Source: Nocardioides albertanoniae (GTDB taxonomy: Bacteria; Actinomycetota; Actinomycetes; Propionibacteriales; Nocardioidaceae). From it: DNA of 64,000 nt. The DNA lies in NCBI RefSeq assembly GCF_006716315.1, contig NZ_VFOV01000001.1, positions 1,036,501 to 1,100,500 on the forward strand, given 5' to 3'. The position numbers were made by a program, and so were the translations under genes. Position 1 is the stretch's first letter, and each line of letters starts with the position of its first letter. Below the pieces are notes generated by a model. It was not told the origin of the DNA. It saw only the letters and a list, made by a program, of their open reading frames with translations, and made no database searches. Below, one piece after another: positions 1-64,000 of the stretch.

Positions 1-531
1 CGCTACATCCTCGCGCCGGTCGGCGTCAGCCAGGGCACCGTCGTGGAGTCCGGCCCGGGTGCCGACATCAAGCCCGGCAACAACCTCCCGCTGCGCAACA
101 TCCCGGTCGGTACGACCATCCACAATGTTGAGCTGCGTCCCGGTGGCGGCGCGAAGATCGCCCGCTCCGCCGGCATGAGCGGCCAGCTGGTCGCCCGTGA
201 GGGCTCCAAGGCCACGCTGCGTATGCCTTCGGGCGAGATGCGCTTCGTCGACGTGCGCTGCCGCGCCACCGTTGGAGAGGTCGGCAACGCCGAGCAGTCC
301 AACATCAACTGGGGCAAGGCCGGCCGGATGCGGTGGAAGGGCGTTCGCCCGACCGTCCGTGGTGTCGTCATGAACCCGGTCGACCACCCGCACGGTGGTG
401 GTGAGGGTAAGACCTCTGGTGGCCGTCACCCGGTCAGCCCCTGGGGTAAGCCCGAGGGCCGCACGCGCAAGCGCAAGGCCTCTGACTCGCAGATCATCCG
501 CCGCCGTAAGAGCGGGAAGGGTAGGAAGTAA
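1..531 (+). CDS. rplB: 50S ribosomal protein L2, C-terminal part (5' end outside window)
   Basis: The frame is open from the first base, so the start lies upstream and the last 176 residues are present. L2 lies in the 23S rRNA core and is needed for subunit joining and peptidyl transfer. The conserved HPHGGGEGK stretch, which holds the histidine close to the peptidyl-transferase centre, and the GKPEGRTRK tail are both visible. It opens a tight co-directional run; rpsS starts 3 bases after its stop, as in the bacterial S10 operon. Confidence 0.97.
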
Positions 532-534
532 GCA

Positions 535-816
535 ATGCCTCGCAGCCTGAAGAAGGGCCCCTTCGTCGACGACCACCTTCAGAAGAAGGTGGACGCCGAG
601 AACGACAAGGGCAGCCACAACGTGATCAAGACCTGGTCGCGCCGCTCGATGATCGTGCCCGAGATGATCGGTCACACCATCGCGGTGCACGACGGTCGCA
701 AGCACGTCCCGGTGTTCGTCTCCGACTCGATGGTCGGGCACAAGCTGGGCGAGTTTGCCCCGACCCGCACGTTCAAGGGTCACGTGAAGGACGACCGGAA
801 GGGCCGCCGCCGCTGA
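535..816 (+). CDS. rpsS: 30S ribosomal protein S19
   Basis: The 93-residue product is full length for S19, which sits in the head of the 30S subunit and contacts the A-site finger and S13. The [15 protein letters not shown] start and the central [21 protein letters not shown] segment are typical of the family. It lies between rplB and rplV in standard S10 operon order. The ATG at 535 is preceded by a purine-rich stretch (gggaagggtaggaag) inside the end of rplB, so translation is probably coupled. Confidence 0.97.
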
Positions 817-859
817 GGCGGTGGTGCCCAACCCACCTAGGAATCTGGAGAGAACGAGA

Positions 860-1278
860 ATGAGCACCACCGAGCGTGTGCGCGTCAGCGCCCGCCGCGA
901 GTCGCTCCTCGGCGACCAGCCGGGTGCCTTCGCGAGTGCCCGCTTCGTGCGGATCACCCCGATGAAGGCACGCCGGGTCGTCGACCTGGTCCGCGGCCTG
1001 CCCGTCGACGAGGCTTTGTCCCTGCTGCAGTTCGCGCCGCAGGCAGCCTCCGAGACTGTCTACAAGGTCCTCGAGAGCGCCATCGCCAACGCGGTGTCGG
1101 CCGAGGGTCTGGACCGTGACGACCTCGTCGTCTCGGTCGCCATGGTCGACGAAGGTCCGACCATGAAGCGCTGGCGTCCCCGCGCCCAGGGTCGTGCGAC
1201 CCGCATCAACAAGCGGACCTCGCACATCACCCTGGTCGTGCAGCCGGCGGACGTCGTCGAGAAGGGCGGAAAGAACTA

Positions 1279-1279
<1 letters not shown>
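860..1279 (+). CDS. rplV: 50S ribosomal protein L22
   Basis: L22 (139 residues) lines the nascent-peptide exit tunnel through its extended beta hairpin. The [18 protein letters not shown] segment near the N-terminus and the C-terminal [13 protein letters not shown] tail match the family. I start at ATG 860 because a GGAGAGAACGAGA purine tract lies just upstream and the product then has normal length; the frame is open to 821 but those codons are not family-like. Its TAA overlaps the ATG of rpsC (TAATG), so the two genes are coupled. Confidence 0.95.
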
Positions 1280-2106
<827 letters not shown>

Positions 2107-2109
2107 TCC

Positions 2110-2532
2110 ATGCTGATGCCCCGTCGAGTCAAGCACCGCAAGCAGCACCACCCCAAGCGCACCGGCGTTGCCAAGGGTGGCACGAAGCTTGCCTTCGGTG
2201 ACTTCGGCATCCAGGCGATCGAGGGTCACTACGTGACCAACCGCCAGATCGAGGCGGCGCGTATCGCGATGACTCGTCACATCAAGCGTGGCGGCAAGGT
2301 GTGGATCAACATCTACCCCGACGTCCCGCTGACCAAGAAGCCTGCCGAGACCCGCATGGGTTCCGGTAAGGGTTCCCCCGAGTGGTGGGTCGCCAACGTC
2401 AAGCCCGGCCGTGTCATGTTCGAGCTTTCCGGTGTCGACGAGTCCACGGCTCGCGAGGCGATGCGCCGCGCGATCCACAAGCTGCCCATGAAGTGCCGTT
2501 TCATCACGCGAGAGGCTGGTGAGTTCTCATGA
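2110..2532 (+). CDS. rplP: 50S ribosomal protein L16
   Basis: L16 (140 residues) binds 23S rRNA near the A-site tRNA elbow and helps to organise the peptidyl-transferase centre. [19 protein letters not shown] at the N-terminus is the family signature. The ATG at 2110 is chosen because actinobacterial L16 starts MLMPRR; an internal ATG at 2116 is the alternative. It follows rpsC by 3 bases and overlaps the start of rpmC. Confidence 0.96.
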
Positions 2533-2771
2533 CCAACTCTCTGCAGGCGTTCGAGCTGGACGAGCTCACCGACGTCGACCTCGAGTCGAAGCTGCGCGAG
2601 GCCAAGGAGGAGCTGTTCAACCTCCGCTTCCAGGCGGCCACCGGCCAGCTGGAGAGCCACGGTCGGCTCCGCACCGTCAAGAAGGACATCGCCCGGATCT
2701 ACACCGTGGTGCGTGAGCGCGAGCTCGGCATTCGCGTGACCCCGGGTGCCGAGACCACTGAGGAGGCCTGA
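2529..2771 (+). CDS. rpmC: 50S ribosomal protein L29
   Basis: L29 is a small two-helix protein near the tunnel exit, next to the trigger factor and SRP docking site. The 80-residue product carries the typical [21 protein letters not shown] helix. Its ATG overlaps the rplP stop codon (ATGA), so translation is coupled. The C-terminus carries a short acidic extension (GAETTEEA). Confidence 0.95.
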
Positions 2772-2772
2772 G

Positions 2773-3054
2773 ATGGCTACTGAGTCAACCCAGGAGACCA
2801 CCGAGCGCAACACGCGCAAGGTGCGTGAGGGCCTCGTCGTCGGCGACAAGATGGACAAGACCATCGTCGTCGAGGTTGAGGACCGCGTGAAGCACCCGCT
2901 CTACGGCAAGGTCATGCGTCGTAGCAGCAAGCTCAAGGCTCACGACGAGCAGAACACCGCCGGCGTCGGCGACCGCGTCCTGGTCATGGAGACCCGGCCG
3001 CTGTCCGCGACCAAGCGGTGGCGTCTCGTCGAGGTCGTCGAGCGCGCCAAGTGA
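2773..3054 (+). CDS. rpsQ: 30S ribosomal protein S17
   Basis: S17 (93 residues) is an OB-fold primary 16S rRNA-binding protein that nucleates the 5' domain. The [18 protein letters not shown] motif and the C-terminal [19 protein letters not shown] are diagnostic. The start is ATG 2773, preceded by GAGGAGGCC in the end of rpmC; the upstream open codons encode shadow sequence. It is the last gene of the S10-operon part of the cluster; a 181-bp gap with hairpins follows. Confidence 0.95.
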
Positions 3055-3058
3055 TCCT

Positions 3059-3155
3059 CGTCTCCTAGGAGACGGATCCGGCTGGTGAACTGGGCATTTC
3101 CAGGTCGCCAAATTGACCAAAGGGTGCAGGTCCAGCGACCATTGTTCGCTGGGCC
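3059..3155 (+). promoter_or_regulatory. hairpins and possible promoter between S10 and spc gene sets
   Basis: The 181-bp gap between rpsQ and rplN holds a perfect 16-bp palindrome CGTCTCCTAGGAGACG (3059-3074), a TTGACC at 3114 that could be a -35 box, and a longer stem (GGTCCAGCGA at 3129-3138 with TCGCTGGGCC at 3146-3155). This is where the S10 and spc operons are classically separated. A weak terminator, a spc promoter or a ribosomal-protein control site would all fit; no convincing -10 box was found. Confidence 0.4.
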
Positions 3156-3235
3156 TGTGCCCATCAAATCCCATTACGTTCGGCAAGGCTCCTCCGCCAT
3201 GAGCGGAGAGAGAACCAGCTCGACAAGGAGAAGTA

Positions 3236-3604
3236 ATGATCCAGCAGGAGTCGCGACTCAAGGTCGCCGACAACACTGGTGCGAAGGAGATCCTTTGCAT
3301 TCGTGTGCTCGGTGGTTCTGGTCGTCGCTACGCCGGCATCGGCGACACCATCGTCGCCACCGTCAAGGACGCTATCCCCGGTGGCAACGTGAAGAAGGGT
3401 GACGTCGTCAAGGCCGTCATCGTGCGCACCGTCAAGGAGCGCCGCCGCGCCGACGGCTCGTACATCCGCTTCGACGAGAACGCCGCCGTCATCCTCAAGA
3501 ACGACGGCGAGCCGCGAGGCACCCGCATCTTCGGCCCGGTCGGCCGCGAGCTGCGCGACAAGAAGTTCATGAAGATCATCTCGCTTGCACCGGAGGTGCT
3601 CTGA
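3236..3604 (+). CDS. rplN: 50S ribosomal protein L14
   Basis: L14 (122 residues) forms part of an intersubunit bridge with 16S rRNA. The [18 protein letters not shown] start and the C-terminal [19 protein letters not shown] end are nearly invariant in the family. A good ribosome site (GACAAGGAGAAGTA) lies just before the ATG. It is the first gene of the spc-type set and overlaps rplX by one base (TGATG). Confidence 0.97.
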
Positions 3605-3963
3605 TGGGTCGCTCGCACATCAAGAAGGGCGACACCGTCAAGGTGATCGCTGGTAAGGACAAGGGCGGCTCCGGCAAGGTGATCGCTGTCCTCACCAAGG
3701 AGGACCGTGTCATCGTTGAGGGGATCAACCTCATCAAGAAGCACACCAAGGTCCAGGACCAGGGCGGTCGCGCCGGCACCACCGGCGGCATCGTGACCAC
3801 CGAGGCCCCGATCCACGTTTCCAACGTTCAGCTGCTCGAGGGCAACGACCCGGTTCGCGTCGGCTTCCGCCGCGAGACGGTTCAGAAGCGTCGCCCCGAC
3901 GGTTCGACGTACGCCGCTGAGCGTAGCGTTCGCATCTCGCGCAAGACCGGTAAGGACATCTGA
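3604..3963 (+). CDS. rplX: 50S ribosomal protein L24
   Basis: L24 (119 residues) is an assembly initiator for the 50S subunit and contains a KOW motif ([22 protein letters not shown]) at its N-terminus. The central [22 protein letters not shown] segment binds 23S rRNA domain I and lies near the tunnel exit. Length and order (rplN-rplX-rplE) are standard; start and stop overlap with rplN indicates coupling. Confidence 0.96.
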
Positions 3964-3965
3964 TC

Positions 3966-4526
3966 ATGACCGACACCGCTGTGGCCCCGCGCCTCAAGAC
4001 GAAGTACCGCGACGAGATCGCTCCCGAGCTCCAGAAGGAGTTCGAGATCTCGAACGTCATGCAGATCCCCGGTCTGACCAAGATCGTCGTCAACATGGGT
4101 GTCGGCGAGGCTGCTCGCGACTCCAAGCTGATCGAGGGCGCTGTCAACGACCTGACCGCGATCACCGGCCAGAAGCCGCTGATCAACAAGGCGAAGAAGT
4201 CCATCGCGCAGTTCAAGCTGCGTGAGGGCATGCCGATCGGTGCGCACGTCACGCTGCGCGGCGACCGCATGTGGGAGTTCCTCGACCGCCTGCTGTCGCT
4301 CGCCCTGCCCCGTATCCGCGACTTCCGCGGTCTCAACGGCAAGCAGTTCGACGGCAACGGCAACTACACCTTCGGTCTCACCGAGCAGGTCATGTTCCAC
4401 GAGATCAACCAGGACAAGATCGACCGCTCGCGGGGCATGGACATCACCCTCGTGACGACTGCCACCAACGACGACCAGGGTCGCGCGCTGCTCAAGGCGC
4501 TCGGCTTCCCGTTCAAGGAGAACTGA
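3966..4526 (+). CDS. rplE: 50S ribosomal protein L5
   Basis: L5 (186 residues) binds 5S rRNA in the central protuberance and contacts the P-site tRNA and S13. The [16 protein letters not shown] segment and the [20 protein letters not shown] segment are family signatures. It begins 3 bases after rplX and is followed 2 bases later by rpsN, so the three genes are tightly packed. Confidence 0.97.
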
Positions 4527-4527
4527 G

Positions 4528-4713
4528 ATGGCGAAGACCGCTCTCAAGGTGAAGGCCGCCCGCAAGCCGAAGTTTGCGGTTCGCGGTTACACCCGCTGCC
4601 AGCGCTGCGGCCGCCCGAAGGCCGTGTTCCGCAAGTTCGGCCTGTGCCGAATCTGCCTGCGCGAGATGGCCCACCGGGGCGAGCTGCCCGGCGTCACCAA
4701 GTCCTCCTGGTGA
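4528..4713 (+). CDS. rpsN: 30S ribosomal protein S14, zinc-binding (type Z)
   Basis: This is the short, 61-residue S14 of the zinc-binding C+ type. The two CXXC pairs (CQRCGRP near residue 24 and CRICLRE near residue 40) ligate one zinc. S14 sits in the 30S head near the A site. Many actinobacteria keep a second, zinc-free S14 elsewhere that replaces this form under zinc starvation; none is seen in this window. The 83-bp gap to rpsH is the largest inside this gene set. Confidence 0.96.
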
Positions 4714-4796
4714 GCGATCACCGTTCCAACCACTGACGTTGAAGGTCCGCCGAAGCTGTTCGGTGGAAACCACTACGAGAAAGGGCCGTTCGGCCA

Positions 4797-5204
4797 ATGA
4801 CGATGACTGACCCGATCGCAGACATGCTCACTCGTCTGCGCAACGCCAACCAGGCGTTCCACGATACGGTTTCGATGCCGTACAGCAAGCTGAAGCAGGG
4901 CGTCGCTGAGATCCTCCAGCAGGAGGGTTACATCACCAAGTACGAGGTGGCGGAGCCGGGCGAGGGCGAGGTCGGCAAGACGCTGACGATCACCCTCAAG
5001 TACGGCCGCACCCGTGAGCGCTCGATCGCCGGCGTACGCCGCATCAGCAAGCCCGGCCTGCGTGTCTACGCAAAGCACACCGGTCTCCCCAAGGTGCTCG
5101 GCGGCCTCGGCGTCGCGATCATCTCGACGAGCCAGGGGCTGCTGACCGACCGCCAGGCCAACAAGAAGGGCGTAGGTGGGGAAGTCCTCGCCTACGTCTG
5201 GTAA
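4797..5204 (+). CDS. rpsH: 30S ribosomal protein S8
   Basis: S8 (135 residues) is a primary 16S rRNA-binding protein and, in E. coli, the translational repressor of the spc operon. [21 protein letters not shown] and the C-terminal GGEVLAYVW are diagnostic. ATG 4797 is favoured over ATG 4803 because a GAGAAAGGG ribosome site lies about 10 bases before it. A short GGCCGTTCGGCC inverted repeat touches the start codon and might affect initiation. Confidence 0.96.
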
Positions 5205-5225
5205 CCAGGGAAGGGAGAAGAAGAA

Positions 5226-5765
5226 ATGTCGCGTATTGGCAAGCTCCCCGTCCAGGTTCCGGCCGGCGTGGACGTCACCATCGACGGCCAGACTGTGACG
5301 GTCAAGGGCCCCAAGGGCACCCTGTCGCACACTGTGGCCACCCCGATCACGGTCACGAAGGGTGACGGCGTCCTCGACGTCGAGCGCCCCGACGACAGCC
5401 GGGACAACAGGTCGCTGCACGGCCTGTCCCGCACGCTGGTCAACAACATGGTCCTGGGTGTCACCGAGGGCTACGAGAAGAAGCTCGAGATCGTCGGCGT
5501 GGGTTACCGCGTCCTGCCGAAGGGCCCGACCAAGCTGGAGTTCCAGCTGGGCTACTCGCACCCGATCGTCTTCGACGCTCCTGAGGGCATCACCTTCACC
5601 ACCGACGGTCCGACCAAGCTCGGCGTCGTGGGCATCGACAAGCAGCAGGTCGGTGAGGTTGCGGCCAACATCCGCAAGCTGCGCAAGCCGGAGCCCTACA
5701 AGGGTAAGGGCGTTCGTTACGCCGGCGAGAACATCCGCCGCAAGGTCGGAAAGGCTGGTAAGTGA
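5226..5765 (+). CDS. rplF: 50S ribosomal protein L6
   Basis: L6 (179 residues) has two related alpha/beta domains and lies near the factor-binding region and the L12 stalk base. [20 protein letters not shown] and the C-terminal [14 protein letters not shown] motif are the family hallmarks. A strong ribosome site (AGGGAAGGGAGAAGAA) precedes ATG 5226. Its TGA overlaps the ATG of rplR. Confidence 0.97.
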
Positions 5766-6148
5766 TGGCCATCTCGCTGTCGAACAACAAGCACACCGCT
5801 TCCCGTGTCCGTTCGCGTCTGCGTCGTCAGGCCCGCGGTCGGAAGAGGATCGACGGTACGCCGGAGCGCCCGCGCCTCGTCGTGACCCGGTCGTCCAAGC
5901 ACATCACCGCCCAGGTCGTCGACGACCTGGCCGGCAAGACGCTTGCGTCGGCCTCGACCATCGAGGGCGACCTGCGGTCCGCCTCGGGTGACAAGACCGC
6001 CAAGGCCAAGCAGGTCGGCGAGCTGGTCGCCTCCCGCGCCAAGGCCGCGGGCGTCGAGACGGTCGTCTTCGACCGTGCCGGTAACAAGTACCACGGCCGT
6101 GTTGCCGCGCTCGCTGACGGCGCGCGCGACGGCGGTCTGGCCTTCTGA
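5765..6148 (+). CDS. rplR: 50S ribosomal protein L18
   Basis: L18 (127 residues) binds 5S rRNA with L5 in the central protuberance. The [27 protein letters not shown] basic N-terminus and the C-terminal [20 protein letters not shown] stretch are typical. I start at ATG 5765 (overlapping the rplF stop); GTG 5762 would add one residue. Gene order rplF-rplR-rpsE is standard. Confidence 0.95.
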
Positions 6149-6182
6149 TCGCAAGAGCTGAAGAGAGTAGAGGAAGAGTCTC

Positions 6183-6794
6183 ATGAGCGGAGCCCAGCGC
6201 GGACAGCGTGGTGGCGAGCGCCGAGGTCGCGACGACCGTCGCAACCAAGGTGCCGACAAGACCGCCTACATCGAGAAGGTCGTTGCGATCAACCGCGTCG
6301 CCAAGGTCGTGAAGGGTGGTCGTCGCTTCAGCTTCACCGCCCTCGTGATCGTCGGTGACGGTGAAGGTCTGGTCGGCGTCGGATACGGTAAGGCGAAGGA
6401 AGTTCCCGCGGCGATCGCCAAGGGTGTCGAGGAAGCGAAGAAGCAGTTCTTCCGCGTTCCCCGCATCCAGGGCACGATCCCGCACCCGGTGCAGGGTGAG
6501 AAGGCCGCTGGTGTGGTCCTTCTCCGTCCGGCCGCCCCTGGTACCGGTGTTATCGCCGGTGGCCCGGTGCGTGCGGTCCTGGAGTGCGCCGGCATCCACG
6601 ACGTGCTGAGCAAGTCGCTCGGTTCGTCCAACCAGATCAACATCGTCCACGCGACGGTGGAGGCCCTGCGGATGCTCGAGCAGCCCGAGGCCGTCGCCGC
6701 CCGTCGTGGTCTCCCGGTCGAGGACGTTGCTCCGGAGGCGCTGCTCAAGTCGCAGGCCGAGGCTCAGGCGCCCGCGGCGGAGGTGTCGGTCTGA
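6183..6794 (+). CDS. rpsE: 30S ribosomal protein S5
   Basis: S5 (203 residues) contributes to decoding accuracy and the mRNA entry channel. The N-terminal double-stranded-RNA-binding fold ([20 protein letters not shown]) and the [19 protein letters not shown] segment are present. Both ends carry extensions: a short Arg/Gly-rich head and an Ala/Glu-rich tail. An AGAGTAGAGGAAGAG purine tract precedes the ATG. The stop overlaps the rpmD start. Confidence 0.96.
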
Positions 6795-6976
6795 TGGCAC
6801 AGCTGAAGGTCAAGCAGAACAAGGGCCTCGTTGGTCTCAAGCAGAACCAGCGGGACACCCTGCGTACGCTCGGTCTCAAGCGGATCGGCGACGTAGTCGT
6901 CAAGGAGGACCGCCCGGAGATCCGCGGCATGGTCCAGACCGTCCGTCACCTGGTGACGGTCGAGGAGGTCGACTGA
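6794..6976 (+). CDS. rpmD: 50S ribosomal protein L30
   Basis: This 60-residue protein has the full L30 fold ([20 protein letters not shown] with [20 protein letters not shown]). The start at ATG 6794 overlaps the TGA of rpsE; longer open sequence in this frame runs antiparallel in logic to rpsE and is only a shadow. It lies in the normal rpsE-rpmD-rplO order, one base before rplO. Confidence 0.95.
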
Positions 6977-6977
6977 T

Positions 6978-7418
6978 ATGGCACTCAAGGTGCACAACCT
7001 GGCGCCGGCTCCCGGCTCCAAGAAGGCCAAGACCCGTGTTGGTCGTGGTGAGGCTTCGAAGGGCAAGACTGCCGGTCGAGGCACCAAGGGCACGAAGGCC
7101 CGTTACCAGGTCCCGGCTGCCTTCGAGGGTGGCCAGACCCCGATGCACATGCGGCTCCCCAAGCTGAAGGGCTTCAAGAACCCCTTCAAGGTGGAGTTCC
7201 AGGTCGTCAACCTCGACAAGCTCAACGAGCTGTTCCCTGAGGGCGGCGTCGTCACCCCCGAGACCCTGATCGAGAAGGGTGCTGTCCGCAAGGGCCACCC
7301 GGTCAAGGTCCTGGGCCAGGGCGACCTGTCCGTCAAGGTCGAGATCAGCGCCAACGCCTTCTCCGGCTCTGCCAAGGAGAAGATCGAGGCCGCTGGCGGA
7401 ACTGTCACGGTGCTCTGA
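6978..7418 (+). CDS. rplO: 50S ribosomal protein L15
   Basis: L15 (146 residues) is an early assembly protein of the 50S core. The glycine-rich N-terminal arm ([21 protein letters not shown]) and the following [23 protein letters not shown] are diagnostic. It closes the ribosomal part of the spc set; a strong hairpin lies between its stop and secY, so transcription of secY-adk-map may be partly independent. Confidence 0.96.
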
Positions 7419-7449
7419 CAGTTCTACTAACGTAGAGCCTGTCTCGTGG

Positions 7450-7489
7450 GAGCGCGGCCGGGTCGCCCTGATGGGTCCCGTCCGCGCTC
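7450..7489 (+). terminator. hairpin between rplO and secY
   Basis: GAGCGCGGCCGGG at 7450-7462 pairs with CCCGTCCGCGCTC at 7477-7489 (12 pairs with one mismatch, 14-base loop). There is no long T run; the tail reads tcgacgtttga. It would act as a full or partial terminator that lowers expression of secY relative to the ribosomal genes. Confidence 0.6.
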
Positions 7490-7509
7490 TCGACGTTTGA
7501 GGCCCTATG

Positions 7510-7539
7510 TTCACGACCCTTCGTGGCGGCTGTTAGGCT
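7510..7539 (+). promoter_or_regulatory. candidate promoter for secY-adk-map
   Basis: TTCACG (7510-7515) and TAGGCT (7534-7539) are separated by 18 bases and lie about 63 bases before the secY start, just after the hairpin that follows rplO. TAGGCT-like -10 boxes are common in actinobacteria. The position suggests that secY-adk-map has its own promoter; this is read from the sequence only. Confidence 0.4.
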
Positions 7540-7601
7540 TCCACGGGTTTTCGCATCGGCGCAGGCCCTGCGACCCCTGATTGTCGAAAGAGGAACCATT
7601 C

Positions 7602-8912
7602 GTGCTTGGCGCGTTCGCTTCAGCGTTCCGTACACCGGACCTGCGCAAGAAGCTGCTCTTCGTTCTCCTGATCGTCGTGATCTTCCGGGCAGGATCTCAG
7701 ATCCCTGCTCCTGGCGTTCACGTGGCGAACGTCCAGCAGTGTCTTGACACCGCCCAGAGTGGTGACAGTGCCGGGCTCTACAACCTGGTGAATCTCTTCT
7801 CCGGCGGCGCCCTGCTGCAGCTGACGATCTTCGCGCTCGGCATCATGCCGTACATCACCGCGAGCATCATCCTGCAGCTGCTCGTCGTCGTGATCCCCCG
7901 TCTGGAGGCCCTCAAGAAGGAGGGCCAGGCGGGTCAGACGAAGATCACTCAGTACACGCGCTACCTGACTCTCGGCCTGGCCGTGCTGCAGGCCACCGGC
8001 ATCGTCGCGCTGGCTCGTTCGGGCGACCTGCTCCAGGGATGCTCCAAGCCGCTGCTCCACGACGACGGCACCGCGACCTTCCTGGTCATGGTCGTCACCA
8101 TGACCGCCGGCACCGCGGTCATCATGTGGCTCGGTGAGCTGATCACCGAGCGCGGCATCGGCAACGGCATGTCGATCCTGATCTTCACCCAGGTCGTCGC
8201 CACGTTCCCGGCCACGATGTGGGCGGTCAAGAACGACAAGGGCTGGTGGACCTTCTCGATCGTGCTGGTCATCGGTCTGGCGATCATGGCCGCGGTCATC
8301 TTCATCGAGCAGGCTCAGCGCCGCATCCCGGTGCAGTACGCCCGCCGGATGGTCGGCCGCAAGATGTTCGGCGGCTCCTCGACCTACATCCCGCTCAAGG
8401 TGAACCAGGCCGGTGTCATCCCGGTCATCTTCGCCTCCTCGCTGCTCTACCTGCCGGCGATGGCTGCTCAGTTCAACCAGAACGCGAAGAACCCGCCGAT
8501 GTGGGTCGACTGGATCAATAACTACTTCGTCAAGGGCGACCACCCGATCTACATGGCGACGTACTTCGCGTTGATCATCTTCTTCACCTACTTCTACGTG
8601 TCGATCACCTTCAACCCACCGGAGGTCGCCGACAACATGAAGAAATACGGCGGCTTCATCCCAGGAATTCGGGCCGGGAAGCCGACCGAGGACTACCTGT
8701 CCTATGTTTTGTCCCGTATCACGCTGCCGGGCTCGCTCTACCTCGGTCTGATCGCACTCATCCCGTTGATCGCTCTTGCGCTCGTCGGGGCGAACCAGAA
8801 CTTCCCCTTCGGTGGCACCTCGATCCTCATCATGGTCGGTGTCGCTCTCGACACGGTGAAGCAGATCGAGAGCCAGCTCCAGCAGCGCAACTATGAAGGG
8901 TTCCTCCGATGA
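7602..8912 (+). CDS. secY: preprotein translocase subunit SecY
   Basis: SecY (436 residues) is the channel of the Sec translocon in the cytoplasmic membrane. Ten hydrophobic segments are visible, with the plug region after segment 1 and typical loops (QYTRYLTLGLAVLQATG, ERGIGNGMSILIF, QAQRRIPVQYARRMVGRKM). GTG 7602 is chosen because AGAGGA lies 7 bases upstream and the product then starts LGAFASAFRTPDLRKK like other actinobacterial SecY; TTG 7581 is an in-frame alternative. It overlaps adk by 4 bases. Confidence 0.96.
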   Translation: MLGAFASAFRTPDLRKKLLFVLLIVVIFRAGSQIPAPGVHVANVQQCLDTAQSGDSAGLYNLVNLFSGGALLQLTIFALGIMPYITASIILQLLVVVIPRLEALKKEGQAGQTKITQYTRYLTLGLAVLQATGIVALARSGDLLQGCSKPLLHDDGTATFLVMVVTMTAGTAVIMWLGELITERGIGNGMSILIFTQVVATFPATMWAVKNDKGWWTFSIVLVIGLAIMAAVIFIEQAQRRIPVQYARRMVGRKMFGGSSTYIPLKVNQAGVIPVIFASSLLYLPAMAAQFNQNAKNPPMWVDWINNYFVKGDHPIYMATYFALIIFFTYFYVSITFNPPEVADNMKKYGGFIPGIRAGKPTEDYLSYVLSRITLPGSLYLGLIALIPLIALALVGANQNFPFGGTSILIMVGVALDTVKQIESQLQQRNYEGFLR

Positions 8913-9484
8913 GACTGATCATCATGGGCCCGCCGGGAGCCGGCAAGGGCACCCAGGCGAAGTTCATTGCCGAGCACTTCGGGATCCCCGCGATCTCGAC
9001 CGGCGACATCTTCCGCGCCAATGTCTCCCAGGGCACGCCACTGGGTCTCGAGGCGAAGTCCTACATGGACAAGGGAGAGTACGTCCCGGACTCGGTGACG
9101 AACCTGATGGTTCGCAACCGCATCGACGAGCCCGACGCATCCCACGGCTTCCTCCTCGACGGCTACCCGCGCACCCTCGCGCAGGTCGAGGAGCTCGACG
9201 GGATGATCAAGTTCACCGGCCACGCGCTGGACGCCGTGGTCGTGCTGACCGTCGACAAGGACGAGATCGTGCAGCGGCTGCTCCAGCGCTCCGAGGTCGA
9301 GGGCCGTGCCGACGACACCGAAGACGTCATCCGCCGGCGCCAGGAGGTCTACCTCGAGGAGACGGCGCCGCTGATCGAGGTCTACAAGGGTCGCGGGCTG
9401 GTCCACGAGATCGACGGCATGGGTGAGGTCGACGACGTCACCAAGCGCATCTTCGACGAGCTCGACATCATCCCCGAATCCTGA
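8909..9484 (+). CDS. adk: adenylate kinase
   Basis: The enzyme converts ATP and AMP to two ADP in the cytoplasm. The P-loop GPPGAGKGTQAKF at the N-terminus, the AMP-binding LDGYPRT segment near residue 85 and the DDTEDVIRRRQEVY segment are all present. At 191 residues it is the short form without the zinc-containing LID insertion, as usual in actinobacteria. ATG overlaps the secY stop (ATGA), giving the classical secY-adk coupling. Confidence 0.96.
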   Translation: MRLIIMGPPGAGKGTQAKFIAEHFGIPAISTGDIFRANVSQGTPLGLEAKSYMDKGEYVPDSVTNLMVRNRIDEPDASHGFLLDGYPRTLAQVEELDGMIKFTGHALDAVVVLTVDKDEIVQRLLQRSEVEGRADDTEDVIRRRQEVYLEETAPLIEVYKGRGLVHEIDGMGEVDDVTKRIFDELDIIPES

Positions 9485-9503
9485 ACTGAAATACTCTGAA
9501 TCC

Positions 9504-10319
9504 ATGGGTTTCTTGAACAGCATCCAGATCAAGACCCCTGAACAGATCGAGAAGATGCGTATTGCCGGCCTGGTGGTCGGGGAGACGCTTGAGGTGCTCC
9601 GGGCCGCTGCGCGGCCCGGGGTCACCCTTCTCGAGCTGGACGCCATCGCGGAGGACTCGATCCGGTCCCGCGGTGGCGTTCCTTCGTTCAAGGGCTATCA
9701 CGGCTTCCCCGGTTCGATCTGCGCCTCGGTCAACGAGGTCGTCGTCCACGGCATCCCGGGCTCCCGGACGCTGAAGGACGGCGACATCATCTCCATCGAC
9801 TGCGGCGCGATCGTCGACGGCTGGCACGGTGACGCCGCGATCACGGTGGCGATGGGATCTGTGCCCGACGAGGTCTCCGAGCTGATGCGGGTCACCGAGG
9901 AGTCCATGTGGCGCGGCATCGCGGCCGCGCGCCTGGGCGGCCGGGTCACCGACATCTCCCACGCGGTCGAGACCCACGTCGACTCCCAGGGCGACTACGG
10001 CATCCTCGAGGACTTCAGCGGGCACGGCATCGGCACCGAGATGCACATGGAGCCGTCGGTCTTCAACTACGGCAAGCCTGGCAAGGGCCCGAAGCTGCAA
10101 CGCGGCATCGCGCTGGCGGTCGAGCCGATGCTCACCCTCGGCGGCCACGAGGTCACGACCCTCGACGACGACTGGACCGTCGTCACCGACGACGGCTCCT
10201 GGGCCGCCCACTACGAGCACACCTTCGCGCTGACGCCCGACGGTGCCTGGGTCCTCACCGCCCTCGATGGCGGCGAGGAGATGCTCGGCAAGCTCGGTGT
10301 GCCCTGGGGCGGGCACTGA
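9504..10319 (+). CDS. map: type I methionine aminopeptidase
   Basis: Removes the initiator methionine from nascent proteins. The 271-residue product has the pita-bread fold metal ligands: DCGAIVDGWHGDAA (two Asp), GHGIGTEMH (His), EPMLTLGG (Glu) and YEHTFAL (Glu). ATG 9504 is chosen because the N-terminus MGFLNSIQIKTPEQIEKMR is family-like and the open frame upstream overlaps adk. In many actinobacteria infA follows directly; here 7 kb of other genes intervene. Confidence 0.95.
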   Translation: MGFLNSIQIKTPEQIEKMRIAGLVVGETLEVLRAAARPGVTLLELDAIAEDSIRSRGGVPSFKGYHGFPGSICASVNEVVVHGIPGSRTLKDGDIISIDCGAIVDGWHGDAAITVAMGSVPDEVSELMRVTEESMWRGIAAARLGGRVTDISHAVETHVDSQGDYGILEDFSGHGIGTEMHMEPSVFNYGKPGKGPKLQRGIALAVEPMLTLGGHEVTTLDDDWTVVTDDGSWAAHYEHTFALTPDGAWVLTALDGGEEMLGKLGVPWGGH

Positions 10320-10558
10320 GCCGGAGGCAGAGGCGGGCAAGCGTGGTCGCTCGCTCTTTCGTGCCACCAGGTGGACCGACAACCAGCGGAAACTGACTGT
10401 TTCTGGCGCTTTCCGTGCGATTCACTAGCGGATATGCGACATCACCTATCAGTTGACAGAGAAAGAGACCTTTGGACCTCGCATGTCGCCCCGACTGTGA
10501 GTAACTTGGTCAGCCCGCGGGGACAGGGAGTGCCTCGCGCTCGGGAGGAAAGAACCGG

Positions 10559-11740
10559 ATGAGCACGCAGTTGCGGCCGTCGAAAGCGGCGCGACCCAAT
10601 CCATCTGCACGTACGCGAAGCGCGATCATCGATCGTCTCAGTCCTGAGGACATCGAGATGTTCTGGGACCAGATCGCCACCTCGACCCCACTCATCGAGG
10701 AGACGGGCGCCGACGAGGGCGACGCCGTGATCGTCACGTTCTGCTGGCGCGACGCCGAGGCCGAGGAGGTGCTCCTCTATGCCAACCGGCTCACCGACGA
10801 GCGCCATCCCGGCGACACGATGCTCGAGCGCAAAGAGGGCACCGACTTGTGGCATGCCTCGTTCCTGATGCGGAGCGACTGGCGGGCTTCCTACTCCTTC
10901 CTGTGCAAGCACCCGGGGGAGCAGGCCCCCTGGGAGGCCGAGGGGCAGATCGAGCTGCGTGCGGTGCTCGACCGTGGCTACATCGACCCGCTCAACCCCG
11001 ACTGGTGCCACAACCGGCAGGGCATCAAGCAGTCGGTGGTCTCGCTCCCCGACGCGTCGCTGCAGCCGTGGCTCTTCCGGCGTGACGACGTCGTGGCCGG
11101 CACGGTGACGTTGGAAGCGGGCCCCGACGGCCGCGACGTCTGGCTCTACGACCCGGCCGGCGCCGGGCCCAACGTCGACCTGCCCCTCGTGGTCGCGCTC
11201 GACGGCGAGATCTGGACCGACCACCACTCGCTGCCGACCACGCTCGACAACCTGATCGCAGACGGCCACCTCCGCCACGTACGTTGCGTCCTGCCCGCCT
11301 CCGGGGGCCGCGACAAGCGGTGGGAGGAGCTCGCCGGCGGCGAGGGCGCCGACTACATCGTCAACCAGCTGCTGCCGTGGGTGCGCGAGCGCCGTGCGGT
11401 CTCCGAGGAGACCTACGTCGTGGGGCAGAGCCTCGGCGGTGTCACCGCGCTGCGCGCCGGTCTGACCTACCCCGATCTCATCCACGGCGTCGCCAGCCAG
11501 TCGGCGTCGTTGTGGCTCGACGACCTCGCCGACGCGGTCACCGCCGACTCCAAGACGCGCGTGCACCTCGCGCACGGCACCCAGGAGTGGGTGCTCGACG
11601 AGCTCCACCACGACCTCGTCGACCGTCTGCGCGCGGCCGGGATCGATGTCACCTCCGCCGAGCACAACGGCGGCCACGACTACGCCTGGTGGCGTTCGGC
11701 CGTCGCCGACGGTCTCCGCGCCCTGCTGCCGCCCTCCTGA
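10559..11740 (+). CDS. fes: enterochelin esterase-like siderophore hydrolase
   Basis: A 393-residue cytoplasmic protein with the Fes layout: an N-terminal beta-sandwich domain (about residues 30-180, with FCWRDAEAEEVLLYANRL and FLMRSDWRASYSFL) and a C-terminal esterase domain. The nucleophile lies in GQSLGG (Ser near residue 291) and the histidine in NGGHDYAWWR. Fes hydrolyses ferric triscatecholate siderophores to release iron. AGGAAAG before ATG 10559 is a good ribosome site. No siderophore synthesis or transport gene and no clear IdeR box is nearby, so the substrate is open; another ester is possible. Confidence 0.8.
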   Translation: MSTQLRPSKAARPNPSARTRSAIIDRLSPEDIEMFWDQIATSTPLIEETGADEGDAVIVTFCWRDAEAEEVLLYANRLTDERHPGDTMLERKEGTDLWHASFLMRSDWRASYSFLCKHPGEQAPWEAEGQIELRAVLDRGYIDPLNPDWCHNRQGIKQSVVSLPDASLQPWLFRRDDVVAGTVTLEAGPDGRDVWLYDPAGAGPNVDLPLVVALDGEIWTDHHSLPTTLDNLIADGHLRHVRCVLPASGGRDKRWEELAGGEGADYIVNQLLPWVRERRAVSEETYVVGQSLGGVTALRAGLTYPDLIHGVASQSASLWLDDLADAVTADSKTRVHLAHGTQEWVLDELHHDLVDRLRAAGIDVTSAEHNGGHDYAWWRSAVADGLRALLPPS

Positions 11741-11811
11741 CCTCTCCGCGCTTCGCGCGGTTGCTGTCTCGCTCGGAATAAGTCACGGTTCGGCGGGGGT
11801 TGAGTGTTCAC

Positions 11812-12849
11812 GTGAAGCTGAGCGTTCTCGACCTCGTCCCGGTCCGCAAGGACCAATCCTCCGCAGATGCCCTGGCCGCGACCCTGTCGCTGGCCAAGGT
11901 GGCCGACGATCTGGGCTATCAGCGTTACTGGCTGGCCGAGCACCACAACATGCCGGCCGTGGGGTCGACGAACCCGCCGGTGCTGATCTCGCTGGTCGCC
12001 GGTGCGACGGAGCGGATCCGGGTCGGGTCCGGGGGAGTGATGCTGCCCAACCACGCGCCGCTGGTGGTCGCGGAGCAGTTCGCACTGCTCGAGGCCGCCT
12101 TCCCGGGGCGGATCGACCTCGGCATCGGGCGCGCGCCCGGCACCGACCCGGTGACCTCGTGGGCCCTGCGCCACGGCGCCGGGGGAGTCACCGACGACGC
12201 GGTCAACCGCTTCCCTGAGTATCTCGACGACATCGCCGCGATGATGGCGCCCCAGGGTGTCGGGCTGATGGCAGGTGGCCGCCAGCACGTCCTGCACGCC
12301 ACGCCGTCCGCCGAGTCGGTCGCCGAGCTCTGGCTGCTCGGCTCCTCCGACTTCTCGGCCCGGCTGGCGGCACAGAAGGGCCTGCCGTACGTCTTCGCCC
12401 ATCACTTCGCGGGCAACGCCACCGACACCAAGGCGATGATCGAGCTCTATCGGTCGACCTTCCAGCCCTCGGAGCTGCTCAGCGAGCCGAAGACGTTCCT
12501 GACGGTCAACGCCAGCGTGGCCGAGACGGCAGAGGAGGCCGACCGGCGGGCGCTGCCGCAGCTGTTGACCATGCTCAACCTGCGCACCGGCCAGCCGCTG
12601 ACCGCGCAGCCCAGCATCGAGGAGGCTGAGAAGACCGAGATCCCGGAGGCCCACCAGGGGCTCATCGACACCATGCGGTCGCGCTGGGTGATCGGCTCGG
12701 CCGCGTACGCGAAGGCGAGCCTGGCCGGGATGGCCGACGACTACGGTGTCGACGAGGTGATGGTGAACCCTGTCGGGTCCGCCTACGAGGGAAGCGACCC
12801 GCGCACCGCCCCCACCCGTGAGGAGACCTTGCGTCTACTGGCAGGCTGA
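11812..12849 (+). CDS. luciferase-like (LLM class) flavin-dependent oxidoreductase
   Basis: A 345-residue TIM-barrel protein of the bacterial luciferase superfamily. The [10 protein letters not shown] start, the [10 protein letters not shown] motif near residue 45, [23 protein letters not shown] and the [12 protein letters not shown] loop place it in the alkanal monooxygenase-like branch that uses reduced FMN. I choose GTG 11812, about 9 bases after GGCGGGGG; TTG 11800 in frame would add four residues. Its natural substrate cannot be told from the sequence. It stands alone between fes and the conservon. Confidence 0.75.
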
Positions 12850-12875
12850 GCACTGGCAGACTGAGCACTGGCAGA
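12837..12875 (+). repeat. 15-bp tandem repeat at the end of the LLM gene
   Basis: CTGAGCACTGGCAGA occurs twice in a row (12846-12860 and 12861-12875), preceded by a partial copy (actggcagg, 12837-12845). The first copy holds the stop codon of the LLM gene, so the repeat probably arose by slippage or duplication of the gene end. No function is apparent. Confidence 0.7.
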
Positions 12876-13027
12876 CATCGTCGTGAGGCCGACGGCGCGC
12901 CTGAACAAGTTGGGTCCCAGGACCTAGGACACTGTCTGGTTCGTGGCTCGTCTCGGTACGCTCGCGCACCGTTGTGCCAATATCTTCACCGCTCTGTTTC
13001 TTTTTCCACAGTTGAAAGTGCCGCCTC

Positions 13028-14584
13028 ATGACACGCTGGAGCCTGCGCTGGTTGAAGCGCCGGGCACCCCAGGCTGAGACGCTCTCTGAGCAGTCAGATC
13101 CGGGTCGTGCTCGCTCATTCCCACCGACCGTCTCTCAGGCACCGGGCTACGCGTCGGTGCCACCGAACGCCGGCCAGCTCAACGCCGGACCAACGCACCA
13201 GCAGCTGCCGCCATCCGTCGAGCCTTCCTCGACACCGTCCGTGTCGCCGCAGGAGGACGACGAGGCCTGGCCCGAGATCATGGAGCAGTTCGGCCTGCAG
13301 ATGATCAGCCTGGCCGAGCAGATGCGTATCTCGCTGGACGGGCTCGAGGCGGACGAGGACGACCCGGACAGGCTGCGGAAGCTCTACGAGGTCGACCATG
13401 CGGTCACCCGGATGCGCCGCGCGAGCCGCGACCTGCGCACCCTCGCCGGGCGCTCCGAGGAAGAGATGGGCGGCACCGACACCTCGCTGCTCGACATCAT
13501 CCGGATCGGTCTGTCCAGCATCGAGCGCTACAACCAGGTCACCATCGGCCGGGTCAGCGATCTCGCCGTGATCGGCTACGCGGCCGACGACGTCGCGTGC
13601 CTGGTGGCCGCGCTGCTCGACAACGCGACCAAGTACTCGCCGGGAAAGGTGACGGTCAACGTCCACCTGGCCGATGCGGGCAGCGTGCTGTTCCGCATCG
13701 AGGACACCGGCATCGGAATCCCGGAGCGGTCGGTGGGCCGCCTCAACGCGCTTCTGGCCGGCCCGATCGTCGAGCTGGTCAGCAAGTCCGGGAGCCACAC
13801 GGGCTTCCCCGTCGTCCACCGCATCGCTCGCAAGTACGACATCGACGTACGCCTGGCCACCAGGCCGGCGCCCGGCAACGGCATGATCGCGATGGTGACG
13901 GTGCCTGCCCAGCTGCTGTGCGAGCTGCCGGTCGCGCCGGTCGAGCGCGCGGAGGCGCCGCGACAGAGCGCAAGCACGGGCGCGGGCAGCATCTCGGTCC
14001 TGCCCGCACAGCGTCACCGCGGCCCGCAGCAGACCTCGCAGGAGGCCCCGCAGCAGGCCCCGCGTCCGAGGCCCTTGCAGCGGCCGCAGCCCGGTCTTCA
14101 GGGAGACCCGCAGACCGGTTCACAGCGGGCGTTGCCGATGCGTCAGCCGCTGCCGGACTCCGGTCAGCCGCTGCCGGATTCCTCGACCGGCGCTGCGACC
14201 GGCGCCGCGCCGGAGCCCAGCCCGGAGCCGAGCCGCGAATCGCACCAGAGCCCAGCGTCCAGGCCGATGCGCCTGCCGTCGGCCCAGCTCGCGCCCCCTC
14301 CTGTGCAGCAGCCCTCGCCCGACATCTCCGCCGACACGATGAAGACGCCGCTCCCGGTCCCCGACGAGGCGGGCGAGACGGACGGGACCTCGGCGCCCGC
14401 GGAGCCGGATGGCCAAGTAGAGTCCGGGGCGCTCCCGCGCCGGGAGCCGGTCAGCCTGCGAGACGGAGGTTCGCTGCGTGAACCGGCCGAAGCACCACAG
14501 ACCCCAGAGGCCTCGCCCGAGGACCAGTCATCGGCCCGGCACTCCTTTGCCGACGACCTGGACGCGTTCTCCATCGGCCGCTAA
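13028..14584 (+). CDS. cvnA: conservon sensor ATPase CvnA (soluble form)
   Basis: A 518-residue histidine-kinase-like protein, first gene of a cvnABCD set. A dimerisation helix with a histidine (YEVDHAVTRMRRASRDL, about residue 120) precedes an HATPase domain with N box (LLDNATKYSP) and G1 box (EDTGIGIP). The G2 box is degenerate (SGSHTGFPVVHRIA), as often in CvnA. Residues 310-518 are a Pro/Gln/Ser-rich low-complexity tail. No transmembrane or extracellular sensor region is visible, whereas many CvnA proteins are membrane anchored. It likely acts with CvnB-D on the inner membrane face, in a GPCR-like signalling complex known from Streptomyces. Confidence 0.8.
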   Translation: MTRWSLRWLKRRAPQAETLSEQSDPGRARSFPPTVSQAPGYASVPPNAGQLNAGPTHQQLPPSVEPSSTPSVSPQEDDEAWPEIMEQFGLQMISLAEQMRISLDGLEADEDDPDRLRKLYEVDHAVTRMRRASRDLRTLAGRSEEEMGGTDTSLLDIIRIGLSSIERYNQVTIGRVSDLAVIGYAADDVACLVAALLDNATKYSPGKVTVNVHLADAGSVLFRIEDTGIGIPERSVGRLNALLAGPIVELVSKSGSHTGFPVVHRIARKYDIDVRLATRPAPGNGMIAMVTVPAQLLCELPVAPVERAEAPRQSASTGAGSISVLPAQRHRGPQQTSQEAPQQAPRPRPLQRPQPGLQGDPQTGSQRALPMRQPLPDSGQPLPDSSTGAATGAAPEPSPEPSRESHQSPASRPMRLPSAQLAPPPVQQPSPDISADTMKTPLPVPDEAGETDGTSAPAEPDGQVESGALPRREPVSLRDGGSLREPAEAPQTPEASPEDQSSARHSFADDLDAFSIGR

Positions 14585-14613
14585 GGCCCAGCAGTGAAAG
14601 GAACCCTGTCGTA

Positions 14614-15063
14614 ATGGAAAGCCCGGTCGTCCCCCGCGACCCCACGGAATTCAGCTGGCTGATCGACAACTTCGCCAGTTCCACACCGGGAGTGACGCAC
14701 GCCCTCATCGTCTCCTCCGACGGGCTCCCTCTGATCGGTGCCGGCGGCATGTCCGCCAACGTCGCCGACCCGCTCGCCGCCATGACCGCCGGCGTGATCA
14801 GCCTCGGCAACAACATCGCGCGTGAGGTCGGCGAGCCCGGCTGCGACCAGGTGATGCTCAAGTTCCACACCGGGCACTTCCTGTTCATGGGCATCGGCGA
14901 TCTGGCCGGCTTCGCAGTGCTCGTCGGCGCCGGCGCCAACCTGGGCGTGGTCGCTCACCGGATGGCTCAGATGGTCGACGCCGTCGGCCACGTGCTCACC
15001 CCGCAGATGCGCGACGAGCTGCGACAGATGACGGTGACCTCGATGTCCGGGGGGCGGGCTTGA
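14614..15063 (+). CDS. cvnB: conservon roadblock/LC7-domain protein CvnB
   Basis: A 149-residue protein made of a single roadblock/LC7 fold (EFSWLIDNFASSTPGVTHALIVSSDGLPLIG at the start). Roadblock proteins act as regulators of small GTPases; in conservons CvnB binds the CvnD GTPase. The gene lies 29 bases after cvnA and shares its stop with the TTG start of cvnC (TTGA), so expression is coupled. A GTGAAAGGAACCC ribosome site precedes the ATG. Confidence 0.9.
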   Translation: MESPVVPRDPTEFSWLIDNFASSTPGVTHALIVSSDGLPLIGAGGMSANVADPLAAMTAGVISLGNNIAREVGEPGCDQVMLKFHTGHFLFMGIGDLAGFAVLVGAGANLGVVAHRMAQMVDAVGHVLTPQMRDELRQMTVTSMSGGRA

Positions 15064-15404
15064 CTTCGAACCCGTGGGTTCGTCCGTACGTGCTGACCGG
15101 TGGGCGCACCCAGACCAAGCATCAGCTGTTCGTGCACACGCTGGTGTCGGCGCCACACTTCGACGCTCGCGCTGCCGCGAAGCTGGCGCCGGAGTCACGC
15201 AAGCTCTATGACCGCGTACGTCTCGGGCCGCAGTCGGTCGCCGAGCTGTCCGCACACAGCGGTATCTCTCTCGGTGTGACCCGCGTGCTGCTCGAGGACC
15301 TGGCTTCGACCGAGCACCTGCAGATCAATGACGGGGCTTATGACTCCCCGTTCGACCACCGTCTGTTGAAGAGAGTTATCGATGGCCTTTCCGAGCTCGC
15401 CTGA
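15060..15404 (+). CDS. cvnC: conservon DUF742 winged-helix protein CvnC
   Basis: The 114-residue DUF742 protein carries the WVRPYVLTGGRTQ motif at its N-terminus and a winged-helix-like region (QSVAELSAHSGISLGVTRVLLEDL). It is the third conservon component; its biochemical role is poorly known. The start is TTG 15060, overlapping the cvnB stop. The 3' end overlaps cvnD by 23 bases, which is usual in conservons. Confidence 0.88.
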   Translation: MTSNPWVRPYVLTGGRTQTKHQLFVHTLVSAPHFDARAAAKLAPESRKLYDRVRLGPQSVAELSAHSGISLGVTRVLLEDLASTEHLQINDGAYDSPFDHRLLKRVIDGLSELA

Positions 15405-15972
15405 CCGTCCCGGGCCGACCGTCACCTCTGCCAAGCTCGTGATCGCAGGCGGTTTCGGCGTCGGTAAGTCGACCATGGTCGCGTCCGTCTCCGAGATCCC
15501 TCCGGTCAACACCGAGGCGTGGATGACGCAGGCCGGCAAGTCGGTGGACCCGCTCGACGACTCGAGCGAGAAGACCACGACCACTGTCGCGATGGACTTC
15601 GGCCGGGTCACTCTTGCGCCCGACCTGATGCTCTACCTGTTCGGCACCCCGGGGCAGCCCCGGTTCTGGCCGATGTGGGACGACCTGTGCCGCGGTGCCA
15701 GTGGTGCTGTCGTGCTGGTCGACACCCGTCGTCTGGACGCGTCGTTCCCCGCGGTCAACTACTTCGAGAACGACTCGAAGGTGCCGTTCATCGTCGCGGT
15801 GAACATGTTCGACGGGAAGCTGACCCACTCCCTGGAGAAGGTGCGCGACGCGCTCTGCCTCGACGAGCGCACGCCGCTGGTGGCTGTGGACGCCCGCGAC
15901 CCGAGGGCGACCGCGAAGACGCTGGTCGCCTGCCTCTCGCACACGATGAAGTCGACCCCGGCCGGCAGCTGA
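15382..15972 (+). CDS. cvnD: conservon small GTPase CvnD
   Basis: A 196-residue small GTPase-like protein. G1 is GGFGVGKST (residues 24-32), the G3 region reads LFGTPGQPRFWPMWD and the G4 region VAVNMFDGK, which departs from the NKXD consensus as in other conservon GTPases. CvnD is thought to switch state with CvnB as a regulator and CvnA as a sensor. The ATG lies inside the cvnC coding end. The following gene is a flavin monooxygenase, a possible output of this signalling set. Confidence 0.9.
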   Translation: MAFPSSPDRPGPTVTSAKLVIAGGFGVGKSTMVASVSEIPPVNTEAWMTQAGKSVDPLDDSSEKTTTTVAMDFGRVTLAPDLMLYLFGTPGQPRFWPMWDDLCRGASGAVVLVDTRRLDASFPAVNYFENDSKVPFIVAVNMFDGKLTHSLEKVRDALCLDERTPLVAVDARDPRATAKTLVACLSHTMKSTPAGS

Positions 15973-16010
15973 GCCGGGAGCTTCTCAACACCGAAGGAGC
16001 ATTGTTTCCA

Positions 16011-17264
16011 TTGCGCAAGATCTTGATCGTCGGTGCTGGCCAGGCGGGCTTGCAGCTCGCCCTCAGCCTTCAGGTCGAAGGCTACGAGGTGACCGTCCTG
16101 TCGGCTCGTACGCCCGACGAGATCCGTGACGGCTGGCCGACGTCGACCCAGGTCATGTTCGACCCCGCTCTCAACACCGAGCGGGCCTACGACTTGAACC
16201 TGTGGGAGGAGACGGCGCCCCGCATCCACGACGTCGGCATCTCGGTCAGCCCGGAGAAGGGCGTCCGTGCGCTGAAGTTCGACGGGCCGTGGCAGCCGTA
16301 CGCGATGTCGGTCGACCAGCGTCTGAAGATGCCGGCGTGGATGGAGCTCTTCGAGGACCGCGGCGGTCGCATCATCTACCACCCGGTGATGACCTCCGAC
16401 CTGGCCGGCCTGGCGCCGATGTACGACCTGAGCCTGATCGCGGCGGGCAAGGGCGAGCTCGTCGAGCTCTTCGACCGCGACCCCGTCCGGTCCAAGTACG
16501 TCGAGCCCGGTCGTGCGCTCTCGGCCATCTACCTCGACGGGATGGTCGAGCCCGACGACTTCCCCGCCGGGAGCATGCGCATCAACGTCGTCCCCGGCAT
16601 CGGCGAGCTGTTCGTGATCAGCAACCAGACGCTGACGGGGCCGAGCCGGGTGGCGTTCATCGAGGCGATCCCGGACGGGCCGTTCGACTGCTTCTTCGAC
16701 CGCCCGCAGCCCGACGAGCATCTGCGTCGCCTCCAGCACGTGCTGCAGGAGTACATGCCGTGGGAGGCCGACCTGATGCGCGAGTGCGAGCCGACCGATC
16801 CGCGCGCGTCGCTGAGCGGTTCCTACCCCGGCACGATCCGCAAGCCGTACGCCGAGATCGCTGACGACACCTACGTGCTCGGCATGGCCGACGTGGTGGT
16901 GCTCAACGACCCGGTCGCGGGCCAGGGCTCCAACAACGCCGCTCACTGCGCCTCGATCTACACCAAGGCGATCCTCGACCGTGGCGACCGGCCGTTCGAC
17001 GCCGAGTGGATGGAGGCGACCTTCGAGAAGTTCTGGGAGGAGCGTGCCCAGCACGGCACCGGCATGACCGACGCGCTGCTCAACCCGCTGCCGGACCACG
17101 TGCAGCAGGTGCTCGGCGCGGCCACCCAGCACCAGCAGGTCGCCGACCGGTTCACCAGGCTGTTCCCGCACCCCGAGGATCTCGGCCCGTTCCTGGGCGA
17201 TCCGGACGCTGCGCTCGCGTACGTCGCGAAGGTCGCCGAGGGCAACGCGACGCCCGGGGCTTGA
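16011..17264 (+). CDS. styrene/indole monooxygenase-like flavoprotein (StyA type)
   Basis: A 417-residue FAD protein. The Rossmann motif ILIVGAGQAGLQLALSL opens the protein and a second FAD contact reads NDPVAGQGSNNAAH near residue 300; overall length and layout match StyA, the FADH2-using epoxidase of styrene degradation. Such enzymes need a separate flavin reductase (StyB), and none is adjacent. TTG 16011 is chosen, 11 bases after GGAG; TTG 16002 is possible. It is 38 bases after cvnD and co-directional, so it probably belongs to the conservon transcript. Substrate unknown. Confidence 0.75.
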   Translation: MRKILIVGAGQAGLQLALSLQVEGYEVTVLSARTPDEIRDGWPTSTQVMFDPALNTERAYDLNLWEETAPRIHDVGISVSPEKGVRALKFDGPWQPYAMSVDQRLKMPAWMELFEDRGGRIIYHPVMTSDLAGLAPMYDLSLIAAGKGELVELFDRDPVRSKYVEPGRALSAIYLDGMVEPDDFPAGSMRINVVPGIGELFVISNQTLTGPSRVAFIEAIPDGPFDCFFDRPQPDEHLRRLQHVLQEYMPWEADLMRECEPTDPRASLSGSYPGTIRKPYAEIADDTYVLGMADVVVLNDPVAGQGSNNAAHCASIYTKAILDRGDRPFDAEWMEATFEKFWEERAQHGTGMTDALLNPLPDHVQQVLGAATQHQQVADRFTRLFPHPEDLGPFLGDPDAALAYVAKVAEGNATPGA

Positions 17265-17290
17265 CGATTAGGGCATTGCTGATCTAGGGG
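17261..17290 (+). promoter_or_regulatory. candidate promoter upstream of infA
   Basis: TTGACG (17261-17266), which includes the stop codon of the StyA-like gene, and TAGGGG (17285-17290) are 18 bases apart. A second -10-like TAGGCT follows at 17293. If used, the infA leader would be about 200 bases long and would hold several G/C-rich hairpins. The 233-bp gap 17265-17497 has no gene. Confidence 0.35.
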
Positions 17291-17497
17291 TCTAGGCTTG
17301 GTAGTCGGTCCAACGTGGGTCTGTCTCGTCGTGCCTCGCGGCTGCCCGGTCAGCGCGCTTCTGTGCGCTCGCGGGTGAGACATGCAGATGGCTTCACGAG
17401 GTCCACTCCGTTCCTCGGAGAGGTTCCCGGACCGCCTGCGGGTCACCCGATCCGTGGTTTTGAACGGTAGTTGACCGACCAACAGATTGCAGAGGGC

Positions 17498-17719
17498 ATG
17501 CCGAAGAAAGAAGGCGTGATCGAGATCGAGGGCACCGTAGTGGAGGCCCTCCCCAACGCCATGTTCCGCGTGGAGCTGAGCAACGGACACAAGGTTCTCG
17601 CCCACATCAGCGGCAAGATGCGACAGCACTACATCCGGATCCTCCCCGAGGACCGCGTGGTGGTGGAGCTGTCCCCCTACGACCTGACCCGCGGTCGGAT
17701 CGTCTACCGGTACAAGTAA
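17498..17719 (+). CDS. infA: translation initiation factor IF-1
   Basis: IF-1 (73 residues, OB fold) binds the A site of the 30S subunit during initiation. The sequence from [11 protein letters not shown] to [12 protein letters not shown] is near the actinobacterial consensus. ATG 17498 gives the standard length; TTG 17471 in frame would add nine residues (TDQQIAEG...), and neither start has a well placed ribosome site, so the start is uncertain. It opens the infA-rpmJ-rpsM-rpsK-rpsD-rpoA-rplQ set. Confidence 0.93.
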
Positions 17720-17748
17720 CCAAGCCGGACGATCAAGAAAGGGCTGAC

Positions 17749-17862
17749 ATGAAGGTCAACCCGAGCGTGAAGAAGATCTGTGACAGCTGCAAGGTGATCC
17801 GTCGCCACGGCCGCGTCATGGTGATCTGCCCCAACCCGCGCCACAAGCAGCGCCAGGGCTGA
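17749..17862 (+). CDS. rpmJ: 50S ribosomal protein L36 (zinc-binding form)
   Basis: A 37-residue protein beginning [20 protein letters not shown] and ending in NPRHKQRQG. The three cysteines and the histidine (CDSC, ICP, RHK) form the single zinc site of the C+ form of L36. It lies 29 bases after infA with GAAAGGG before the ATG, in the usual infA-rpmJ-rpsM order. Confidence 0.95.
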
Positions 17863-18045
17863 GGCTGAGCGACTGAGCCCCTGGCTCGGACTGCTCGACC
17901 AAACTGAATATTCGCATCGAGTCGCTAGGACGCTCCACCAGATTCGTCTGGGTCCGAAGTCACCTCCGGAACAGAGGCCGGAGCCCGAGGGTGCCACCCC
18001 GGGACGCGACCCGACCGACACCTCTGATGAACCAGAAGGAACACA
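17863..18045 (+). promoter_or_regulatory. leader region before rpsM
   Basis: The 183-bp gap between rpmJ and rpsM has no coding potential. It contains an AT-rich patch (actgaatattcg, about 17901) followed by imperfect G/C stems (for example GAGCCC...GGCTC near 17875-17886). It may hold a promoter or ribosomal-protein feedback site for the rpsM-rpsK-rpsD-rpoA genes; no firm boxes were found. Confidence 0.25.
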
Positions 18046-18423
18046 ATGGCACGCCTCCAAGGTGTTGACCTTCCGCGCGACAAGCGCGTGGAGATCGCTC
18101 TCACCTACATCTTCGGCATCGGCCGAACCACCTCGCAGAAGCTCCTCGAGGCCACCGGCGTCGACCCGAACACCCGGGTGCACGCTCTGGCCGAGGACGA
18201 GCTGGTCAAGCTCCGCGACGAGATCGAGGCCCAGGGCATCCAGACCGAGGGTGACCTCCGTCGTGAGGTCCAGGCTGACATCCGCCGCAAGATCGAGATC
18301 GGCAGCTACCAGGGTCGCCGTCACCGTCAGGGCCTCCCGGTCCGCGGTCAGCGCACCAAGACCAACGCTCGCACCCGCAAGGGCCCGAAGCGCACCGTCG
18401 CCGGCAAGAAGAAGACCAAGTGA
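18046..18423 (+). CDS. rpsM: 30S ribosomal protein S13
   Basis: S13 (125 residues) lies at the top of the 30S head, contacts the P-site tRNA and bridges to L5. [21 protein letters not shown] and the C-terminal basic tail [20 protein letters not shown] are diagnostic. AGAAGGAACACA precedes ATG 18046. Gene order rpmJ-rpsM-rpsK-rpsD-rpoA is standard for the alpha operon. Confidence 0.97.
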
Positions 18424-18501
18424 CGCTGACGCGCTAAGCGCGTCGTGATCACTCGAGTCTTCGCCTCGATCACACAGACCAGCCAACACAGGAGTTAATG
18501 C

Positions 18502-18903
18502 ATGCCTCCGAAGACCCGTCAGGGTGCGACGAAGATCCGTCGCAAGGAGAAGAAGAACGTCGCTCAGGGCGAAGCCCACATCAAGAGCACGTTCAACAAC
18601 ACGATCGTCACGATCACCGACCCGACCGGTGCGGTGATCTCGTGGGCCTCGGCCGGCACCGTCGGCTTCAAGGGCTCGCGCAAGTCGACCCCGTTCGCCG
18701 CTCAGATGGCCGCTGAGGCCGCTGGCCGTCGTGCGATGGACCACGGCATGAAGAAGATCGACGTCTTCGTCAAGGGCCCGGGCTCGGGCCGCGAGACCGC
18801 GATCCGCTCGCTGGGTGCGATCGGCCTCGAGGTCGGCACCATCCAGGACGTCACGCCGGCTCCGCACAACGGTTGCCGTCCGCCCAAGCGCCGTCGCGTT
18901 TGA
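18502..18903 (+). CDS. rpsK: 30S ribosomal protein S11
   Basis: S11 (133 residues) lines the mRNA exit platform with S7. The [19 protein letters not shown] segment, the [19 protein letters not shown] segment and the [12 protein letters not shown] end are family signatures. ATG 18502 follows a GGAGTTA ribosome site. The N-terminal head is basic ([14 protein letters not shown]), as in other actinobacterial S11. Confidence 0.97.
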
Positions 18904-18937
18904 TCCCCACCGAGACAACGAAGGAGACTGAAGAGTA

Positions 18938-19546
18938 ATGGCCCGTTACACCGGACCCATGACCCGCAAGTCGCGCCGTCTCGGTGTCGACCTTGTCGGC
19001 AACGACGCGGCGTTCGAGAAGCGCCCCTACCCTCCCGGCCAGCACGGCCGCGGCCGCATCAAGGAGAGCGAGTACCTCCTCCAGCTTCGTGAGAAGCAGA
19101 AGGCTCGCTTCACCTACGGCGTCATGGAGAAGCAGTTCCACTCCTACTACTCCGAGGCGCACCGCCGCGACGGCAAGACCGGTGACAACCTGCTCCAGCT
19201 GCTCGAGGGCCGCCTGGACAACGTCGTCTACCGCGCCGGGTTCGCCCGCACCCGCCGTCAGGCCCGCCAGCTGGTCGTCCACGGCCACTTCCTGGTCAAC
19301 GGCAAGAAGGTCAACGTGCCTTCGTTCCAGGTCACCGCTCACGACGTCATCGACGTTCGCGAGAAGTCCCTGGAGATGACCCCGTTCATCGTGGCTCGCG
19401 AGACCCACGGCGAGCGCGTCGTCCCGGCTTGGCTCGAGGCTGTCCCGAGCCGGATGCGCATCCTGGTTCACCAGCTCCCGGTCCGCGCGCAGATCGATGT
19501 GCCGGTCCAGGAGCAGTTGATCGTCGAGTACTACTCGAAGCTCTGA
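18938..19546 (+). CDS. rpsD: 30S ribosomal protein S4
   Basis: S4 (202 residues) is a primary 16S rRNA-binding protein with an S4-type RNA-binding motif (RLDNVVYRAGFARTRRQARQ, about residues 93-112). It is the translational repressor of the alpha operon in E. coli. GAAGGAGACTGAAGAGTA precedes the ATG. A strong long hairpin lies in the gap before rpoA and could be a site of control. Confidence 0.97.
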   Translation: MARYTGPMTRKSRRLGVDLVGNDAAFEKRPYPPGQHGRGRIKESEYLLQLREKQKARFTYGVMEKQFHSYYSEAHRRDGKTGDNLLQLLEGRLDNVVYRAGFARTRRQARQLVVHGHFLVNGKKVNVPSFQVTAHDVIDVREKSLEMTPFIVARETHGERVVPAWLEAVPSRMRILVHQLPVRAQIDVPVQEQLIVEYYSKL

Positions 19547-19574
19547 TCAACCCCACGCAGCAACCACGGTGAGT

Positions 19575-19622
19575 CCCCGGCGTTCACATACATTCGAATA
19601 TGTACGCCGGGGCCTTGCCGCC
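19575..19622 (+). terminator. long hairpin between rpsD and rpoA (attenuator or S4 site)
   Basis: CCCCGGCGT (19575-19583) pairs with ACGCCGGGG (19614-19622), and inside it ACATA pairs with TATGT around a CATTCGAA loop. The right arm is followed by CCTTGCCG without a T run. It sits alone in the 149-bp rpsD-rpoA gap. It could attenuate transcription into rpoA or be a processing or protein-binding site. Confidence 0.5.
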
Positions 19623-19695
19623 CCCACAGCCTTCCGTCATCACCCCTTGAAGTTCGGGTCCGTCAAATAGCGGTCGGCCCGGAAAGGACAAATCA

Positions 19696-20712
19696 GTGCT
19701 TATCGCACAGCGCCCAACCCTGTCGGAAGAGTCCGTCGAGGAGTTCCGCTCCCGCTTCGTGATCGAGCCCCTCGAGCCGGGCTTCGGTTACACGCTGGGC
19801 AACTCTCTTCGGCGCACCCTGCTCTCCTCGATCCCCGGTGCCTCGGTCACGTCGATCAAGATCGACGGCGTCCTCCACGAGTTCTCGACCATCGAGGGCG
19901 TCAAGGAAGATGTCACCGAGATCATCCTCAACCTCAAGGGCCTGGTCGTCTCCTCGGAGCACGACGAGCCCGTGACCATGTACCTGCGCAAGTCCGGTGC
20001 CGGTGACGTCACCGCTGCCGACATCGCGCCGCCGGCCGGTGTCGAGGTGCACAACCCCGACCTGAAGATCGCGACCCTGTCCGACAAGGGCAAGCTCGAG
20101 CTCGAGCTCGTCGTCGAGCGCGGCCGTGGCTACGTCTCCGCCGTGCAGAACAAGGGCGCCGAGAACGAGATCGGCCGCATCCCGGTCGACTCGATCTACT
20201 CGCCGGTCCTCAAGGTCAGCTACAAGGTCGAGGCCACCCGAGTCGAGCAGCGCACCGACTTCGACAAGCTCGTCATCGACGTCGAGACCAAGCCGTCGAT
20301 CGCTCCCCGCGACGCGATCGCCTCGGCCGGTAAGACCCTGGTCGAGCTCTTCGGTCTGGCCCGTGAGCTGAACGTCGACGCCGAGGGCATCGACATCGGC
20401 CCGTCGCCGGTCGACGAGCAGCTCGCCGCCGACCTCGCCCTCCCGGTCGAGGACCTGCAGCTGACCGTCCGCTCCTACAACTGCCTCAAGCGCGAGGGCA
20501 TCCACACCGTGGGTGAGCTCATCTCGCGTTCGGAGCAGGACCTGCTCGACATCCGCAACTTCGGCGCCAAGTCGATCGACGAGGTCAAGCTGAAGCTGCA
20601 CGAGATGGGCCTGTCCCTCAAGGACAGCGCTCCGGGCTTCGACCCGTCCGCCGCCCTCGCCGCCTACGGCGACGATGACGACGACGCGTTCGTCGAGGAC
20701 GAGCAGTACTGA
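19696..20712 (+). CDS. rpoA: RNA polymerase alpha subunit
   Basis: Alpha (338 residues) dimerises to start RNA polymerase assembly. The N-terminal domain ([25 protein letters not shown]) and the C-terminal DNA-contacting domain ([19 protein letters not shown] with [16 protein letters not shown]) are complete, followed by an acidic tail ([14 protein letters not shown]). The start is GTG 19696, preceded by GGAAAGGAC. It lies between rpsD and rplQ as in other actinobacteria. Confidence 0.97.
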
Positions 20713-20720
20713 GTTGTTGA

Positions 20721-20754
20721 CGCCCGGCCAAGCGGCAACGCCCGAGGCCGGGCG
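20721..20754 (+). terminator. hairpin after rpoA
   Basis: CGCCCGGCC (20721-20729) pairs with GGCCGGGCG (20746-20754) around a 16-base loop, 9 bases after the rpoA stop. No T run follows. A second small stem (CGCCC at 20813 with GGGCG at 20822) lies before rplQ. Partial termination between rpoA and rplQ is possible. Confidence 0.4.
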
Positions 20755-20870
20755 GACACTTCGCCACAGGGTCGCGGCGTAGCTGCGGCCCGGCGTAACC
20801 CATAAAGAAAATCGCCCACTTGGGCGTCTACCCCGGTACCTAGTACGGCCGGAGAGAAGGAGCAGGCAGG

Positions 20871-21398
20871 ATGCCTACCCCGAAGAAGGGTGCCCGTTTC
20901 GGCGGTTCGCCCGCGCACCAGAAGCTGATGCTCTCGAACCTCGCCACGGCGCTGTTCGAGAACGGCCGCATCACCACCACCGAGGCCAAGGCTCGGCACC
21001 TCCGCCCCGTCGCGGAGAAGCTGATCACCAAGGCCAAGAAGGGTGACCTGCACAACCGTCGCGAGGTCCTCAAGACCATCCGCGACAAGTCGGTCGTGCA
21101 CACCCTGTTCACCGAGATCGCCGAGCAGTTCTCGGAGCGCCCGGGTGGCTACACCCGGATCACCAAGATCGGTCCCCGCAAGGGCGACAACGCTCCGATG
21201 GCTGTGATCGAGCTCGTCACCGACGCCTACGAGCCGAAGACCAAGGCTGCTCCGGCTGCCAAGGCCCCGGTCGAGGAGGCTCCGGTGGAGGAGACCAAGG
21301 TGGAGGAGACCGAGGCCCCGGCCGAGGACACCGCTGCTGAGGCCGCTCCGGCCGAGGAGGCTCCTGCTGAGGAGTCCGCCGAGGACGCCAAGGCCTGA
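20871..21398 (+). CDS. rplQ: 50S ribosomal protein L17 with acidic C-terminal extension
   Basis: The first 115 residues are ordinary L17 ([59 protein letters not shown]), a 50S protein near the tunnel exit. The last 60 residues are a low-complexity tail of Ala, Glu and Pro with repeated [13 protein letters not shown] units and are strongly acidic. Such tails are common in actinobacterial L17 and their role is unknown. AGAGAAGGAGCAGGC precedes the ATG. Confidence 0.95.
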
Positions 21399-21410
21399 TC
21401 AGGTCTGAGT

Positions 21411-21446
21411 CTGTGGCCCGTCACCCGTGAGGGTGGCGGGCCACAG
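21411..21446 (+). terminator. terminator after rplQ
   Basis: CTGTGGCCCG (21411-21420) pairs with CGGGCCACAG (21437-21446) and CACCC with GGGTG inside, giving a near-continuous stem of 15 pairs. The tail is ccgttttcgg. This most likely ends the alpha-operon transcript 13 bases after rplQ. Confidence 0.8.
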
Positions 21447-21501
21447 CCGTTTTCGGGCGGTATCGTCGCGCATTCCGCTCGCGGCGAGGGTTGCTGGGAC
21501 A

Positions 21502-22389
21502 ATGAGCCACGTGCGTATCAGGATCGACCTCGCCTACGACGGGACCGCGTTCCACGGCTGGGCGACCCAGCCGGGGCTGCGTACGGTCCAGGGCGAGCTG
21601 CAGGAGGCGCTCGGGACTGCGCTGCGGGTGAAGCGTACGGGGGAGCGGGCTCAGGTCTGGGTGACGGTCGCCGGCCGCACCGACTCCGGTGTGCACGCCC
21701 GCGGACAGGTCGCCCACTTCGACATCGACGCCGAGATCCTGGAGTCCTCGCGTGGCCGCTCCGAGCAGACGCCGCTGGAGGCGCTGGTGCGCCGCCTGAA
21801 CGGGATCCTTCCCGCCGATCTGCGGGTGCGTCGCGCGACCGAGGCGCCGGAGGGGTTCAACGCCCGCTTCTCGGCGCTCTCACGGCGCTACGTCTACCGG
21901 ATCGTCGACGACCCGGCCTTCGTCGACCCGCTGCAGCGCCTCGCGGTGCTCTACCGCACCCGACCCCTCGACCTCTCCGCGATGAACGTCGCCTCCGCGG
22001 ATCTGGTGGGGCTCAACGACTTCGCTTCCTTCTGCAAGCCGCGGGAGGGCGCGACCACGATCCGCAACCTGCGACAGCTGACCTGGGACCGTCGTGACGA
22101 CGGGATCATCGAGGCGACGGTCGTCGCCGACGCGTTCTGCCACTCGATGGTGCGCTCGCTGGTCGGTTGCCTGATGGTGATCGGTGAGGGGCGCAAAGAC
22201 GTCGCCTGGGCGAAGGTGTCGCTGGCCGCGCGCACCCGGACCTCGTCGATCCCGATCGCTCCGGCCAATGGGTTGACGCTCGAGGAGGTCGCCTATCCTC
22301 CCGACGACATGCTCGCGGCACAGCACGAGCGCACGATGAACCGCAGGACCGAGTCCGACCTGGAAGCGAACGACCGTGACCGAGACTGA
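21502..22389 (+). CDS. truA: tRNA pseudouridine(38-40) synthase TruA
   Basis: TruA (295 residues) makes pseudouridine at positions 38-40 of the tRNA anticodon arm. The catalytic aspartate lies in GRTDSGVHARGQ (near residue 58). RIDLAYDGTAFHGW at the start and FCHSMVRSLVG in the second half are typical. I start at ATG 21502; GTG 21511 is an alternative, and the upstream open frame runs through the rplQ terminator. It lies after rplQ as in many bacteria and overlaps the next gene by 14 bases. Confidence 0.94.
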   Translation: MSHVRIRIDLAYDGTAFHGWATQPGLRTVQGELQEALGTALRVKRTGERAQVWVTVAGRTDSGVHARGQVAHFDIDAEILESSRGRSEQTPLEALVRRLNGILPADLRVRRATEAPEGFNARFSALSRRYVYRIVDDPAFVDPLQRLAVLYRTRPLDLSAMNVASADLVGLNDFASFCKPREGATTIRNLRQLTWDRRDDGIIEATVVADAFCHSMVRSLVGCLMVIGEGRKDVAWAKVSLAARTRTSSIPIAPANGLTLEEVAYPPDDMLAAQHERTMNRRTESDLEANDRDRD

Positions 22390-22984
22390 CGACGAGCACT
22401 ACTTCTCCGCCGACCCGTCGGTGCCGTTCGCCCGGATCCCGCTCTCGGCGACCGTGTGGGGCATGGACCTCGACCTGGTCAGCGGGTCAGGGGTGTTCGC
22501 CAAGGGACGCCTCGACATCGGCACGTCGGTGCTCTTCAAGGAGACCGACCCGCCCGCCGGCGGCCGTATCCTCGACCTGGGCTGCGGCTACGGGATCATC
22601 GGGCTCGCCTGCGCGCTGGCTGCCCCCTCCGCGCACGTCACGGGCGTCGACGTCAACGAGCGGGCGGTGCTGCTGGCCAACGAGAACGCCACGAAGCTGG
22701 GGCTCGAGGGCCGATATCGCGCGGCGACACCCGCCCAGGTCGACCCGGGGGAGACGTACGACGAGATCTGGAGCAACCCGCCGATCCGGATCGGCAAGCC
22801 GGCCCTCCACGAGCTCCTGCTGACCTGGCTCCCGCGCCTGGCCCCCGAGGGCCGCGCGGTCATGGTCGTCGGCAAGAACCTCGGTGGCGACTCGCTCCAG
22901 CGCTGGATCACCGACCAGGGCTATCCGACGACCCGCATCGGCAGCGCCAAGGGATTCCGAGTCCTCGAGACCGTACGCAGCTGA
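22376..22984 (+). CDS. RsmC-like class I methyltransferase
   Basis: A 202-residue SAM-dependent methyltransferase of the MTS family. The SAM loop is DLGCGYGIIGLACA (about residue 68) and the catalytic NPPIR motif (NPPY type) follows at about residue 140, which suits a guanine N2 methyltransferase acting on 16S rRNA, like the C-terminal half of RsmC. The start is GTG 22376 inside the truA end, so the two RNA-modification genes are coupled. Exact target nucleotide not provable here. Confidence 0.8.
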   Translation: MTETDDEHYFSADPSVPFARIPLSATVWGMDLDLVSGSGVFAKGRLDIGTSVLFKETDPPAGGRILDLGCGYGIIGLACALAAPSAHVTGVDVNERAVLLANENATKLGLEGRYRAATPAQVDPGETYDEIWSNPPIRIGKPALHELLLTWLPRLAPEGRAVMVVGKNLGGDSLQRWITDQGYPTTRIGSAKGFRVLETVRS

Positions 22985-22988
22985 CCCC

Positions 22989-23057
22989 TCGCCGAGTCGG
23001 CTCGTTCCGACACGATTTCCCGTCGAGTCGGCGCGTTCTAACGAGCCGACTCGGCGA
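22989..23057. repeat. palindromic repeat cluster, GAGTCGGCTCGT family (copy 1)
   Basis: Two perfect 18-bp arms (22989-23006 and 23040-23057, left arm TCGCCGAGTCGGCTCGTT) flank a third, direct copy of the unit at about 23022-23038 (GTCGAGTCGGCGCGTTC). The cluster fills the gap between two convergent genes, so it can act as a bidirectional terminator. The same unit recurs at 53704-53799, again between convergent genes. Confidence 0.85.
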
Positions 23058-23065
23058 TCGGAGGG

Positions 23066-24406
23066 TCAGGCGGGGACGGGGTCCTTGGAGAGGCGGACCG
23101 GGAGGCGGTCGAGGCTGTAGACGACCGATAGGTCGCGCCAGCCGAGGTCGCCGGGGTCGTCGGTGGTCATCGCGAGGTCGGGGAAGCGGCGGGCGAGGCC
23201 GGTGAGGGCGGCGCGGAGCTCCATCCGGGCCAGCTCGGCGCCGACGCAGCGGTGCATGCCGTGGCCGAAGGCGAAGTGCATGGTGTCGGCGTTGCGCAGG
23301 TCGAACTGCTCGGGCCTCGGCACGACTGCGGGGTCGCGGTTGGCGCCGGTGAGGCTGACCAGCACGACGGCCCCCTTCTTGACGGGCGTGCCGAAGAGGT
23401 CGTGGTCCTCGCGGGCGAACCGCGGGAAGGCGAGCTGCACCGGGCACAGGTAGCGCAGCAGCTCCTCGACGACCTTGTCGACGCCGGCCTTGTCGCCCGA
23501 GCGCAGGATCTCGTACGCCTCGGGGTTCTGCATCAGCACGTAGGCGCCCATCGAGAGCATCGAGGCGGAGGTCTCGTAGCCGCCGAGGAAGACGCCGTCG
23601 GCGAGGCCGCCGAGCTCGACGTCGTCGTACTCCGAGCCCTTGTTGCGGATGATCTCGCCGATCATGCCGTCGCCGGGGTCGGCGCGCTGCTGGCGCACCT
23701 GCTCGATCAGGAAGGTGCGCGTCTCGGTGGCGGCGCCGAACGAGCCTGCGCCACCCTCGGAGAGGTCGAAACGGGCCATGCCGAGCTCGTGGAACTCGTC
23801 GCGTACGTCCTCGGGCATGCCCAGGAGCTCACAGATGACCCGGAACGGGATCTCGAAGCCGAAGCGCTGCACGAGGTCGACCTCGGGGCCGTTGGCCTCC
23901 ATGTCGTCGAGGGCGTCGGCGACGATGCGGTCGATCATCTCGTTGAGACGACCGAGCCGGCGCATGGTGAACTCCGGCGTCAGCAGCCCGCGGAGCTTGG
24001 TGTGATCGGGCGGGTCGGTCATGCCCAGCCCGCCGATGCCTTCGGCGTCGCTGCGCTTGCGGGTGCCGAGCAGGTGGCGCATGTCGTTGGAGTATGTCTC
24101 CTTGTCGGCCAGCACCTGCTTGGACTCGGCGTGACCGGTGATCAGCACGATGTCGAGGCCCAGCACCGAGCCGAGCGTGGTGACGGGTGCCTGGGCGCGG
24201 CTCTCGGCCAGCAGCGGCACCGGGTCGAGGCCGTCACGGCGCAGTGGGAAGGTGAGGTGCTCGGGGATCTTGCGCAGCGTGGTGATGTCGGGGATCGGTG
24301 ACTCCTTGCCCCGCATCGCGAACTGCAGGGCAACCTTGCGGACACGCTCGGTCAGCGGGCGCGTCAACGCCCGTCGAAAGGAACTCACCTGGGCAGGAAT
24401 CGGCAT
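23066..24406 (-). CDS. cytochrome P450
   Basis: A 446-residue bacterial class I P450. The heme-binding loop is FGHGMHRCVG with the cysteine ligand near residue 387; the I-helix oxygen site reads GGYETS (an unusual form of AGXDT) and the K-helix motif is EELLR. It needs ferredoxin and a reductase, not encoded nearby. It lies 60 bases downstream of an alpha/beta hydrolase on the same strand, so the two may be transcribed together and act on one lipid, terpene or steroid-like substrate; this is inference. Confidence 0.9.
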   Translation of the reverse strand: MPIPAQVSSFRRALTRPLTERVRKVALQFAMRGKESPIPDITTLRKIPEHLTFPLRRDGLDPVPLLAESRAQAPVTTLGSVLGLDIVLITGHAESKQVLADKETYSNDMRHLLGTRKRSDAEGIGGLGMTDPPDHTKLRGLLTPEFTMRRLGRLNEMIDRIVADALDDMEANGPEVDLVQRFGFEIPFRVICELLGMPEDVRDEFHELGMARFDLSEGGAGSFGAATETRTFLIEQVRQQRADPGDGMIGEIIRNKGSEYDDVELGGLADGVFLGGYETSASMLSMGAYVLMQNPEAYEILRSGDKAGVDKVVEELLRYLCPVQLAFPRFAREDHDLFGTPVKKGAVVLVSLTGANRDPAVVPRPEQFDLRNADTMHFAFGHGMHRCVGAELARMELRAALTGLARRFPDLAMTTDDPGDLGWRDLSVVYSLDRLPVRLSKDPVPA

Positions 24407-24466
24407 GCGGACCAGTCTGGACCATCACCAGATCTCGGTCATCAGGAATCCCCCTGATGGGGCCGC

Positions 24467-25411
24467 TCAGCCGTGCAGCAGGGTCCTGAACAGCGCGCAG
24501 GTCTCCTCGACCGCCCGCTGAGCAGCCTGCGAGTGGTGCCCCATGTCGAAGAAGCCGTGGATGAGGCCGTCGAAGTGGTGGTAGGTGGTCGGCACCCCGG
24601 AGCTCTCCAGCGCCTTGGCGTACGCCACGCCCTCGTCGCGCAGCGGATCGAACTCGGCCGTCACCAGCACCGCCGGCGCCAGACCCTTCAGGTCGCCCTT
24701 GATCGGGCTCAGCCGCGGGTCGGCGCGGTCGGCGTGGACGGCACCGAGGTAGTTGTCGGAGAACCACTTCATCGTGGGCAGCTCCAGGAAGTAGCCGTGG
24801 CCGTTCTCGGCATAGGACGGATATCCGCCGGTCATGTCGGTCGCCGGGTAGATCAGCAGCTGGCCGGCGAGCTCGCGTCCCTCGGCCGCGAGCACCTGGG
24901 CGACCACGGCGGACAGGTTGCCTCCGGCGCTGTCGCCGGCGACAGCGATGCGTCCGTCACCGCCCAGCGTCGCGGCGTTGTCTCCCGCCCAGCGGGCCGC
25001 GGCCACGGCGTCGTCGTACGCGGCGGGGAAGGGGTGCTCGGGGGCGAGCCGGTAGCCGACCGAGACGACCACGGCGTCACAGAGGGTGGCGAGGCTGCGC
25101 GCCTGGTTCTCGTGGGAGTCGAGGTCGCCGACGACCCAGCCGCCGCCGTGGAACATCACGATCGTCGGCAGCTCGCCCTCCGTCGCGGGCCGGTAGACCC
25201 GGACGGGGATGTCGCCGGCGGGCCCCGGGATTGTGGTCTCCTCCACGGACTTGACCGACATCAGCGGCTCGCCGCGACGTCCGTCGACGGCCATCGCGCG
25301 ATACAACGCTCGGGCGCTCGGCGGGTCGTGGGACTCCAGCGGCTGGCCCTTGGCCAAGAACGTGAGCAGGTCGGCGATCTGGCTGTCGAGCGGAGGCATG
25401 GCGTAAGTCAT
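24467..25411 (-). CDS. alpha/beta hydrolase, hormone-sensitive lipase family
   Basis: A 314-residue esterase. The oxyanion HGGGWVVGD motif (about residue 80), nucleophile elbow GDSAGGN (about residue 153), acid in EFDPLRDEG and histidine in DGLIHGFF make a full catalytic set of the HSL (family IV) type. I start at ATG 25411; the open frame upstream crosses the divergent gene's promoter region. It precedes the P450 gene on the same strand. Substrate not identifiable. Confidence 0.88.
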   Translation of the reverse strand: MTYAMPPLDSQIADLLTFLAKGQPLESHDPPSARALYRAMAVDGRRGEPLMSVKSVEETTIPGPAGDIPVRVYRPATEGELPTIVMFHGGGWVVGDLDSHENQARSLATLCDAVVVSVGYRLAPEHPFPAAYDDAVAAARWAGDNAATLGGDGRIAVAGDSAGGNLSAVVAQVLAAEGRELAGQLLIYPATDMTGGYPSYAENGHGYFLELPTMKWFSDNYLGAVHADRADPRLSPIKGDLKGLAPAVLVTAEFDPLRDEGVAYAKALESSGVPTTYHHFDGLIHGFFDMGHHSQAAQRAVEETCALFRTLLHG

Positions 25412-25487
25412 ATCGGTAATCGCCAAAAAGTGTCGAGGGTCACGTTCTACTGACGGGACCGCTGGCCGAAATAACCATTCGACACGG

Positions 25488-27197
25488 ATGCAAGACTGGA
25501 TCGTTGTGGGACACGTAGACGTTGCCGGAGTGAGGTTCCAGCTGCCGGACGGACGGGTGCTGCTCGAGGATGTTTCCTTCCGGGTGGGGGAGGGCGCCAA
25601 GGTGGCGCTGGTCGGCGCCAACGGCGCCGGGAAGACGACGCTGCTGCGGATCGTGACCGGCGAGCTGACCCCGACCGCCGGCTCCGTGGTGCGCTCGGGC
25701 GGCCTCGGGGTGATGCGCCAGATGGTCGGCCGCGGCTCGTCCACCGTCGGTGAGCTGCTGATGTCGGTGGCGCCGCCGCGGGTGCGGGCTGCCTCGGCCG
25801 AGGTCGAGAGGTGCGAGCTGGAGCTGATGTCGTCGGAGGACGAGCGGCTGCAGATGCGCTACGCGACCGCGCTGGCCGAGTACGCGGACGCGGGCGGCTA
25901 CGACCTCGAGGTCGTCTGGGACGTCTGCACCATGGCCGGCCTCGGGGTGGCCTTCGACCGCGCCCGCTACCGCTCGCTGGACACCCTCTCCGGTGGCGAG
26001 CAGAAGCGGCTCGTGCTCGAGTACCTGCTTCGCGGGCCCGACCAGGTGCTCCTGCTCGACGAGCCCGACAACTTCCTCGACGTGCCCGGCAAGATGTGGC
26101 TCGAGGAGCGCATCCGGGAGTCGCCGAAGACGATCCTCTACGTCAGCCACGACCGTGAGCTGCTCAACAACACCGCTACCCGGGTGGTGACCGTCGAGCT
26201 CGGCTCCTCCGGCAACCTGGTCTGGACCCACGCCGGCGGCTTCGCGAGCTATCACGAGGCCCGGGAGGCACGCTTCGAACGTTTCGAGGAGCTGCGCAAG
26301 CGCTGGGACGAGGAGCACGCCAAGCTGCGCGCCCAGATGCTGATGTACAAGCAGAAGGCCGCCTACAACTCCGACATGGCCTCGCGCTACCAGGCCGCGA
26401 AGACGCGCCTGGAGAAGTTCGAGCAGGCCGGGCCGCCGATCGAGCAGCCGCGCGAGCAGCAGGTCGTGATGCGGCTGCGCGGCGGCCGCACCGGCAAGCG
26501 TGCAGTGGTCTGCGAGGCGCTCGAGCTCACCGGGCTGATGCGCCCCTTCGACCTCGAGGTCTGGTACGGCGAGCGGGTGGCGGTGCTCGGCTCCAACGGC
26601 TCCGGCAAGTCACACTTCCTGCGGCTCCTGGCCGGCGGCGGCTCGATGCCAGACAAGGAGCACGAGCCGGTGGGAGAGGTCTCGATCGAGCCCGTACGCC
26701 ACCGCGGTCAGGCGCGGCTGGGAGCCCGGGTGCGGCCGGGCTGGTTCGTGCAGACCCATGCGCATCCCGAGCTCGCGGGGCGTACGCTGCTCGACGTCCT
26801 GCACCGCGGCGAGGCCGGACCCGACGGGGTCGGGCGCTCGGGCATGGGGCGCGAGGCGGCCTCGCGGGTGCTCGACCGCTACGAGCTCGCCCACTCGGCG
26901 GAACAGACCTTCGACTCGCTCTCGGGCGGCCAGCAGGCTCGGTTCCAGATCCTGCTGCTCGAGCTGAGCGGTGCCACCCTGCTGCTCCTCGACGAGCCGA
27001 CCGACAACCTCGACGTGCAGTCCGCCGAGGCCCTCGAGGCCGGGCTGGAGTCGTTCGACGGCACGGTCGTCGCGGTCACCCACGATCGCTGGTTCGCCCG
27101 CGGCTTCGACCGCTTCCTGGTCTACGGCGCCGACGGTGACGTCTACGAGTCTGCAGAGCCGGTCTGGGACGAGACGAGAGTGGAGAGGTCGCGATGA
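25488..27197 (+). CDS. ABC-F family ATPase
   Basis: A 569-residue soluble protein with two ABC ATPase domains and no membrane segments. Domain 1 has GANGAGKTT, LSGGEQKR and LLLDEPDNFLD; domain 2 has GSNGSGKSH, LSGGQQAR and LLLDEPTDNLD. The charged linker between them (RFEELRKRWDEEHAKLRAQM) is the P-site tRNA interaction motif region. ABC-F proteins act on the ribosome in translation quality control or antibiotic resistance; the subtype is not clear. ATG 25488 is given; GTG 25506 would fit the family start (GHVDVAG) equally well. Overlaps the GNAT gene by 4 bases. Confidence 0.88.
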   Translation: MQDWIVVGHVDVAGVRFQLPDGRVLLEDVSFRVGEGAKVALVGANGAGKTTLLRIVTGELTPTAGSVVRSGGLGVMRQMVGRGSSTVGELLMSVAPPRVRAASAEVERCELELMSSEDERLQMRYATALAEYADAGGYDLEVVWDVCTMAGLGVAFDRARYRSLDTLSGGEQKRLVLEYLLRGPDQVLLLDEPDNFLDVPGKMWLEERIRESPKTILYVSHDRELLNNTATRVVTVELGSSGNLVWTHAGGFASYHEAREARFERFEELRKRWDEEHAKLRAQMLMYKQKAAYNSDMASRYQAAKTRLEKFEQAGPPIEQPREQQVVMRLRGGRTGKRAVVCEALELTGLMRPFDLEVWYGERVAVLGSNGSGKSHFLRLLAGGGSMPDKEHEPVGEVSIEPVRHRGQARLGARVRPGWFVQTHAHPELAGRTLLDVLHRGEAGPDGVGRSGMGREAASRVLDRYELAHSAEQTFDSLSGGQQARFQILLLELSGATLLLLDEPTDNLDVQSAEALEAGLESFDGTVVAVTHDRWFARGFDRFLVYGADGDVYESAEPVWDETRVERSR

Positions 27198-28213
27198 GTG
27201 GCTCGACAGGTCTGGTGATCGAGCGGATAGATCCTCTCGACGACGCCTTCGACGCGTGGTTCGACGCGGTGACGACCTCGTGGCTCGACGTACGCGGCCC
27301 CGACGCCGACGTGTGGGCACGCGAGGAGCTCCACGCCGAGCTGCGGCAGAAGACCACGAAGACCGACCGGAGGGCCTACCTCGCGCGCGTCGACGGCACC
27401 GTGGTCGGAGGCGCCTGGCTGGCGATGCCGTTGGTCGACAACGTCCACCGGGCGATGCTCGTGGTGGCGGTGCTGCCGGCTCACCGCAGGCACGGCCACG
27501 GCACCGCTCTGCTCGAGCATGTCGAGGCCGAGGCGCGCGCCGCGGGGCGTACGTCCCTCGCCGGTGAGGTCTGGTGGCCGTGGTCGCTCGGTTCGACCGG
27601 TGACGGGTCGCCGGGCCGGGAGTTCGCCGTCGCGCGCGGCTATGCGGCCGCGCTGATCGAGGTGCGCCGCGTGCTGCGCCTCCCGGTGGCTGCGGAGACC
27701 CTCGACCGGCTGGCCGCGGAGGCGGCGGAGCGCCACGGCGCCTACACGCTGCGATCCTGGGTCGGACCGGTGCCTGACGACATCGTGGAGAGCTGGGCGG
27801 CGCTCGACGCCAGCCTGGAGACCGAGGCACCGACCGGCGATCTCGACGTCGAGGCGCCGAAGCCCGACGTGGGGAGGGTGCGTGAGATGGAGCAGCTGGT
27901 CGATGCGCAGAAGCGCACGCTCTATCACTCGGTGGCGCTCGACGCCCACGGCGCGGTGGTCGCCTACACCGTGATCGGCTACTCGAGCCACGACGGCAAC
28001 AGCTACCAGTGGGGCACCCTGGTCGAGGCCGCTCACCGCGGCCACCGGCTCGGTCTGGCGGTGAAGGTCGCCAACCTCAGGCTGCTCCAGTCCGAGCGTC
28101 CCGAGGTGCCGACGGTGTCGACCTACAACGCCGAGGTCAACGCCCACATGATCCACGTCAACGAAGCCATGGGCTTCGACGAGGTGGAGTGGCTGGCAAG
28201 CTTCCAGAAATGA
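27194..28213 (+). CDS. GNAT family acetyltransferase with two GNAT domains
   Basis: A 339-residue protein. The first GNAT fold (about residues 1-150) has the acetyl-CoA loop region VAVLPAHRRHGHGTALLEHV; the second (about 170-339) has TLVEAAHRGHRLGLAVKVANLRLL and ends in NEAMGFDEVEW. Tandem GNAT proteins are known in actinobacteria, for example mycothiol synthase, but this sequence is not recognisably MshD. ATGA overlap with the ABC-F gene indicates a two-gene operon. The substrate is unknown. Confidence 0.8.
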   Translation: MSGSTGLVIERIDPLDDAFDAWFDAVTTSWLDVRGPDADVWAREELHAELRQKTTKTDRRAYLARVDGTVVGGAWLAMPLVDNVHRAMLVVAVLPAHRRHGHGTALLEHVEAEARAAGRTSLAGEVWWPWSLGSTGDGSPGREFAVARGYAAALIEVRRVLRLPVAAETLDRLAAEAAERHGAYTLRSWVGPVPDDIVESWAALDASLETEAPTGDLDVEAPKPDVGRVREMEQLVDAQKRTLYHSVALDAHGAVVAYTVIGYSSHDGNSYQWGTLVEAAHRGHRLGLAVKVANLRLLQSERPEVPTVSTYNAEVNAHMIHVNEAMGFDEVEWLASFQK

Positions 28214-28265
28214 CGCGGTGTGCTGCCGGAGGTGCGCCTGAGCGCACTCCTGGCAGCACACCGCG
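28214..28265 (+). terminator. strong terminator after the GNAT gene
   Basis: GCGGTGTGCTGCC pairs with GGCAGCACACCGC, and the inside also pairs (GGAGGTGCGC with GCGCACTCC) around a CTGA loop. The left arm starts one base after the GNAT stop. It would work in both directions between the convergent GNAT and htrA genes. Confidence 0.8.
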
Positions 28266-28273
28266 GGTTGGCA

Positions 28274-28317
28274 CCCCGCGGCGCTGAGTCCCCTCTGGGG
28301 CCCAGCGCCGTGCGGGG
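28274..28317 (-). terminator. terminator after the HtrA-type gene
   Basis: CCCCGCGGCGCTG (28274-28286) pairs with CAGCGCCGTGCGGGG (28303-28317) with one bulge. It lies 4 bases from the stop of the minus-strand protease gene, next to the terminator of the convergent GNAT gene. Confidence 0.65.
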
Positions 28318-28320
28318 AGA

Positions 28321-29685
28321 TCAGGTGGCGTCGGAGTCCAGGGTGATCTTGGCGCTCTGCTCCTCGCCGTCGCGCGACCAGGTCACCTCGACCTTGTCGC
28401 CGGGGCGGTAGGAGCGGACCGTGGCGACCAGGGAGTCGGAGCCGTTGATCTGGTGGGCGTCGACCTTGGTGATCGTGTCGCCCTTCTCCAGACCGGCCTC
28501 CTCGGCCGCGCTGTCCTTGGTGACGCTCTGCACGGTGGCGCCGGTGACCGAGCTGTCGCCCGAGCTCTCGCCCGAGCCGGCGGCCGCGCTGTCGCCGACC
28601 GAGATGCCCATCCGGGCGTGGGTGGGGTCGTCGCCGGCCTTGAGCTGGTCGATGATCGGCAGCACCTCGTCGATCGGGATCGCGAAACCGAGACCGATCG
28701 AGCCGGCCTCCGAGCCGGAGGAGGAGTTGGAGCGGATCGAGGCGTTGATGCCGACCACGTTGCCGTTCATGTCGACCAGCGCGCCACCGGAGTTGCCGGG
28801 GTTGATGGCGGCGTCGGTCTGGATGGCCGGGTAGACGGTGGCGTTGCCGGAGGAGTCCGAGCCGACGTTGACCGGGCGGTCGAGGGCGCTGACGATGCCG
28901 GTGGTGACCGTCGAGTCGAGGCCGTACGGCGACCCGATCGCGACCACGTCCTGCCCGACGACCAGCTTGCTGGACTTCCCGATCGTGGCCGGGGTGAGGC
29001 CGGAGACGCCCTCGGCCTGGATCACCGCGGTGTCGGTCAGCGGGTCGTTGCCGACCACCTTCGCCTTGGCCTTGGTGCCGTCGCTGAAGTCGACGGTGAT
29101 CGTCGGCGACTGCCCCTGCTGCTGCTCGGGCTGCTGCTGGCCGGGCGCTCCGGGGAACCCTGGCTGGCCGCCTTGGGCCGATGCCGACGACATGTCGACG
29201 ACGTGGTTGTTGGTCAGGATCAGACCGTCGGAGGAGAGGATGATGCCGGACCCCGATCCGCTGCCGCCCTGGCCAGCGACCTCGATCTTCACCACCGAGG
29301 GCAACACCTTGGCTGCCACCTTCTCGGAGGTGCCCTTCGGGGCGTTGCTGTTGACGACCTGCGAGCCGGTCGCGGCGTTGCCACCGCTCCGGGTGCTGTC
29401 GTCCTGGGTCGAGTAGAACAGCGCGGCGCCACCGAAACCGGCACCGCCACCGAGCACGAGGGCGCCGACGAGGGCAGAGGCGGCGAGCGCGGCCCGCCGG
29501 TCCTTCTTCTTCGGCGTGGCGACCGGACCGAGCGGAGGCGGCGGCATGACCGAGGTCGAGGTCGTGGTCGGGGCCGCGTTGGGGGCCACCCCTGGAGGCG
29601 GCGTGGTCGGAGCTGCGGAGGTGCCTGGGGGCGCCCACTGTGGAGGGGTCCCACTGGGCTGCTGAGGAGTGGGTTCGTCGGTCAT
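28321..29685 (-). CDS. membrane-anchored HtrA-type serine protease with PDZ domain
   Basis: A 454-residue protein: a Pro/Thr-rich cytoplasmic head (residues 1-65), one transmembrane segment (AALAASALVGALVLGGGAGF), a trypsin-like domain with His in TNNHVV, Asp in DPLTDTAVI and Ser in GNSGGAL, and a C-terminal PDZ domain with AGLEKGDTITKVD. It fits the extracytoplasmic quality-control proteases of actinobacteria (HtrA/DegP, PepD type). A Gln/Pro-rich insert (about residues 170-190) splits the protease fold. It stands alone; no two-component system is next to it. Confidence 0.92.
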   Translation of the reverse strand: MTDEPTPQQPSGTPPQWAPPGTSAAPTTPPPGVAPNAAPTTTSTSVMPPPPLGPVATPKKKDRRAALAASALVGALVLGGGAGFGGAALFYSTQDDSTRSGGNAATGSQVVNSNAPKGTSEKVAAKVLPSVVKIEVAGQGGSGSGSGIILSSDGLILTNNHVVDMSSASAQGGQPGFPGAPGQQQPEQQQGQSPTITVDFSDGTKAKAKVVGNDPLTDTAVIQAEGVSGLTPATIGKSSKLVVGQDVVAIGSPYGLDSTVTTGIVSALDRPVNVGSDSSGNATVYPAIQTDAAINPGNSGGALVDMNGNVVGINASIRSNSSSGSEAGSIGLGFAIPIDEVLPIIDQLKAGDDPTHARMGISVGDSAAAGSGESSGDSSVTGATVQSVTKDSAAEEAGLEKGDTITKVDAHQINGSDSLVATVRSYRPGDKVEVTWSRDGEEQSAKITLDSDAT

Positions 29686-29760
29686 GTCATTCAGTCTGGC
29701 CAGTGTCTCTGTGAACCGGCTGAGACTGACCTATGCGGTCTCGAAGAGATGCCAGCAGGC

Positions 29761-30666
29761 TCAGGAGCCGCTGAGAAGACGTACGACGGGGGCGAACGCA
29801 TCCATCAGCTCGTCGCCGACCAGCACGTAGGAGATCCCCAGCCGGTCGCGCCGCTCGCGGAGCTGGTCGGCTATCTCCTCGGGAGAGCCGTGCACCGCGC
29901 CGATGGCGCCCGAGGCAGCGAGGGCGGCAGGGTCGATCCTGCCGGCGAGGTAGCGAGGCACGACGTCGCCGACCGCCATCAGGTTGAGGTTGAGCTCGGC
30001 CGAGCCGCCGGTGGGGCGGTCGGCGGAGCGTACGTGATCGACGGCGGCGCGCACGATCGGCTCCTCGGCGACGAACGGGATGCCGAGGGCGGCGGTGTCG
30101 GCGTGCTCGCCGGCGATCCGGAGCATCCGCGGACCCCCTCCGGCGACGAGGACGGGCACCTGTTGAGGCGGGATGCCGTAGGGCAGCACCGTCGCCTCGG
30201 TGGCCCGATAGTGGGGGCCGTCGACCGTGACCGTCTCACCGGCGAGGAGCCGCTTGATCAGGCCGATCGACTCCACGAGGCGGTCGACGCGAGCGCCCGG
30301 GCGCTCGAAGCCCAGCCCGAGCATCGCGTTCTCGCGCGCCGCGTCGGGGCGGCCGGCACCCAGGCCGAGCTCGAAGCGTCCGCCGGAGAGCACCGAGAGG
30401 GTCGCCGACTCCTTGGCGACCTGCACGGGGTGGCGGAAGTCGTTGGCCAAGACGTAGGTGCCGACGTGGAGCCGCGTGGTCACGGCCGCCGCGGCCGCGA
30501 GGGCCGGAAACACGGCATGGCCGAAGGAGACGTTGTCGGGCATGACGAACGTGTCGTAGCCCGCGCTCTCGACGCGGCGGGCGAGGTCGCTCCAGGCGGC
30601 GCCGGTGGGCGCCTGGCCCGCGACGACCCCGAAGCGGAAGGGGGTGTTTGCCGGTGTGGTGTTCAT
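29761..30666 (-). CDS. LLM class F420-dependent oxidoreductase
   Basis: A 301-residue luciferase-fold protein. FRFGVVAGQAPTGAAWSDLARRVE at the start, the GYDTFVMPDN segment and the ELGLGAGRPDAARENAMLGL loop match the actinobacterial group typified by mycobacterial F420-dependent oxidoreductases. Cofactor F420 is inferred from family resemblance only. It stands alone, with a perfect 14-bp palindrome about 60 bases upstream that could be an operator. Confidence 0.75.
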   Translation of the reverse strand: MNTTPANTPFRFGVVAGQAPTGAAWSDLARRVESAGYDTFVMPDNVSFGHAVFPALAAAAAVTTRLHVGTYVLANDFRHPVQVAKESATLSVLSGGRFELGLGAGRPDAARENAMLGLGFERPGARVDRLVESIGLIKRLLAGETVTVDGPHYRATEATVLPYGIPPQQVPVLVAGGGPRMLRIAGEHADTAALGIPFVAEEPIVRAAVDHVRSADRPTGGSAELNLNLMAVGDVVPRYLAGRIDPAALAASGAIGAVHGSPEEIADQLRERRDRLGISYVLVGDELMDAFAPVVRLLSGS

Positions 30667-30724
30667 GAGCCCAGCCTCGCCCCGTCCGCGGGCGCGCGGA
30701 TCCGACCACAGGCGACCCTGGCGT

Positions 30725-30738
30725 ACGCAGATCTGCGT
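30725..30738. promoter_or_regulatory. 14-bp palindrome upstream of the F420-type gene
   Basis: ACGCAGATCTGCGT is a perfect inverted repeat in the 77-bp gap between two minus-strand genes, about 60 bases upstream of the oxidoreductase start and 5 bases from the end of the HAD gene. It may be an operator; alone it is too short to be a convincing terminator. Confidence 0.35.
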
Positions 30739-30743
30739 GCAGG

Positions 30744-31402
30744 TCAGGCGAGCGCGACCGGGAGCCCGAGCGAGCGCAGGTCGGAGCGGAGCTTCTCGGC
30801 TCCGGTGAACTGGAACGCGCGCATCCCGAGCTCGGCGGCGGCCGCCACGTTGACGGCGCTGTCGTCGACGAACGCGAGCCGGTCGAGCGCGGTGCCGGCG
30901 CGCTCGGCGAGCAGGCGGAAGATCGCCGGGTCGGGCTTGGCCAGCTTCGCCTCTCCGGAGACGACCACGTCGCGGAGCAGCCCGATGACGTCGTAGTTCG
31001 CGGGAGCATGCGGGTAGAGCTCGGCCGACCAGTTGGTCAGCCCGAGCTGTGGCACGTCAGCGGCGTCGAGCTCGCGGACGATCTCATGGGTGCCGAGGAC
31101 CGGCCCGAGCAGCGCGAGCCTGAAGTTGTCGACGTACGCCGCCGCAGCGGCGAGCCACTGCGGCGCCTCGTCCTGGAGCACCCGGAGCGCCTCCGCCCAG
31201 GTGCGGCCGGCGTCTTGGGCGTGGTTCCACGCACCGAAGTCGTAGGTGCTCAGGAACGCCCGCGCGTCGGCGTCACCCACACCGGCCGCGATCGCCGGGA
31301 GCGGGTCCCACCTGATGAGGACCTGCCCGAAGTCCCAGACGACCCCATCCACCTCAGAGGTGGACGGGGTCGGGGTTCGGAGAGGTGCGGTCACCGTCCA
31401 GA

Positions 31403-31406
<4 letters not shown>
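30744..31406 (-). CDS. HAD superfamily phosphatase, YihX-like
   Basis: A 220-residue HAD-IA hydrolase. Motif I is VVWDFGQVLIRWD (nucleophile Asp, with the second Asp of the usual DXD replaced by Gly, as in the YihX branch), motif II QLGLTNWS, motif III lysine in EAKLAKPDP and motif IV FVDDSAVNV. The GTG start at 31406 overlaps the stop codon of citrate synthase (GTGA), so the two genes are coupled. A sugar-phosphate or housekeeping phosphatase role is likely; the substrate is unknown. Confidence 0.82.
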
Positions 31407-32707
<1,301 letters not shown>

Positions 32708-32777
32708 GATCAGCAACGTTAACGCTCTTGAAATCGCCTACGTAACTCGGCATCCCACCCATTGGCCGATTTGGGCC

Positions 32778-32969
32778 TCAGCGATGGCGCCGTTTCTGGG
32801 CCGGTCTGGTGTCACCGGACGGCTCGTCGTCGCCGAACCGGGTCAACGCGTCGCGTAGTCGGTGGAGGTCGAGCGCGGTCTGCACCGAACGCTCGTTCAT
32901 CGAATCGTCTTCCCCACGGAGCGCACGCAGCGCACCCTCGACGTCGCTCTGGCTCGGCTCCCCGGTCAT
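32778..32969 (-). CDS. small protein of unknown function, possibly leaderless
   Basis: A 63-residue, charged, soluble protein (MTGEPSQSDVEGALRALRGED...). No family recognised. On the minus strand a TAGATT box (32983-32978) ends 8 bases before ATG 32969, so transcription could start at the A of the start codon and give a leaderless mRNA; GTG 32975 is the alternative start. It lies upstream of gltA and on the same strand, 70 bases away. The product lacks membrane segments and cysteines. Confidence 0.5.
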   Translation of the reverse strand: MTGEPSQSDVEGALRALRGEDDSMNERSVQTALDLHRLRDALTRFGDDEPSGDTRPAQKRRHR

Positions 32970-33095
32970 GGGCACATAATCTAGGTGCCCGGGCCAAAGA
33001 ACGCGGATTCTGGGTGGCAGATTTCTGTCAGAAGTCGGTGAGTCCGGGCGCGCAGCATGGTAAGTCGCCAGTCGTCATCATGGTCGGGGGACACG

Positions 33096-34082
33096 ATGCT
33101 GCGGATTCACTTCACCTGCGAGGACCTTGCCCGCGTCAGGATCGCCGACGGTCCCGACGCGCTCTGGGAGGTGCAGCTCAGCCTGCACGCGCTCCAGACG
33201 CACGGACGCGCCGTGGAGCTGGCGCGATGGCGCCGGCAGACCATGCACCTGCTGCCGCGAGACGTGCTGTGCCCGCTCGCCGAGATCGCGCCCCCGCGCG
33301 GGATCTCACCGGACTTCATGACGCCGTCGGGCGGAGGCCACGGGTTCGGTGACGGGATGGAGATCTCCTTGCGTACGCCGAAGGGCGCGATCTCCGCGCA
33401 GCTCGCCGCGATGGCGAGCCGGCGGCGGTTGACCCCCTGGCTCGAGGCCGTACGTCGTGCCGAGGCGGCGGCGCTGCGTACGTTGGGGAAGGCGATGGCG
33501 ATCTACCACGAGGGTGCGATCGCGCCGGTGTGGCGCTCGTTGAGCGACGTGGTCGCGGCCGACCGGCACCTGCGTGCCCGGCAGATGTCGGAGGGCGGCC
33601 TGGAGGCGGTGCTGGGCGGCCTCCCCGGGTGCCGATGGCGGGCGCCCGTGCTGGAGATCGACAACTACACCGATGCCGAGATACACCTCGAGGGCCGCGG
33701 ACTCCTGCTCCAGCCGTCCTACTTCTGCGAGCCGGAGACCCCGTTCAAGCTGTGCGATCCCGGACCCGAGCCGATGCTGGCCTACCCCACCGCCAAGCCG
33801 GCCACCGGGCTCACGGCTTCGGTCGAGTCCTCGGGGGCGCCCGGTCAGCCGGTGAGCGCCCTGCTCGGACGTACGCGTGCTGCCGCGCTCGCAGCGGTGC
33901 GGTCGGGGTGCTCGACCGGTGAACTGGCGCGCCGGTGCGAGATCTCGGTCGGCTCGGCCAGCCAGCAGGCGAGCATCCTGCGCGAAGGCGGCCTCATCAC
34001 CACGCGTCGCGAGGGCGCCTCGGTCCGTCACGAGATCACCAGGCTCGGGTCGCAGGTGCTGAGCGGGGCCGCGGCGTCCTGA
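33096..34082 (+). CDS. ArsR-like winged-helix transcriptional regulator
   Basis: A 328-residue regulator. It starts MLRIHFTCEDLARVRIADGPD, a signature of a large actinobacterial group with a long N-terminal domain of unknown role, and ends with a winged helix (about residues 255-325: STGELARRCEISVGSASQQASILREGGLITTRREG). GGGGGAC before ATG 33096 decides the start over ATG 33057. These proteins are usually single-gene regulators; the next gene codes for a secreted protein and may be a target. Confidence 0.85.
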   Translation: MLRIHFTCEDLARVRIADGPDALWEVQLSLHALQTHGRAVELARWRRQTMHLLPRDVLCPLAEIAPPRGISPDFMTPSGGGHGFGDGMEISLRTPKGAISAQLAAMASRRRLTPWLEAVRRAEAAALRTLGKAMAIYHEGAIAPVWRSLSDVVAADRHLRARQMSEGGLEAVLGGLPGCRWRAPVLEIDNYTDAEIHLEGRGLLLQPSYFCEPETPFKLCDPGPEPMLAYPTAKPATGLTASVESSGAPGQPVSALLGRTRAAALAAVRSGCSTGELARRCEISVGSASQQASILREGGLITTRREGASVRHEITRLGSQVLSGAAAS

Positions 34083-34184
34083 TACACCTTTCGGCCCTGG
34101 CCAAATAGGTTTCGCCGAGGTGCCGGTCGATCGGAGTCTCGGAGGGTCATTCCTCCACATCCGATCCATCCGAAAGGCAATCTC

Positions 34185-34655
34185 ATGATCAAGCGCATCA
34201 TCGCTGTAGCAGCACTCTCGATGGCGGCCACCACCTTCGCCTCCGGCGCGGTGGCTGCGACGGACGGGAGCCGGGACGTGAAGTCCGGCGGCTCGCCGGA
34301 GCCGGTCGGCACGGCCGCTCACTCGCCGTCGGTCTCGCCGGCCGCGGAGAAGACCTTCCACAAGAAGGGCGGACTCCTCGACTACAACTGCCCGAAGGGT
34401 CGCCTCTGCGTGGACGCGTGGGATCCGGTCAAGGAGGAGTTCAAGATCTTCCAGTTCTACCAGTGCAAGACCTACTCGCTGAAGTACTTCGGTGGCTACC
34501 CCGGCATCTACGTGAACGACCAGACCGGGGGCGAGGACGGGGTCGCGAAGTTCCTGACCAAGTCGGGGAAGGCGAAGGTCACCTCCCAGCCGGTGAACGA
34601 GCAGGAGCAGATCGACTGGGACCCGATCTGGTACATCAAGTCGTGCCCGAGCTGA
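34185..34655 (+). CDS. secreted small cysteine-containing protein
   Basis: A 156-residue exported protein. A Sec signal peptide (MIKRIIAVAALSMAATTFASG, cleavage probably after AVA-A near residue 25) is followed by a Ser/Pro-rich stretch and a domain with four cysteines (CPKGRLCVDAW, FYQCKTY, KSCPS). The CPXGXXC start and the later NDQTGG resemble the small secreted peptidase-inhibitor I36 / crystallin-like domains of actinobacteria, but I cannot confirm it. A GAAAGGCAA ribosome site precedes the ATG; a strong terminator follows. Confidence 0.8.
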   Translation: MIKRIIAVAALSMAATTFASGAVAATDGSRDVKSGGSPEPVGTAAHSPSVSPAAEKTFHKKGGLLDYNCPKGRLCVDAWDPVKEEFKIFQFYQCKTYSLKYFGGYPGIYVNDQTGGEDGVAKFLTKSGKAKVTSQPVNEQEQIDWDPIWYIKSCPS

Positions 34656-34678
34656 GCTGAACCACCAGCCATCCGGCA

Positions 34679-34724
34679 GACGGAGCGTGGGTGACCTCGA
34701 CAGCGAGGTCGCCCACGCTCCGTC
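34679..34724. terminator. bidirectional terminator between convergent genes
   Basis: Two 21-base arms (34679-34699 and 34704-34724) pair at all but one position around an ACAG loop; the core is GGAGCGTGGG with CCCACGCTCC. It lies between the secreted protein gene and the minus-strand hydrolase and is the longest simple hairpin in the window. Confidence 0.85.
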
Positions 34725-34735
34725 TCCGTCGTGGG

Positions 34736-35734
34736 TCAGCCCGCCAGGGCCCGACGGACGAACTCCTCGCGGGTCGCGACCGAGGCGCGCGAGACGGCCG
34801 CCTGGCCGGCGACCTGGTCGAACCCGTGGAACCCGCCGCCCCACATGTGGAGGTCGACGCTGACGCCCGCCTCCGAGAGCCGGCGGGCATAGGTCAGCGT
34901 CTCGTCGCGGAAGGTCTCCACCGAGCCGGTGTCGATATAGGTGCGGGGGAGGCCGGTGAGGTCCTCGGCGCGTGCTGGTGCGGCGTACGGGGTGACGTCG
35001 GGGCCGCCTCGGCGCTCGCCGAGCAGCGCGGTCCAGCCGAACAGGTTGGAGTTGCGGTCCCAGACGCCCTCCTCGTCGAGCATCTGGCTGCTGTGGGTCT
35101 CGAGGCGGTCGTCGAGCATCGGACAGATCAGGATCTGGTGGGTCAGCCGGGGGAAGCCGCGGTCACGGGCGAGCAGTGCGGTGCCGGCAGCCAGGCCGCC
35201 GCCCGCGCTCGATCCGCCGATCATGATGCGCTCGGGGTCGACCCCGAGCGTCGCGGCGTTCTTCGCCGTCCAGACGAGGCCGGCGTAGCAGTCTTCGACG
35301 GGTGCCGGGTCGGGGTGCTCGGGGGCGAGGCGATACTCCACCGAGACGACCACGGCGCTGCCGTCGGCGACGTGGGGGAGGAAGGCGTCGACGCCGGCCA
35401 TGCGGTTGCCCATGACCATGCCACCGCCGTGGGTGTGGAAGATCGCCGGGCGAGGGGCGCTCTCGGCGACCGGCCGCAGGACCAGCAGCGTGATCTCCGG
35501 TGCTCCTGCCGGCCCCGGTGCCTGGAACTCCTCGATCCTGACCGCTCCGCCCGCGGTCAGATCCACCGGCTCGATGTCCGAGAACCCCTCGGCGTTCCGT
35601 CGTCGCGCGGCCTCCAGGGTCTGTGCCGAGACCGTCGCGGTCTCACCGGCCTCGGCCCGCAGCGTCTCGAGCACGGGCACGAGCTCGGGGTCGAACGGCG
35701 GGCGAGCGGGGGTCTCGGGACAGTTCGCGGTCAT
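34736..35734 (-). CDS. alpha/beta hydrolase, HSL family (second copy type)
   Basis: A 332-residue esterase of family IV. The oxyanion motif is HTHGGGMVMGN, the nucleophile lies in GGSSAGGG, and the histidine in GGGFHGFDQVA near the C-terminus. An N-terminal helical cap (ELVPVLETLRAEAGETATV) is present. I start at ATG 35734 because GAAGGAG precedes it on the minus strand; the longer frame crosses the divergent hrpA start. It differs clearly from the hydrolase at 24467. Confidence 0.87.
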   Translation of the reverse strand: MTANCPETPARPPFDPELVPVLETLRAEAGETATVSAQTLEAARRRNAEGFSDIEPVDLTAGGAVRIEEFQAPGPAGAPEITLLVLRPVAESAPRPAIFHTHGGGMVMGNRMAGVDAFLPHVADGSAVVVSVEYRLAPEHPDPAPVEDCYAGLVWTAKNAATLGVDPERIMIGGSSAGGGLAAGTALLARDRGFPRLTHQILICPMLDDRLETHSSQMLDEEGVWDRNSNLFGWTALLGERRGGPDVTPYAAPARAEDLTGLPRTYIDTGSVETFRDETLTYARRLSEAGVSVDLHMWGGGFHGFDQVAGQAAVSRASVATREEFVRRALAG

Positions 35735-35885
35735 GGACCACTCCTTCGAGGTCGGGGGCACAGGTCGGGATGCGGCCCCAGCCTCCTCCACCGGCGCCCT
35801 GCTCGCACAGGCCGGTGCCGTCAGGTGGGCGATCGCGAAACCGATGTGCGGTCGAAGGGTGCGCCGGGGGAGAATGGGTGACCTC

Positions 35886-38800
35886 ATGTCCGAGTCCGAC
35901 CAGTCCGTTGCGCCGTCCATCGTGATCACCTACCCCGCCGAGCTTCCGGTCAGTCAGCGCCGCGACGACATCGCCGCCGCGATCCGCGACCACCAGGTGG
36001 TGATCGTCGCGGGCGAGACCGGATCGGGGAAGACGACCCAGCTGCCCAAGATCTGCCTGGAGCTCGGGCGCGGTTCGAACGGGATCATCGGACACACCCA
36101 GCCCCGCCGGATCGCGGCGCGCTCGGTCGCCGAGCGGATCGCCTCCGAGCTCGGCACCGAGCTGGGCGACCTGGTCGGCTACCAGGTGCGGTTCATGGAC
36201 AAGTCGTCCAAGGCGTCCCGGATCAAGCTGATGACCGACGGCATCCTGCTGGCCGAGCTGCAGCGCGACCGCGACCTGCGCCGCTACGACACGATCATCA
36301 TCGACGAGGCTCACGAGCGCTCGCTCAACATCGACTTCCTGCTGGGCTACCTGCGCCGGCTGCTGCCGCGACGGCCCGACCTGAAGGTGATCATCACCTC
36401 GGCCACCATCGACCCGGAGCGGTTCGCGGCCCACTTCGCCGACGCCTCGGGTGAGCCCGCACCGATCATCGAGGTCTCCGGGCGTACGTATCCGGTCGAG
36501 GTGCGCTACCGGCCGCTGATGGAGCTCTCCGAGGAGGACGAAGAGGGCGACGTCGTCGTCCGCGACCAGACCGAGGCCATCGTCGACGCGGTCAAGGAGC
36601 TCTCCGCCGAGGGGCCCGGCGACGTGCTGGTCTTCCTGCCGGGCGAGCGGGAGATCAGGGACGCGGCTGACGCCCTGGGTGACGCGCTCGGGCTGAACAA
36701 GGGGCGCTCCGGGACCGGTCTCGTCGAGATCGTCCCGTTGTTCTCCCGGCTTTCCGCGGCCGACCAGCACCGGGTCTTCTCACCCCACACCGGCCGCCGG
36801 ATCGTGCTCGCGACCAACGTCGCCGAGACCTCGCTGACGGTGCCCGGGATCAAGTACGTCGTCGACACCGGTGTCGCCCGCATCTCGCGCTACTCCGCAC
36901 GCACCAAGGTGCAGCGGCTGCCCATCGAGCCCATCTCGCAGGCCTCGGCCAACCAGCGGTCGGGGCGTACGGGGCGGGTCGAGGCGGGCATCGCGATCCG
37001 GCTCTACTCCGAGGAGGACTTCCTCGGGCGCGACGAGTTCACCGACCCGGAGATCCTGCGGACCAACCTGGCCTCGGTCATCCTCCAGATGGCGTCCCTC
37101 GGTCTCGGTGACATCGCCCGCTTCCCGTTCGTGGAGGCGCCTGATCGGCGCAACATCACGGCCGGCGTACAGCTTCTCGAGGAGCTCGGCGCGATGCGCG
37201 GGCAGCGGCTGACGAAGCTGGGCCGGCGGCTGGCCAGGCTGCCGATCGACCCGCGGCTGGCGCGGATGGTGCTCGAGGCCGAGCGGCTGGGCTGCGTACG
37301 CGACGTCATCGTCGTCGCTGCCGCGCTCTCGCTCCAGGACCCGCGGGAGCGGCCGGGGCAGGACCACCCCAAGGAGCAGGCACAGGCCGACCAGCTGCAC
37401 GCCCGGTTCAAGGACGAGACCTCCGACTTCCTCACCTGGCTGAATCTGTGGCGCTATCTGAAGGAACAGCAGCGCGAGCTCTCCTCGAGCGCGTTCCGGC
37501 GGCTGTGCAAGCGGGAGTTCCTGCACTACGTACGCGTGCGGGAGTGGCAGGACCTCGAGTCGCAGCTGCGGCAGGTGTGCCGGGAGATGAAGATCGACCT
37601 CGGCAGGGCGACGGTGGTCGAGTCTGCTGAGACCGACGGCGAGACTTCGCTGAACTCGGAGGGGGCAGCCTACGACGCCGACGGGATCCACCAGGCGCTG
37701 CTCTCGGGGCTGCTCTCGCACATCGGGGCGTTGGAGGAGCGCGACGCGAAGGCCGACGGTGCGCGTGCGCGGGAGAAGCGCCGGCCGGGGCCACGGGAGT
37801 ATCAGGGAGCCCGCGGGGCGAAGTTCGCGATCTTCCCCGGATCGGCGCTGCACCGGAAGAACCCGCAGTTCGTGATGTCGTCGGAGCTCGTCGAGACCTC
37901 GCGGCTCTGGGCGCGGCAGAACGCCGCGATCAAGCCCGAGTGGGCCGAGAAGCTCGGTCGTGACCTGGTCAAGCGCACCTACTCCGAGCCGGTGTGGTCA
38001 CAGAAGCGCGCCTCGGTGATGGCGCGGGAGAAGGTGACGCTCTACGGGGTGCCGCTGGTCGCCGACCGGCCGGTCGCCTTCGGCAAGATCGACCCCGAGC
38101 TCTCCCGCGAGCTCTTCATCAGGCACGCCCTGGTCTATGGCGAGTGGCGCACCAACCACCGGTTCCTGCGCGACAACGCCAGGCTGGTGGAGGAGGCCGA
38201 GGAGCTCGAGCACCGGGCTCGTCGTCGCGACATCGTGGTCGACGAGCACGCGCTCTTCGACTTCTACGACCGCCGGCTCCCCGACACGATCGTCTCCGGC
38301 GCCCACTTCGACCAGTGGTGGAAGCAGGCGCGTCGGGAGAGCCCCGACCTGCTCGCCTTCGACCTCTCGATGCTCACCAACGAGGCCGCCGGTGAGGTCA
38401 CCGACAGCGACTTCCCGGCGCAGTGGGACCTGCAGGGTCCTGGCGGCGGCCCGCTGACGTTCCCATTGAGCTACCACTTCGAGCCCGGCACGGCCGACGA
38501 CGGGCTCACCATCGACGTGCCGGTCGCCACCCTCAACCGGGTCGGCGCCGACGACTTCTCCTGGCTCGTGCCGGGCCTGCGCGAAGAGCTCGTCACCGCG
38601 CTGATCCGTTCGCTGCCCAAGCAGCTCCGGGTCAGCTTCGTGCCTGCCCCCGACAAGGCCCGCACCTTCCTGCGGGAGACCCCGGCGGGGGAGGAGCCGC
38701 TGCTGACCGCTCTGGAGCGGTGGGCGCGCTCGACCGCGGGCGTCCACATCCCGCGCGAGGCGTGGGACTGGGACAAGGTCCCCGAGCACCTGCGCCCGAC

Positions 38801-39782
38801 CTATCGCGTGGTCGGGGAGAACGGCCGGGTCACCGCTCGGGGCAAGGATCTCGACGGTCTCAAGGAGCCGCTCAAGGGCGAGTTCGAGGCGGCCATCGCC
38901 GAGGTCGCGGCCTCGGGCGGACACACCCGCAGCGGCGAGACGACCTGGGTCTTCGGCGACATCTCCGCGACCGTGACCGAGAAGCGCGCGGGTCATGAGG
39001 TGACGGTGTTCCCGTGCCTCACCGACGAAGGTGCCTCCGTCGGCCTCGTGGTGGCGGGCTCGGCCGAGGAGGCCGAGGCTCGGCACCGACTGGGGGTCGT
39101 ACGCCTCCTGCTCCTGGCGCTTCCCGACGTCGGCAAGCAGGTCGTCGACGGGCTCTCCACCATGGAGAAGCTGGCACTGGCGGGGTCTCCCTACCCGAGC
39201 GCCGCCGAGCTCGTCGAGGACTGTCGAGCCGCCGTCGTGCGTCAGCTGGTCGATGCCCGCCCGCTGCCGCGGACCTCTCAGGCGTACGCCGCAGTGCTGG
39301 CCGCGGCGGGCACGCCGGCCGATCTGACGACGGCTGTTCGTGCGGTGCTCGCCGACGTGATGCGGGCCCTCGACGCCTATCGCGAGACCGACAAGGCGCT
39401 CTCCGGGCGGGCCGACATGTATCAGCTGCCGGCCCTGACCGACATGAAGGAGCAGCTCGCTCGCCTGGTGCACCGCGGGTTCGTCGCGGAAGCGGGCGCG
39501 ACCCAGATCAGGCGCTATCCGACCTATCTCAAGGCGATCGTCGAGCGGCGCCGCAAGCTCGACGCCGACCTGCGCGCCGATCGCACCACCCACGACCGCA
39601 TCGCCTCCCTCCAGGACGCCTACCTGCACCAGGTCGAGGCGCTGGCTGAGGGCCGGCCACCGGGGCCGCGACTGCGACAGCTGCGCTGGATGCTCGAGGA
39701 ATATCGCGTACAGCTCTGGGCCCAGCACCTCGGCACCGCCGAGAAGGTCTCCGACGCGCGCATCCGCAAGCTGCTCGGCTAA
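35886..39782 (+). CDS. hrpA: ATP-dependent RNA helicase HrpA
   Basis: A 1298-residue DEAH-box helicase. Walker A is AGETGSGKTTQ (about residue 40), motif II DEAHERSLN, motif III ITSATIDPERF and motif VI NQRSGRTGRVEAG; the HA2/OB region and a long C-terminal DUF3418 domain (from about residue 690) follow, as in E. coli HrpA (1300 residues). HrpA unwinds structured mRNA and helps to rescue stalled or collided ribosomes. ATG 35886 is chosen on family length; ATG 35874 is an alternative. Confidence 0.95.
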   Translation: MSESDQSVAPSIVITYPAELPVSQRRDDIAAAIRDHQVVIVAGETGSGKTTQLPKICLELGRGSNGIIGHTQPRRIAARSVAERIASELGTELGDLVGYQVRFMDKSSKASRIKLMTDGILLAELQRDRDLRRYDTIIIDEAHERSLNIDFLLGYLRRLLPRRPDLKVIITSATIDPERFAAHFADASGEPAPIIEVSGRTYPVEVRYRPLMELSEEDEEGDVVVRDQTEAIVDAVKELSAEGPGDVLVFLPGEREIRDAADALGDALGLNKGRSGTGLVEIVPLFSRLSAADQHRVFSPHTGRRIVLATNVAETSLTVPGIKYVVDTGVARISRYSARTKVQRLPIEPISQASANQRSGRTGRVEAGIAIRLYSEEDFLGRDEFTDPEILRTNLASVILQMASLGLGDIARFPFVEAPDRRNITAGVQLLEELGAMRGQRLTKLGRRLARLPIDPRLARMVLEAERLGCVRDVIVVAAALSLQDPRERPGQDHPKEQAQADQLHARFKDETSDFLTWLNLWRYLKEQQRELSSSAFRRLCKREFLHYVRVREWQDLESQLRQVCREMKIDLGRATVVESAETDGETSLNSEGAAYDADGIHQALLSGLLSHIGALEERDAKADGARAREKRRPGPREYQGARGAKFAIFPGSALHRKNPQFVMSSELVETSRLWARQNAAIKPEWAEKLGRDLVKRTYSEPVWSQKRASVMAREKVTLYGVPLVADRPVAFGKIDPELSRELFIRHALVYGEWRTNHRFLRDNARLVEEAEELEHRARRRDIVVDEHALFDFYDRRLPDTIVSGAHFDQWWKQARRESPDLLAFDLSMLTNEAAGEVTDSDFPAQWDLQGPGGGPLTFPLSYHFEPGTADDGLTIDVPVATLNRVGADDFSWLVPGLREELVTALIRSLPKQLRVSFVPAPDKARTFLRETPAGEEPLLTALERWARSTAGVHIPREAWDWDKVPEHLRPTYRVVGENGRVTARGKDLDGLKEPLKGEFEAAIAEVAASGGHTRSGETTWVFGDISATVTEKRAGHEVTVFPCLTDEGASVGLVVAGSAEEAEARHRLGVVRLLLLALPDVGKQVVDGLSTMEKLALAGSPYPSAAELVEDCRAAVVRQLVDARPLPRTSQAYAAVLAAAGTPADLTTAVRAVLADVMRALDAYRETDKALSGRADMYQLPALTDMKEQLARLVHRGFVAEAGATQIRRYPTYLKAIVERRRKLDADLRADRTTHDRIASLQDAYLHQVEALAEGRPPGPRLRQLRWMLEEYRVQLWAQHLGTAEKVSDARIRKLLG

Positions 39783-39819
39783 GCGGTCGTGCTGCTGGAA
39801 CGGGCCGGCGCGACGAGGG

Positions 39820-39888
39820 GTAACACGTCGTTCGTAGGACTACTCGCCCGTTCTGAACGACCGGATAGTCCTCCGAACGACGTGTTAC
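39820..39888. repeat. 69-bp palindromic element between hrpA and the next gene
   Basis: GTAACACGTCGTTCG (39820-39834) pairs perfectly with 39874-39888, AGGACTA (39836-39842) with TAGTCCT (39866-39872), and CGTTC with GAACG in the centre. The whole 69 bases fold on themselves. It may be a terminator for hrpA, but the following gene runs in the same direction. The CGTTCG-AGGACTA unit occurs as forward then inverted copies, like the other repeat clusters here. Confidence 0.8.
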
Positions 39889-39918
39889 AGCGCGCGGCGG
39901 CCCGCTAGGCTCGAACGG

Positions 39919-40515
39919 ATGGCCAGAGAGTTTCATTCGCCGATGCGTCCCGGGGACGGCTTCTTCGACTCCCTCCTCGGGGGCGACGATCCTGCGCTGG
40001 TGCAGGAGGCGGCCGACACGGCGGCGACGGCGCTCGTACGCGGCGCGCGCGACAGCGACGACCCGGCTGTGGCCGAACGGATCCTGCACCTGGCCGAGTC
40101 CGAGGGCATCGAGACGATCGCCGAGGTCTGGTCGGGCTCGCCGGCAGAGTCGCTGGCCGGCTGCCTGTGGCGGCTCTACCTGCTGCGCAGCTGGGTCTAC
40201 GCCGACCCGGTCGGGGCGGCGCGCGAGTTCGAGGCCGGGCGCGCGAAGGCGCAGGTCGCGCAGGTGGTGGCCGGTGTCGGGAGCCCTCCGGGGCCCGAGG
40301 AGCTCAAGTCGATGGTCGACGAGGTGCTGCGCGGCATCGTCACCAGCGACTTCGCCGACGTGCTGCTCCGCGCTGCCGCCTTCGCCCGCGTCGTCGCCGC
40401 CGGACGGGCAGCCCTCGACCCCGACGCGGACGGTAAGGACGTACGCAACATGCTGCTGCTCTCCGAGCAGCTCGAGGCCGCGGGACATGCCGAGCTCGCG
40501 CAGCGGCTCACCTGA
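39919..40515 (+). CDS. conserved hypothetical protein, mostly helical
   Basis: A 198-residue soluble protein with a helical, alanine-rich make-up and no membrane segments. It opens MAREFHSPMRPGDGFFDSLLGGDD and contains RLYLLRSWVYADP and a conserved-looking EVLRGIVTSDFADVLLRAAAFARVVAAGR stretch. I do not recognise the family with confidence; actinobacterial genomes often carry such a gene. It is followed by a 356-bp gap that holds a structured RNA. Confidence 0.7.
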   Translation: MAREFHSPMRPGDGFFDSLLGGDDPALVQEAADTAATALVRGARDSDDPAVAERILHLAESEGIETIAEVWSGSPAESLAGCLWRLYLLRSWVYADPVGAAREFEAGRAKAQVAQVVAGVGSPPGPEELKSMVDEVLRGIVTSDFADVLLRAAAFARVVAAGRAALDPDADGKDVRNMLLLSEQLEAAGHAELAQRLT

Positions 40516-40542
40516 GGATGTGTCGGCGGTTGTCAGCGCCGT

Positions 40543-40850
40543 TAGAATAGGTGCCGAACACGTCGGGCCGCGGCAGCCCCGGGTCCCAAAATTAGCCGCT
40601 ACGAGCGGCCATGCGCCGTGAGGCGCTCCCGGTCCGGCGTGTTCTTCATCGTGATGGCGGCCAGGCGATGCGCTCGGCCTGGAGATCGTCGAAAAAGTGA
40701 TCAACGACGCACCCGATCCGCTCCGGTGAGTGCGGAGATGGAGCCGGAGAGAGGATCCCGGCCAGCGCTTTCTCAGGATCTGTCCAGGTAGGTATCGTAA
40801 AGTGAATCGCTGGTAAACCGGGTCTGTGGTTCCATCACAGACCCGGTCTT
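40543..40850 (+). ncRNA. structured leader RNA upstream of the solute-binding protein gene
   Basis: The 356-bp gap has no ORF but dense pairing: GAACACG (40556) with CGTGTTC (40638) closes a multibranch region holding GCCGCT-ACG-AGCGGC (40595-40609) and GCGCC-GTGA-GGCGC (40613-40626); further stems follow, and a terminator ends at 40846. TAGAAT at 40543 may be the -10 box. It may be a riboswitch-type leader or a small RNA. Actino-ugpB, a published candidate motif found upstream of such binding-protein genes, is worth testing but not shown. Confidence 0.5.
40818..40846 (+). terminator. intrinsic terminator or attenuator in the leader RNA
   Basis: CCGGGTCTGTG (40818-40828) pairs perfectly with CACAGACCCGG (40836-40846) around a 7-base loop and is followed by tcttggtgtt. 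It ends only 16 bases before the ribosome site (GGAGG at 40862) of the solute-binding protein gene, so it either ends an upstream RNA or attenuates this gene. Confidence 0.8.
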
Positions 40851-40871
40851 GGTGTTGAGATGGAGGAAATG

Positions 40872-42245
40872 GTGCGGCGCACGCGGCTGACAACGGCGCT
40901 TCTCGCGACGGTTCTCACGGCGACGCTCGCCGCCTGCGGTGGTGAACCGGCCCCGGAGCCGTCACCGAGCGCCGCGACGAAGGCGCCGGCCAAGGCGACG
41001 CTCGTCTTCGGCGTCTCGGGCCACAAGAAGCTGGTCGACACCTACAAGCAGCTAGCGGCCGAATACACCCGCGCCGTCCCCAACGTCACCGTCGAGGTGA
41101 AGTCCTGGCCCACCGAGGACCAGCTCACCGCCGCGATGAAGAGCGGGGAGAAGGTCGACGTGGTGCTCACCCCGCGCGCCGACGTGGCCGGTTTCGCCGA
41201 AGACAAGCGGATCCAGCCCGTCGACACCTTGCTGGAGGCTCGCAACGTCGACTTCGGCGACAAGTACTCCCGTGAGGCGATGGAGGACTTCTCCGTCGAC
41301 CGTCGCCTCGAGTGCATGCCCTACTCCGTCTCGCCGCAGGTCGTCTACGTCAACACCGGACTCGTCGACCTGGCCGGGATGAAGGAAGCCGGTGTGCCCA
41401 CGCCGAGCGCCCGGGCCGACGGTTCGCTGCGCAACTGGACTCTCGAGCAGTTCAGCTCGACGATGACCTACGCCGGCGAGCACAAGAAGGGTGTGCGAGG
41501 CACCTACGTCGAGCAGAACCTCTCGGCGCTCATGCCCTGGCTCGCCGGTGCCGGCGCCACCCTCTTCGACGACCCGCTGACTCCGACGTCCACGGCGCTC
41601 GGTGACTCCGCCGGCGCCTACGAGGACCTCGTCGAGGCGTTCAGCCAGCCCAACGTGCTGGCCACCAACAAGGACCTCGGCAAGCGCACCCCGTTCCAGG
41701 CCTTCAAGCAGGGCCGCCTGGTCGCGTTGGCCGGTGACCGGTCGCTGGTCTCCGACCTGCGCGCCACCGAGGGCATCGAGTGGGACGTGATGCCGATGCC
41801 GGGCGGCAACGGCACCACCGGTGAGTACGCTGGCCTGTGCATGGGCTCGAAGACCGCCGACGCCGACACCGCGGCCGACTTCCTCGCCTACCTCATCTCG
41901 ACCGAGTCGGTCGTGAAGATGGTCCGCACCGGCCACTTCGTGCCGGTCAACTCCGAGGTCGGCTATGCGCCGGTCTTCACCCAGCCCGAGCGCAACCCCA
42001 AGAACGCCCGCATCTTCACCGACACCGTGCGTGACATGCAGGTGCTTCCCGAGGCCTCCCAGATCACCCAGCTGCAGAAGATCGCCGCCCAGGCCGTACG
42101 CGGTTCGATGACCGTCGCCGAGCCCGACCAGATCGAGGACTTCGCCGTTCAGATCGACGAGCTCTCCAAGACCGTCTTCCCCCAGCCCACCCCTTCCTCG
42201 TCCCCGTCGACCTCTCCCTCAGGCTCTCCCTCCCCGAGCGCCTGA
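40872..42245 (+). CDS. ABC-type solute-binding lipoprotein (family 1), orphan
   Basis: A 457-residue lipoprotein. The signal peptide ends in a lipobox LAAC (cysteine near residue 22), followed by a Pro/Ala linker and a family 1 solute-binding fold (AGEHKKGVRGTYVEQN, WLAGAGATLFDDPLTP, PMPGGNGTTGEYAGLCMGS). This type binds sugars or glycerol phosphates. GTG 40872 is chosen, 5 bases after GGAGG; ATG 40860 and 40869 are in frame. The C-terminus ends in a Ser/Pro-rich tail. No permease or ATPase gene is adjacent, so it must work with distant partners or as a sensor. Confidence 0.88.
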   Translation: MRRTRLTTALLATVLTATLAACGGEPAPEPSPSAATKAPAKATLVFGVSGHKKLVDTYKQLAAEYTRAVPNVTVEVKSWPTEDQLTAAMKSGEKVDVVLTPRADVAGFAEDKRIQPVDTLLEARNVDFGDKYSREAMEDFSVDRRLECMPYSVSPQVVYVNTGLVDLAGMKEAGVPTPSARADGSLRNWTLEQFSSTMTYAGEHKKGVRGTYVEQNLSALMPWLAGAGATLFDDPLTPTSTALGDSAGAYEDLVEAFSQPNVLATNKDLGKRTPFQAFKQGRLVALAGDRSLVSDLRATEGIEWDVMPMPGGNGTTGEYAGLCMGSKTADADTAADFLAYLISTESVVKMVRTGHFVPVNSEVGYAPVFTQPERNPKNARIFTDTVRDMQVLPEASQITQLQKIAAQAVRGSMTVAEPDQIEDFAVQIDELSKTVFPQPTPSSSPSTSPSGSPSPSA

Positions 42246-42246
42246 C

Positions 42247-42395
42247 GGTCGAGAGGTCAGGCCTGCAGGTCGAGAAGTCAGGCCCGCAGGGCGAGAAGTC
42301 ACTTCTGCAGGCTGAGAGGTCAGACGGTGACGTGTCGACCTGCAGACGTGACGCCTCGGCCTGCAGGAGTGACTTCTCGGCTGCGGGGGTCAGGA
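42247..42395. repeat. 21-bp repeat cluster, forward then inverted (copy 1)
   Basis: Four forward units of 21 bp (start 42247, 42268, 42289, 42310; pattern GGYCGAGARGTCA, 3 variable bases, CTGCA) are followed by a CGTG spacer and three inverted units (42335, 42356, 42377). The first unit starts 2 bases after the solute-binding gene stop and the last overlaps the end of rnd, including its stop codon. A second cluster of the same unit lies at 51875. No known element matches. Confidence 0.9.
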
Positions 42396-43697
42396 GTCGG
42401 AGGAGTCGTCGTCGGGCTCGGCGTGCAGGATGGCGTCGGTGAGGAGCGGGGCGGTGAGGGCGATCTGCCAGCCTCGAGCGCCGAGGCCGGCGAGGCGCTC
42501 GATGATGTCGTCGAGGAGTGCGCCGGGCTCGCGGGTCTTGGGCGGAGCCCACATGGTGCGGCGCAGGAAGTCGGGGGTGAGGAGGTTCTCGGCGGGCAGG
42601 TTGCGCTCCTCGGCCAGAGCGTTGACCGACTCGCGGGCCAGGGCGAGGCGCCGTGCGGCGACCGGGTCCTTGTCGGACCACGCGCGCGGCGGGGGAGGGC
42701 CGTCGGAGCGGGGTGAGCGCACCGGCAGCTCGTCCTCGCCCATCGTGACGGCGTCGTCGAGCGCCTTGAGCCACGAGGTCACGTAGCGCTCGGCGCCACG
42801 ACCGTGGAAGCCCTTCAGCCCGAGGAGCGAGGCCTTGTCCTGGGGGAGCTCCTGCGACGCGGCCACGATCGCGGCGTCGGGGATGATCCGGCTCGGCGTG
42901 ACGTCGCGCTGCTGCGCGATCCGGTCACGCTCGGTCCACAGCCCGCGCACCGCGGCGAGACCGCGGCGGCCGCGGACGCGATGCATCCCGGACGTACGCC
43001 GCCAGGCATCGACGCGCACCGGCGCCTCGAAGCCGCGCAGCCAGTTGAACTCCTGCCGGGCCCACTCGTCCTTGCCCTGCTCGACGAGCTCGGCGGCGAG
43101 CGCTTCGCGGAGCTCGACGAGCACCTCGACATCGAGAGCTGCGTACTCGAGCCAGGCATCCGGCAGCGGCCGGGTCGACCAGTCGGCGGCCGAGTGCTCC
43201 TTGAGCATCGTGAACCCGAGCACGGTCTCGACCAGGGTGCCGAGCCCGACGCGCGGGTAGCCCAGCAGGCGTCCGGCGAGCTCGGTGTCGAACAGCGCCG
43301 TCGGGTGCAGCCCCAGCTCACTGAGGCACGGAAGGTCTTGGGTGGCGGCGTGCAGGATCCACTCGGTGCCGTCGAGCGCATCGATCAGGGGCTGCATCGT
43401 GGTCAGCCCGATCGGGTCGATCAGCCAGCTCCCGGACCCAACGCGTCGCAGCTGGAGGAGGTAGGCGCGGTTGGAGTAGCGATAGCCGGAGGCGCGCTCG
43501 GCGTCGATCCCGACGGGTCCGGTGCCGCGGGCGAGCGCCTCGGCGGCCTTGGCCAGGCCGTCGTCGGTGTCGATCACCGCGGGCAGCCCGTCGCGCAGCG
43601 TCAGCAGGGGAGCCGGCGCGACCTCTTCCTCGGTCTCCGGTGCGATCGCGGCTTCGGCCTTCGGGTCGGTCTTCGGGTCTGGGTTCTCGTTGTTCAC
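42390..43697 (-). CDS. rnd: ribonuclease D
   Basis: A 435-residue 3'-5' exonuclease of the DEDD family with tRNA/stable RNA processing roles. Exo I is GIDAERASGYRYSNRAYL, exo II LHAATQDLPCL, and exo III has the YAALDVEVLVELRE segment; an HRDC-like domain follows from about residue 230. GTG 43697 overlaps the stop of the DUF3000 gene (GTGA), so translation is coupled. Its 3' end runs into the 21-bp repeat cluster. Confidence 0.92.
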   Translation of the reverse strand: MNNENPDPKTDPKAEAAIAPETEEEVAPAPLLTLRDGLPAVIDTDDGLAKAAEALARGTGPVGIDAERASGYRYSNRAYLLQLRRVGSGSWLIDPIGLTTMQPLIDALDGTEWILHAATQDLPCLSELGLHPTALFDTELAGRLLGYPRVGLGTLVETVLGFTMLKEHSAADWSTRPLPDAWLEYAALDVEVLVELREALAAELVEQGKDEWARQEFNWLRGFEAPVRVDAWRRTSGMHRVRGRRGLAAVRGLWTERDRIAQQRDVTPSRIIPDAAIVAASQELPQDKASLLGLKGFHGRGAERYVTSWLKALDDAVTMGEDELPVRSPRSDGPPPPRAWSDKDPVAARRLALARESVNALAEERNLPAENLLTPDFLRRTMWAPPKTREPGALLDDIIERLAGLGARGWQIALTAPLLTDAILHAEPDDDSSDS

Positions 43698-44332
43698 GCG
43701 CCGCGCTGCCCCCGTCGGCTCGGCATGACGGTGACACCCTCCGGCACCGGAGGAAGTCCCGCGGCCGTGCAGAGCAGCTCGCCCCACGCCTCGGTATGTG
43801 GTTTCACGTCGGTAGCGCCTGCTGCGTCGCCGACGGGCGTCCAGGAGGCGCGGATCTCGATCTGGGCGGTGCCGTCCTCCTCGGACATCCCGCCATAGGC
43901 CTCGGTGGCGACCCTCGTCACGGTGCCCGCGGCAGCGACGTGCTCGGCGCCGTGTCCGGCCAGGGCGTCGACCAGCCAGGACCAGCCGACCTCGCCCAGC
44001 AGCGGGTCGCTGATGTGCTCGACGTCGATGTCGGCGCGCACGTAGGCGACCAGTCGGAAGGTGCCGGGGAGCCCGTTCACCGATCCCCAGGCGTCGTTGC
44101 CGTCCGGGTCGTGCAGCAGGATCAGTCGCCCGGTGGCCACGTCGACGTCGTCGATGGTCACGTCGGCCGACAGCGCTGCCGCGAACGGCGCGATCCGCTG
44201 CGGCGCGGGCATCTCCTCGCTCAGCACCTCGGGTCGAAAACTCGCGGCGCGCAGCCCTTCCGCAGCGGATCGGAAGGCGGCTGGACCGCTCTCCGCTCCC
44301 GCGGTGGGACGCGACTCTCCACGGACGACCAT
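43694..44332 (-). CDS. DUF3000 family protein
   Basis: A 212-residue actinobacterial protein of unknown function. Recognised by its RPEVLSEEMPAPQRIAPFAAAL segment, by GRLILLHDPDGNDAWG and by its place between hemE and rnd, where DUF3000 genes usually lie. I start at ATG 44332, which leaves 79 bases to the divergent hemE; the longer frame would run into hemE. No signal peptide or membrane segment. Confidence 0.82.
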   Translation of the reverse strand: MVVRGESRPTAGAESGPAAFRSAAEGLRAASFRPEVLSEEMPAPQRIAPFAAALSADVTIDDVDVATGRLILLHDPDGNDAWGSVNGLPGTFRLVAYVRADIDVEHISDPLLGEVGWSWLVDALAGHGAEHVAAAGTVTRVATEAYGGMSEEDGTAQIEIRASWTPVGDAAGATDVKPHTEAWGELLCTAAGLPPVPEGVTVMPSRRGQRGA

Positions 44333-44411
44333 GTGAACAGCGTATGTCTTCGGCGCGATTCGCGATGTGCGTACACGCCGCGCCGGGTGGGACCATTGCC
44401 CAGTGGTAGCC

Positions 44412-45458
44412 ATGAACTCCTCCGACGCGCTCGTCTCCTCGCCGTTCCTGCAGGCGCTCGCAGGGCAGAAGCCGAGCCGTACGCCGGTGTGGTTCATGCG
44501 TCAGGCGGGCCGTTCGCTGCCGGAGTATCTCAAGGTGCGTGAGGGCATCGGGATGCTCGAGTCGTGCCAGAACGCCGACCTGATCACCGAGATCACCCTC
44601 CAGCCCGTACGCCGCTACGGCGTCGACGCGGCCATCTTCTTCTCCGACATCGTGCTGCCGCTCAAGGCGGTCGGTGTCGATCTCGACATCAAGCCCGGTG
44701 TGGGCCCGGTGGTCGCTGACCCCGTACGCACGCTGGCCGACGTGGAGGCGATCCCGGATCTCGCCCCCGAGCACGTCACCTACATCACCGAGGCGGTGCA
44801 CAACCTCGTCGGCGAGCTGGCCGGCATCAACGGCGGCACCCCGCTGATCGGCTTCGCCGGCGCCCCGTTCACCGTCGCCTCGTACCTGGTCGAGGGTGGC
44901 CCGTCGAAGGACTACGCCAAGACCAAGGCGCTCATGTTCGGCGCCCCCGACGTGTGGGATGCGCTGATGCGCAAGATCGCCGGCATCTCGGCGGCGTTCT
45001 TGGAGGTCCAGGTGCGCGCGGGCGCGTCCGCGGTGCAGCTCTTCGACTCCTGGGCCGGTGCCTGCAACCCCGCCGACTACGAGCGGTTCGTGCTGCCCTA
45101 CTCCGCCGGCGTGCTCAGCCGCATCGGTGAGCTGGGGGTGCCGCGCATCCACTTCGGCGTCAACTCCTCCATGCTGCTCCCGCAGATGGGCCGCGCCGGC
45201 GCCGAGGCGGTCGGTGTCGACTGGCGCACCCCGCTCGACTGGGCGATCGGCCAGCTCGGCGACGACTTCGTCGTCCAGGGCAACCTCGATCCGGCCCTCG
45301 TCTTCGCGCCCACCGAGGTGATGCTCGATCAGGCCGCGAGCATCATCGAGACCGGTCGGCAGGCGAAGAGCCACATCTTCAACCTCGGCCACGGTGTCAT
45401 CCCGTCGACCGACCCCGACCAGCTCGCGCGGCTCACGGAGTTCGTGCAGAGCCGCTGA
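44412..45458 (+). CDS. hemE: uroporphyrinogen decarboxylase
   Basis: The 348-residue enzyme removes four carboxyl groups from uroporphyrinogen III to give coproporphyrinogen III. MRQAGRSLPEYLKVRE, GFAGAPFTVASYLVEGG and FNLGHGVIPSTDP are family signatures; the catalytic Asp lies in FSDIVLPLKAVG. ATG 44412 is chosen; GTG 44403 would add three residues and no clear ribosome site is visible. In many actinobacteria cgoX and chdC follow directly; here they lie 7 and 9 kb away. Its end overlaps the convergent lysR gene by 26 bases. Confidence 0.95.
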   Translation: MNSSDALVSSPFLQALAGQKPSRTPVWFMRQAGRSLPEYLKVREGIGMLESCQNADLITEITLQPVRRYGVDAAIFFSDIVLPLKAVGVDLDIKPGVGPVVADPVRTLADVEAIPDLAPEHVTYITEAVHNLVGELAGINGGTPLIGFAGAPFTVASYLVEGGPSKDYAKTKALMFGAPDVWDALMRKIAGISAAFLEVQVRAGASAVQLFDSWAGACNPADYERFVLPYSAGVLSRIGELGVPRIHFGVNSSMLLPQMGRAGAEAVGVDWRTPLDWAIGQLGDDFVVQGNLDPALVFAPTEVMLDQAASIIETGRQAKSHIFNLGHGVIPSTDPDQLARLTEFVQSR

Positions 45459-46350
45459 CCCCGCGGGCGGTCGCGGCGAGCAGCTCGAGCAGGCTGTGCG
45501 TGCCCGAGGTCGTACGTGCCTGGTGCCGCCGCACGGCCGTCATCGTGACCCGGGACCGGTCTCCGGCGAGGGGGCGCGCGGTGATGTGACCGCCGCTCTC
45601 ACGAGGGTCACCGATCACGCTGTAGTCGGGCAGCAGGGTGAGCCCGAGCCCCTCGGCGACCATCATCTTGCCCATCTCGGCACCGTCGGTGGCATGCCAG
45701 TGACGGGGGAGGTCGCGGCCGAAGACACGGTGGGCGAAACGGTGCATCAGGTAGCCGGCTCGCATCCCGACGAACGGCTCGTCGCGTAGGTCATCGACCG
45801 TGATCTCCTCGCGCTCGGCGAGCCGGTGTGCGGTGGGGACGACCACGACCGGTCGCCCACGCAGCAGCGTGGTGCCCTCGATGGTCGGCGGCAGGTCGTC
45901 GCCGTCGAGCAGGTTGACCAGGCCGACATCGATCGCGCCTTCGACCAGGGCGAGATAGATGTCCTCCTGCACGAGGGTGCGCACCTCGACGGTGGTGCGC
46001 GGGTGCTCGCTGCTGAAGCGGCGCAGGGTGGGGAGCAGCACGGTGGCGGTGCCGGCATGGACGGTGCCGACCCGCACCGAGCTGACTCCGGCGCTCTGGT
46101 CGCCGGCGGCCAGGCGCAGCCGGTCGACGGCCTCGAGCACGTCGGACATCGAGTGGAGCAGCTCCTGGCCCTCGCGGCTGATCCGCGCGCCGGCTCGGCG
46201 GCGGTCGAGGAGGGTGACGCCGAGCTCGCGCTCGAGCTTGGTGATCGCCTCGCTCAGCGCCGGCTGCGAGATGTGGAGGTGCTCGCTCGCGCGTCGCAGC
46301 GAGCCGTGCTGGGTCACGGCCGCGATGTACTCCAGCTGCTCGATCCTCAT
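45433..46350 (-). CDS. LysR-type regulator of the organosulfur genes
   Basis: A 305-residue LysR protein: N-terminal winged helix (MRIEQLEYIAAVTQHGSLRRASEHLHISQPALS) and a substrate-binding domain (SSVRVGTVHAGTATVLLPTL...). It is divergent from sfnG with a 171-bp shared region that holds three inverted repeats, so it is the likely regulator of sfnG-sfnB-ssuD-MFS-reductase. In other bacteria, LysR proteins of the Cbl/SsuR type respond to sulfate starvation; that specificity is inferred. Confidence 0.88.
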   Translation of the reverse strand: MRIEQLEYIAAVTQHGSLRRASEHLHISQPALSEAITKLERELGVTLLDRRRAGARISREGQELLHSMSDVLEAVDRLRLAAGDQSAGVSSVRVGTVHAGTATVLLPTLRRFSSEHPRTTVEVRTLVQEDIYLALVEGAIDVGLVNLLDGDDLPPTIEGTTLLRGRPVVVVPTAHRLAEREEITVDDLRDEPFVGMRAGYLMHRFAHRVFGRDLPRHWHATDGAEMGKMMVAEGLGLTLLPDYSVIGDPRESGGHITARPLAGDRSRVTMTAVRRHQARTTSGTHSLLELLAATARGVSGSARTP

Positions 46351-46382
46351 GGCGGTCTCCCTGGTGGTGGTGATGTGCAGGA

Positions 46383-46503
46383 CCTGTCGGATCGACCTCG
46401 TGCGACAGGCAGCGCTTGTCACGGGATCGGGTCTTCCGGTTGTCCAGATGGGAAGACGGAAGCTTGTTTGGCGCTTAAGTGAATTATTTTAGTGGACATA
46501 AGC
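46383..46503. promoter_or_regulatory. divergent control region with three inverted repeats
   Basis: Between lysR and sfnG are CCTGTCG-13-CGACAGG (46383-46409), GTCTTCC-13-GGAAGAC (46431-46457) and GCTTAAGT-15-ACATAAGC (46473-46503, one mismatch). The first two have the same geometry and start 48 bases apart. The third surrounds an AT-rich stretch (gaattatttta) that may contain a -10 box for sfnG. These are candidate LysR or sulfur-control operators. Confidence 0.55.
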
Positions 46504-46521
46504 GACCCGAAGGAGACCCCC

Positions 46522-47628
46522 ATGACGTCACCCGCAACCGATCCGCTGAAGTTCGCCTACTGGGTGCCCAACGTGAGCGGCGGCCTGGTGGTGAGCAAGA
46601 TCGAGCAGCGCACCGACTGGAGCTACGACTTCAACAAGGAGCTCGCGCAGCTGGCCGAGAAGAACGGCTTCGAGTATGCCCTCACGCAGGTGCGCTACAT
46701 GGCCTCCTACGGCGCGGCCTATCAGCACGAGTCGACCTCGTTCTCGCTCGCGCTGCTGCTGGCGACCGAGCGGCTGAAGGTGATCGCCGCCGTCCACCCC
46801 GGGCTGTGGCAGCCCGGCGTGCTCGCGAAGTTCCAGGCGACCGCCGACCACATCTCCGGCGGACGCGCGGCGGTCAACGTCGTCTCCGGCTGGTTCAAGG
46901 ACGAGTTCACCAAGCTCGGCGAGCCGTGGCTCGAGCACGGTGAGCGCTACCGCCGCTCGGAGGAGTTCATCCGCTACCTGCGCGAGATCTGGACCTCTGA
47001 TGCCGCCGAGCTCAACGGTGACTTCTACCGGCTGCACGACTTCGACCTCAAGCCGAAGCCGCTGGCCGGCGAGGGCCGGCCGCACCCGGAGATCTTCCAG
47101 GGCGGCAACTCCTCCGACGCCAAGGCGATGGCCGGCCGCGTCTCCGACTGGTACTTCGCCAACGGCAACACCCCTGAGGGCCTCGCCGCGCAGATCGCCG
47201 ACGTCAACGCGGTCGCCGAGCCGCTGGGGCGCCGCGTCAGGTTCGGCATCAACGGCTTCATCGTCGCTCGTGACACCGAGAAGGAGGCGCGCGAGACCGT
47301 CCGGGAGATCATCGACAAGGCCGACCGGGAGGCTGTCGAGGGCTTCGGGTCGGCGGTGAAGCAGGCCGGCCAGTCGACCGGCGACAAGACCGGGATGTGG
47401 CAGGACTCCTCCTTCGAGGACCTGGTCCAGTACAACGACGGCTTCAAGACCGGGCTGGTCGGCACGCCCGAGCAGGTCGCCGAGCGGATCGTGGAGCTCA
47501 AGAGGGCCGGCGCCGACCTGATCCTCGGCGGCTTCCTGCACTACCTCGAAGACGTGGAGTACTTCGGTCAGCGCGTGCTCCCGATCGTGCGTGAGCTCGA
47601 GGCGCAGCAGCTGGAGCCCGCGGTTTGA
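46522..47628 (+). CDS. sfnG: FMNH2-dependent dimethyl sulfone monooxygenase SfnG
   Basis: A 368-residue luciferase-fold enzyme. KFAYWVPNVSGGLVVSKIEQRTDW at the start, the VHPGLWQPGVLAKFQATADHIS segment and the NVVSGWFKDEF loop are typical of SfnG, which oxidises dimethyl sulfone to methanesulfinate. ATG 46522 follows GAAGGAGA. It is the first gene of the organosulfur operon, and its stop overlaps the start of sfnB (TTGA). It needs FMNH2 from the reductase encoded last in the operon. Confidence 0.88.
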   Translation: MTSPATDPLKFAYWVPNVSGGLVVSKIEQRTDWSYDFNKELAQLAEKNGFEYALTQVRYMASYGAAYQHESTSFSLALLLATERLKVIAAVHPGLWQPGVLAKFQATADHISGGRAAVNVVSGWFKDEFTKLGEPWLEHGERYRRSEEFIRYLREIWTSDAAELNGDFYRLHDFDLKPKPLAGEGRPHPEIFQGGNSSDAKAMAGRVSDWYFANGNTPEGLAAQIADVNAVAEPLGRRVRFGINGFIVARDTEKEARETVREIIDKADREAVEGFGSAVKQAGQSTGDKTGMWQDSSFEDLVQYNDGFKTGLVGTPEQVAERIVELKRAGADLILGGFLHYLEDVEYFGQRVLPIVRELEAQQLEPAV

Positions 47629-48833
47629 GCACGATGGAGATCGCCCGGCTCGACACCGAGACCGCGCCCGCGGTGGCGCAGCGGCTGGCCGACGAGATCG
47701 CGCTCGGCGACGGCGGGCGCGACCGGGTCCGGGTGCTGCCTCACGACCAGGTCAAGGCGTACGCCGCCTCGGGTCTGGGCGCGATCACGGTGCCGCTGGA
47801 GTTCGGCGGCCCGGACCTTCCGGCGGCGACCGTCGCCGAGGTGTTCCGGCTGGTCTCCTGGGGCGACCCCAACGTCGGGCAGGTCCCGCACAGCCACTTC
47901 GTCTTCCTCAACCAGCTGCGCCTCAACGGCACCCGTGAGCAGCAGCAGCGGATCTACAGCGAGGTGCGCGCCGGTGCGCTGGTCGCCAACGCGCAGTCGG
48001 AGCTCGGCACCAAGCACGTGCGTGACATCCGTACGACGCTCACGCCCGCTCGGGAGCCGGGGGAGTGGCTGCTCAACGGCGAGAAGTTCTACTGCACCGG
48101 GTCGCTCTTCGCCGACTACCTCGCCGTGCTCACCCACCTCGACGTCGACGGGCCGCTGCACGTGGCCTGGGTGCGCGCCGAGACGCCGGGCATCGAGATC
48201 ATCGACGACTGGGACGCCGTCGGGCAGCGTACGACCGGTTCTGGAACGGTTCGCTTCACAGATGTTCCCGTAGCGGACGATTGGGTGACGCCGTTCTCGG
48301 TCACCTTCGACGGGCCGACCACCTACGGGGCGTTCGCGCAGCTCCTGCACGCCGCCATCGACGCCGGGATCGCCCGGCGGGCACTGGACGAGGCCGGGGA
48401 GTTCGTGCGCACCAAGTCGCGTCCCTACCCCGACGCCATCGAGCTCGCCGGGGCCGAACGGGCCTGCGAGGACCCGCTGGTCGTGCACGCCTTCGGCGAG
48501 ATGGAGCTGGCCGTACGCAGCGCCGAGGCCTTGCTGGCCGAGGCGGCCCGGCGCGTCGACGCGGCCGATGCCTCCCTCGGTGAGGAGTCGGCCGCGGAGG
48601 CCAGCCTGGCGGTGGCGGCCGCGCGGGCGACGGCGGCGAAGGTGTCGGTCGACGTCGCCAGCCGACTGCCCGAGGTCGCCGGCACCCGGGCGGCGCTGAC
48701 GGCGACCAACCTCGACCGGCACTGGCGCAACGCCCGCACCCACACGCTTCACGACCCCACCTCGTGGAAGGTCCAGCACCTCGGGCGGTGGGCCGTCGAG
48801 GGCACCCGGCCACCTCGTCACGGGCAGATCTGA
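47625..48833 (+). CDS. sfnB: SfnB family acyl-CoA dehydrogenase-like oxidoreductase
   Basis: A 402-residue flavoprotein of the acyl-CoA dehydrogenase / two-component flavin monooxygenase fold. DPNVGQVPHSHFVFLNQLRLNG, WLLNGEKFYCTGSLFADYLAVLTH and HTLHDPTSWKVQHLG are typical of the SfnB sulfur-acquisition family. It is thought to work on organosulfur intermediates next to SfnG. The start is TTG 47625, overlapping the sfnG stop; ATG 47634 is an alternative. SfnB's exact reaction is not settled. Confidence 0.82.
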   Translation: MSTMEIARLDTETAPAVAQRLADEIALGDGGRDRVRVLPHDQVKAYAASGLGAITVPLEFGGPDLPAATVAEVFRLVSWGDPNVGQVPHSHFVFLNQLRLNGTREQQQRIYSEVRAGALVANAQSELGTKHVRDIRTTLTPAREPGEWLLNGEKFYCTGSLFADYLAVLTHLDVDGPLHVAWVRAETPGIEIIDDWDAVGQRTTGSGTVRFTDVPVADDWVTPFSVTFDGPTTYGAFAQLLHAAIDAGIARRALDEAGEFVRTKSRPYPDAIELAGAERACEDPLVVHAFGEMELAVRSAEALLAEAARRVDAADASLGEESAAEASLAVAAARATAAKVSVDVASRLPEVAGTRAALTATNLDRHWRNARTHTLHDPTSWKVQHLGRWAVEGTRPPRHGQI

Positions 48834-48864
48834 CATCCCCTCCATCCCTCCCGAAAGGCAATGC

Positions 48865-50013
48865 ATGAGCACCCTCAAGTTCCACTGGTTCCTCCCGACC
48901 AACGGCGGTGACGGCCGCCATGTGATCGGCGGCGGTCACGGCGTCAGCGCGATGGCGTCCGGGCGGCCGGCGACCGTGCCCTATCTCGGCCAGATCGCCC
49001 GCAGCGCCGAGCAGCTCGGGTTCGAGGCGGCGCTGACGCCGACCGGGGCGTGGTGCGAGGACGCCTGGGTGACGACCGCGATGCTCAGCTCGGTCTCGGA
49101 GCGGCTGAAGTTCCTAGTCGCCTTCCGGCCCGACTCGGTCTCGCCCTACCTGGCCGCGCAGATGGCGGGCACGTTCCAGAACCTGTCCGGTGAGCGGCTG
49201 CTGCTCAACGTCGTCACCGGCGGTGAGGACCACGAGCAGCGGATGTACGGCGACTTCCTCGACAAGGACTCGCGCTATGAGCGGTGCGGGGAGTTCCTGC
49301 ACATCGTCCGCCGGCTCTGGGCAGGGGAGACGGTGACCTTCGAGGGCAAGCACCTCTCGGTCGACAACGCCCGGCTCGAGCAGCGGCCCACGCCGATCCC
49401 GGACGTCTACTTCGGCGGCTCCTCGCCGGCCGCGCTGGACGTCGCGGCCGAGCACGCCGACGTCTACCTGACCTGGGGCGAGCCGCCGGCGGCGGTCGCG
49501 GAGAAGATCGAGCGGGTGCGCAAGCTCGCCGCCGACCGCGGACGTGAGCTCCGCTTCGGGATCCGGCTCCACTCCATCGCCCGAGACACCTCGGCCGAGG
49601 CCTGGGCCGAGGCCGACCGGCTGCTGGAGAACATCTCCGACGAAGACATCGCACGCGTGCAGGCGGGGCTCTCGCGCAGCGCCTCGGAGGGGCAGCGGCG
49701 CATGCTGGAGCTCAACCAGGGCTCCCGCGACGGGCTCGAGATCCACCCCAACCTGTGGGCCGGCGTCGGCCTGGTCCGCGGCGGCGCCGGCACGGCTCTG
49801 GTCGGCTCCTACACCGAGATCGCCGACCTGGTCGAGGCCTACCACGAGGTCGGGATCTCCGAGTTCGTGCTCTCCGGCTACCCGCACCTGGAGGAGTCCT
49901 ACTGGTTCGGTGAGGGCGTGCTGCCCGAGCTCGAGCGCCGGGGCCTGTGGTCCCACCCCGCCCCTGTCGTCGGCCGCGGAGCGGCGGTGCCGTTCGGCGC
50001 CGCGGCCCAGTAG
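48865..50013 (+). CDS. ssuD: FMNH2-dependent alkanesulfonate monooxygenase (SsuD type)
   Basis: A 382-residue luciferase-fold enzyme that splits the C-S bond of alkanesulfonates to an aldehyde and sulfite. KFHWFLPTNGGDGR and VVTGGEDHEQRMYGDFLDKDSRYERC are SsuD signatures, as is YPHLEESYWFGEGVLPEL at the C-terminus. It may act on methanesulfonate derived from dimethyl sulfone (MsuD role); the subtype cannot be set from sequence. GAAAGGCAA precedes the ATG, 31 bases after sfnB. Confidence 0.85.
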   Translation: MSTLKFHWFLPTNGGDGRHVIGGGHGVSAMASGRPATVPYLGQIARSAEQLGFEAALTPTGAWCEDAWVTTAMLSSVSERLKFLVAFRPDSVSPYLAAQMAGTFQNLSGERLLLNVVTGGEDHEQRMYGDFLDKDSRYERCGEFLHIVRRLWAGETVTFEGKHLSVDNARLEQRPTPIPDVYFGGSSPAALDVAAEHADVYLTWGEPPAAVAEKIERVRKLAADRGRELRFGIRLHSIARDTSAEAWAEADRLLENISDEDIARVQAGLSRSASEGQRRMLELNQGSRDGLEIHPNLWAGVGLVRGGAGTALVGSYTEIADLVEAYHEVGISEFVLSGYPHLEESYWFGEGVLPELERRGLWSHPAPVVGRGAAVPFGAAAQ

Positions 50014-50021
50014 GAGGACCC

Positions 50022-51368
50022 GTGTCCGTCCCCCACCAGGCCACCGCGAACCCGAAGCGGGTCGCGCTGGCAGCCTCGGTCGGCGCCACCATCGAGTGGT
50101 ACGACTTCTTCCTCTACGGCACGGCCGCCGGCCTCGTCTTCGACAAGCTCTACTTCAACGGGCTCAGCGGCACCGCCGCGACCTTCGCCTCCTTCGGCAC
50201 CTTCGCCGTCGGGTTCCTCGCTCGCCCGATCGGCGGCCTGATCTTCGGGCACTTCGGCGACCGGATCGGCCGCAAGACCATGCTGATCTGGACGCTCATG
50301 ATCATGGGTGTGGGCACGTCGCTGGTCGGGCTGCTGCCGACGTACGACTCCATCGGGGTGCTCGCCCCGATCGCCCTCGTGGTGCTCCGGATCCTGCAGG
50401 GGATCGGCGTCGGCGGTGAGTACGGCGGCGCGGTGCTGCTGGCGACCGAGTACGCCCCGAGAGGGCGGCGCGGGCTCTACGGCAGCTTCGCGCACATCGG
50501 TGTCCCGGGAGGGCTGGTGCTCGCCTCGGGAGCGTTCGCGATCGCCTCGCAGCTGCCCGACGCAGCCTTCCTGGCGTGGGGCTGGCGGGTCTGCTTCCTG
50601 ATCTCGATCGTGCTGCTCGGGATCGGCGCCTGGATCCGGCTCTCCATCATGGAGACGCCCTCCTTCCAGGAGGTGCAGGCGGAGAAGAAGGTCTCCAAGC
50701 TGCCGGTCGCGGAGCTCTTCCGGCGTCAGCCGCGCACGCTGCTGCTCGGCATGGGCACCCGGTTCGTGGAGGGGTTCACCTACAACCTCTACTCGGTCTT
50801 CCTGCTCTCCTACGCGGTGACCGATGCCGGCCTGAGCCGGTCGGTGGTGCTCGACGCGATCATGGCGGGCGCCCTGCTGGGTGTGATCATGACGGTCGTC
50901 GCCGGTGCGCTCAGCGACCGGTTCGGGCGCCGGCCGGTCTACACGGTCGGTGCTGTCACGGCGCTGGTCATCGCCTTCCCGGTCGCGGCAGCGGTGCAGT
51001 CGGGGGCGGTGGTGGCCTCGGTGGCGGCGTTCGTCGGTGGCCTCGGCCTGGTCTACGGCACCGTCTACGGGCCGTTGGCGGCGTTCTGGAGCGAGCTGTT
51101 CGACACCCGCTACCGGTTCTCCGCGCTCAACGCGCTCTATCAGATCTCCGGAGTGGTGGCCTCCGGGCTGACGCCGCTGATCGCGGCCGCCCTGGTGGCG
51201 CTCTCCGACGACCGCTCGCTGTGGTGGGTGGCCGGCTACAACGTCGTGGTCGCCGCGATCAGCTTGACCTGCATGTGGTTGCTGCCGGAGACGCGTGGCG
51301 AAGAGCTGCGGGACACTGCGGTGGATGATGCGCGGGCAGAGCCCGCGAGAGAGGTGGTGGCGTCATGA
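50022..51368 (+). CDS. MFS transporter, metabolite:H+ symporter family
   Basis: A 448-residue protein with 12 predicted membrane helices. ATIEWYDFFLYGTAAGL at the first helix and GHFGDRIGRKTMLIWTLMIMGVGTSLVGLLP are hallmarks of the MHS family. GTG 50022 is chosen because TAGGAGGACC lies just upstream, directly after ssuD. It likely imports the sulfonated or sulfone substrate, in place of the SsuABC transporter used by most bacteria; this is inference from position. Confidence 0.85.
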   Translation: MSVPHQATANPKRVALAASVGATIEWYDFFLYGTAAGLVFDKLYFNGLSGTAATFASFGTFAVGFLARPIGGLIFGHFGDRIGRKTMLIWTLMIMGVGTSLVGLLPTYDSIGVLAPIALVVLRILQGIGVGGEYGGAVLLATEYAPRGRRGLYGSFAHIGVPGGLVLASGAFAIASQLPDAAFLAWGWRVCFLISIVLLGIGAWIRLSIMETPSFQEVQAEKKVSKLPVAELFRRQPRTLLLGMGTRFVEGFTYNLYSVFLLSYAVTDAGLSRSVVLDAIMAGALLGVIMTVVAGALSDRFGRRPVYTVGAVTALVIAFPVAAAVQSGAVVASVAAFVGGLGLVYGTVYGPLAAFWSELFDTRYRFSALNALYQISGVVASGLTPLIAAALVALSDDRSLWWVAGYNVVVAAISLTCMWLLPETRGEELRDTAVDDARAEPAREVVAS

Positions 51369-51862
51369 CGAGCCCGCTGCGTACGAACCAGGATCTCGAC
51401 CAGGCCGCCCTGCGACAGGCCTTCGGGGTCTTCCCCAGCGGCGTGGTGGCGGTCGCTGCCGTCGTCGACGGACGCCCCGTCGGCCTGGCCGCGTCGTCGT
51501 TCACCTCGGTGTCGCTGGACCCTCCGCTGGTCTCCTTCTCGGTGGCCAACACCTCGAAGACCTGGCCCGACCTGCGGCGGTCCTCGCACCTCGGGGTCAC
51601 CGTGCTCGCCGAGCACCACGGCGAGGTCTGCCGCCAGCTCGCCGGCCCCGTCGACTCCCGCTTCGACGACCTCGTCGTCAGCGAGTCGCTCGACGGAGCC
51701 CTCACTCTCGACGAGGGCCTGGCCCGGTTCGACTGCTCGATCTACCGCGAGGTCGAGGCCGGCGACCACATCGTCGTGCTGCTCCGCCTCCACGCCGCCG
51801 ACCACGGCGCCGGCCAGCCCCTCGTCTTCCACCGCTCCAACTTCGGCCGCCTCGCCGGCTGA
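51365..51862 (+). CDS. flavin reductase (FMN/FAD), partner of the monooxygenases
   Basis: A 165-residue flavin reductase-like protein. QAFGVFPSGVVAVAAVVDGRPVGLAASSFTSVSLDPPLVSFSV and DHIVVLLRLHA are the family's core. Its ATG overlaps the MFS stop (ATGA). It presumably feeds FMNH2 to SfnG and SsuD. The 21-bp repeat cluster follows 12 bases after its stop, so this gene ends the operon. Confidence 0.88.
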   Translation: MTSPLRTNQDLDQAALRQAFGVFPSGVVAVAAVVDGRPVGLAASSFTSVSLDPPLVSFSVANTSKTWPDLRRSSHLGVTVLAEHHGEVCRQLAGPVDSRFDDLVVSESLDGALTLDEGLARFDCSIYREVEAGDHIVVLLRLHAADHGAGQPLVFHRSNFGRLAG

Positions 51863-51874
51863 CCTACCCCCTCC

Positions 51875-52025
51875 CGCCGAGAAGTCACCCCTGCAGGTCG
51901 AAGAGTCACCTCTGCAGGTCGAGTTGGCAGGACGTGGCCTCTCGACCTGCACAAGTGACGTTTCGGCCTGCACGAGCGACCTCTCGACCTGCGCGAGTGA
52001 CGTCTCGACCGGGCGGGGTGAGGCT
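51875..52025. repeat. 21-bp repeat cluster, forward then inverted (copy 2)
   Basis: Forward units start at 51875, 51896 and 51917 (the last is degenerate), a short spacer follows, then inverted units start at 51942, 51963, 51984 and 52005 (the last is partial). All are 21 bp long. The forward consensus GTCGAGAAGTCAC, two or three variable bases, CTGCA equals that of the cluster at 42247. It lies after the flavin reductase and before a co-directional gene, so it is not a convergent-gene terminator only. Confidence 0.9.
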
Positions 52026-52051
52026 TTACCCAAGCATCTACGATCCCGGGT

Positions 52052-52342
52052 ATGGATGTCGTCGGCGTCGTCGCTCTGTTCGGTCTGGTCCTGGTCTACT
52101 TCGCGATCGAGTCGTCGGAGAAGAAGGTCAGGTCGGAGGTGTCGCGCCGGATCGACCGGCTCGAGAGCAAGGTCGACCTGCTCCTGAAGCAGGCGGGGCT
52201 GGAGGAGCCGGCGCTCCCGCGCGAGGAGGAGATCCTGGCGCTGGCGCGCTCGGGCAAGAAGATCCAGGCGATCAAGGTCTACCGCGAGGTGACGGGCGCG
52301 GGGCTGGCCGAGGCCAAGAACGAGGTCGAGCGACTCACCTGA
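52052..52342 (+). CDS. small membrane protein with L7/L12 C-terminal-like domain
   Basis: A 96-residue protein. The first 20 residues are a membrane segment ([19 protein letters not shown]), then a short coiled-coil-like stretch ([22 protein letters not shown]), then a C-terminal domain resembling the ribosomal L7/L12 fold ([27 protein letters not shown]). Proteins of this build are known in actinobacteria; their role is unknown. It lies between the 21-bp repeat cluster and cgoX and may share the cgoX transcript. Confidence 0.75.
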
Positions 52343-52379
52343 CCACGAGAGGCTGCGTACGGGGTGCGAGACTCTCCGT

Positions 52380-53684
52380 GTGCGTGTCATCGTCGTTGGG
52401 GCAGGGATCGCGGGGCTGAGCGCGGCCCGTGATCTGTCGCTGAAGGGGCATCGGGTCACGGTGCTGGAGAGCTCCGACCGGGTCGGCGGAAAGGTCCGCG
52501 GTGAGTCGGTCGCCGGCCAGCTGGTCGACGTCGGCGCCGAGGCGATGCTCAACCGGCGGCCCGAAGGGGTCGCGCTCGCCCGGGAGATCGGTCTCGAGGT
52601 GGTGCACCCGACCGACGCGAAGTCGTCGATCTGGTCGCGGGGGTCGCTGCGGCCGATCCCGCGCTCGATCATGGGGGTGCCGCTCGACCTGGCCGGCCTG
52701 GAGTCGTCGGGCCTCCTCTCCGAGGAGACCCTCGAGGTCGTACGCCGCGAGCCCACGCTCCCGCCGGCGGACACCGACGTCGACACCTCGATCGGAGACC
52801 TCATCGCCGCCCGCTTCGGCGACGAGACGGCCGACCGGCTCGCCGAGCCGCTGCTCGCCGGGGTCTACGCCGGCCATGCTCGCTCGATCTCGGTGGCGGC
52901 GGCCGCCCCGCAGCTGTTCAAGCTGGCCGAGAGGGGCTCGCTGCTCGAAGCCGCTGCCGCGCTCCCGAGCTCGACGGTGCCGGTGTTCGCCGGGATCGAA
53001 GGTGGCATGTCGCGCCTGCCCGCCGCGTTGGCGGAGGGGTTGGACGTGCGGTTCGACGTGCCCGTCACCAAGGTCACGCGCACGGCACAGGGTTTCCTCG
53101 TCGAGGCCGGCGACGAGGCCGAGACGGCAGACGCGGTCGTGGTCGCGACGCCTGCCCCGGTTGCCGCGAGGCTGCTCGCCTCGACCGCTCCGTCGGCTGC
53201 TCGCGAGCTGGCGGGCATCGAGACCGCGAGCGTCGCGGTGGTCACCTTCGCCTTCCCCGACCTGCCCGCCGCGCTGGCCGGCAAGTCCGGATTCCTCGTG
53301 CCGCCGGTCGAGGACTGCGCGATCAAGGCCTCCACCTTCTCCTTCGCGAAGTGGGCATGGGTGGGAGAGCGCGGCCACTACCTGCGTACGTCGATCGGAC
53401 GCCACGGCGAGCCGCCCTCCGATGACGACGACCGCCTGGTCGCCGACTCCCTCGCGGCCCTCGAACGGATCGCGGGCATCACCGCGAAGCCGTCCGACGT
53501 GCACGTCCAGCGATGGCCCGACGCGCTCCCGCAGTATCCGGTCGGCCACCTCGACCGCGTCGCCCGCATCCGCGGCGCCGTACGCGGCGTGCCCGGTCTC
53601 GCTCTCGCCGGAGCCTCCTACGACGGCGTCGGCATCCCGGCGACGATCGGCTCCGGCCATCGGGCCGCGAACGCGATCGCCTGA
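52380..53684 (+). CDS. hemY: coproporphyrinogen III oxidase CgoX (HemY/HemG)
   Basis: A 434-residue FAD enzyme of the protoporphyrinogen-oxidase family. The N-terminal FAD motif [15 protein letters not shown] and the C-terminal [20 protein letters not shown] are typical. In actinobacteria it oxidises coproporphyrinogen III to coproporphyrin III in the coproporphyrin-dependent heme pathway. The start is GTG 52380. hemE (44412) and chdC (54829) belong to the same pathway but are separated from it by other genes. Confidence 0.9.
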
Positions 53685-53703
53685 GACCGCCCGCTCGTCA
53701 GAC

Positions 53704-53799
53704 GTCGAGTCGGCTCGTCCTGACCAAGATTGACGCCGAGTCGGCTCGTCATGACGCGCCGACTCGGCGCTGAATCCGGTCAGGACGAGCCGACTCGAC
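53704..53799. repeat. palindromic repeat cluster, GAGTCGGCTCGT family (copy 2)
   Basis: The outer arms are 22 bp long and perfectly paired (53704-53725 and 53778-53799; left arm begins GTCGAGTCGGCTCGT). Inside are a second forward unit (GCCGAGTCGGCTCG at 53735) and its inverse (CGCGCCGACTCGGCGC) around TCATGA. The unit equals that at 22989-23057. The cluster lies between the convergent cgoX and hydrolase genes, again as forward then inverted copies. Confidence 0.9.
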
Positions 53800-53804
53800 G
53801 GGGA

Positions 53805-54743
53805 TCAGTCGAGATCGCGCAAGAAGGTGATGATCGCGGCGAGAGCCTCCTTGGCGACCGGGGCGACGCCGGGCAGCGACATGAAGCCGTGGAACGCGGT
53901 GCCGTAGTCGACGAGGTCGACCGGTGTTCCGGCCGCACGCAGGGCGTCGGCATAGAGGGTGCCGTGGTCGCGGATCGGGTCGTGCAGGGCGGTGATGATG
54001 TGGGCCGGCGGCAGGTCGGCGTGGGAGTCGGCGCGCATGGGAGAGGCCTGCCAGGTCTCGTCGCCGTAGCGCGAACCCATGTAGAGGTGGCCGAACGTGC
54101 TCATCTGCTTCGAGGTCAGCACCGGGCCGTCGGCGTTGGCGGCCTCGGAGGGGAAGGTCTCATACATCTCCACCGCCGGATAGATCAGCACCTGGGCGCG
54201 GATCGGGGGACCGCCCGCGTCGCGCGCCATCAGCGAGACGACGGCCGCGAGGTTGCCGCCGGCGCTGTCGCCCATCACCGAGATCTTCGAAGGGTCTCCG
54301 CCCAGGTCATCGACGTGTTTCGCCACCCACTCCACCGTCGACCAGGCGTCCTCGACCCCGGCCGGGAACGGGTGCTCGGGGGCCAGTCGGTAGGACGGTG
54401 CGACCACGATCGAGCCGGTCTCGGCGGCGACGTTGCTCGACACCCAGGCGCTCTGCTCCGGGGTGCCGAGGCACCAGCCGCCGCCGTGGAAGTTGATGAC
54501 CACCGGAGCGGGCCCGCTGAGCCCGCGGGGCGTGTAGATCAGGAGACGTCGCCCGTCGACGTACGTCTCCTCGATCTCGACGTCGGCGGGGCGCCCGAAG
54601 AGGAAGCCGACGACCGGTCCGGTGCGGAAACCCTCACGCTGGTTGCGCAGCGCGATCATCTCCTCCGCGGTGGTCGGCACCTTGACCAGGCGGGCCTGGA
54701 GGAAGGCGAGGGCTCGGGCGCGCAGCGGCAGGCGGTCACTCAT
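53805..54743 (-). CDS. alpha/beta hydrolase, HSL family (third copy type)
   Basis: A 312-residue family IV esterase with oxyanion [11 protein letters not shown], nucleophile in GDSAGGNLA and histidine in [13 protein letters not shown]. An N-terminal helical region ([23 protein letters not shown]) precedes it. I start at ATG 54743 because the longer frame crosses the chdC start. It is antisense to the heme genes and splits cgoX from chdC. Substrate unknown. Confidence 0.87.
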
Positions 54744-54828
54744 GGCGACAGCCTGCCGCATCGGCCCTCGGCCGCGGTCCGGCATCCCGGATCCGGACGG
54801 TTACCCCTCATGTCGCAAAATGGGGGCC

Positions 54829-55548
54829 ATGACCGATCCGCAGGCCGACATCCAGTCCAACGCCGCCAAGATCAACGAGCTCAACGACACCATCCGTTAC
54901 ACGATGTGGTCGGTCTTCTCGCTGGCCGAGACCCTCGGTGAGGCCGACCGTAAGGCGGAGGCCGTCGAGGTCGAGGAGCTCTTCGCCGCCTTCGCCGACG
55001 ACGACATCGTCGTCCGCGGCACCTACGACGTGGCTGGCCTGCGCGCCGACGCCGACGTGATGTTCTGGCTGCACGCCGACTCCTCCGACAAGCTCCAGTC
55101 GGCCTACCACCGGTTGCGCCGCACCACCTTCGGCGCGCGCCTGGTGCCGGTCTGGTCGCAGATGGCGCTGCACCGTCCCGCCGAGTTCAACCGCAGCCAC
55201 CTGCCGGCGTTCCTCGCCGACGAGCGCACCCACGACTACGCCGCGGTCTACCCCTTCGTGCGGTCCTACGAGTGGTATCTCCTCGACGACAAGGAGCGCC
55301 GTCGTCTCCTCGCCGAGCACGGCCAGATGGCCCGCGGCTACCCCGACGTGCGCGCCAACACCGTCCCGTCCTTCGCGCTCGGCGACTACGAGTGGATCCT
55401 GGCCTTCGAGGCCGACGACCTCTCCCGCATCGTCGACCTGATGCGTCACCTGCGCGGCTCCGAGACCCGTCGTCACGTACGCGAGGAGGTGCCGTTCTAC
55501 ACCGGCGCTCGCGTCGAGATCGCCGACCTCCTCGACCGTCTGCCCTGA
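54829..55548 (+). CDS. chdC: coproheme decarboxylase ChdC (HemQ)
   Basis: A 239-residue enzyme that decarboxylates coproheme III to heme b with hydrogen peroxide, the last step of the coproporphyrin pathway. The [14 protein letters not shown] segment carries the catalytic tyrosine region and [15 protein letters not shown] contains the proximal histidine. This is the actinobacterial type. ATG 54829 is given; ATG 54820 in frame is possible. The expected partners hemE and cgoX are on the same strand but not adjacent. Confidence 0.92.
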
Positions 55549-55714
55549 TTCCTGCCCGGGCTGGCTGCCCAGGATGCCCAGAGCCTTCCGAATTACGGTG
55601 GGCAGCCGCGTACGACTCCACTAGCCTTTCTCGCGCGGTGGCACCGTGCTCGGGTTCGTCTGCTGATCCCGTCGCGGTTCCTCAACACCCAAGTGACTGC
55701 GGGAGGGCAGAAGT

Positions 55715-56428
55715 ATGGGGATGACCGTCCCTGGGGAGCTGGATTTCGTGCTCGACCTGCTCGGGTACGAATGGCCGAACGTCGACGAGGACGCTGTCCG
55801 CGAAGCTGCGCAGATGGTGCGTCGGCTGGAGGAAGACCTCCGCGGCACCCTCAACGATCTCGAGGTCCGGGTCAACGAGCTCGGCGACGGTGCGAAGGCT
55901 CAGTCGACCAACGCACTCATCCGGGCGTGGACCGAGAACCGCACGGCCAACATGGACAGCCTGCTCGACGCGATGCCCGGCATCGCGACCGGCATCGATG
56001 TCGCCGCTGACGCCATCGTCGGTCTGAAGGTCAAGGTGATCGCCGAGCTGACGATCACGGCCGCCCAGATCGCGGCCGCCGCCGCGACCGCCGTGGTCAC
56101 CGCCGGACTCAGCGTGGCTGGCAACGCGGCCCTGATCGCGGCGCGGAAGAAGGCGCTCGACATCGCCACCGATCTTCTGATGGAAGAGCTGATCGGGCAG
56201 ATCGCGAGCATGGTGGTCGAGCCGCTGACCGGCACGATCGCCGAGGCGGCGGTGTCGATCGCGTCGGCGCCGCTGGTGAGCGACGGCGACGCGACCGCGG
56301 CGACCGAGCTCAGCTATGACGTGATGGATCAGATCGCCACCGCGCTCAACGACTGCGGTACCGATCAGTACGAGTTGTGCACGACGTTCGCAGCCGAGGT
56401 TTCGGCACTTCCGTTCGCAGGGTCTTGA
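55715..56428 (+). CDS. WXG100-like helical protein of a polymorphic-toxin locus
   Basis: A 237-residue, almost fully helical protein. Residues 15-110 (LGYEWPNVDEDAVREAAQMVRRLEEDL...) resemble the WXG100-like N-terminal domain that feeds polymorphic toxins to type VII secretion. A long Ala-rich hydrophobic region (TAAQIAAAAATAVVTAGLSVAGNAALIAAR) may insert in or cross a membrane. It lies 10 bases before the Rhs toxin gene. In many toxins this domain is fused to the toxin; here it is separate. GGGAGGGCAGAAGT precedes the ATG. Confidence 0.75.
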   Translation: MGMTVPGELDFVLDLLGYEWPNVDEDAVREAAQMVRRLEEDLRGTLNDLEVRVNELGDGAKAQSTNALIRAWTENRTANMDSLLDAMPGIATGIDVAADAIVGLKVKVIAELTITAAQIAAAAATAVVTAGLSVAGNAALIAARKKALDIATDLLMEELIGQIASMVVEPLTGTIAEAAVSIASAPLVSDGDATAATELSYDVMDQIATALNDCGTDQYELCTTFAAEVSALPFAGS

Positions 56429-56438
56429 GGAGACATCG

Positions 56439-59400
56439 ATGGCTAAGAAGATGAGCGATGTCGTCGAGGAGATCCGCGAAGCGGTGACCAATGCCTTCCG
56501 CGACGTCGCACAGTCGTTCAAGAAGAACGCTGATGACGTTGCTGAGAGCATCCGCAAGCACATGAATGCTCGCAAGGACTGGGACAGCAGCGCGGCGCAG
56601 TCTGGTTCGAACCGCCCGGGGAACACGAAGAATGCGTCCACCACGGATGGTTCGGCCCAAGGTGGTGATCGGGACCAGAAGGGCTGCGGTGACCCGGTTG
56701 ACGTCGCTACCGGCGCGGTCTTCCTCCAGCAGACCGACCTCTCGTTGCCCGGCGATCTCCCGCTGATCTTGTCGCGTAAGCACTCGAGCGACTGGACCTA
56801 CGGGCATTGGCTCGGCCCGTCGTGGTCGTCGACGTTCGACGAGCGTGTCGACATCCACACCGACCTGGTGGGACGCAGCTCGGCCGTGGTGGTGACGGCC
56901 GACGCGCGGACGCATGTGTTCAAGAACTTCACATCCGGCCAGGATGCGCGACCGGTCGCGGGCGGCCCGTTCCGCCTTCGGTTCGCCGAGGAAGGCGAGG
57001 TGCGCCTGCTGGACACGGCGACAGGCGAGACCCGTCACTTCACCCCAGACGGTGCTGGTGGGACTGCATGGCTCTCGTCGATCACGAACCCGTCGGGCGA
57101 CTGGATCCGGTTCGCTCGTGACGAGCACGGTGCCCCGACCGAGGTCACCCACAGCGCCGGATATCGGGTGGAGGTGGCTACGTCTGGAGACCGAGTGACG
57201 GGCCTGACCGTGACCGGCGCCGACGGCAGCGACCCCATTCCCGTCAGGACCTTCCGCTACGGCGACCACGGTGACCTGGTCGGCGTACTCAACGGCTCGG
57301 GCGAAGAGCTCGAGTTCGGCTACGACCAGCACCGACTGACCCGCTGGGTCGACCGCAACGGCACCTTCTACGACTACGAGTACGACGCCCATGGCCGTTG
57401 TGTCAGCCAGGGCGGCTCCGACGGCGTCATGCGCAACACCTTCGCCTACGGCGAAGCCAACGCCAGCGGAGTACGCGAGACCCGGGTGACCGACTCCCGC
57501 GACCTGACCACCGTCTTCAAGATCAACAGCCGGTTCCAGGTCGTCGCCACGGTGGACCCGCTCGGCGCCACGACGAGCTCCGAGTGGAGCGAGCAGAACC
57601 AGCTGCTGGCGCGCGTCGACCCGCTCGGCCGCCGTACGACCTTCTTCTACGACGACGCCGGCAACCTCACGCGGGTCGCGCGCCCCGACGACAGTCGTGC
57701 GACGACGGAGTGGATCGACACGGACGGCGGCCCGCGCCCGTCGCGCCTGGTGCTGCCCGACGGTTCGATGACCACGCTGGGCTACGACGACGCCGGCCGG
57801 CGCATCTCGGTCACCGACGCCACCGGCGCGACCACCGGATTCGCCTACGACGACCACGGCCATCTGGCCTCGGTCACCGACCCGCTTGGTCGGGTCCGCA
57901 CGATAGAGACCGACGCCGCCGGCCTGCCGAAGAGTGTCGTCGAGGCCGACGGCCGCCGTGTCGAGTACGAGCGTGACCACTTCGGCCGGGTCGTCGCGAG
58001 CACGGATGCTCTGGGCGCCCGCTCCGAATACGGGTGGACCGTCGAGGGGCAGCTCGCCGCGCGTCTGCTCCCCGACGGTTCGACGGAGTCCTGGACGTAC
58101 GACGGCGAGGGAAACCCGGTCTCCTACACCGACCCGGCGGGTCGGGTGACGATGACCAGGTTCACCCACTTCGACATGCCGGCCGAGGTCATGGCGCCCG
58201 ACGGCTCCACCACGCGCTACGCCTACGATCCTGAGTTGCGGCTGACCAGCGTCACCAATCCACAAGGTGAGTCGTGGCTCTACGAGTACGACGCCGCCGG
58301 TCGTCTCGCGACCGAGACCGACTACAACGGCCGCACCCTGACCTACGTCTACGACACCGCCGGCCAGCTGGTCGAACAGGTCAACGGCGCAGGTCAGCGC
58401 GTGGCCTACGACTACGACGTCCTCGGCAACGTCGTCACCGAAGAAGCTGGCGAGCAGACCACGACCCTGGCCTACGACCCGCTCGGTCGCCTCCTGCGTG
58501 CGACCTCTCCGGGGGTCGACCTGGCCATCGAGCGCGACCCGCTCGGCCGCGTGCTCTCCGAGGCCGTCAACGGCCGCAGCGTGACCAAGACGTACGACGC
58601 CTTGGGCCGCCCGATGCGGCGTACGACTCCCGCAGGCGTCGAGACCGAGTGGTCCTACGGCGCAGGGATCGCCCCGGAGCGGATGACCGTCGCCGGCCAG
58701 GAGATCGCCTTCGAGCACGACGAAGCGGGCCGCGAGACCCGGCGTACCTCCGGCGACGTCGTCCTCGAGCAGACCTGGGACCTCCTCGGTCAGCCCCTGG
58801 CCCAGCGCCTCGAGCGCAACGACGCCGCGTCACCAGCAGATGTGCTCCAGGAGCGCACCTACGCCTACGAGTCGGCAGGCCGCCTGATCGGCGTCGAGGA
58901 CAAGCTCACCGGCGCCCGCCGCTTCGAGCTCGACCTGGCCGACCGGATCACCTCGGTCGCCCTCGACGACTCGGTCTCCGAGACCTACTCCTACGACCCG
59001 CTCGGCAACATCACCCGCTCCGCCACCGGCGGTGGCGACGCCGAGCGCCGCGACTACGAGGGCACCCTCCTCACCCGCGCCGGCCGCAACCGCTACGCGT
59101 ACGACGCCCAAGGGCGCCTGGTGCGTCAGACCCGCACCCGCTTGTCGGAGAAGCCCGACACCTGGCTCTACGAGTGGGACGCCAATGACCGCCTCACCGC
59201 CGTCCGCACCCCCGACGGCACCCGCTGGACCTACCTCTACGACGCCCTCGGCCGCCGGGTCGCCAAGCGCCGCCACGCCGAGTCCGGCGAGGTGATCGAG
59301 GAGACCCTCTTTGCTTGGGACGGCATCGTCCTCATCGAGCAGACCGATCGAATCGGCGACACCCTCTCCTGGGTGCATCAGGGCTACCAGCCCCTCGCCC

Positions 59401-60098
59401 AGGTTGAGCTCACTCAGGGCGACGTCGATGCCCGCTTCTACTCCATCGTCACCGACCTAGCCGGTTCCCCATCGGAGTTGGTCGATTCAGGCGGTCGCCT
59501 TCATTGGCACGCACGGCGCACCATCTGGGGCGCGTCATCTGAGGAGTCGGCGACCCCGCTCCGCTTCGCTGGCCAGTACGCCGATGATGAGACTGGCCTG
59601 CACTACAATCATCACCGGTACTACGACCCCGCCACGGGCCGCTACCTCGCCCAGGATCCGATTGGCCTTGTGGCTGCGTCGAACCCGAGTACGTATGTCT
59701 CTAACCCGCTGGTGCTGGCTGATCCTCAGGGTCTCGCGCCTTGCGGATACGTTGACATTCTCGACCCGGCCGAGCGTCAGCACATTCTTGACGGCGATGG
59801 TCCAGGCAGTGGGGGGCACCGCTGGCCCGGGGCACCCGGCAAAACTCCATATCCGCAGTCGTGGTCTGATGCTCAGATCATTCATAACGTCGGTGACATC
59901 GTTACCGACCCCGGGACGGTCTGGAGGGTCCAGACAGGTAGTGGTGGCGCGCTGACAAACGCGGGTAACCCCGCGATCTGGCGGGCCTGGGAAGTTCGTG
60001 ACGGAGTTCAGATTCGGGTTGCATTTGAGCCCGCTACAGGTAAAATTCGCACCGCATTCCCCGATCCCGGAGCGCCAACTGGAGCGATCGTGCCATGA
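56439..60098 (+). CDS. Rhs/YD-repeat toxin with C-terminal EndoU RNase domain
   Basis: A 1219-residue Rhs protein. A short helical head is followed by an N-terminal region (DPVDVATGAVFLQQTDLSLPG, the DUF6531 type), then many YD repeats (for example YDDAGNLTRV, YDAAGRLATETDYNG), then the Rhs core end (GLHYNHHRYYDPATGRYLAQ). The last 117 residues (1103-1219) match bacterial EndoU: histidines in RQHILDGD (1115) and GGHRW (1127), lysine in PGKTPYPQSW (1135), then WSDAQIIH and RDGVQIRV. EndoU toxins cleave tRNA. The end is more AT-rich than the core. Confidence 0.9.
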   Translation: MAKKMSDVVEEIREAVTNAFRDVAQSFKKNADDVAESIRKHMNARKDWDSSAAQSGSNRPGNTKNASTTDGSAQGGDRDQKGCGDPVDVATGAVFLQQTDLSLPGDLPLILSRKHSSDWTYGHWLGPSWSSTFDERVDIHTDLVGRSSAVVVTADARTHVFKNFTSGQDARPVAGGPFRLRFAEEGEVRLLDTATGETRHFTPDGAGGTAWLSSITNPSGDWIRFARDEHGAPTEVTHSAGYRVEVATSGDRVTGLTVTGADGSDPIPVRTFRYGDHGDLVGVLNGSGEELEFGYDQHRLTRWVDRNGTFYDYEYDAHGRCVSQGGSDGVMRNTFAYGEANASGVRETRVTDSRDLTTVFKINSRFQVVATVDPLGATTSSEWSEQNQLLARVDPLGRRTTFFYDDAGNLTRVARPDDSRATTEWIDTDGGPRPSRLVLPDGSMTTLGYDDAGRRISVTDATGATTGFAYDDHGHLASVTDPLGRVRTIETDAAGLPKSVVEADGRRVEYERDHFGRVVASTDALGARSEYGWTVEGQLAARLLPDGSTESWTYDGEGNPVSYTDPAGRVTMTRFTHFDMPAEVMAPDGSTTRYAYDPELRLTSVTNPQGESWLYEYDAAGRLATETDYNGRTLTYVYDTAGQLVEQVNGAGQRVAYDYDVLGNVVTEEAGEQTTTLAYDPLGRLLRATSPGVDLAIERDPLGRVLSEAVNGRSVTKTYDALGRPMRRTTPAGVETEWSYGAGIAPERMTVAGQEIAFEHDEAGRETRRTSGDVVLEQTWDLLGQPLAQRLERNDAASPADVLQERTYAYESAGRLIGVEDKLTGARRFELDLADRITSVALDDSVSETYSYDPLGNITRSATGGGDAERRDYEGTLLTRAGRNRYAYDAQGRLVRQTRTRLSEKPDTWLYEWDANDRLTAVRTPDGTRWTYLYDALGRRVAKRRHAESGEVIEETLFAWDGIVLIEQTDRIGDTLSWVHQGYQPLAQVELTQGDVDARFYSIVTDLAGSPSELVDSGGRLHWHARRTIWGASSEESATPLRFAGQYADDETGLHYNHHRYYDPATGRYLAQDPIGLVAASNPSTYVSNPLVLADPQGLAPCGYVDILDPAERQHILDGDGPGSGGHRWPGAPGKTPYPQSWSDAQIIHNVGDIVTDPGTVWRVQTGSGGALTNAGNPAIWRAWEVRDGVQIRVAFEPATGKIRTAFPDPGAPTGAIVP

Positions 60099-60346
60099 AC
60101 GACCTCATGAACCAGATCATTGAGTTCGCGGATGACATCGCTCCAAAGGTGCCGGAAGCGACGGTTGTTGATGTCAAGGACTGGGCGTCGCATACCGAGT
60201 GGATCCTTGCGTTGGACGTATTGGCGGAGCACCTATTCGACAGTGGGAACAAGTTCGACGAGCGTGAGTGGCAGCAGTTCTGTCAGATCGCAGTTGCCTC
60301 GGGTGCTGACGCGAGAAGGTACTCTTACGTCGATCCCAATAGATGA
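60095..60346 (+). CDS. MafI-like immunity protein
   Basis: An 83-residue acidic protein whose ATG overlaps the toxin stop (ATGA). Acidic and helical (EWILALDVLAEHLFDSGNKFDEREWQQF), it resembles MafI immunity proteins that pair with EndoU toxins of the MafB type. It presumably binds and blocks the EndoU domain. Base composition is less GC-rich than the window, as for the toxin tip. The family call rests on position and size as much as on sequence. Confidence 0.75.
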   Translation: MNDLMNQIIEFADDIAPKVPEATVVDVKDWASHTEWILALDVLAEHLFDSGNKFDEREWQQFCQIAVASGADARRYSYVDPNR

Positions 60347-60627
60347 CCTCGCAGAGGCCGTGAAGTCGAGAGTGGCCGATAGGCCACGCTTAGCGCGCAC
60401 GTATGTTCTCAAGCGCTCTGAGGTGTACTAACTCCCGGATGACACCACGGCCCGATGGGGTGATTTCCCGACGCCGGAACCGGCGCCGAGATCCTCATCG
60501 AGGCGATCTTTCACCGGGCGGGCACGGCGACGTGCTGCAAGTCCTGCAAGCGCAGTTCCTCGATCTAGATGTGGTGCGATAAAAGCCTCATGACGGTCAA
60601 GGTCTGCTAGGGCCGTTCGGCACATCC
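60347..60627. other. gap with decayed sequence between immunity gene and IS element
   Basis: No convincing gene is present. A GTGGCC-GATA-GGCCAC stem (60372-60387) is a possible terminator for the immunity gene. The rest resembles neither flank and may be the remains of displaced toxin tips or immunity genes, but nothing is recognisable. Confidence 0.3.
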
Positions 60628-60633
60628 GCTAGT
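60628..60633. repeat. left target-site duplication of the IS element
   Basis: GCTAGT directly precedes the left inverted repeat and is repeated at 61765-61770. The centre CTAG matches the known target preference of IS481-type elements. Confidence 0.9.
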
Positions 60634-61639
60634 TGTGATGCCCAGCCAGGTTGTTCAATCTGGTGATGGGTGCGGCTTTCCCGATTGCTGAGTGGGGCCG
60701 GTGGTGGTTGTACTGGTGGACCCATCCTGGCAGGGCGGCGAGTCGGGCGGATTCGGAGTTGTAGAACTTCTTGAATGCCCATCCCTCGGCCAGGGTGCGG
60801 TGGAAGCGTTCGATCTTCCCGTTGGTCTGTGGCCGGTAGGGCCTGGTCTTCTTCGGCGTGATGCCTAGATCTGCGCAGGTTTCGCGCCATAGGTGGGACT
60901 TGTAGCAGCTGCCGTTGTCGCTGATGACACGCTGGACGGTGACGCCGCGGGCGGCGAACCAGGCGACCGCGTTCTTGAGGACCGCGACAGCGGTTTGGCT
61001 GGTCTCGTCGTCGTGGGCTTCGACGTAGGCCACGCGGGAGTGGTCGTCGATCACGGTGTGTAGGTAGCAGGTTCCGATCAGTGGTTGACGGTGTTTGTTC
61101 TTGGGTCCACCGGTGCGTTTGGCTGTTGTGGAGCGGTTCTTGTCGCCCTGCTGTTTGCCGAGGTAGCGCCAGCCGCCGCCGTCGGGGATCTTGCCGAGCT
61201 TCTTGACGTCGACGTGGATCAGGTCGCCGGGCTTGTCGTGTTCGTAGCGGCGGATCGGCTCACCGGTGGCCCGGTCGATGTGGGCGAGACGGTTGATCCG
61301 ACACCGCACGAGCACGGCGTGCACGGTCGAGGAAGCCATGTTGAGCCTGTCGGCGATCTGGACCGGCCCGAGGCGTTGTTTCCACCGCAGATGCACGATC
61401 TTGCGCACGACCGGAGCCGGGGTCAGGTTGGGTTGATGGTGCGGCGCTGAGGACCGGTCGAGCATCCCAGCCGGACCTTCGTAGCGGTAACGCTCGGCCC
61501 ACTTCTTCGCGGTACGCCACGAGACGTCATAACGCTCAGCAGCGCGGGCCGGCGGCCAGCCGTGTTCAACGACGAGACGCGCAAGCCTGAGCCGGGCGCG
61601 AGGGGTCAGGGCAGCGTTGGCATGGGTAGCGTGGGACAC
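60629..61639 (-). CDS. IS481-family transposase
   Basis: A 336-residue transposase. An N-terminal HTH (RLARLVVEHGWPPARAAERYDVSWRTAKKW) precedes an rve core with DDE residues in HVDVKKLGK, VISDNGSCYKS and NGKIERFHRTL. The start is GTG 61639. The last sense codon straddles the left end of the element and the TAG stop (60629-60631) lies wholly in the duplicated target GCTAGT, so the element relies on its insertion site for termination. It looks intact and active. Confidence 0.92.
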   Translation of the reverse strand: MSHATHANAALTPRARLRLARLVVEHGWPPARAAERYDVSWRTAKKWAERYRYEGPAGMLDRSSAPHHQPNLTPAPVVRKIVHLRWKQRLGPVQIADRLNMASSTVHAVLVRCRINRLAHIDRATGEPIRRYEHDKPGDLIHVDVKKLGKIPDGGGWRYLGKQQGDKNRSTTAKRTGGPKNKHRQPLIGTCYLHTVIDDHSRVAYVEAHDDETSQTAVAVLKNAVAWFAARGVTVQRVISDNGSCYKSHLWRETCADLGITPKKTRPYRPQTNGKIERFHRTLAEGWAFKKFYNSESARLAALPGWVHQYNHHRPHSAIGKAAPITRLNNLAGHHN

Positions 61640-61764
61640 GAAGGCCTCTCCTGGTGGCGGAACTGGTTCCTAGACAGCTCCACTCCACACCGGGGAGGCC
61701 TTCGTCCATCTACACCTCAGACCGTGTCGTCACAGGAACTCGACCAACGTGCCTGGGCATCACA
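60634..61764 (-). mobile_element. IS481-family insertion sequence, 1131 bp, complete
   Basis: The inverted repeats begin TGTGATGCCCAG at both ends (60634-60658 and, reversed, 61764-61740; 21 of 25 bases match). A 6-bp direct repeat GCTAGT flanks the element on both sides. A further inverted pair (AAGGCCTCTCC at 61641 and GGGGAGGCCTT at 61693) lies upstream of the transposase start. The intact direct repeats indicate a recent, single insertion into non-coding DNA. Confidence 0.93.
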
Positions 61765-61770
61765 GCTAGT
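61765..61770. repeat. right target-site duplication of the IS element
   Basis: GCTAGT directly follows the right inverted repeat and equals the copy at 60628-60633. Removing the element and one copy restores a continuous sequence through CGCTAGTCGCG. Confidence 0.9.
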
Positions 61771-61964
61771 CGCGTCGTCGTTATGTGCGACAACGGCGGC
61801 CAAGTCTGGCTCAGTTCGACAGACCTCGCTGTGGTGATCCCTATCCTCAACGTCCCGACTGGGTGATCGCACCCGGAGTCGATGTGGTCGCAGAGCAGCA
61901 TCGGGTTAGACGGCTCAGGCAGGGTGAGGCCAAGCGGCCTATAGGCCACTCCGCAACTTCACGA
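61771..61964. other. intergenic DNA between IS element and uracil permease
   Basis: No ORF of note. It holds a perfect palindrome GGCCTATAGGCC (61937-61948) that could serve as a terminator for the minus-strand permease gene, whose stop lies just to its right. Confidence 0.35.
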
Positions 61965-63245
61965 CTACTGCCGCAGTCGCGCCAGCGCGCTCATCCCGTG
62001 GAAGATCACGACCGCGGCGATGGTGCCGAGGGCGATCCCAGTAAAGGTGAGGTCGCCGAAGGTGAGGGTGAGGTTGCCGATGCCGATGACGAGGGCGGCA
62101 GCGGCGGTGAACTGGTTGACCGGGTCGGCGAAGTCGACGCGGTTGTCGAGCCAGATCCGGATGCCGATGAGGCCGATGAGGCCGTAGAGGGCGACGGTGA
62201 TGCCGCCGAGGACGCCGGCGGGGATCGTGTTCAGCAGGGCACCGAACTTCGGTGACAGCGAGAGCAGGATCGCGACCACGCCGGCGACCCAGTAGGCGGC
62301 GGTGGAGAAGACGCGGGTGGCGGTCATGACGCCGATGTTCTCGCCGTACGTCGTGGTCGCGGAGCCGCCGAAGCCGCCGGCGATGGTGGTGGCGAGGCCG
62401 TCGGCGAAGAGCGCTCGGCCGGTCTCGCGGTTGATGGTGTCGTCGCCGGCGAGGTGGGCGACGCTGCGTACGTGGCCGACGTTCTCGGCGATGAGCACGA
62501 GCACGACGGGCAGGAACATCGGCACGACCGACCAGGTCACATCCGGCGTGGAGAAGTCGGGCAGCCCGAACCAGGCCGCCTCCTTGAACGCCGAGGTGTC
62601 GATCTGGCCGGCGATCAGCGCGGCGATGTAGCCGACGACGACACCGACCAGGATCGAGAGCCGGGCGATCAGCCCGCGGAAGGCCACGGCGACGACCAGC
62701 ACCGTCGCCAGCGTGATCGCGGCGACCAGCACCGCGCCGTTGTCGGGCTTGGCCGGGTCGCCACCGACGACGTTGTTGGTCGCGGCCGAGGCGAGGTTGA
62801 GACCGATCAGCGCGACGATCGCACCGGTCACCACCGGAGGCATCAGCACCTCGATCCACCGGGTGCCGGTGACCATCACGATCACCCCGACCAGCGCCAG
62901 CAGCGCGCCGGTGACCATGATCCCGAAGAGCGCGGCGCCCATCCCGCCGCCGCCCATGGCGGCCCCGATCGGCGCGATGAACGCGAACGACGAGCCGAGA
63001 TAGGAAGGCAGCCGGTTGCGCGTGATGAGCAGGAAGAGCAGCGTGCCGGCGCCGGAGAAGAACAGCGTGGTGGTCGGCGGGAAGCCGGTCAGCAGCGGCA
63101 CCAGGAACGTCGCGCCGAACATCGCGACCACGTGCTGCCCGCCGAAGCCGATCGTGCGCGGCCAGCTCAGCCGTTCACCGGGATTGACGATCGCCCCGTC
63201 GCGTACGTTCTTGCCGTCTTCGTGCAGGTCCCAACCGAATCGCAT
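61965..63245 (-). CDS. uracil-xanthine permease (UraA/NCS2 family)
   Basis: A 426-residue membrane protein with 12-14 hydrophobic segments of the NCS2 (nucleobase:cation symporter-2) family. The NCS2 motif region is PVVLVLIAENVGHVRSVAHLAG and the second GGFGGSATTTYGENIGV, both as in UraA; xanthine transporters differ here. It likely imports uracil. GAAGAGGGTGCGAG precedes the ATG on the minus strand. The divergent luciferase-family gene starts 103 bases away. Confidence 0.9.
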   Translation of the reverse strand: MRFGWDLHEDGKNVRDGAIVNPGERLSWPRTIGFGGQHVVAMFGATFLVPLLTGFPPTTTLFFSGAGTLLFLLITRNRLPSYLGSSFAFIAPIGAAMGGGGMGAALFGIMVTGALLALVGVIVMVTGTRWIEVLMPPVVTGAIVALIGLNLASAATNNVVGGDPAKPDNGAVLVAAITLATVLVVAVAFRGLIARLSILVGVVVGYIAALIAGQIDTSAFKEAAWFGLPDFSTPDVTWSVVPMFLPVVLVLIAENVGHVRSVAHLAGDDTINRETGRALFADGLATTIAGGFGGSATTTYGENIGVMTATRVFSTAAYWVAGVVAILLSLSPKFGALLNTIPAGVLGGITVALYGLIGLIGIRIWLDNRVDFADPVNQFTAAAALVIGIGNLTLTFGDLTFTGIALGTIAAVVIFHGMSALARLRQ

Positions 63246-63347
63246 CTCGCACCCTCTTCAGCTCTCGTACGGCGCGATCGCCGCTCGCCGAACGATAGGG
63301 CCGATTCCCGCGAGGACGGAAGTGGGACGCTCCGTAGGGTTGATGAC

Positions 63348-64000
63348 ATGACGATCCGCATCGGAGTCCAGATCCAGCCCCAGCACGCCGACTACGCCCA
63401 GATCCGCGACGCCGCGCGCCGCGCGGAGGAGATCGGCGTCGACGTGATCTTCAACTGGGACCACTTCTACCCGCTCTACGGCGAACCCGACGGCAAGCAC
63501 TTCGAGGCCTGGACCATGCTCGCCGCCTGGGCCGAGCAGACCACCAGCGTCGAGATCGGCTGCCTGGTGACCTGCAACTCCTACCGCAACCCCGAGCTGC
63601 TCGCCGACATGGCCCGCACCGTCGACCACATCTCTGACGGCCGGCTGGTCTTCGGCATCGGGTCGGGCTGGTTCGAGCGCGACTACACCGAGTACGGCTA
63701 CGACTTCGGCACCGCCGGCTCCCGCCTCGACGCCCTCGGCGAGGCGCTGCCGCGCATCGAGAAGCGCTGGAGCGAGCTCAACCCCGCACCGCTGGGCCGC
63801 GATGGTTCGGGCGACATCCCGGTGATGATCGGTGGCGGCGGGGAGAAGAAGACCCTGAAGTACGTCGCGAAGCACGCCGACATCTGGCACTCGTTCTCCG
63901 ACGTGGCCACCCTCGAGCGCAAGCGCGGCATCCTCGCCGAGCACTGCGCGGCCATCGGCCGCGACGTGACCGAGATCGAGGTCTCGACGGCGGCCGACAC
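63348..64000 (+). CDS. LLM class F420-dependent oxidoreductase, 5' part (runs past window end)
   Basis: The frame is open from ATG 63348 to the last base (217 codons and a partial one). The luciferase fold is clear: RIGVQIQPQHADYAQIRDAAR, FNWDHFYPLYGEPDGKHFE, RLVFGIGSGWFERDYTEYGYDFG and IPVMIGGGGEKKTLKYVAKHAD. The last two are typical of F420-dependent actinobacterial enzymes. The 3' end lies outside the window; the substrate is unknown. It is divergent from the uracil permease. Confidence 0.8.
   Translation, partial: MTIRIGVQIQPQHADYAQIRDAARRAEEIGVDVIFNWDHFYPLYGEPDGKHFEAWTMLAAWAEQTTSVEIGCLVTCNSYRNPELLADMARTVDHISDGRLVFGIGSGWFERDYTEYGYDFGTAGSRLDALGEALPRIEKRWSELNPAPLGRDGSGDIPVMIGGGGEKKTLKYVAKHADIWHSFSDVATLERKRGILAEHCAAIGRDVTEIEVSTAAD

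Follow-up and report, generated by a model that had tools for sequence, protein, structure and literature searches.

What does a mirrored array of short repeats do between two genes that run towards each other, and to which class of bacterial repeats does it belong? The question is raised by a locus of Nocardioides albertanoniae that lies in the window, by which we mean the whole 64,000-nucleotide stretch of DNA that was analysed. An extracellular solute-binding gene (putative lipoprotein; 40860–42245, plus strand; Pfam SBP_bac_8 and open reading frame) ends at the array (cluster 1). An rnd-like 3'-5' exonuclease gene with an HRDC domain (42390–43697, minus strand; Pfam DNA_pol_A_exo1 and HRDC, and gene calls; start codon uncertain) converges onto it.

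Two mirrored arrays in the window

Cluster 1 begins with four forward 21-bp units on the plus strand (42239–42322, starts at 42239, 42260, 42281 and 42302). They are followed by a 5-nt centre, GACGG (42323–42327), which would form a loop, and by an inverted arm on the minus strand (42328–42381) with two full units, starting at 42328 and 42349, and a half unit, TGACTTCTCGGC, at 42370–42381. The spacing within an arm is 21 bp, and the family of forward-then-inverted 21-bp units described in the original prediction is indeed present. Its count of four forward and three inverted units is correct for the forward arm; the third inverted copy is only the half unit. Two details did not hold. Exact CTGCAG, said to recur at each unit junction, occurs just four times in cluster 1, and the rnd stop codon (42390–42392), said to be overlapped by the last unit, lies just past the recognisable half unit. 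The stop codon inside the 21-bp frame of a unit belongs to the solute-binding gene (42243–42245).

Cluster 2 consists of three forward units (51867–51929, plus strand, starts at 51867, 51888 and 51909), a centre (51930–51934) and four inverted units (51935–52018, minus strand, starts at 51935, 51956, 51977 and 51998). It is located at the 3' end of a flavin-reductase-like gene (51365–51862, plus strand; Pfam Flavin_Reduct and orthologs). Downstream lies a small gene (52052–52342, plus strand) with a C-terminal match to the Pfam Ribosomal_L12 domain. A 17-base consensus, TGCAGGTCGAGAAGTCA, with up to three mismatches matches the window 11 times, where shuffled sequence would give 0.16 matches; clusters 1 and 2 account for all 11.

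A search of positions 42100–42600 around cluster 1 found no terminator-like site and no U-tract. This agrees with the earlier statement that no known terminator fits, and an intrinsic terminator (a GC-rich hairpin followed by a U-tract) was rejected on this ground. An Rfam search of the window gave nothing at the clusters; the sole match, to the L17 ribosomal protein leader at 20813–20857, is barely over the threshold. Two other long inverted repeats were noticed in the window. One is centred around 53745 (53650–53830), with 42-nt arms that are 83% complementary and CGAGTCGGCTCGTC on both arms; the other is centred around 39853 (39800–39900), with arms that are 76% complementary and AACACGTCGTTCG on both arms.

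A family of dispersed arrays in the source genome

The source genome is a single contig of 4.97 Mb. Searched with the unit and at most two mismatches allowed, it gave 206 matches, compared to 2 for the reversed control. Using a 21-position weight matrix on the fetched loci, we found 82 groups; leaving out eight single-hit groups gives at least 74 clusters of two or more units, with 465 units, and this is a lower bound because the loci were taken for matching the unit. Thus, the many clusters expected of a family exist beyond the two in the window. The units adjoin head to tail without unique spacers, and the exclusion of a CRISPR array also stands.

The plan of the clusters is uniform: 66 of the 74 are forward-then-inverted, seven are one-armed, and one, with an inverted-then-forward junction, looks like two neighbouring clusters side by side. 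Arms contain 1–9 forward and 1–11 inverted units, and of 322 spacings within arms, 311 are exactly 21 bp. Loop length (spacing minus 21) was taken from the 64 simple two-armed arrays and is 6, 5, 4, 3 and 8 nt in 41, 13, 7, 2 and 1 of them; it is 5–6 nt in 54 of these 64 and in 53 of 59 arrays of related genomes. The lengths of the forward and inverted arms are correlated in the source genome (rho 0.41, n = 66, p 0.0006). The correlation in relatives is not significant (rho 0.18, n = 43), and arm-length matching was rejected as a family rule. Cluster counts per 500-kb bin are 13, 12, 9, 2, 8, 0, 7, 9, 5 and 9, somewhat biased to the first bins, as places with two mismatches were entered up to about 0.6 Mb. 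The 2.5–3.0 Mb bin holds none of the 74 clusters and the 1.5–2.0 Mb bin two, while the other bins hold 5–13.

Runs of identical adjoining units occur inside the arms, which indicates that the arms may have been lengthened by tandem duplication. Identical 40-bp central modules, including the loop, are found at four distant loci (535564, 920515, 1697331 and 3178705); therefore, some of the copying between loci is recent. Such copying also fits a neutral or selfish dispersed repeat, which would survive where it is harmless, behind stop codons and mainly between convergent genes, with any covariation of its arms produced by template switching between the arms of the palindrome. We regard this explanation as possible but rather doubtful.

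Position relative to genes

The gene context was determined with a GC3-based gene caller, and six own and four relatives' two-armed clusters inside called open reading frames were left out of the enrichment test. The 61 placed two-armed clusters of the source genome lie between convergent genes in 37 cases, tandem genes in 22 and divergent genes in two. At control junctions, taken from 39 fixed-position 20-kb Nocardioides stretches and the window, the convergent share is 117 of 811 (Fisher p 5e-15). The same was found in relatives (40 loci; genomes G038, G099 and G172), where 23 of 39 placed clusters are convergent (p 7e-10). The median gap from own clusters to the neighbouring 3' end is 13.5 bp (n = 100), and to 5' ends it is 71 bp (n = 34); the relatives' medians are −6 and 47 bp. 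Of the seven one-armed arrays, four are in tandem context in sense orientation, two are called divergent and one is inside an open reading frame; one of the divergent arrays is flanked by genes for a WYL regulator and a histidine phosphatase.

It was originally predicted that all clusters would be intergenic. This is contradicted by an array that lies in frame within a 2-oxoacid dehydrogenase E2 acyltransferase gene (L077:2476–2538), between the lipoyl and E3-binding domains; a position in such an interdomain region also speaks for a selfish repeat. In addition, at L042 the array makes up the C-terminal part of a GC3-rich frame, with no stop codon in it, and at L078 it lies within a long frame of this kind. 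A 21-bp period kept only for the reading frame is possible for the in-frame arrays but was rejected in view of 22-bp arrays in other species.

The reading that we tentatively prefer, at somewhat short of an even chance, is a dispersed element similar to REP/BIME that acts as a two-way 3'-end hairpin with arms grown by tandem duplication. An RNA polymerase coming from either flanking gene would meet forward units first and then inverted ones, and a hairpin could form in the transcript in both directions. We infer that this hairpin may stop transcription or block 3'-5' decay, and may prevent transcription of one convergent gene from entering the other.

Folding and covariation of the centre

According to the sequence and its covariation, the innermost forward and inverted units would pair into a stem of up to about 20 bp, with a loop of mostly 5–6 nt. 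RNA folding gave z values of −7.4 for cluster 1 and −5.8 for cluster 2, and in each of the two clusters the innermost pair is imperfect, with 16 of 21 positions matching. To assess covariation, each forward unit was compared with its mirror partner, and the partners were permuted between clusters (2000 permutations). The innermost pairs of the source genome covary at positions 14–16 and 18. At positions 15, 16 and 18, the agreement is 0.62, 0.58 and 0.72 against 0.38, 0.26 and 0.49 expected, and none of the 2000 permutations was as high at any of the three; over the whole unit it is 0.801 against 0.769, and at position 1 it is also under chance. In relatives (59 arrays, 52 innermost pairs, permuted within genomes), the agreement is 0.679 against 0.560 in the core triplet and 0.774 against 0.654 in the linker, with 0 of 2000 permutations as high in both cases; position 18 is not significant. 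The paired centre is therefore real across the family.

The outer ranks show no overall covariation, either in the source genome or in relatives. In the source genome, the second pair is even under chance (0.717 against 0.739, P 0.016; positions 1, 2, 14 and 15 at P 0.0015 to 0.014). In the outer ranks of relatives, agreement in the second pair is slightly under chance in the spacer (P 0.047); single linker positions of this pair reach P 0.003–0.04 with genomes pooled, and the linker block within genomes gives P 0.10. A long RNA duplex with both arms co-adapted, which the fold suggests, was therefore rejected. Nor was there evidence of selection on the sense RNA through a G-U bias. In 20 tandem-context arrays, the ratio of G-U to A-C mismatches in sense RNA at positions 9–20 is 10:9 in innermost and 27:28 in outer pairs, and over all positions it is 14:26 and 43:56, with more A-C.

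Covariation that is confined to the loop-proximal pair and has no strand bias is also consistent with a selfish repeat. During replication, the two arms of a hairpin can be kept complementary by template switching, according to the part of PMC8794818 available to us, and this process may explain the innermost covariation.

The regular spacing raises another possibility, an array of protein-binding sites on double-stranded DNA. A factor would read CGA-NNN-GTCA sites, which recur on the same face of the helix at intervals of two turns, and the array would serve as a polar roadblock, a nucleoid anchor or a gyrase-type supercoil sink. The exact 21-bp spacing within arms speaks for it, as do outer units that keep the core without arm pairing and the 21- or 22-bp arrays of other units in other Nocardioides described below; REPs are known to bind gyrase, DNA polymerase I and IHF (PMC1525189, in the part available). 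However, the spacing across the centre is 24–29, mostly 27 bp, which is not a whole number of turns, covariation of the innermost pair is unexpected for a protein site, and linker types vary between arrays of one genome. We consider such an array unlikely. A protein polymerising along the DNA, as originally proposed, is allowed by the 21-bp spacing and by outer units without covariation, but is needless for the covarying innermost hairpin.

Distribution of the arrays among genomes

A two-unit linker-free probe (up to two mismatches) was run against 215 genomes of the genus. It gave 83–499 matches in ten genomes, including 331 in the source genome, 14 in one genome (G229) and no more than five in each of the other 204; the reversed control gave 7 in the source genome. 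The source genome and its eight nearest by the Rnd protein (85–88% identity) are nine of the ten array-rich genomes, and among the matches listed the remaining genomes have Rnd identity of 74% or less; kinship of this clade was judged from Rnd alone. The tenth array-rich genome, G206 (a 2.1-Mb assembly), and G229 group with distant genomes by Rnd. Thus, the trait also occurs outside the clade. With a three-unit probe and a looser core, 18 of 215 genomes of the genus match, some by single matches like those of the control.

An order-wide search (one mismatch) matched 4 of 245 genomes, namely the source, its congener G048 and, with single matches, two others. A strict exact centre pattern, applied to 84,980 species, gave nine stretches, and only the three from Nocardioides have a 21-bp array in the printed sequence: Nocardioides albus JCM 3185, N. 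luteus JCM 3358 and Nocardioides sp. YR527. The other six records are from other bacteria and have no 21-bp array in the printed sequence. The repeat was thus not seen widely outside the genus, as the original prediction required. Three of the six, from Bacteroidaceae, are mutually similar and may carry a separate repeat. Plasmid or phage carriage was rejected, since a search with cluster 1 gave no match among plasmids and the exact central pattern was absent among viral contigs.

Arrays of a similar plan exist in Nocardioides outside the clade. Genomes G055, G135, G177 and G012 have 21-bp arrays of quite different units, found by a 21-spaced CGANNNGNCA probe that imposes the period and part of the sequence. 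The probe was not involved in finding L228, a one-armed 21-bp array from one of the fixed-position stretches (G055), nor the arrays of G048, G173 and G164, whose units measure about 22 bp and have a related core; the array of G164 is one-armed. In other Nocardioides loci (L213–L225 and L227), we noted 21-bp arrays, several of them forward-then-inverted, with units unlike those of the window. In G011, we noted an inverted array, GTGGCGGCACACGACATC, that repeats about every 30 bp (L257:12950–13200).

A sequence-free scan found 44 hairpins in 39 fixed 20-kb Nocardioides stretches, of which two have periodic arms (22 and 30 bp). The same scan of 40 own array loci found periodic arms in 31 of 47 hairpins (19 at 21 bp, 11 at 42 and 1 at 31), and in six outgroup stretches it found one non-periodic hairpin. 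Periodic arms as a general property of Nocardioides were rejected on 2 of 44 hairpins, though at least 7 of the 39 stretches come from known array genomes.

Orthologous junctions in relatives

The presence of arrays and the linker types at the rnd, cluster 2, L003 and L068 junctions were read by eye. At the rnd junction, an array is present in seven of nine clade genomes (the source included), and the other two have an unrelated long inverted repeat and a remnant of one unit. No array was seen at this junction in 21 non-clade loci (30 of 215 loci fetched). The cluster 2 junction has an array in five of the seven relatives with the ortholog and none in two. The array seems to be attached to the upstream gene. 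It lies behind the same upstream gene in G010, which lacks the small downstream gene, and in G038, where all that follows of that small gene is its C-terminal part.

In the 40 loci of G038, G099 and G172, 20 of 47 relatives' arrays, picked via the central-hairpin pattern in these three genomes, are at an orthologous place among own-genome loci. Together with the rnd junction, this goes against the expectation that arrays would be absent at orthologous sites of close relatives, and sites held so often across species are also a point against a selfish repeat. Other junctions are less stable. At L003, three of eight relatives have an array, four are compact without one, and one has another neighbour and no array; a 14-bp stretch in G010 could be a remnant. 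Since this junction is empty in five of eight relatives and that of cluster 2 in two of seven, the array is dispensable there. Presence or absence at orthologous junctions is what a selfish repeat would leave. At L068, three of eight relatives have GTCGG-type arrays, one has a third-type array, and four have an unrelated long hairpin; unrelated hairpins at some of the same junctions would not be expected of a selfish repeat.

Placement, the hairpin centre, these unrelated hairpins and attachment to the upstream gene are the grounds on which we favour the two-way 3'-end hairpin. Against it are the missing U-tract, the absence of wobble bias, the imperfect centres of clusters 1 and 2 and the orthologous junctions that lack an array.

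Two other repeats were seen during this comparison. An unrelated long inverted repeat with the motif TGTTGGTCTCGACACGC takes the place of the array at 3' junctions L299, L301, L302, L304, L102 and L106, and one copy of the motif is also present in own locus L063. Another short hairpin repeat, with a GAGCTTGCTCG core, occurs at L104, L105, L107, L140 and L143, and in the first three it adjoins the rnd-junction array.

In elements with Tn7-like end architecture, the transposase binds repeated sites at each end of the element. Direct repeats of about 21–22 bp, inverted at the two ends, and presence or absence at orthologous sites would suit leftover transposon ends of this kind. But almost nothing lies between the arms, the loop lengths and covariation suit a hairpin, and inspection of the L003 junction by eye shows no clear target duplication. 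This origin seems very improbable.

Core, linker and turnover of the unit

The core common to the source genome and its eight relatives is CGA-NNN-GTCA. CGA is kept in 92% of units in the source genome and 99% in relatives, its G and C in 99–100% and the last A in 90%; this conservation is partly circular, as the relatives' units were chosen by a core-weighted scan. The linker differs between species. In the source genome, 352 of 423 units have the TGCAGG type, 17 GTCGG and 8 a third type, with 46 unassigned; in relatives, 204 of 369 have GTCGG, 12 TGCAGG and 29 the third type, with 124 unassigned, and samples are small for several relatives (1–3 arrays each). A core kept while the linker largely changed argues, within the same partial circularity, against a selfish repeat. 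Many orthologous sites with a different commonest linker suggest that the linker has probably turned over genome-wide between species and that many sites are old. Under the two-way hairpin reading, copies would spread or overwrite each other across the genome, so that one unit type becomes dominant in each species, which is the pattern seen.

A related and quite unlikely interpretation is a satellite-like system, in which a factor reads CGA-NNN-GTCA in two-turn phase at gene ends while the rest of the unit is swept genome-wide in each species and the sites stay fixed.

Relation to known systems and significance

BOX elements of pneumococcus are stem-loops in which the number of repeated modules inside the element varies. 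Their sequence, module length and host are different, and in our arrays both arms repeat. MIRU/VNTR minisatellites vary in tandem copy number at fixed intergenic sites; the arrays here have, in addition, a second arm in mirror image and a centre that pairs as a hairpin.

The earlier view was that no known REP/BIME element fits. Like the GTAG- and CGTC-tagged REPs in the available part of PMC3733652, the arrays are short high-copy palindromes (at least 74 clusters, 465 units) that lie mostly between convergent or unidirectional genes near 3' ends. They are extragenic and enriched in convergent context, except for the E2 gene, L078, L042 and the divergent one-armed array. This behaviour fits REP/BIME better than had been claimed. 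On the other hand, BIMEs are defined by units in alternating orientation (PMC2817692, in the part seen), whereas 66 of 74 clusters have a forward block and then an inverted block. The arms here are head-to-tail 21-bp arrays with every forward unit before the inverted ones, which sets them apart from the REPs of the same part of PMC3733652; Nocardioid* and Actinobacteri* are absent from the main text of that paper. The RAYT transposase domain (Y1_Tnp, PF01797) was found in 0 of 17 Nocardioides genomes and in 5 of 14 genomes of the control rings, and a RAYT-driven REP was rejected. CGTC REPs have no known dedicated transposase and do not require RAYT, according to the part of PMC3733652 available.

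Streptomyces, also a GC-rich actinobacterium, has 3'-end stem-loops without a U-tract, and transcript ends from opposite strands overlap there (PMC8269248, available part). That part describes no repeat family with tandem arms. Uptake-sequence terminators (PMC2267715, available part) likewise are close complementary copies of a dispersed motif that form hairpins at gene ends, while here the copies are arrays of 21-bp units. In the portion of the open-licence literature covered, we found no printed description of the mirrored 21-bp arrays.

The actinobacteria, a group in which few studies have dealt with how transcription ends, would gain from this family an abundant 3'-end element specific to one lineage. 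The orthologous junctions, some occupied by an array, some by another hairpin and some empty, amount to a natural experiment. The change of the linker under a constant core raises the question of how hundreds of dispersed 21-bp units stay alike within a genome. If the satellite-like interpretation is true, hundreds of short sites scattered over a bacterial genome would be evolving in concert, and the genus would conserve the two-turn period more than the sequence.
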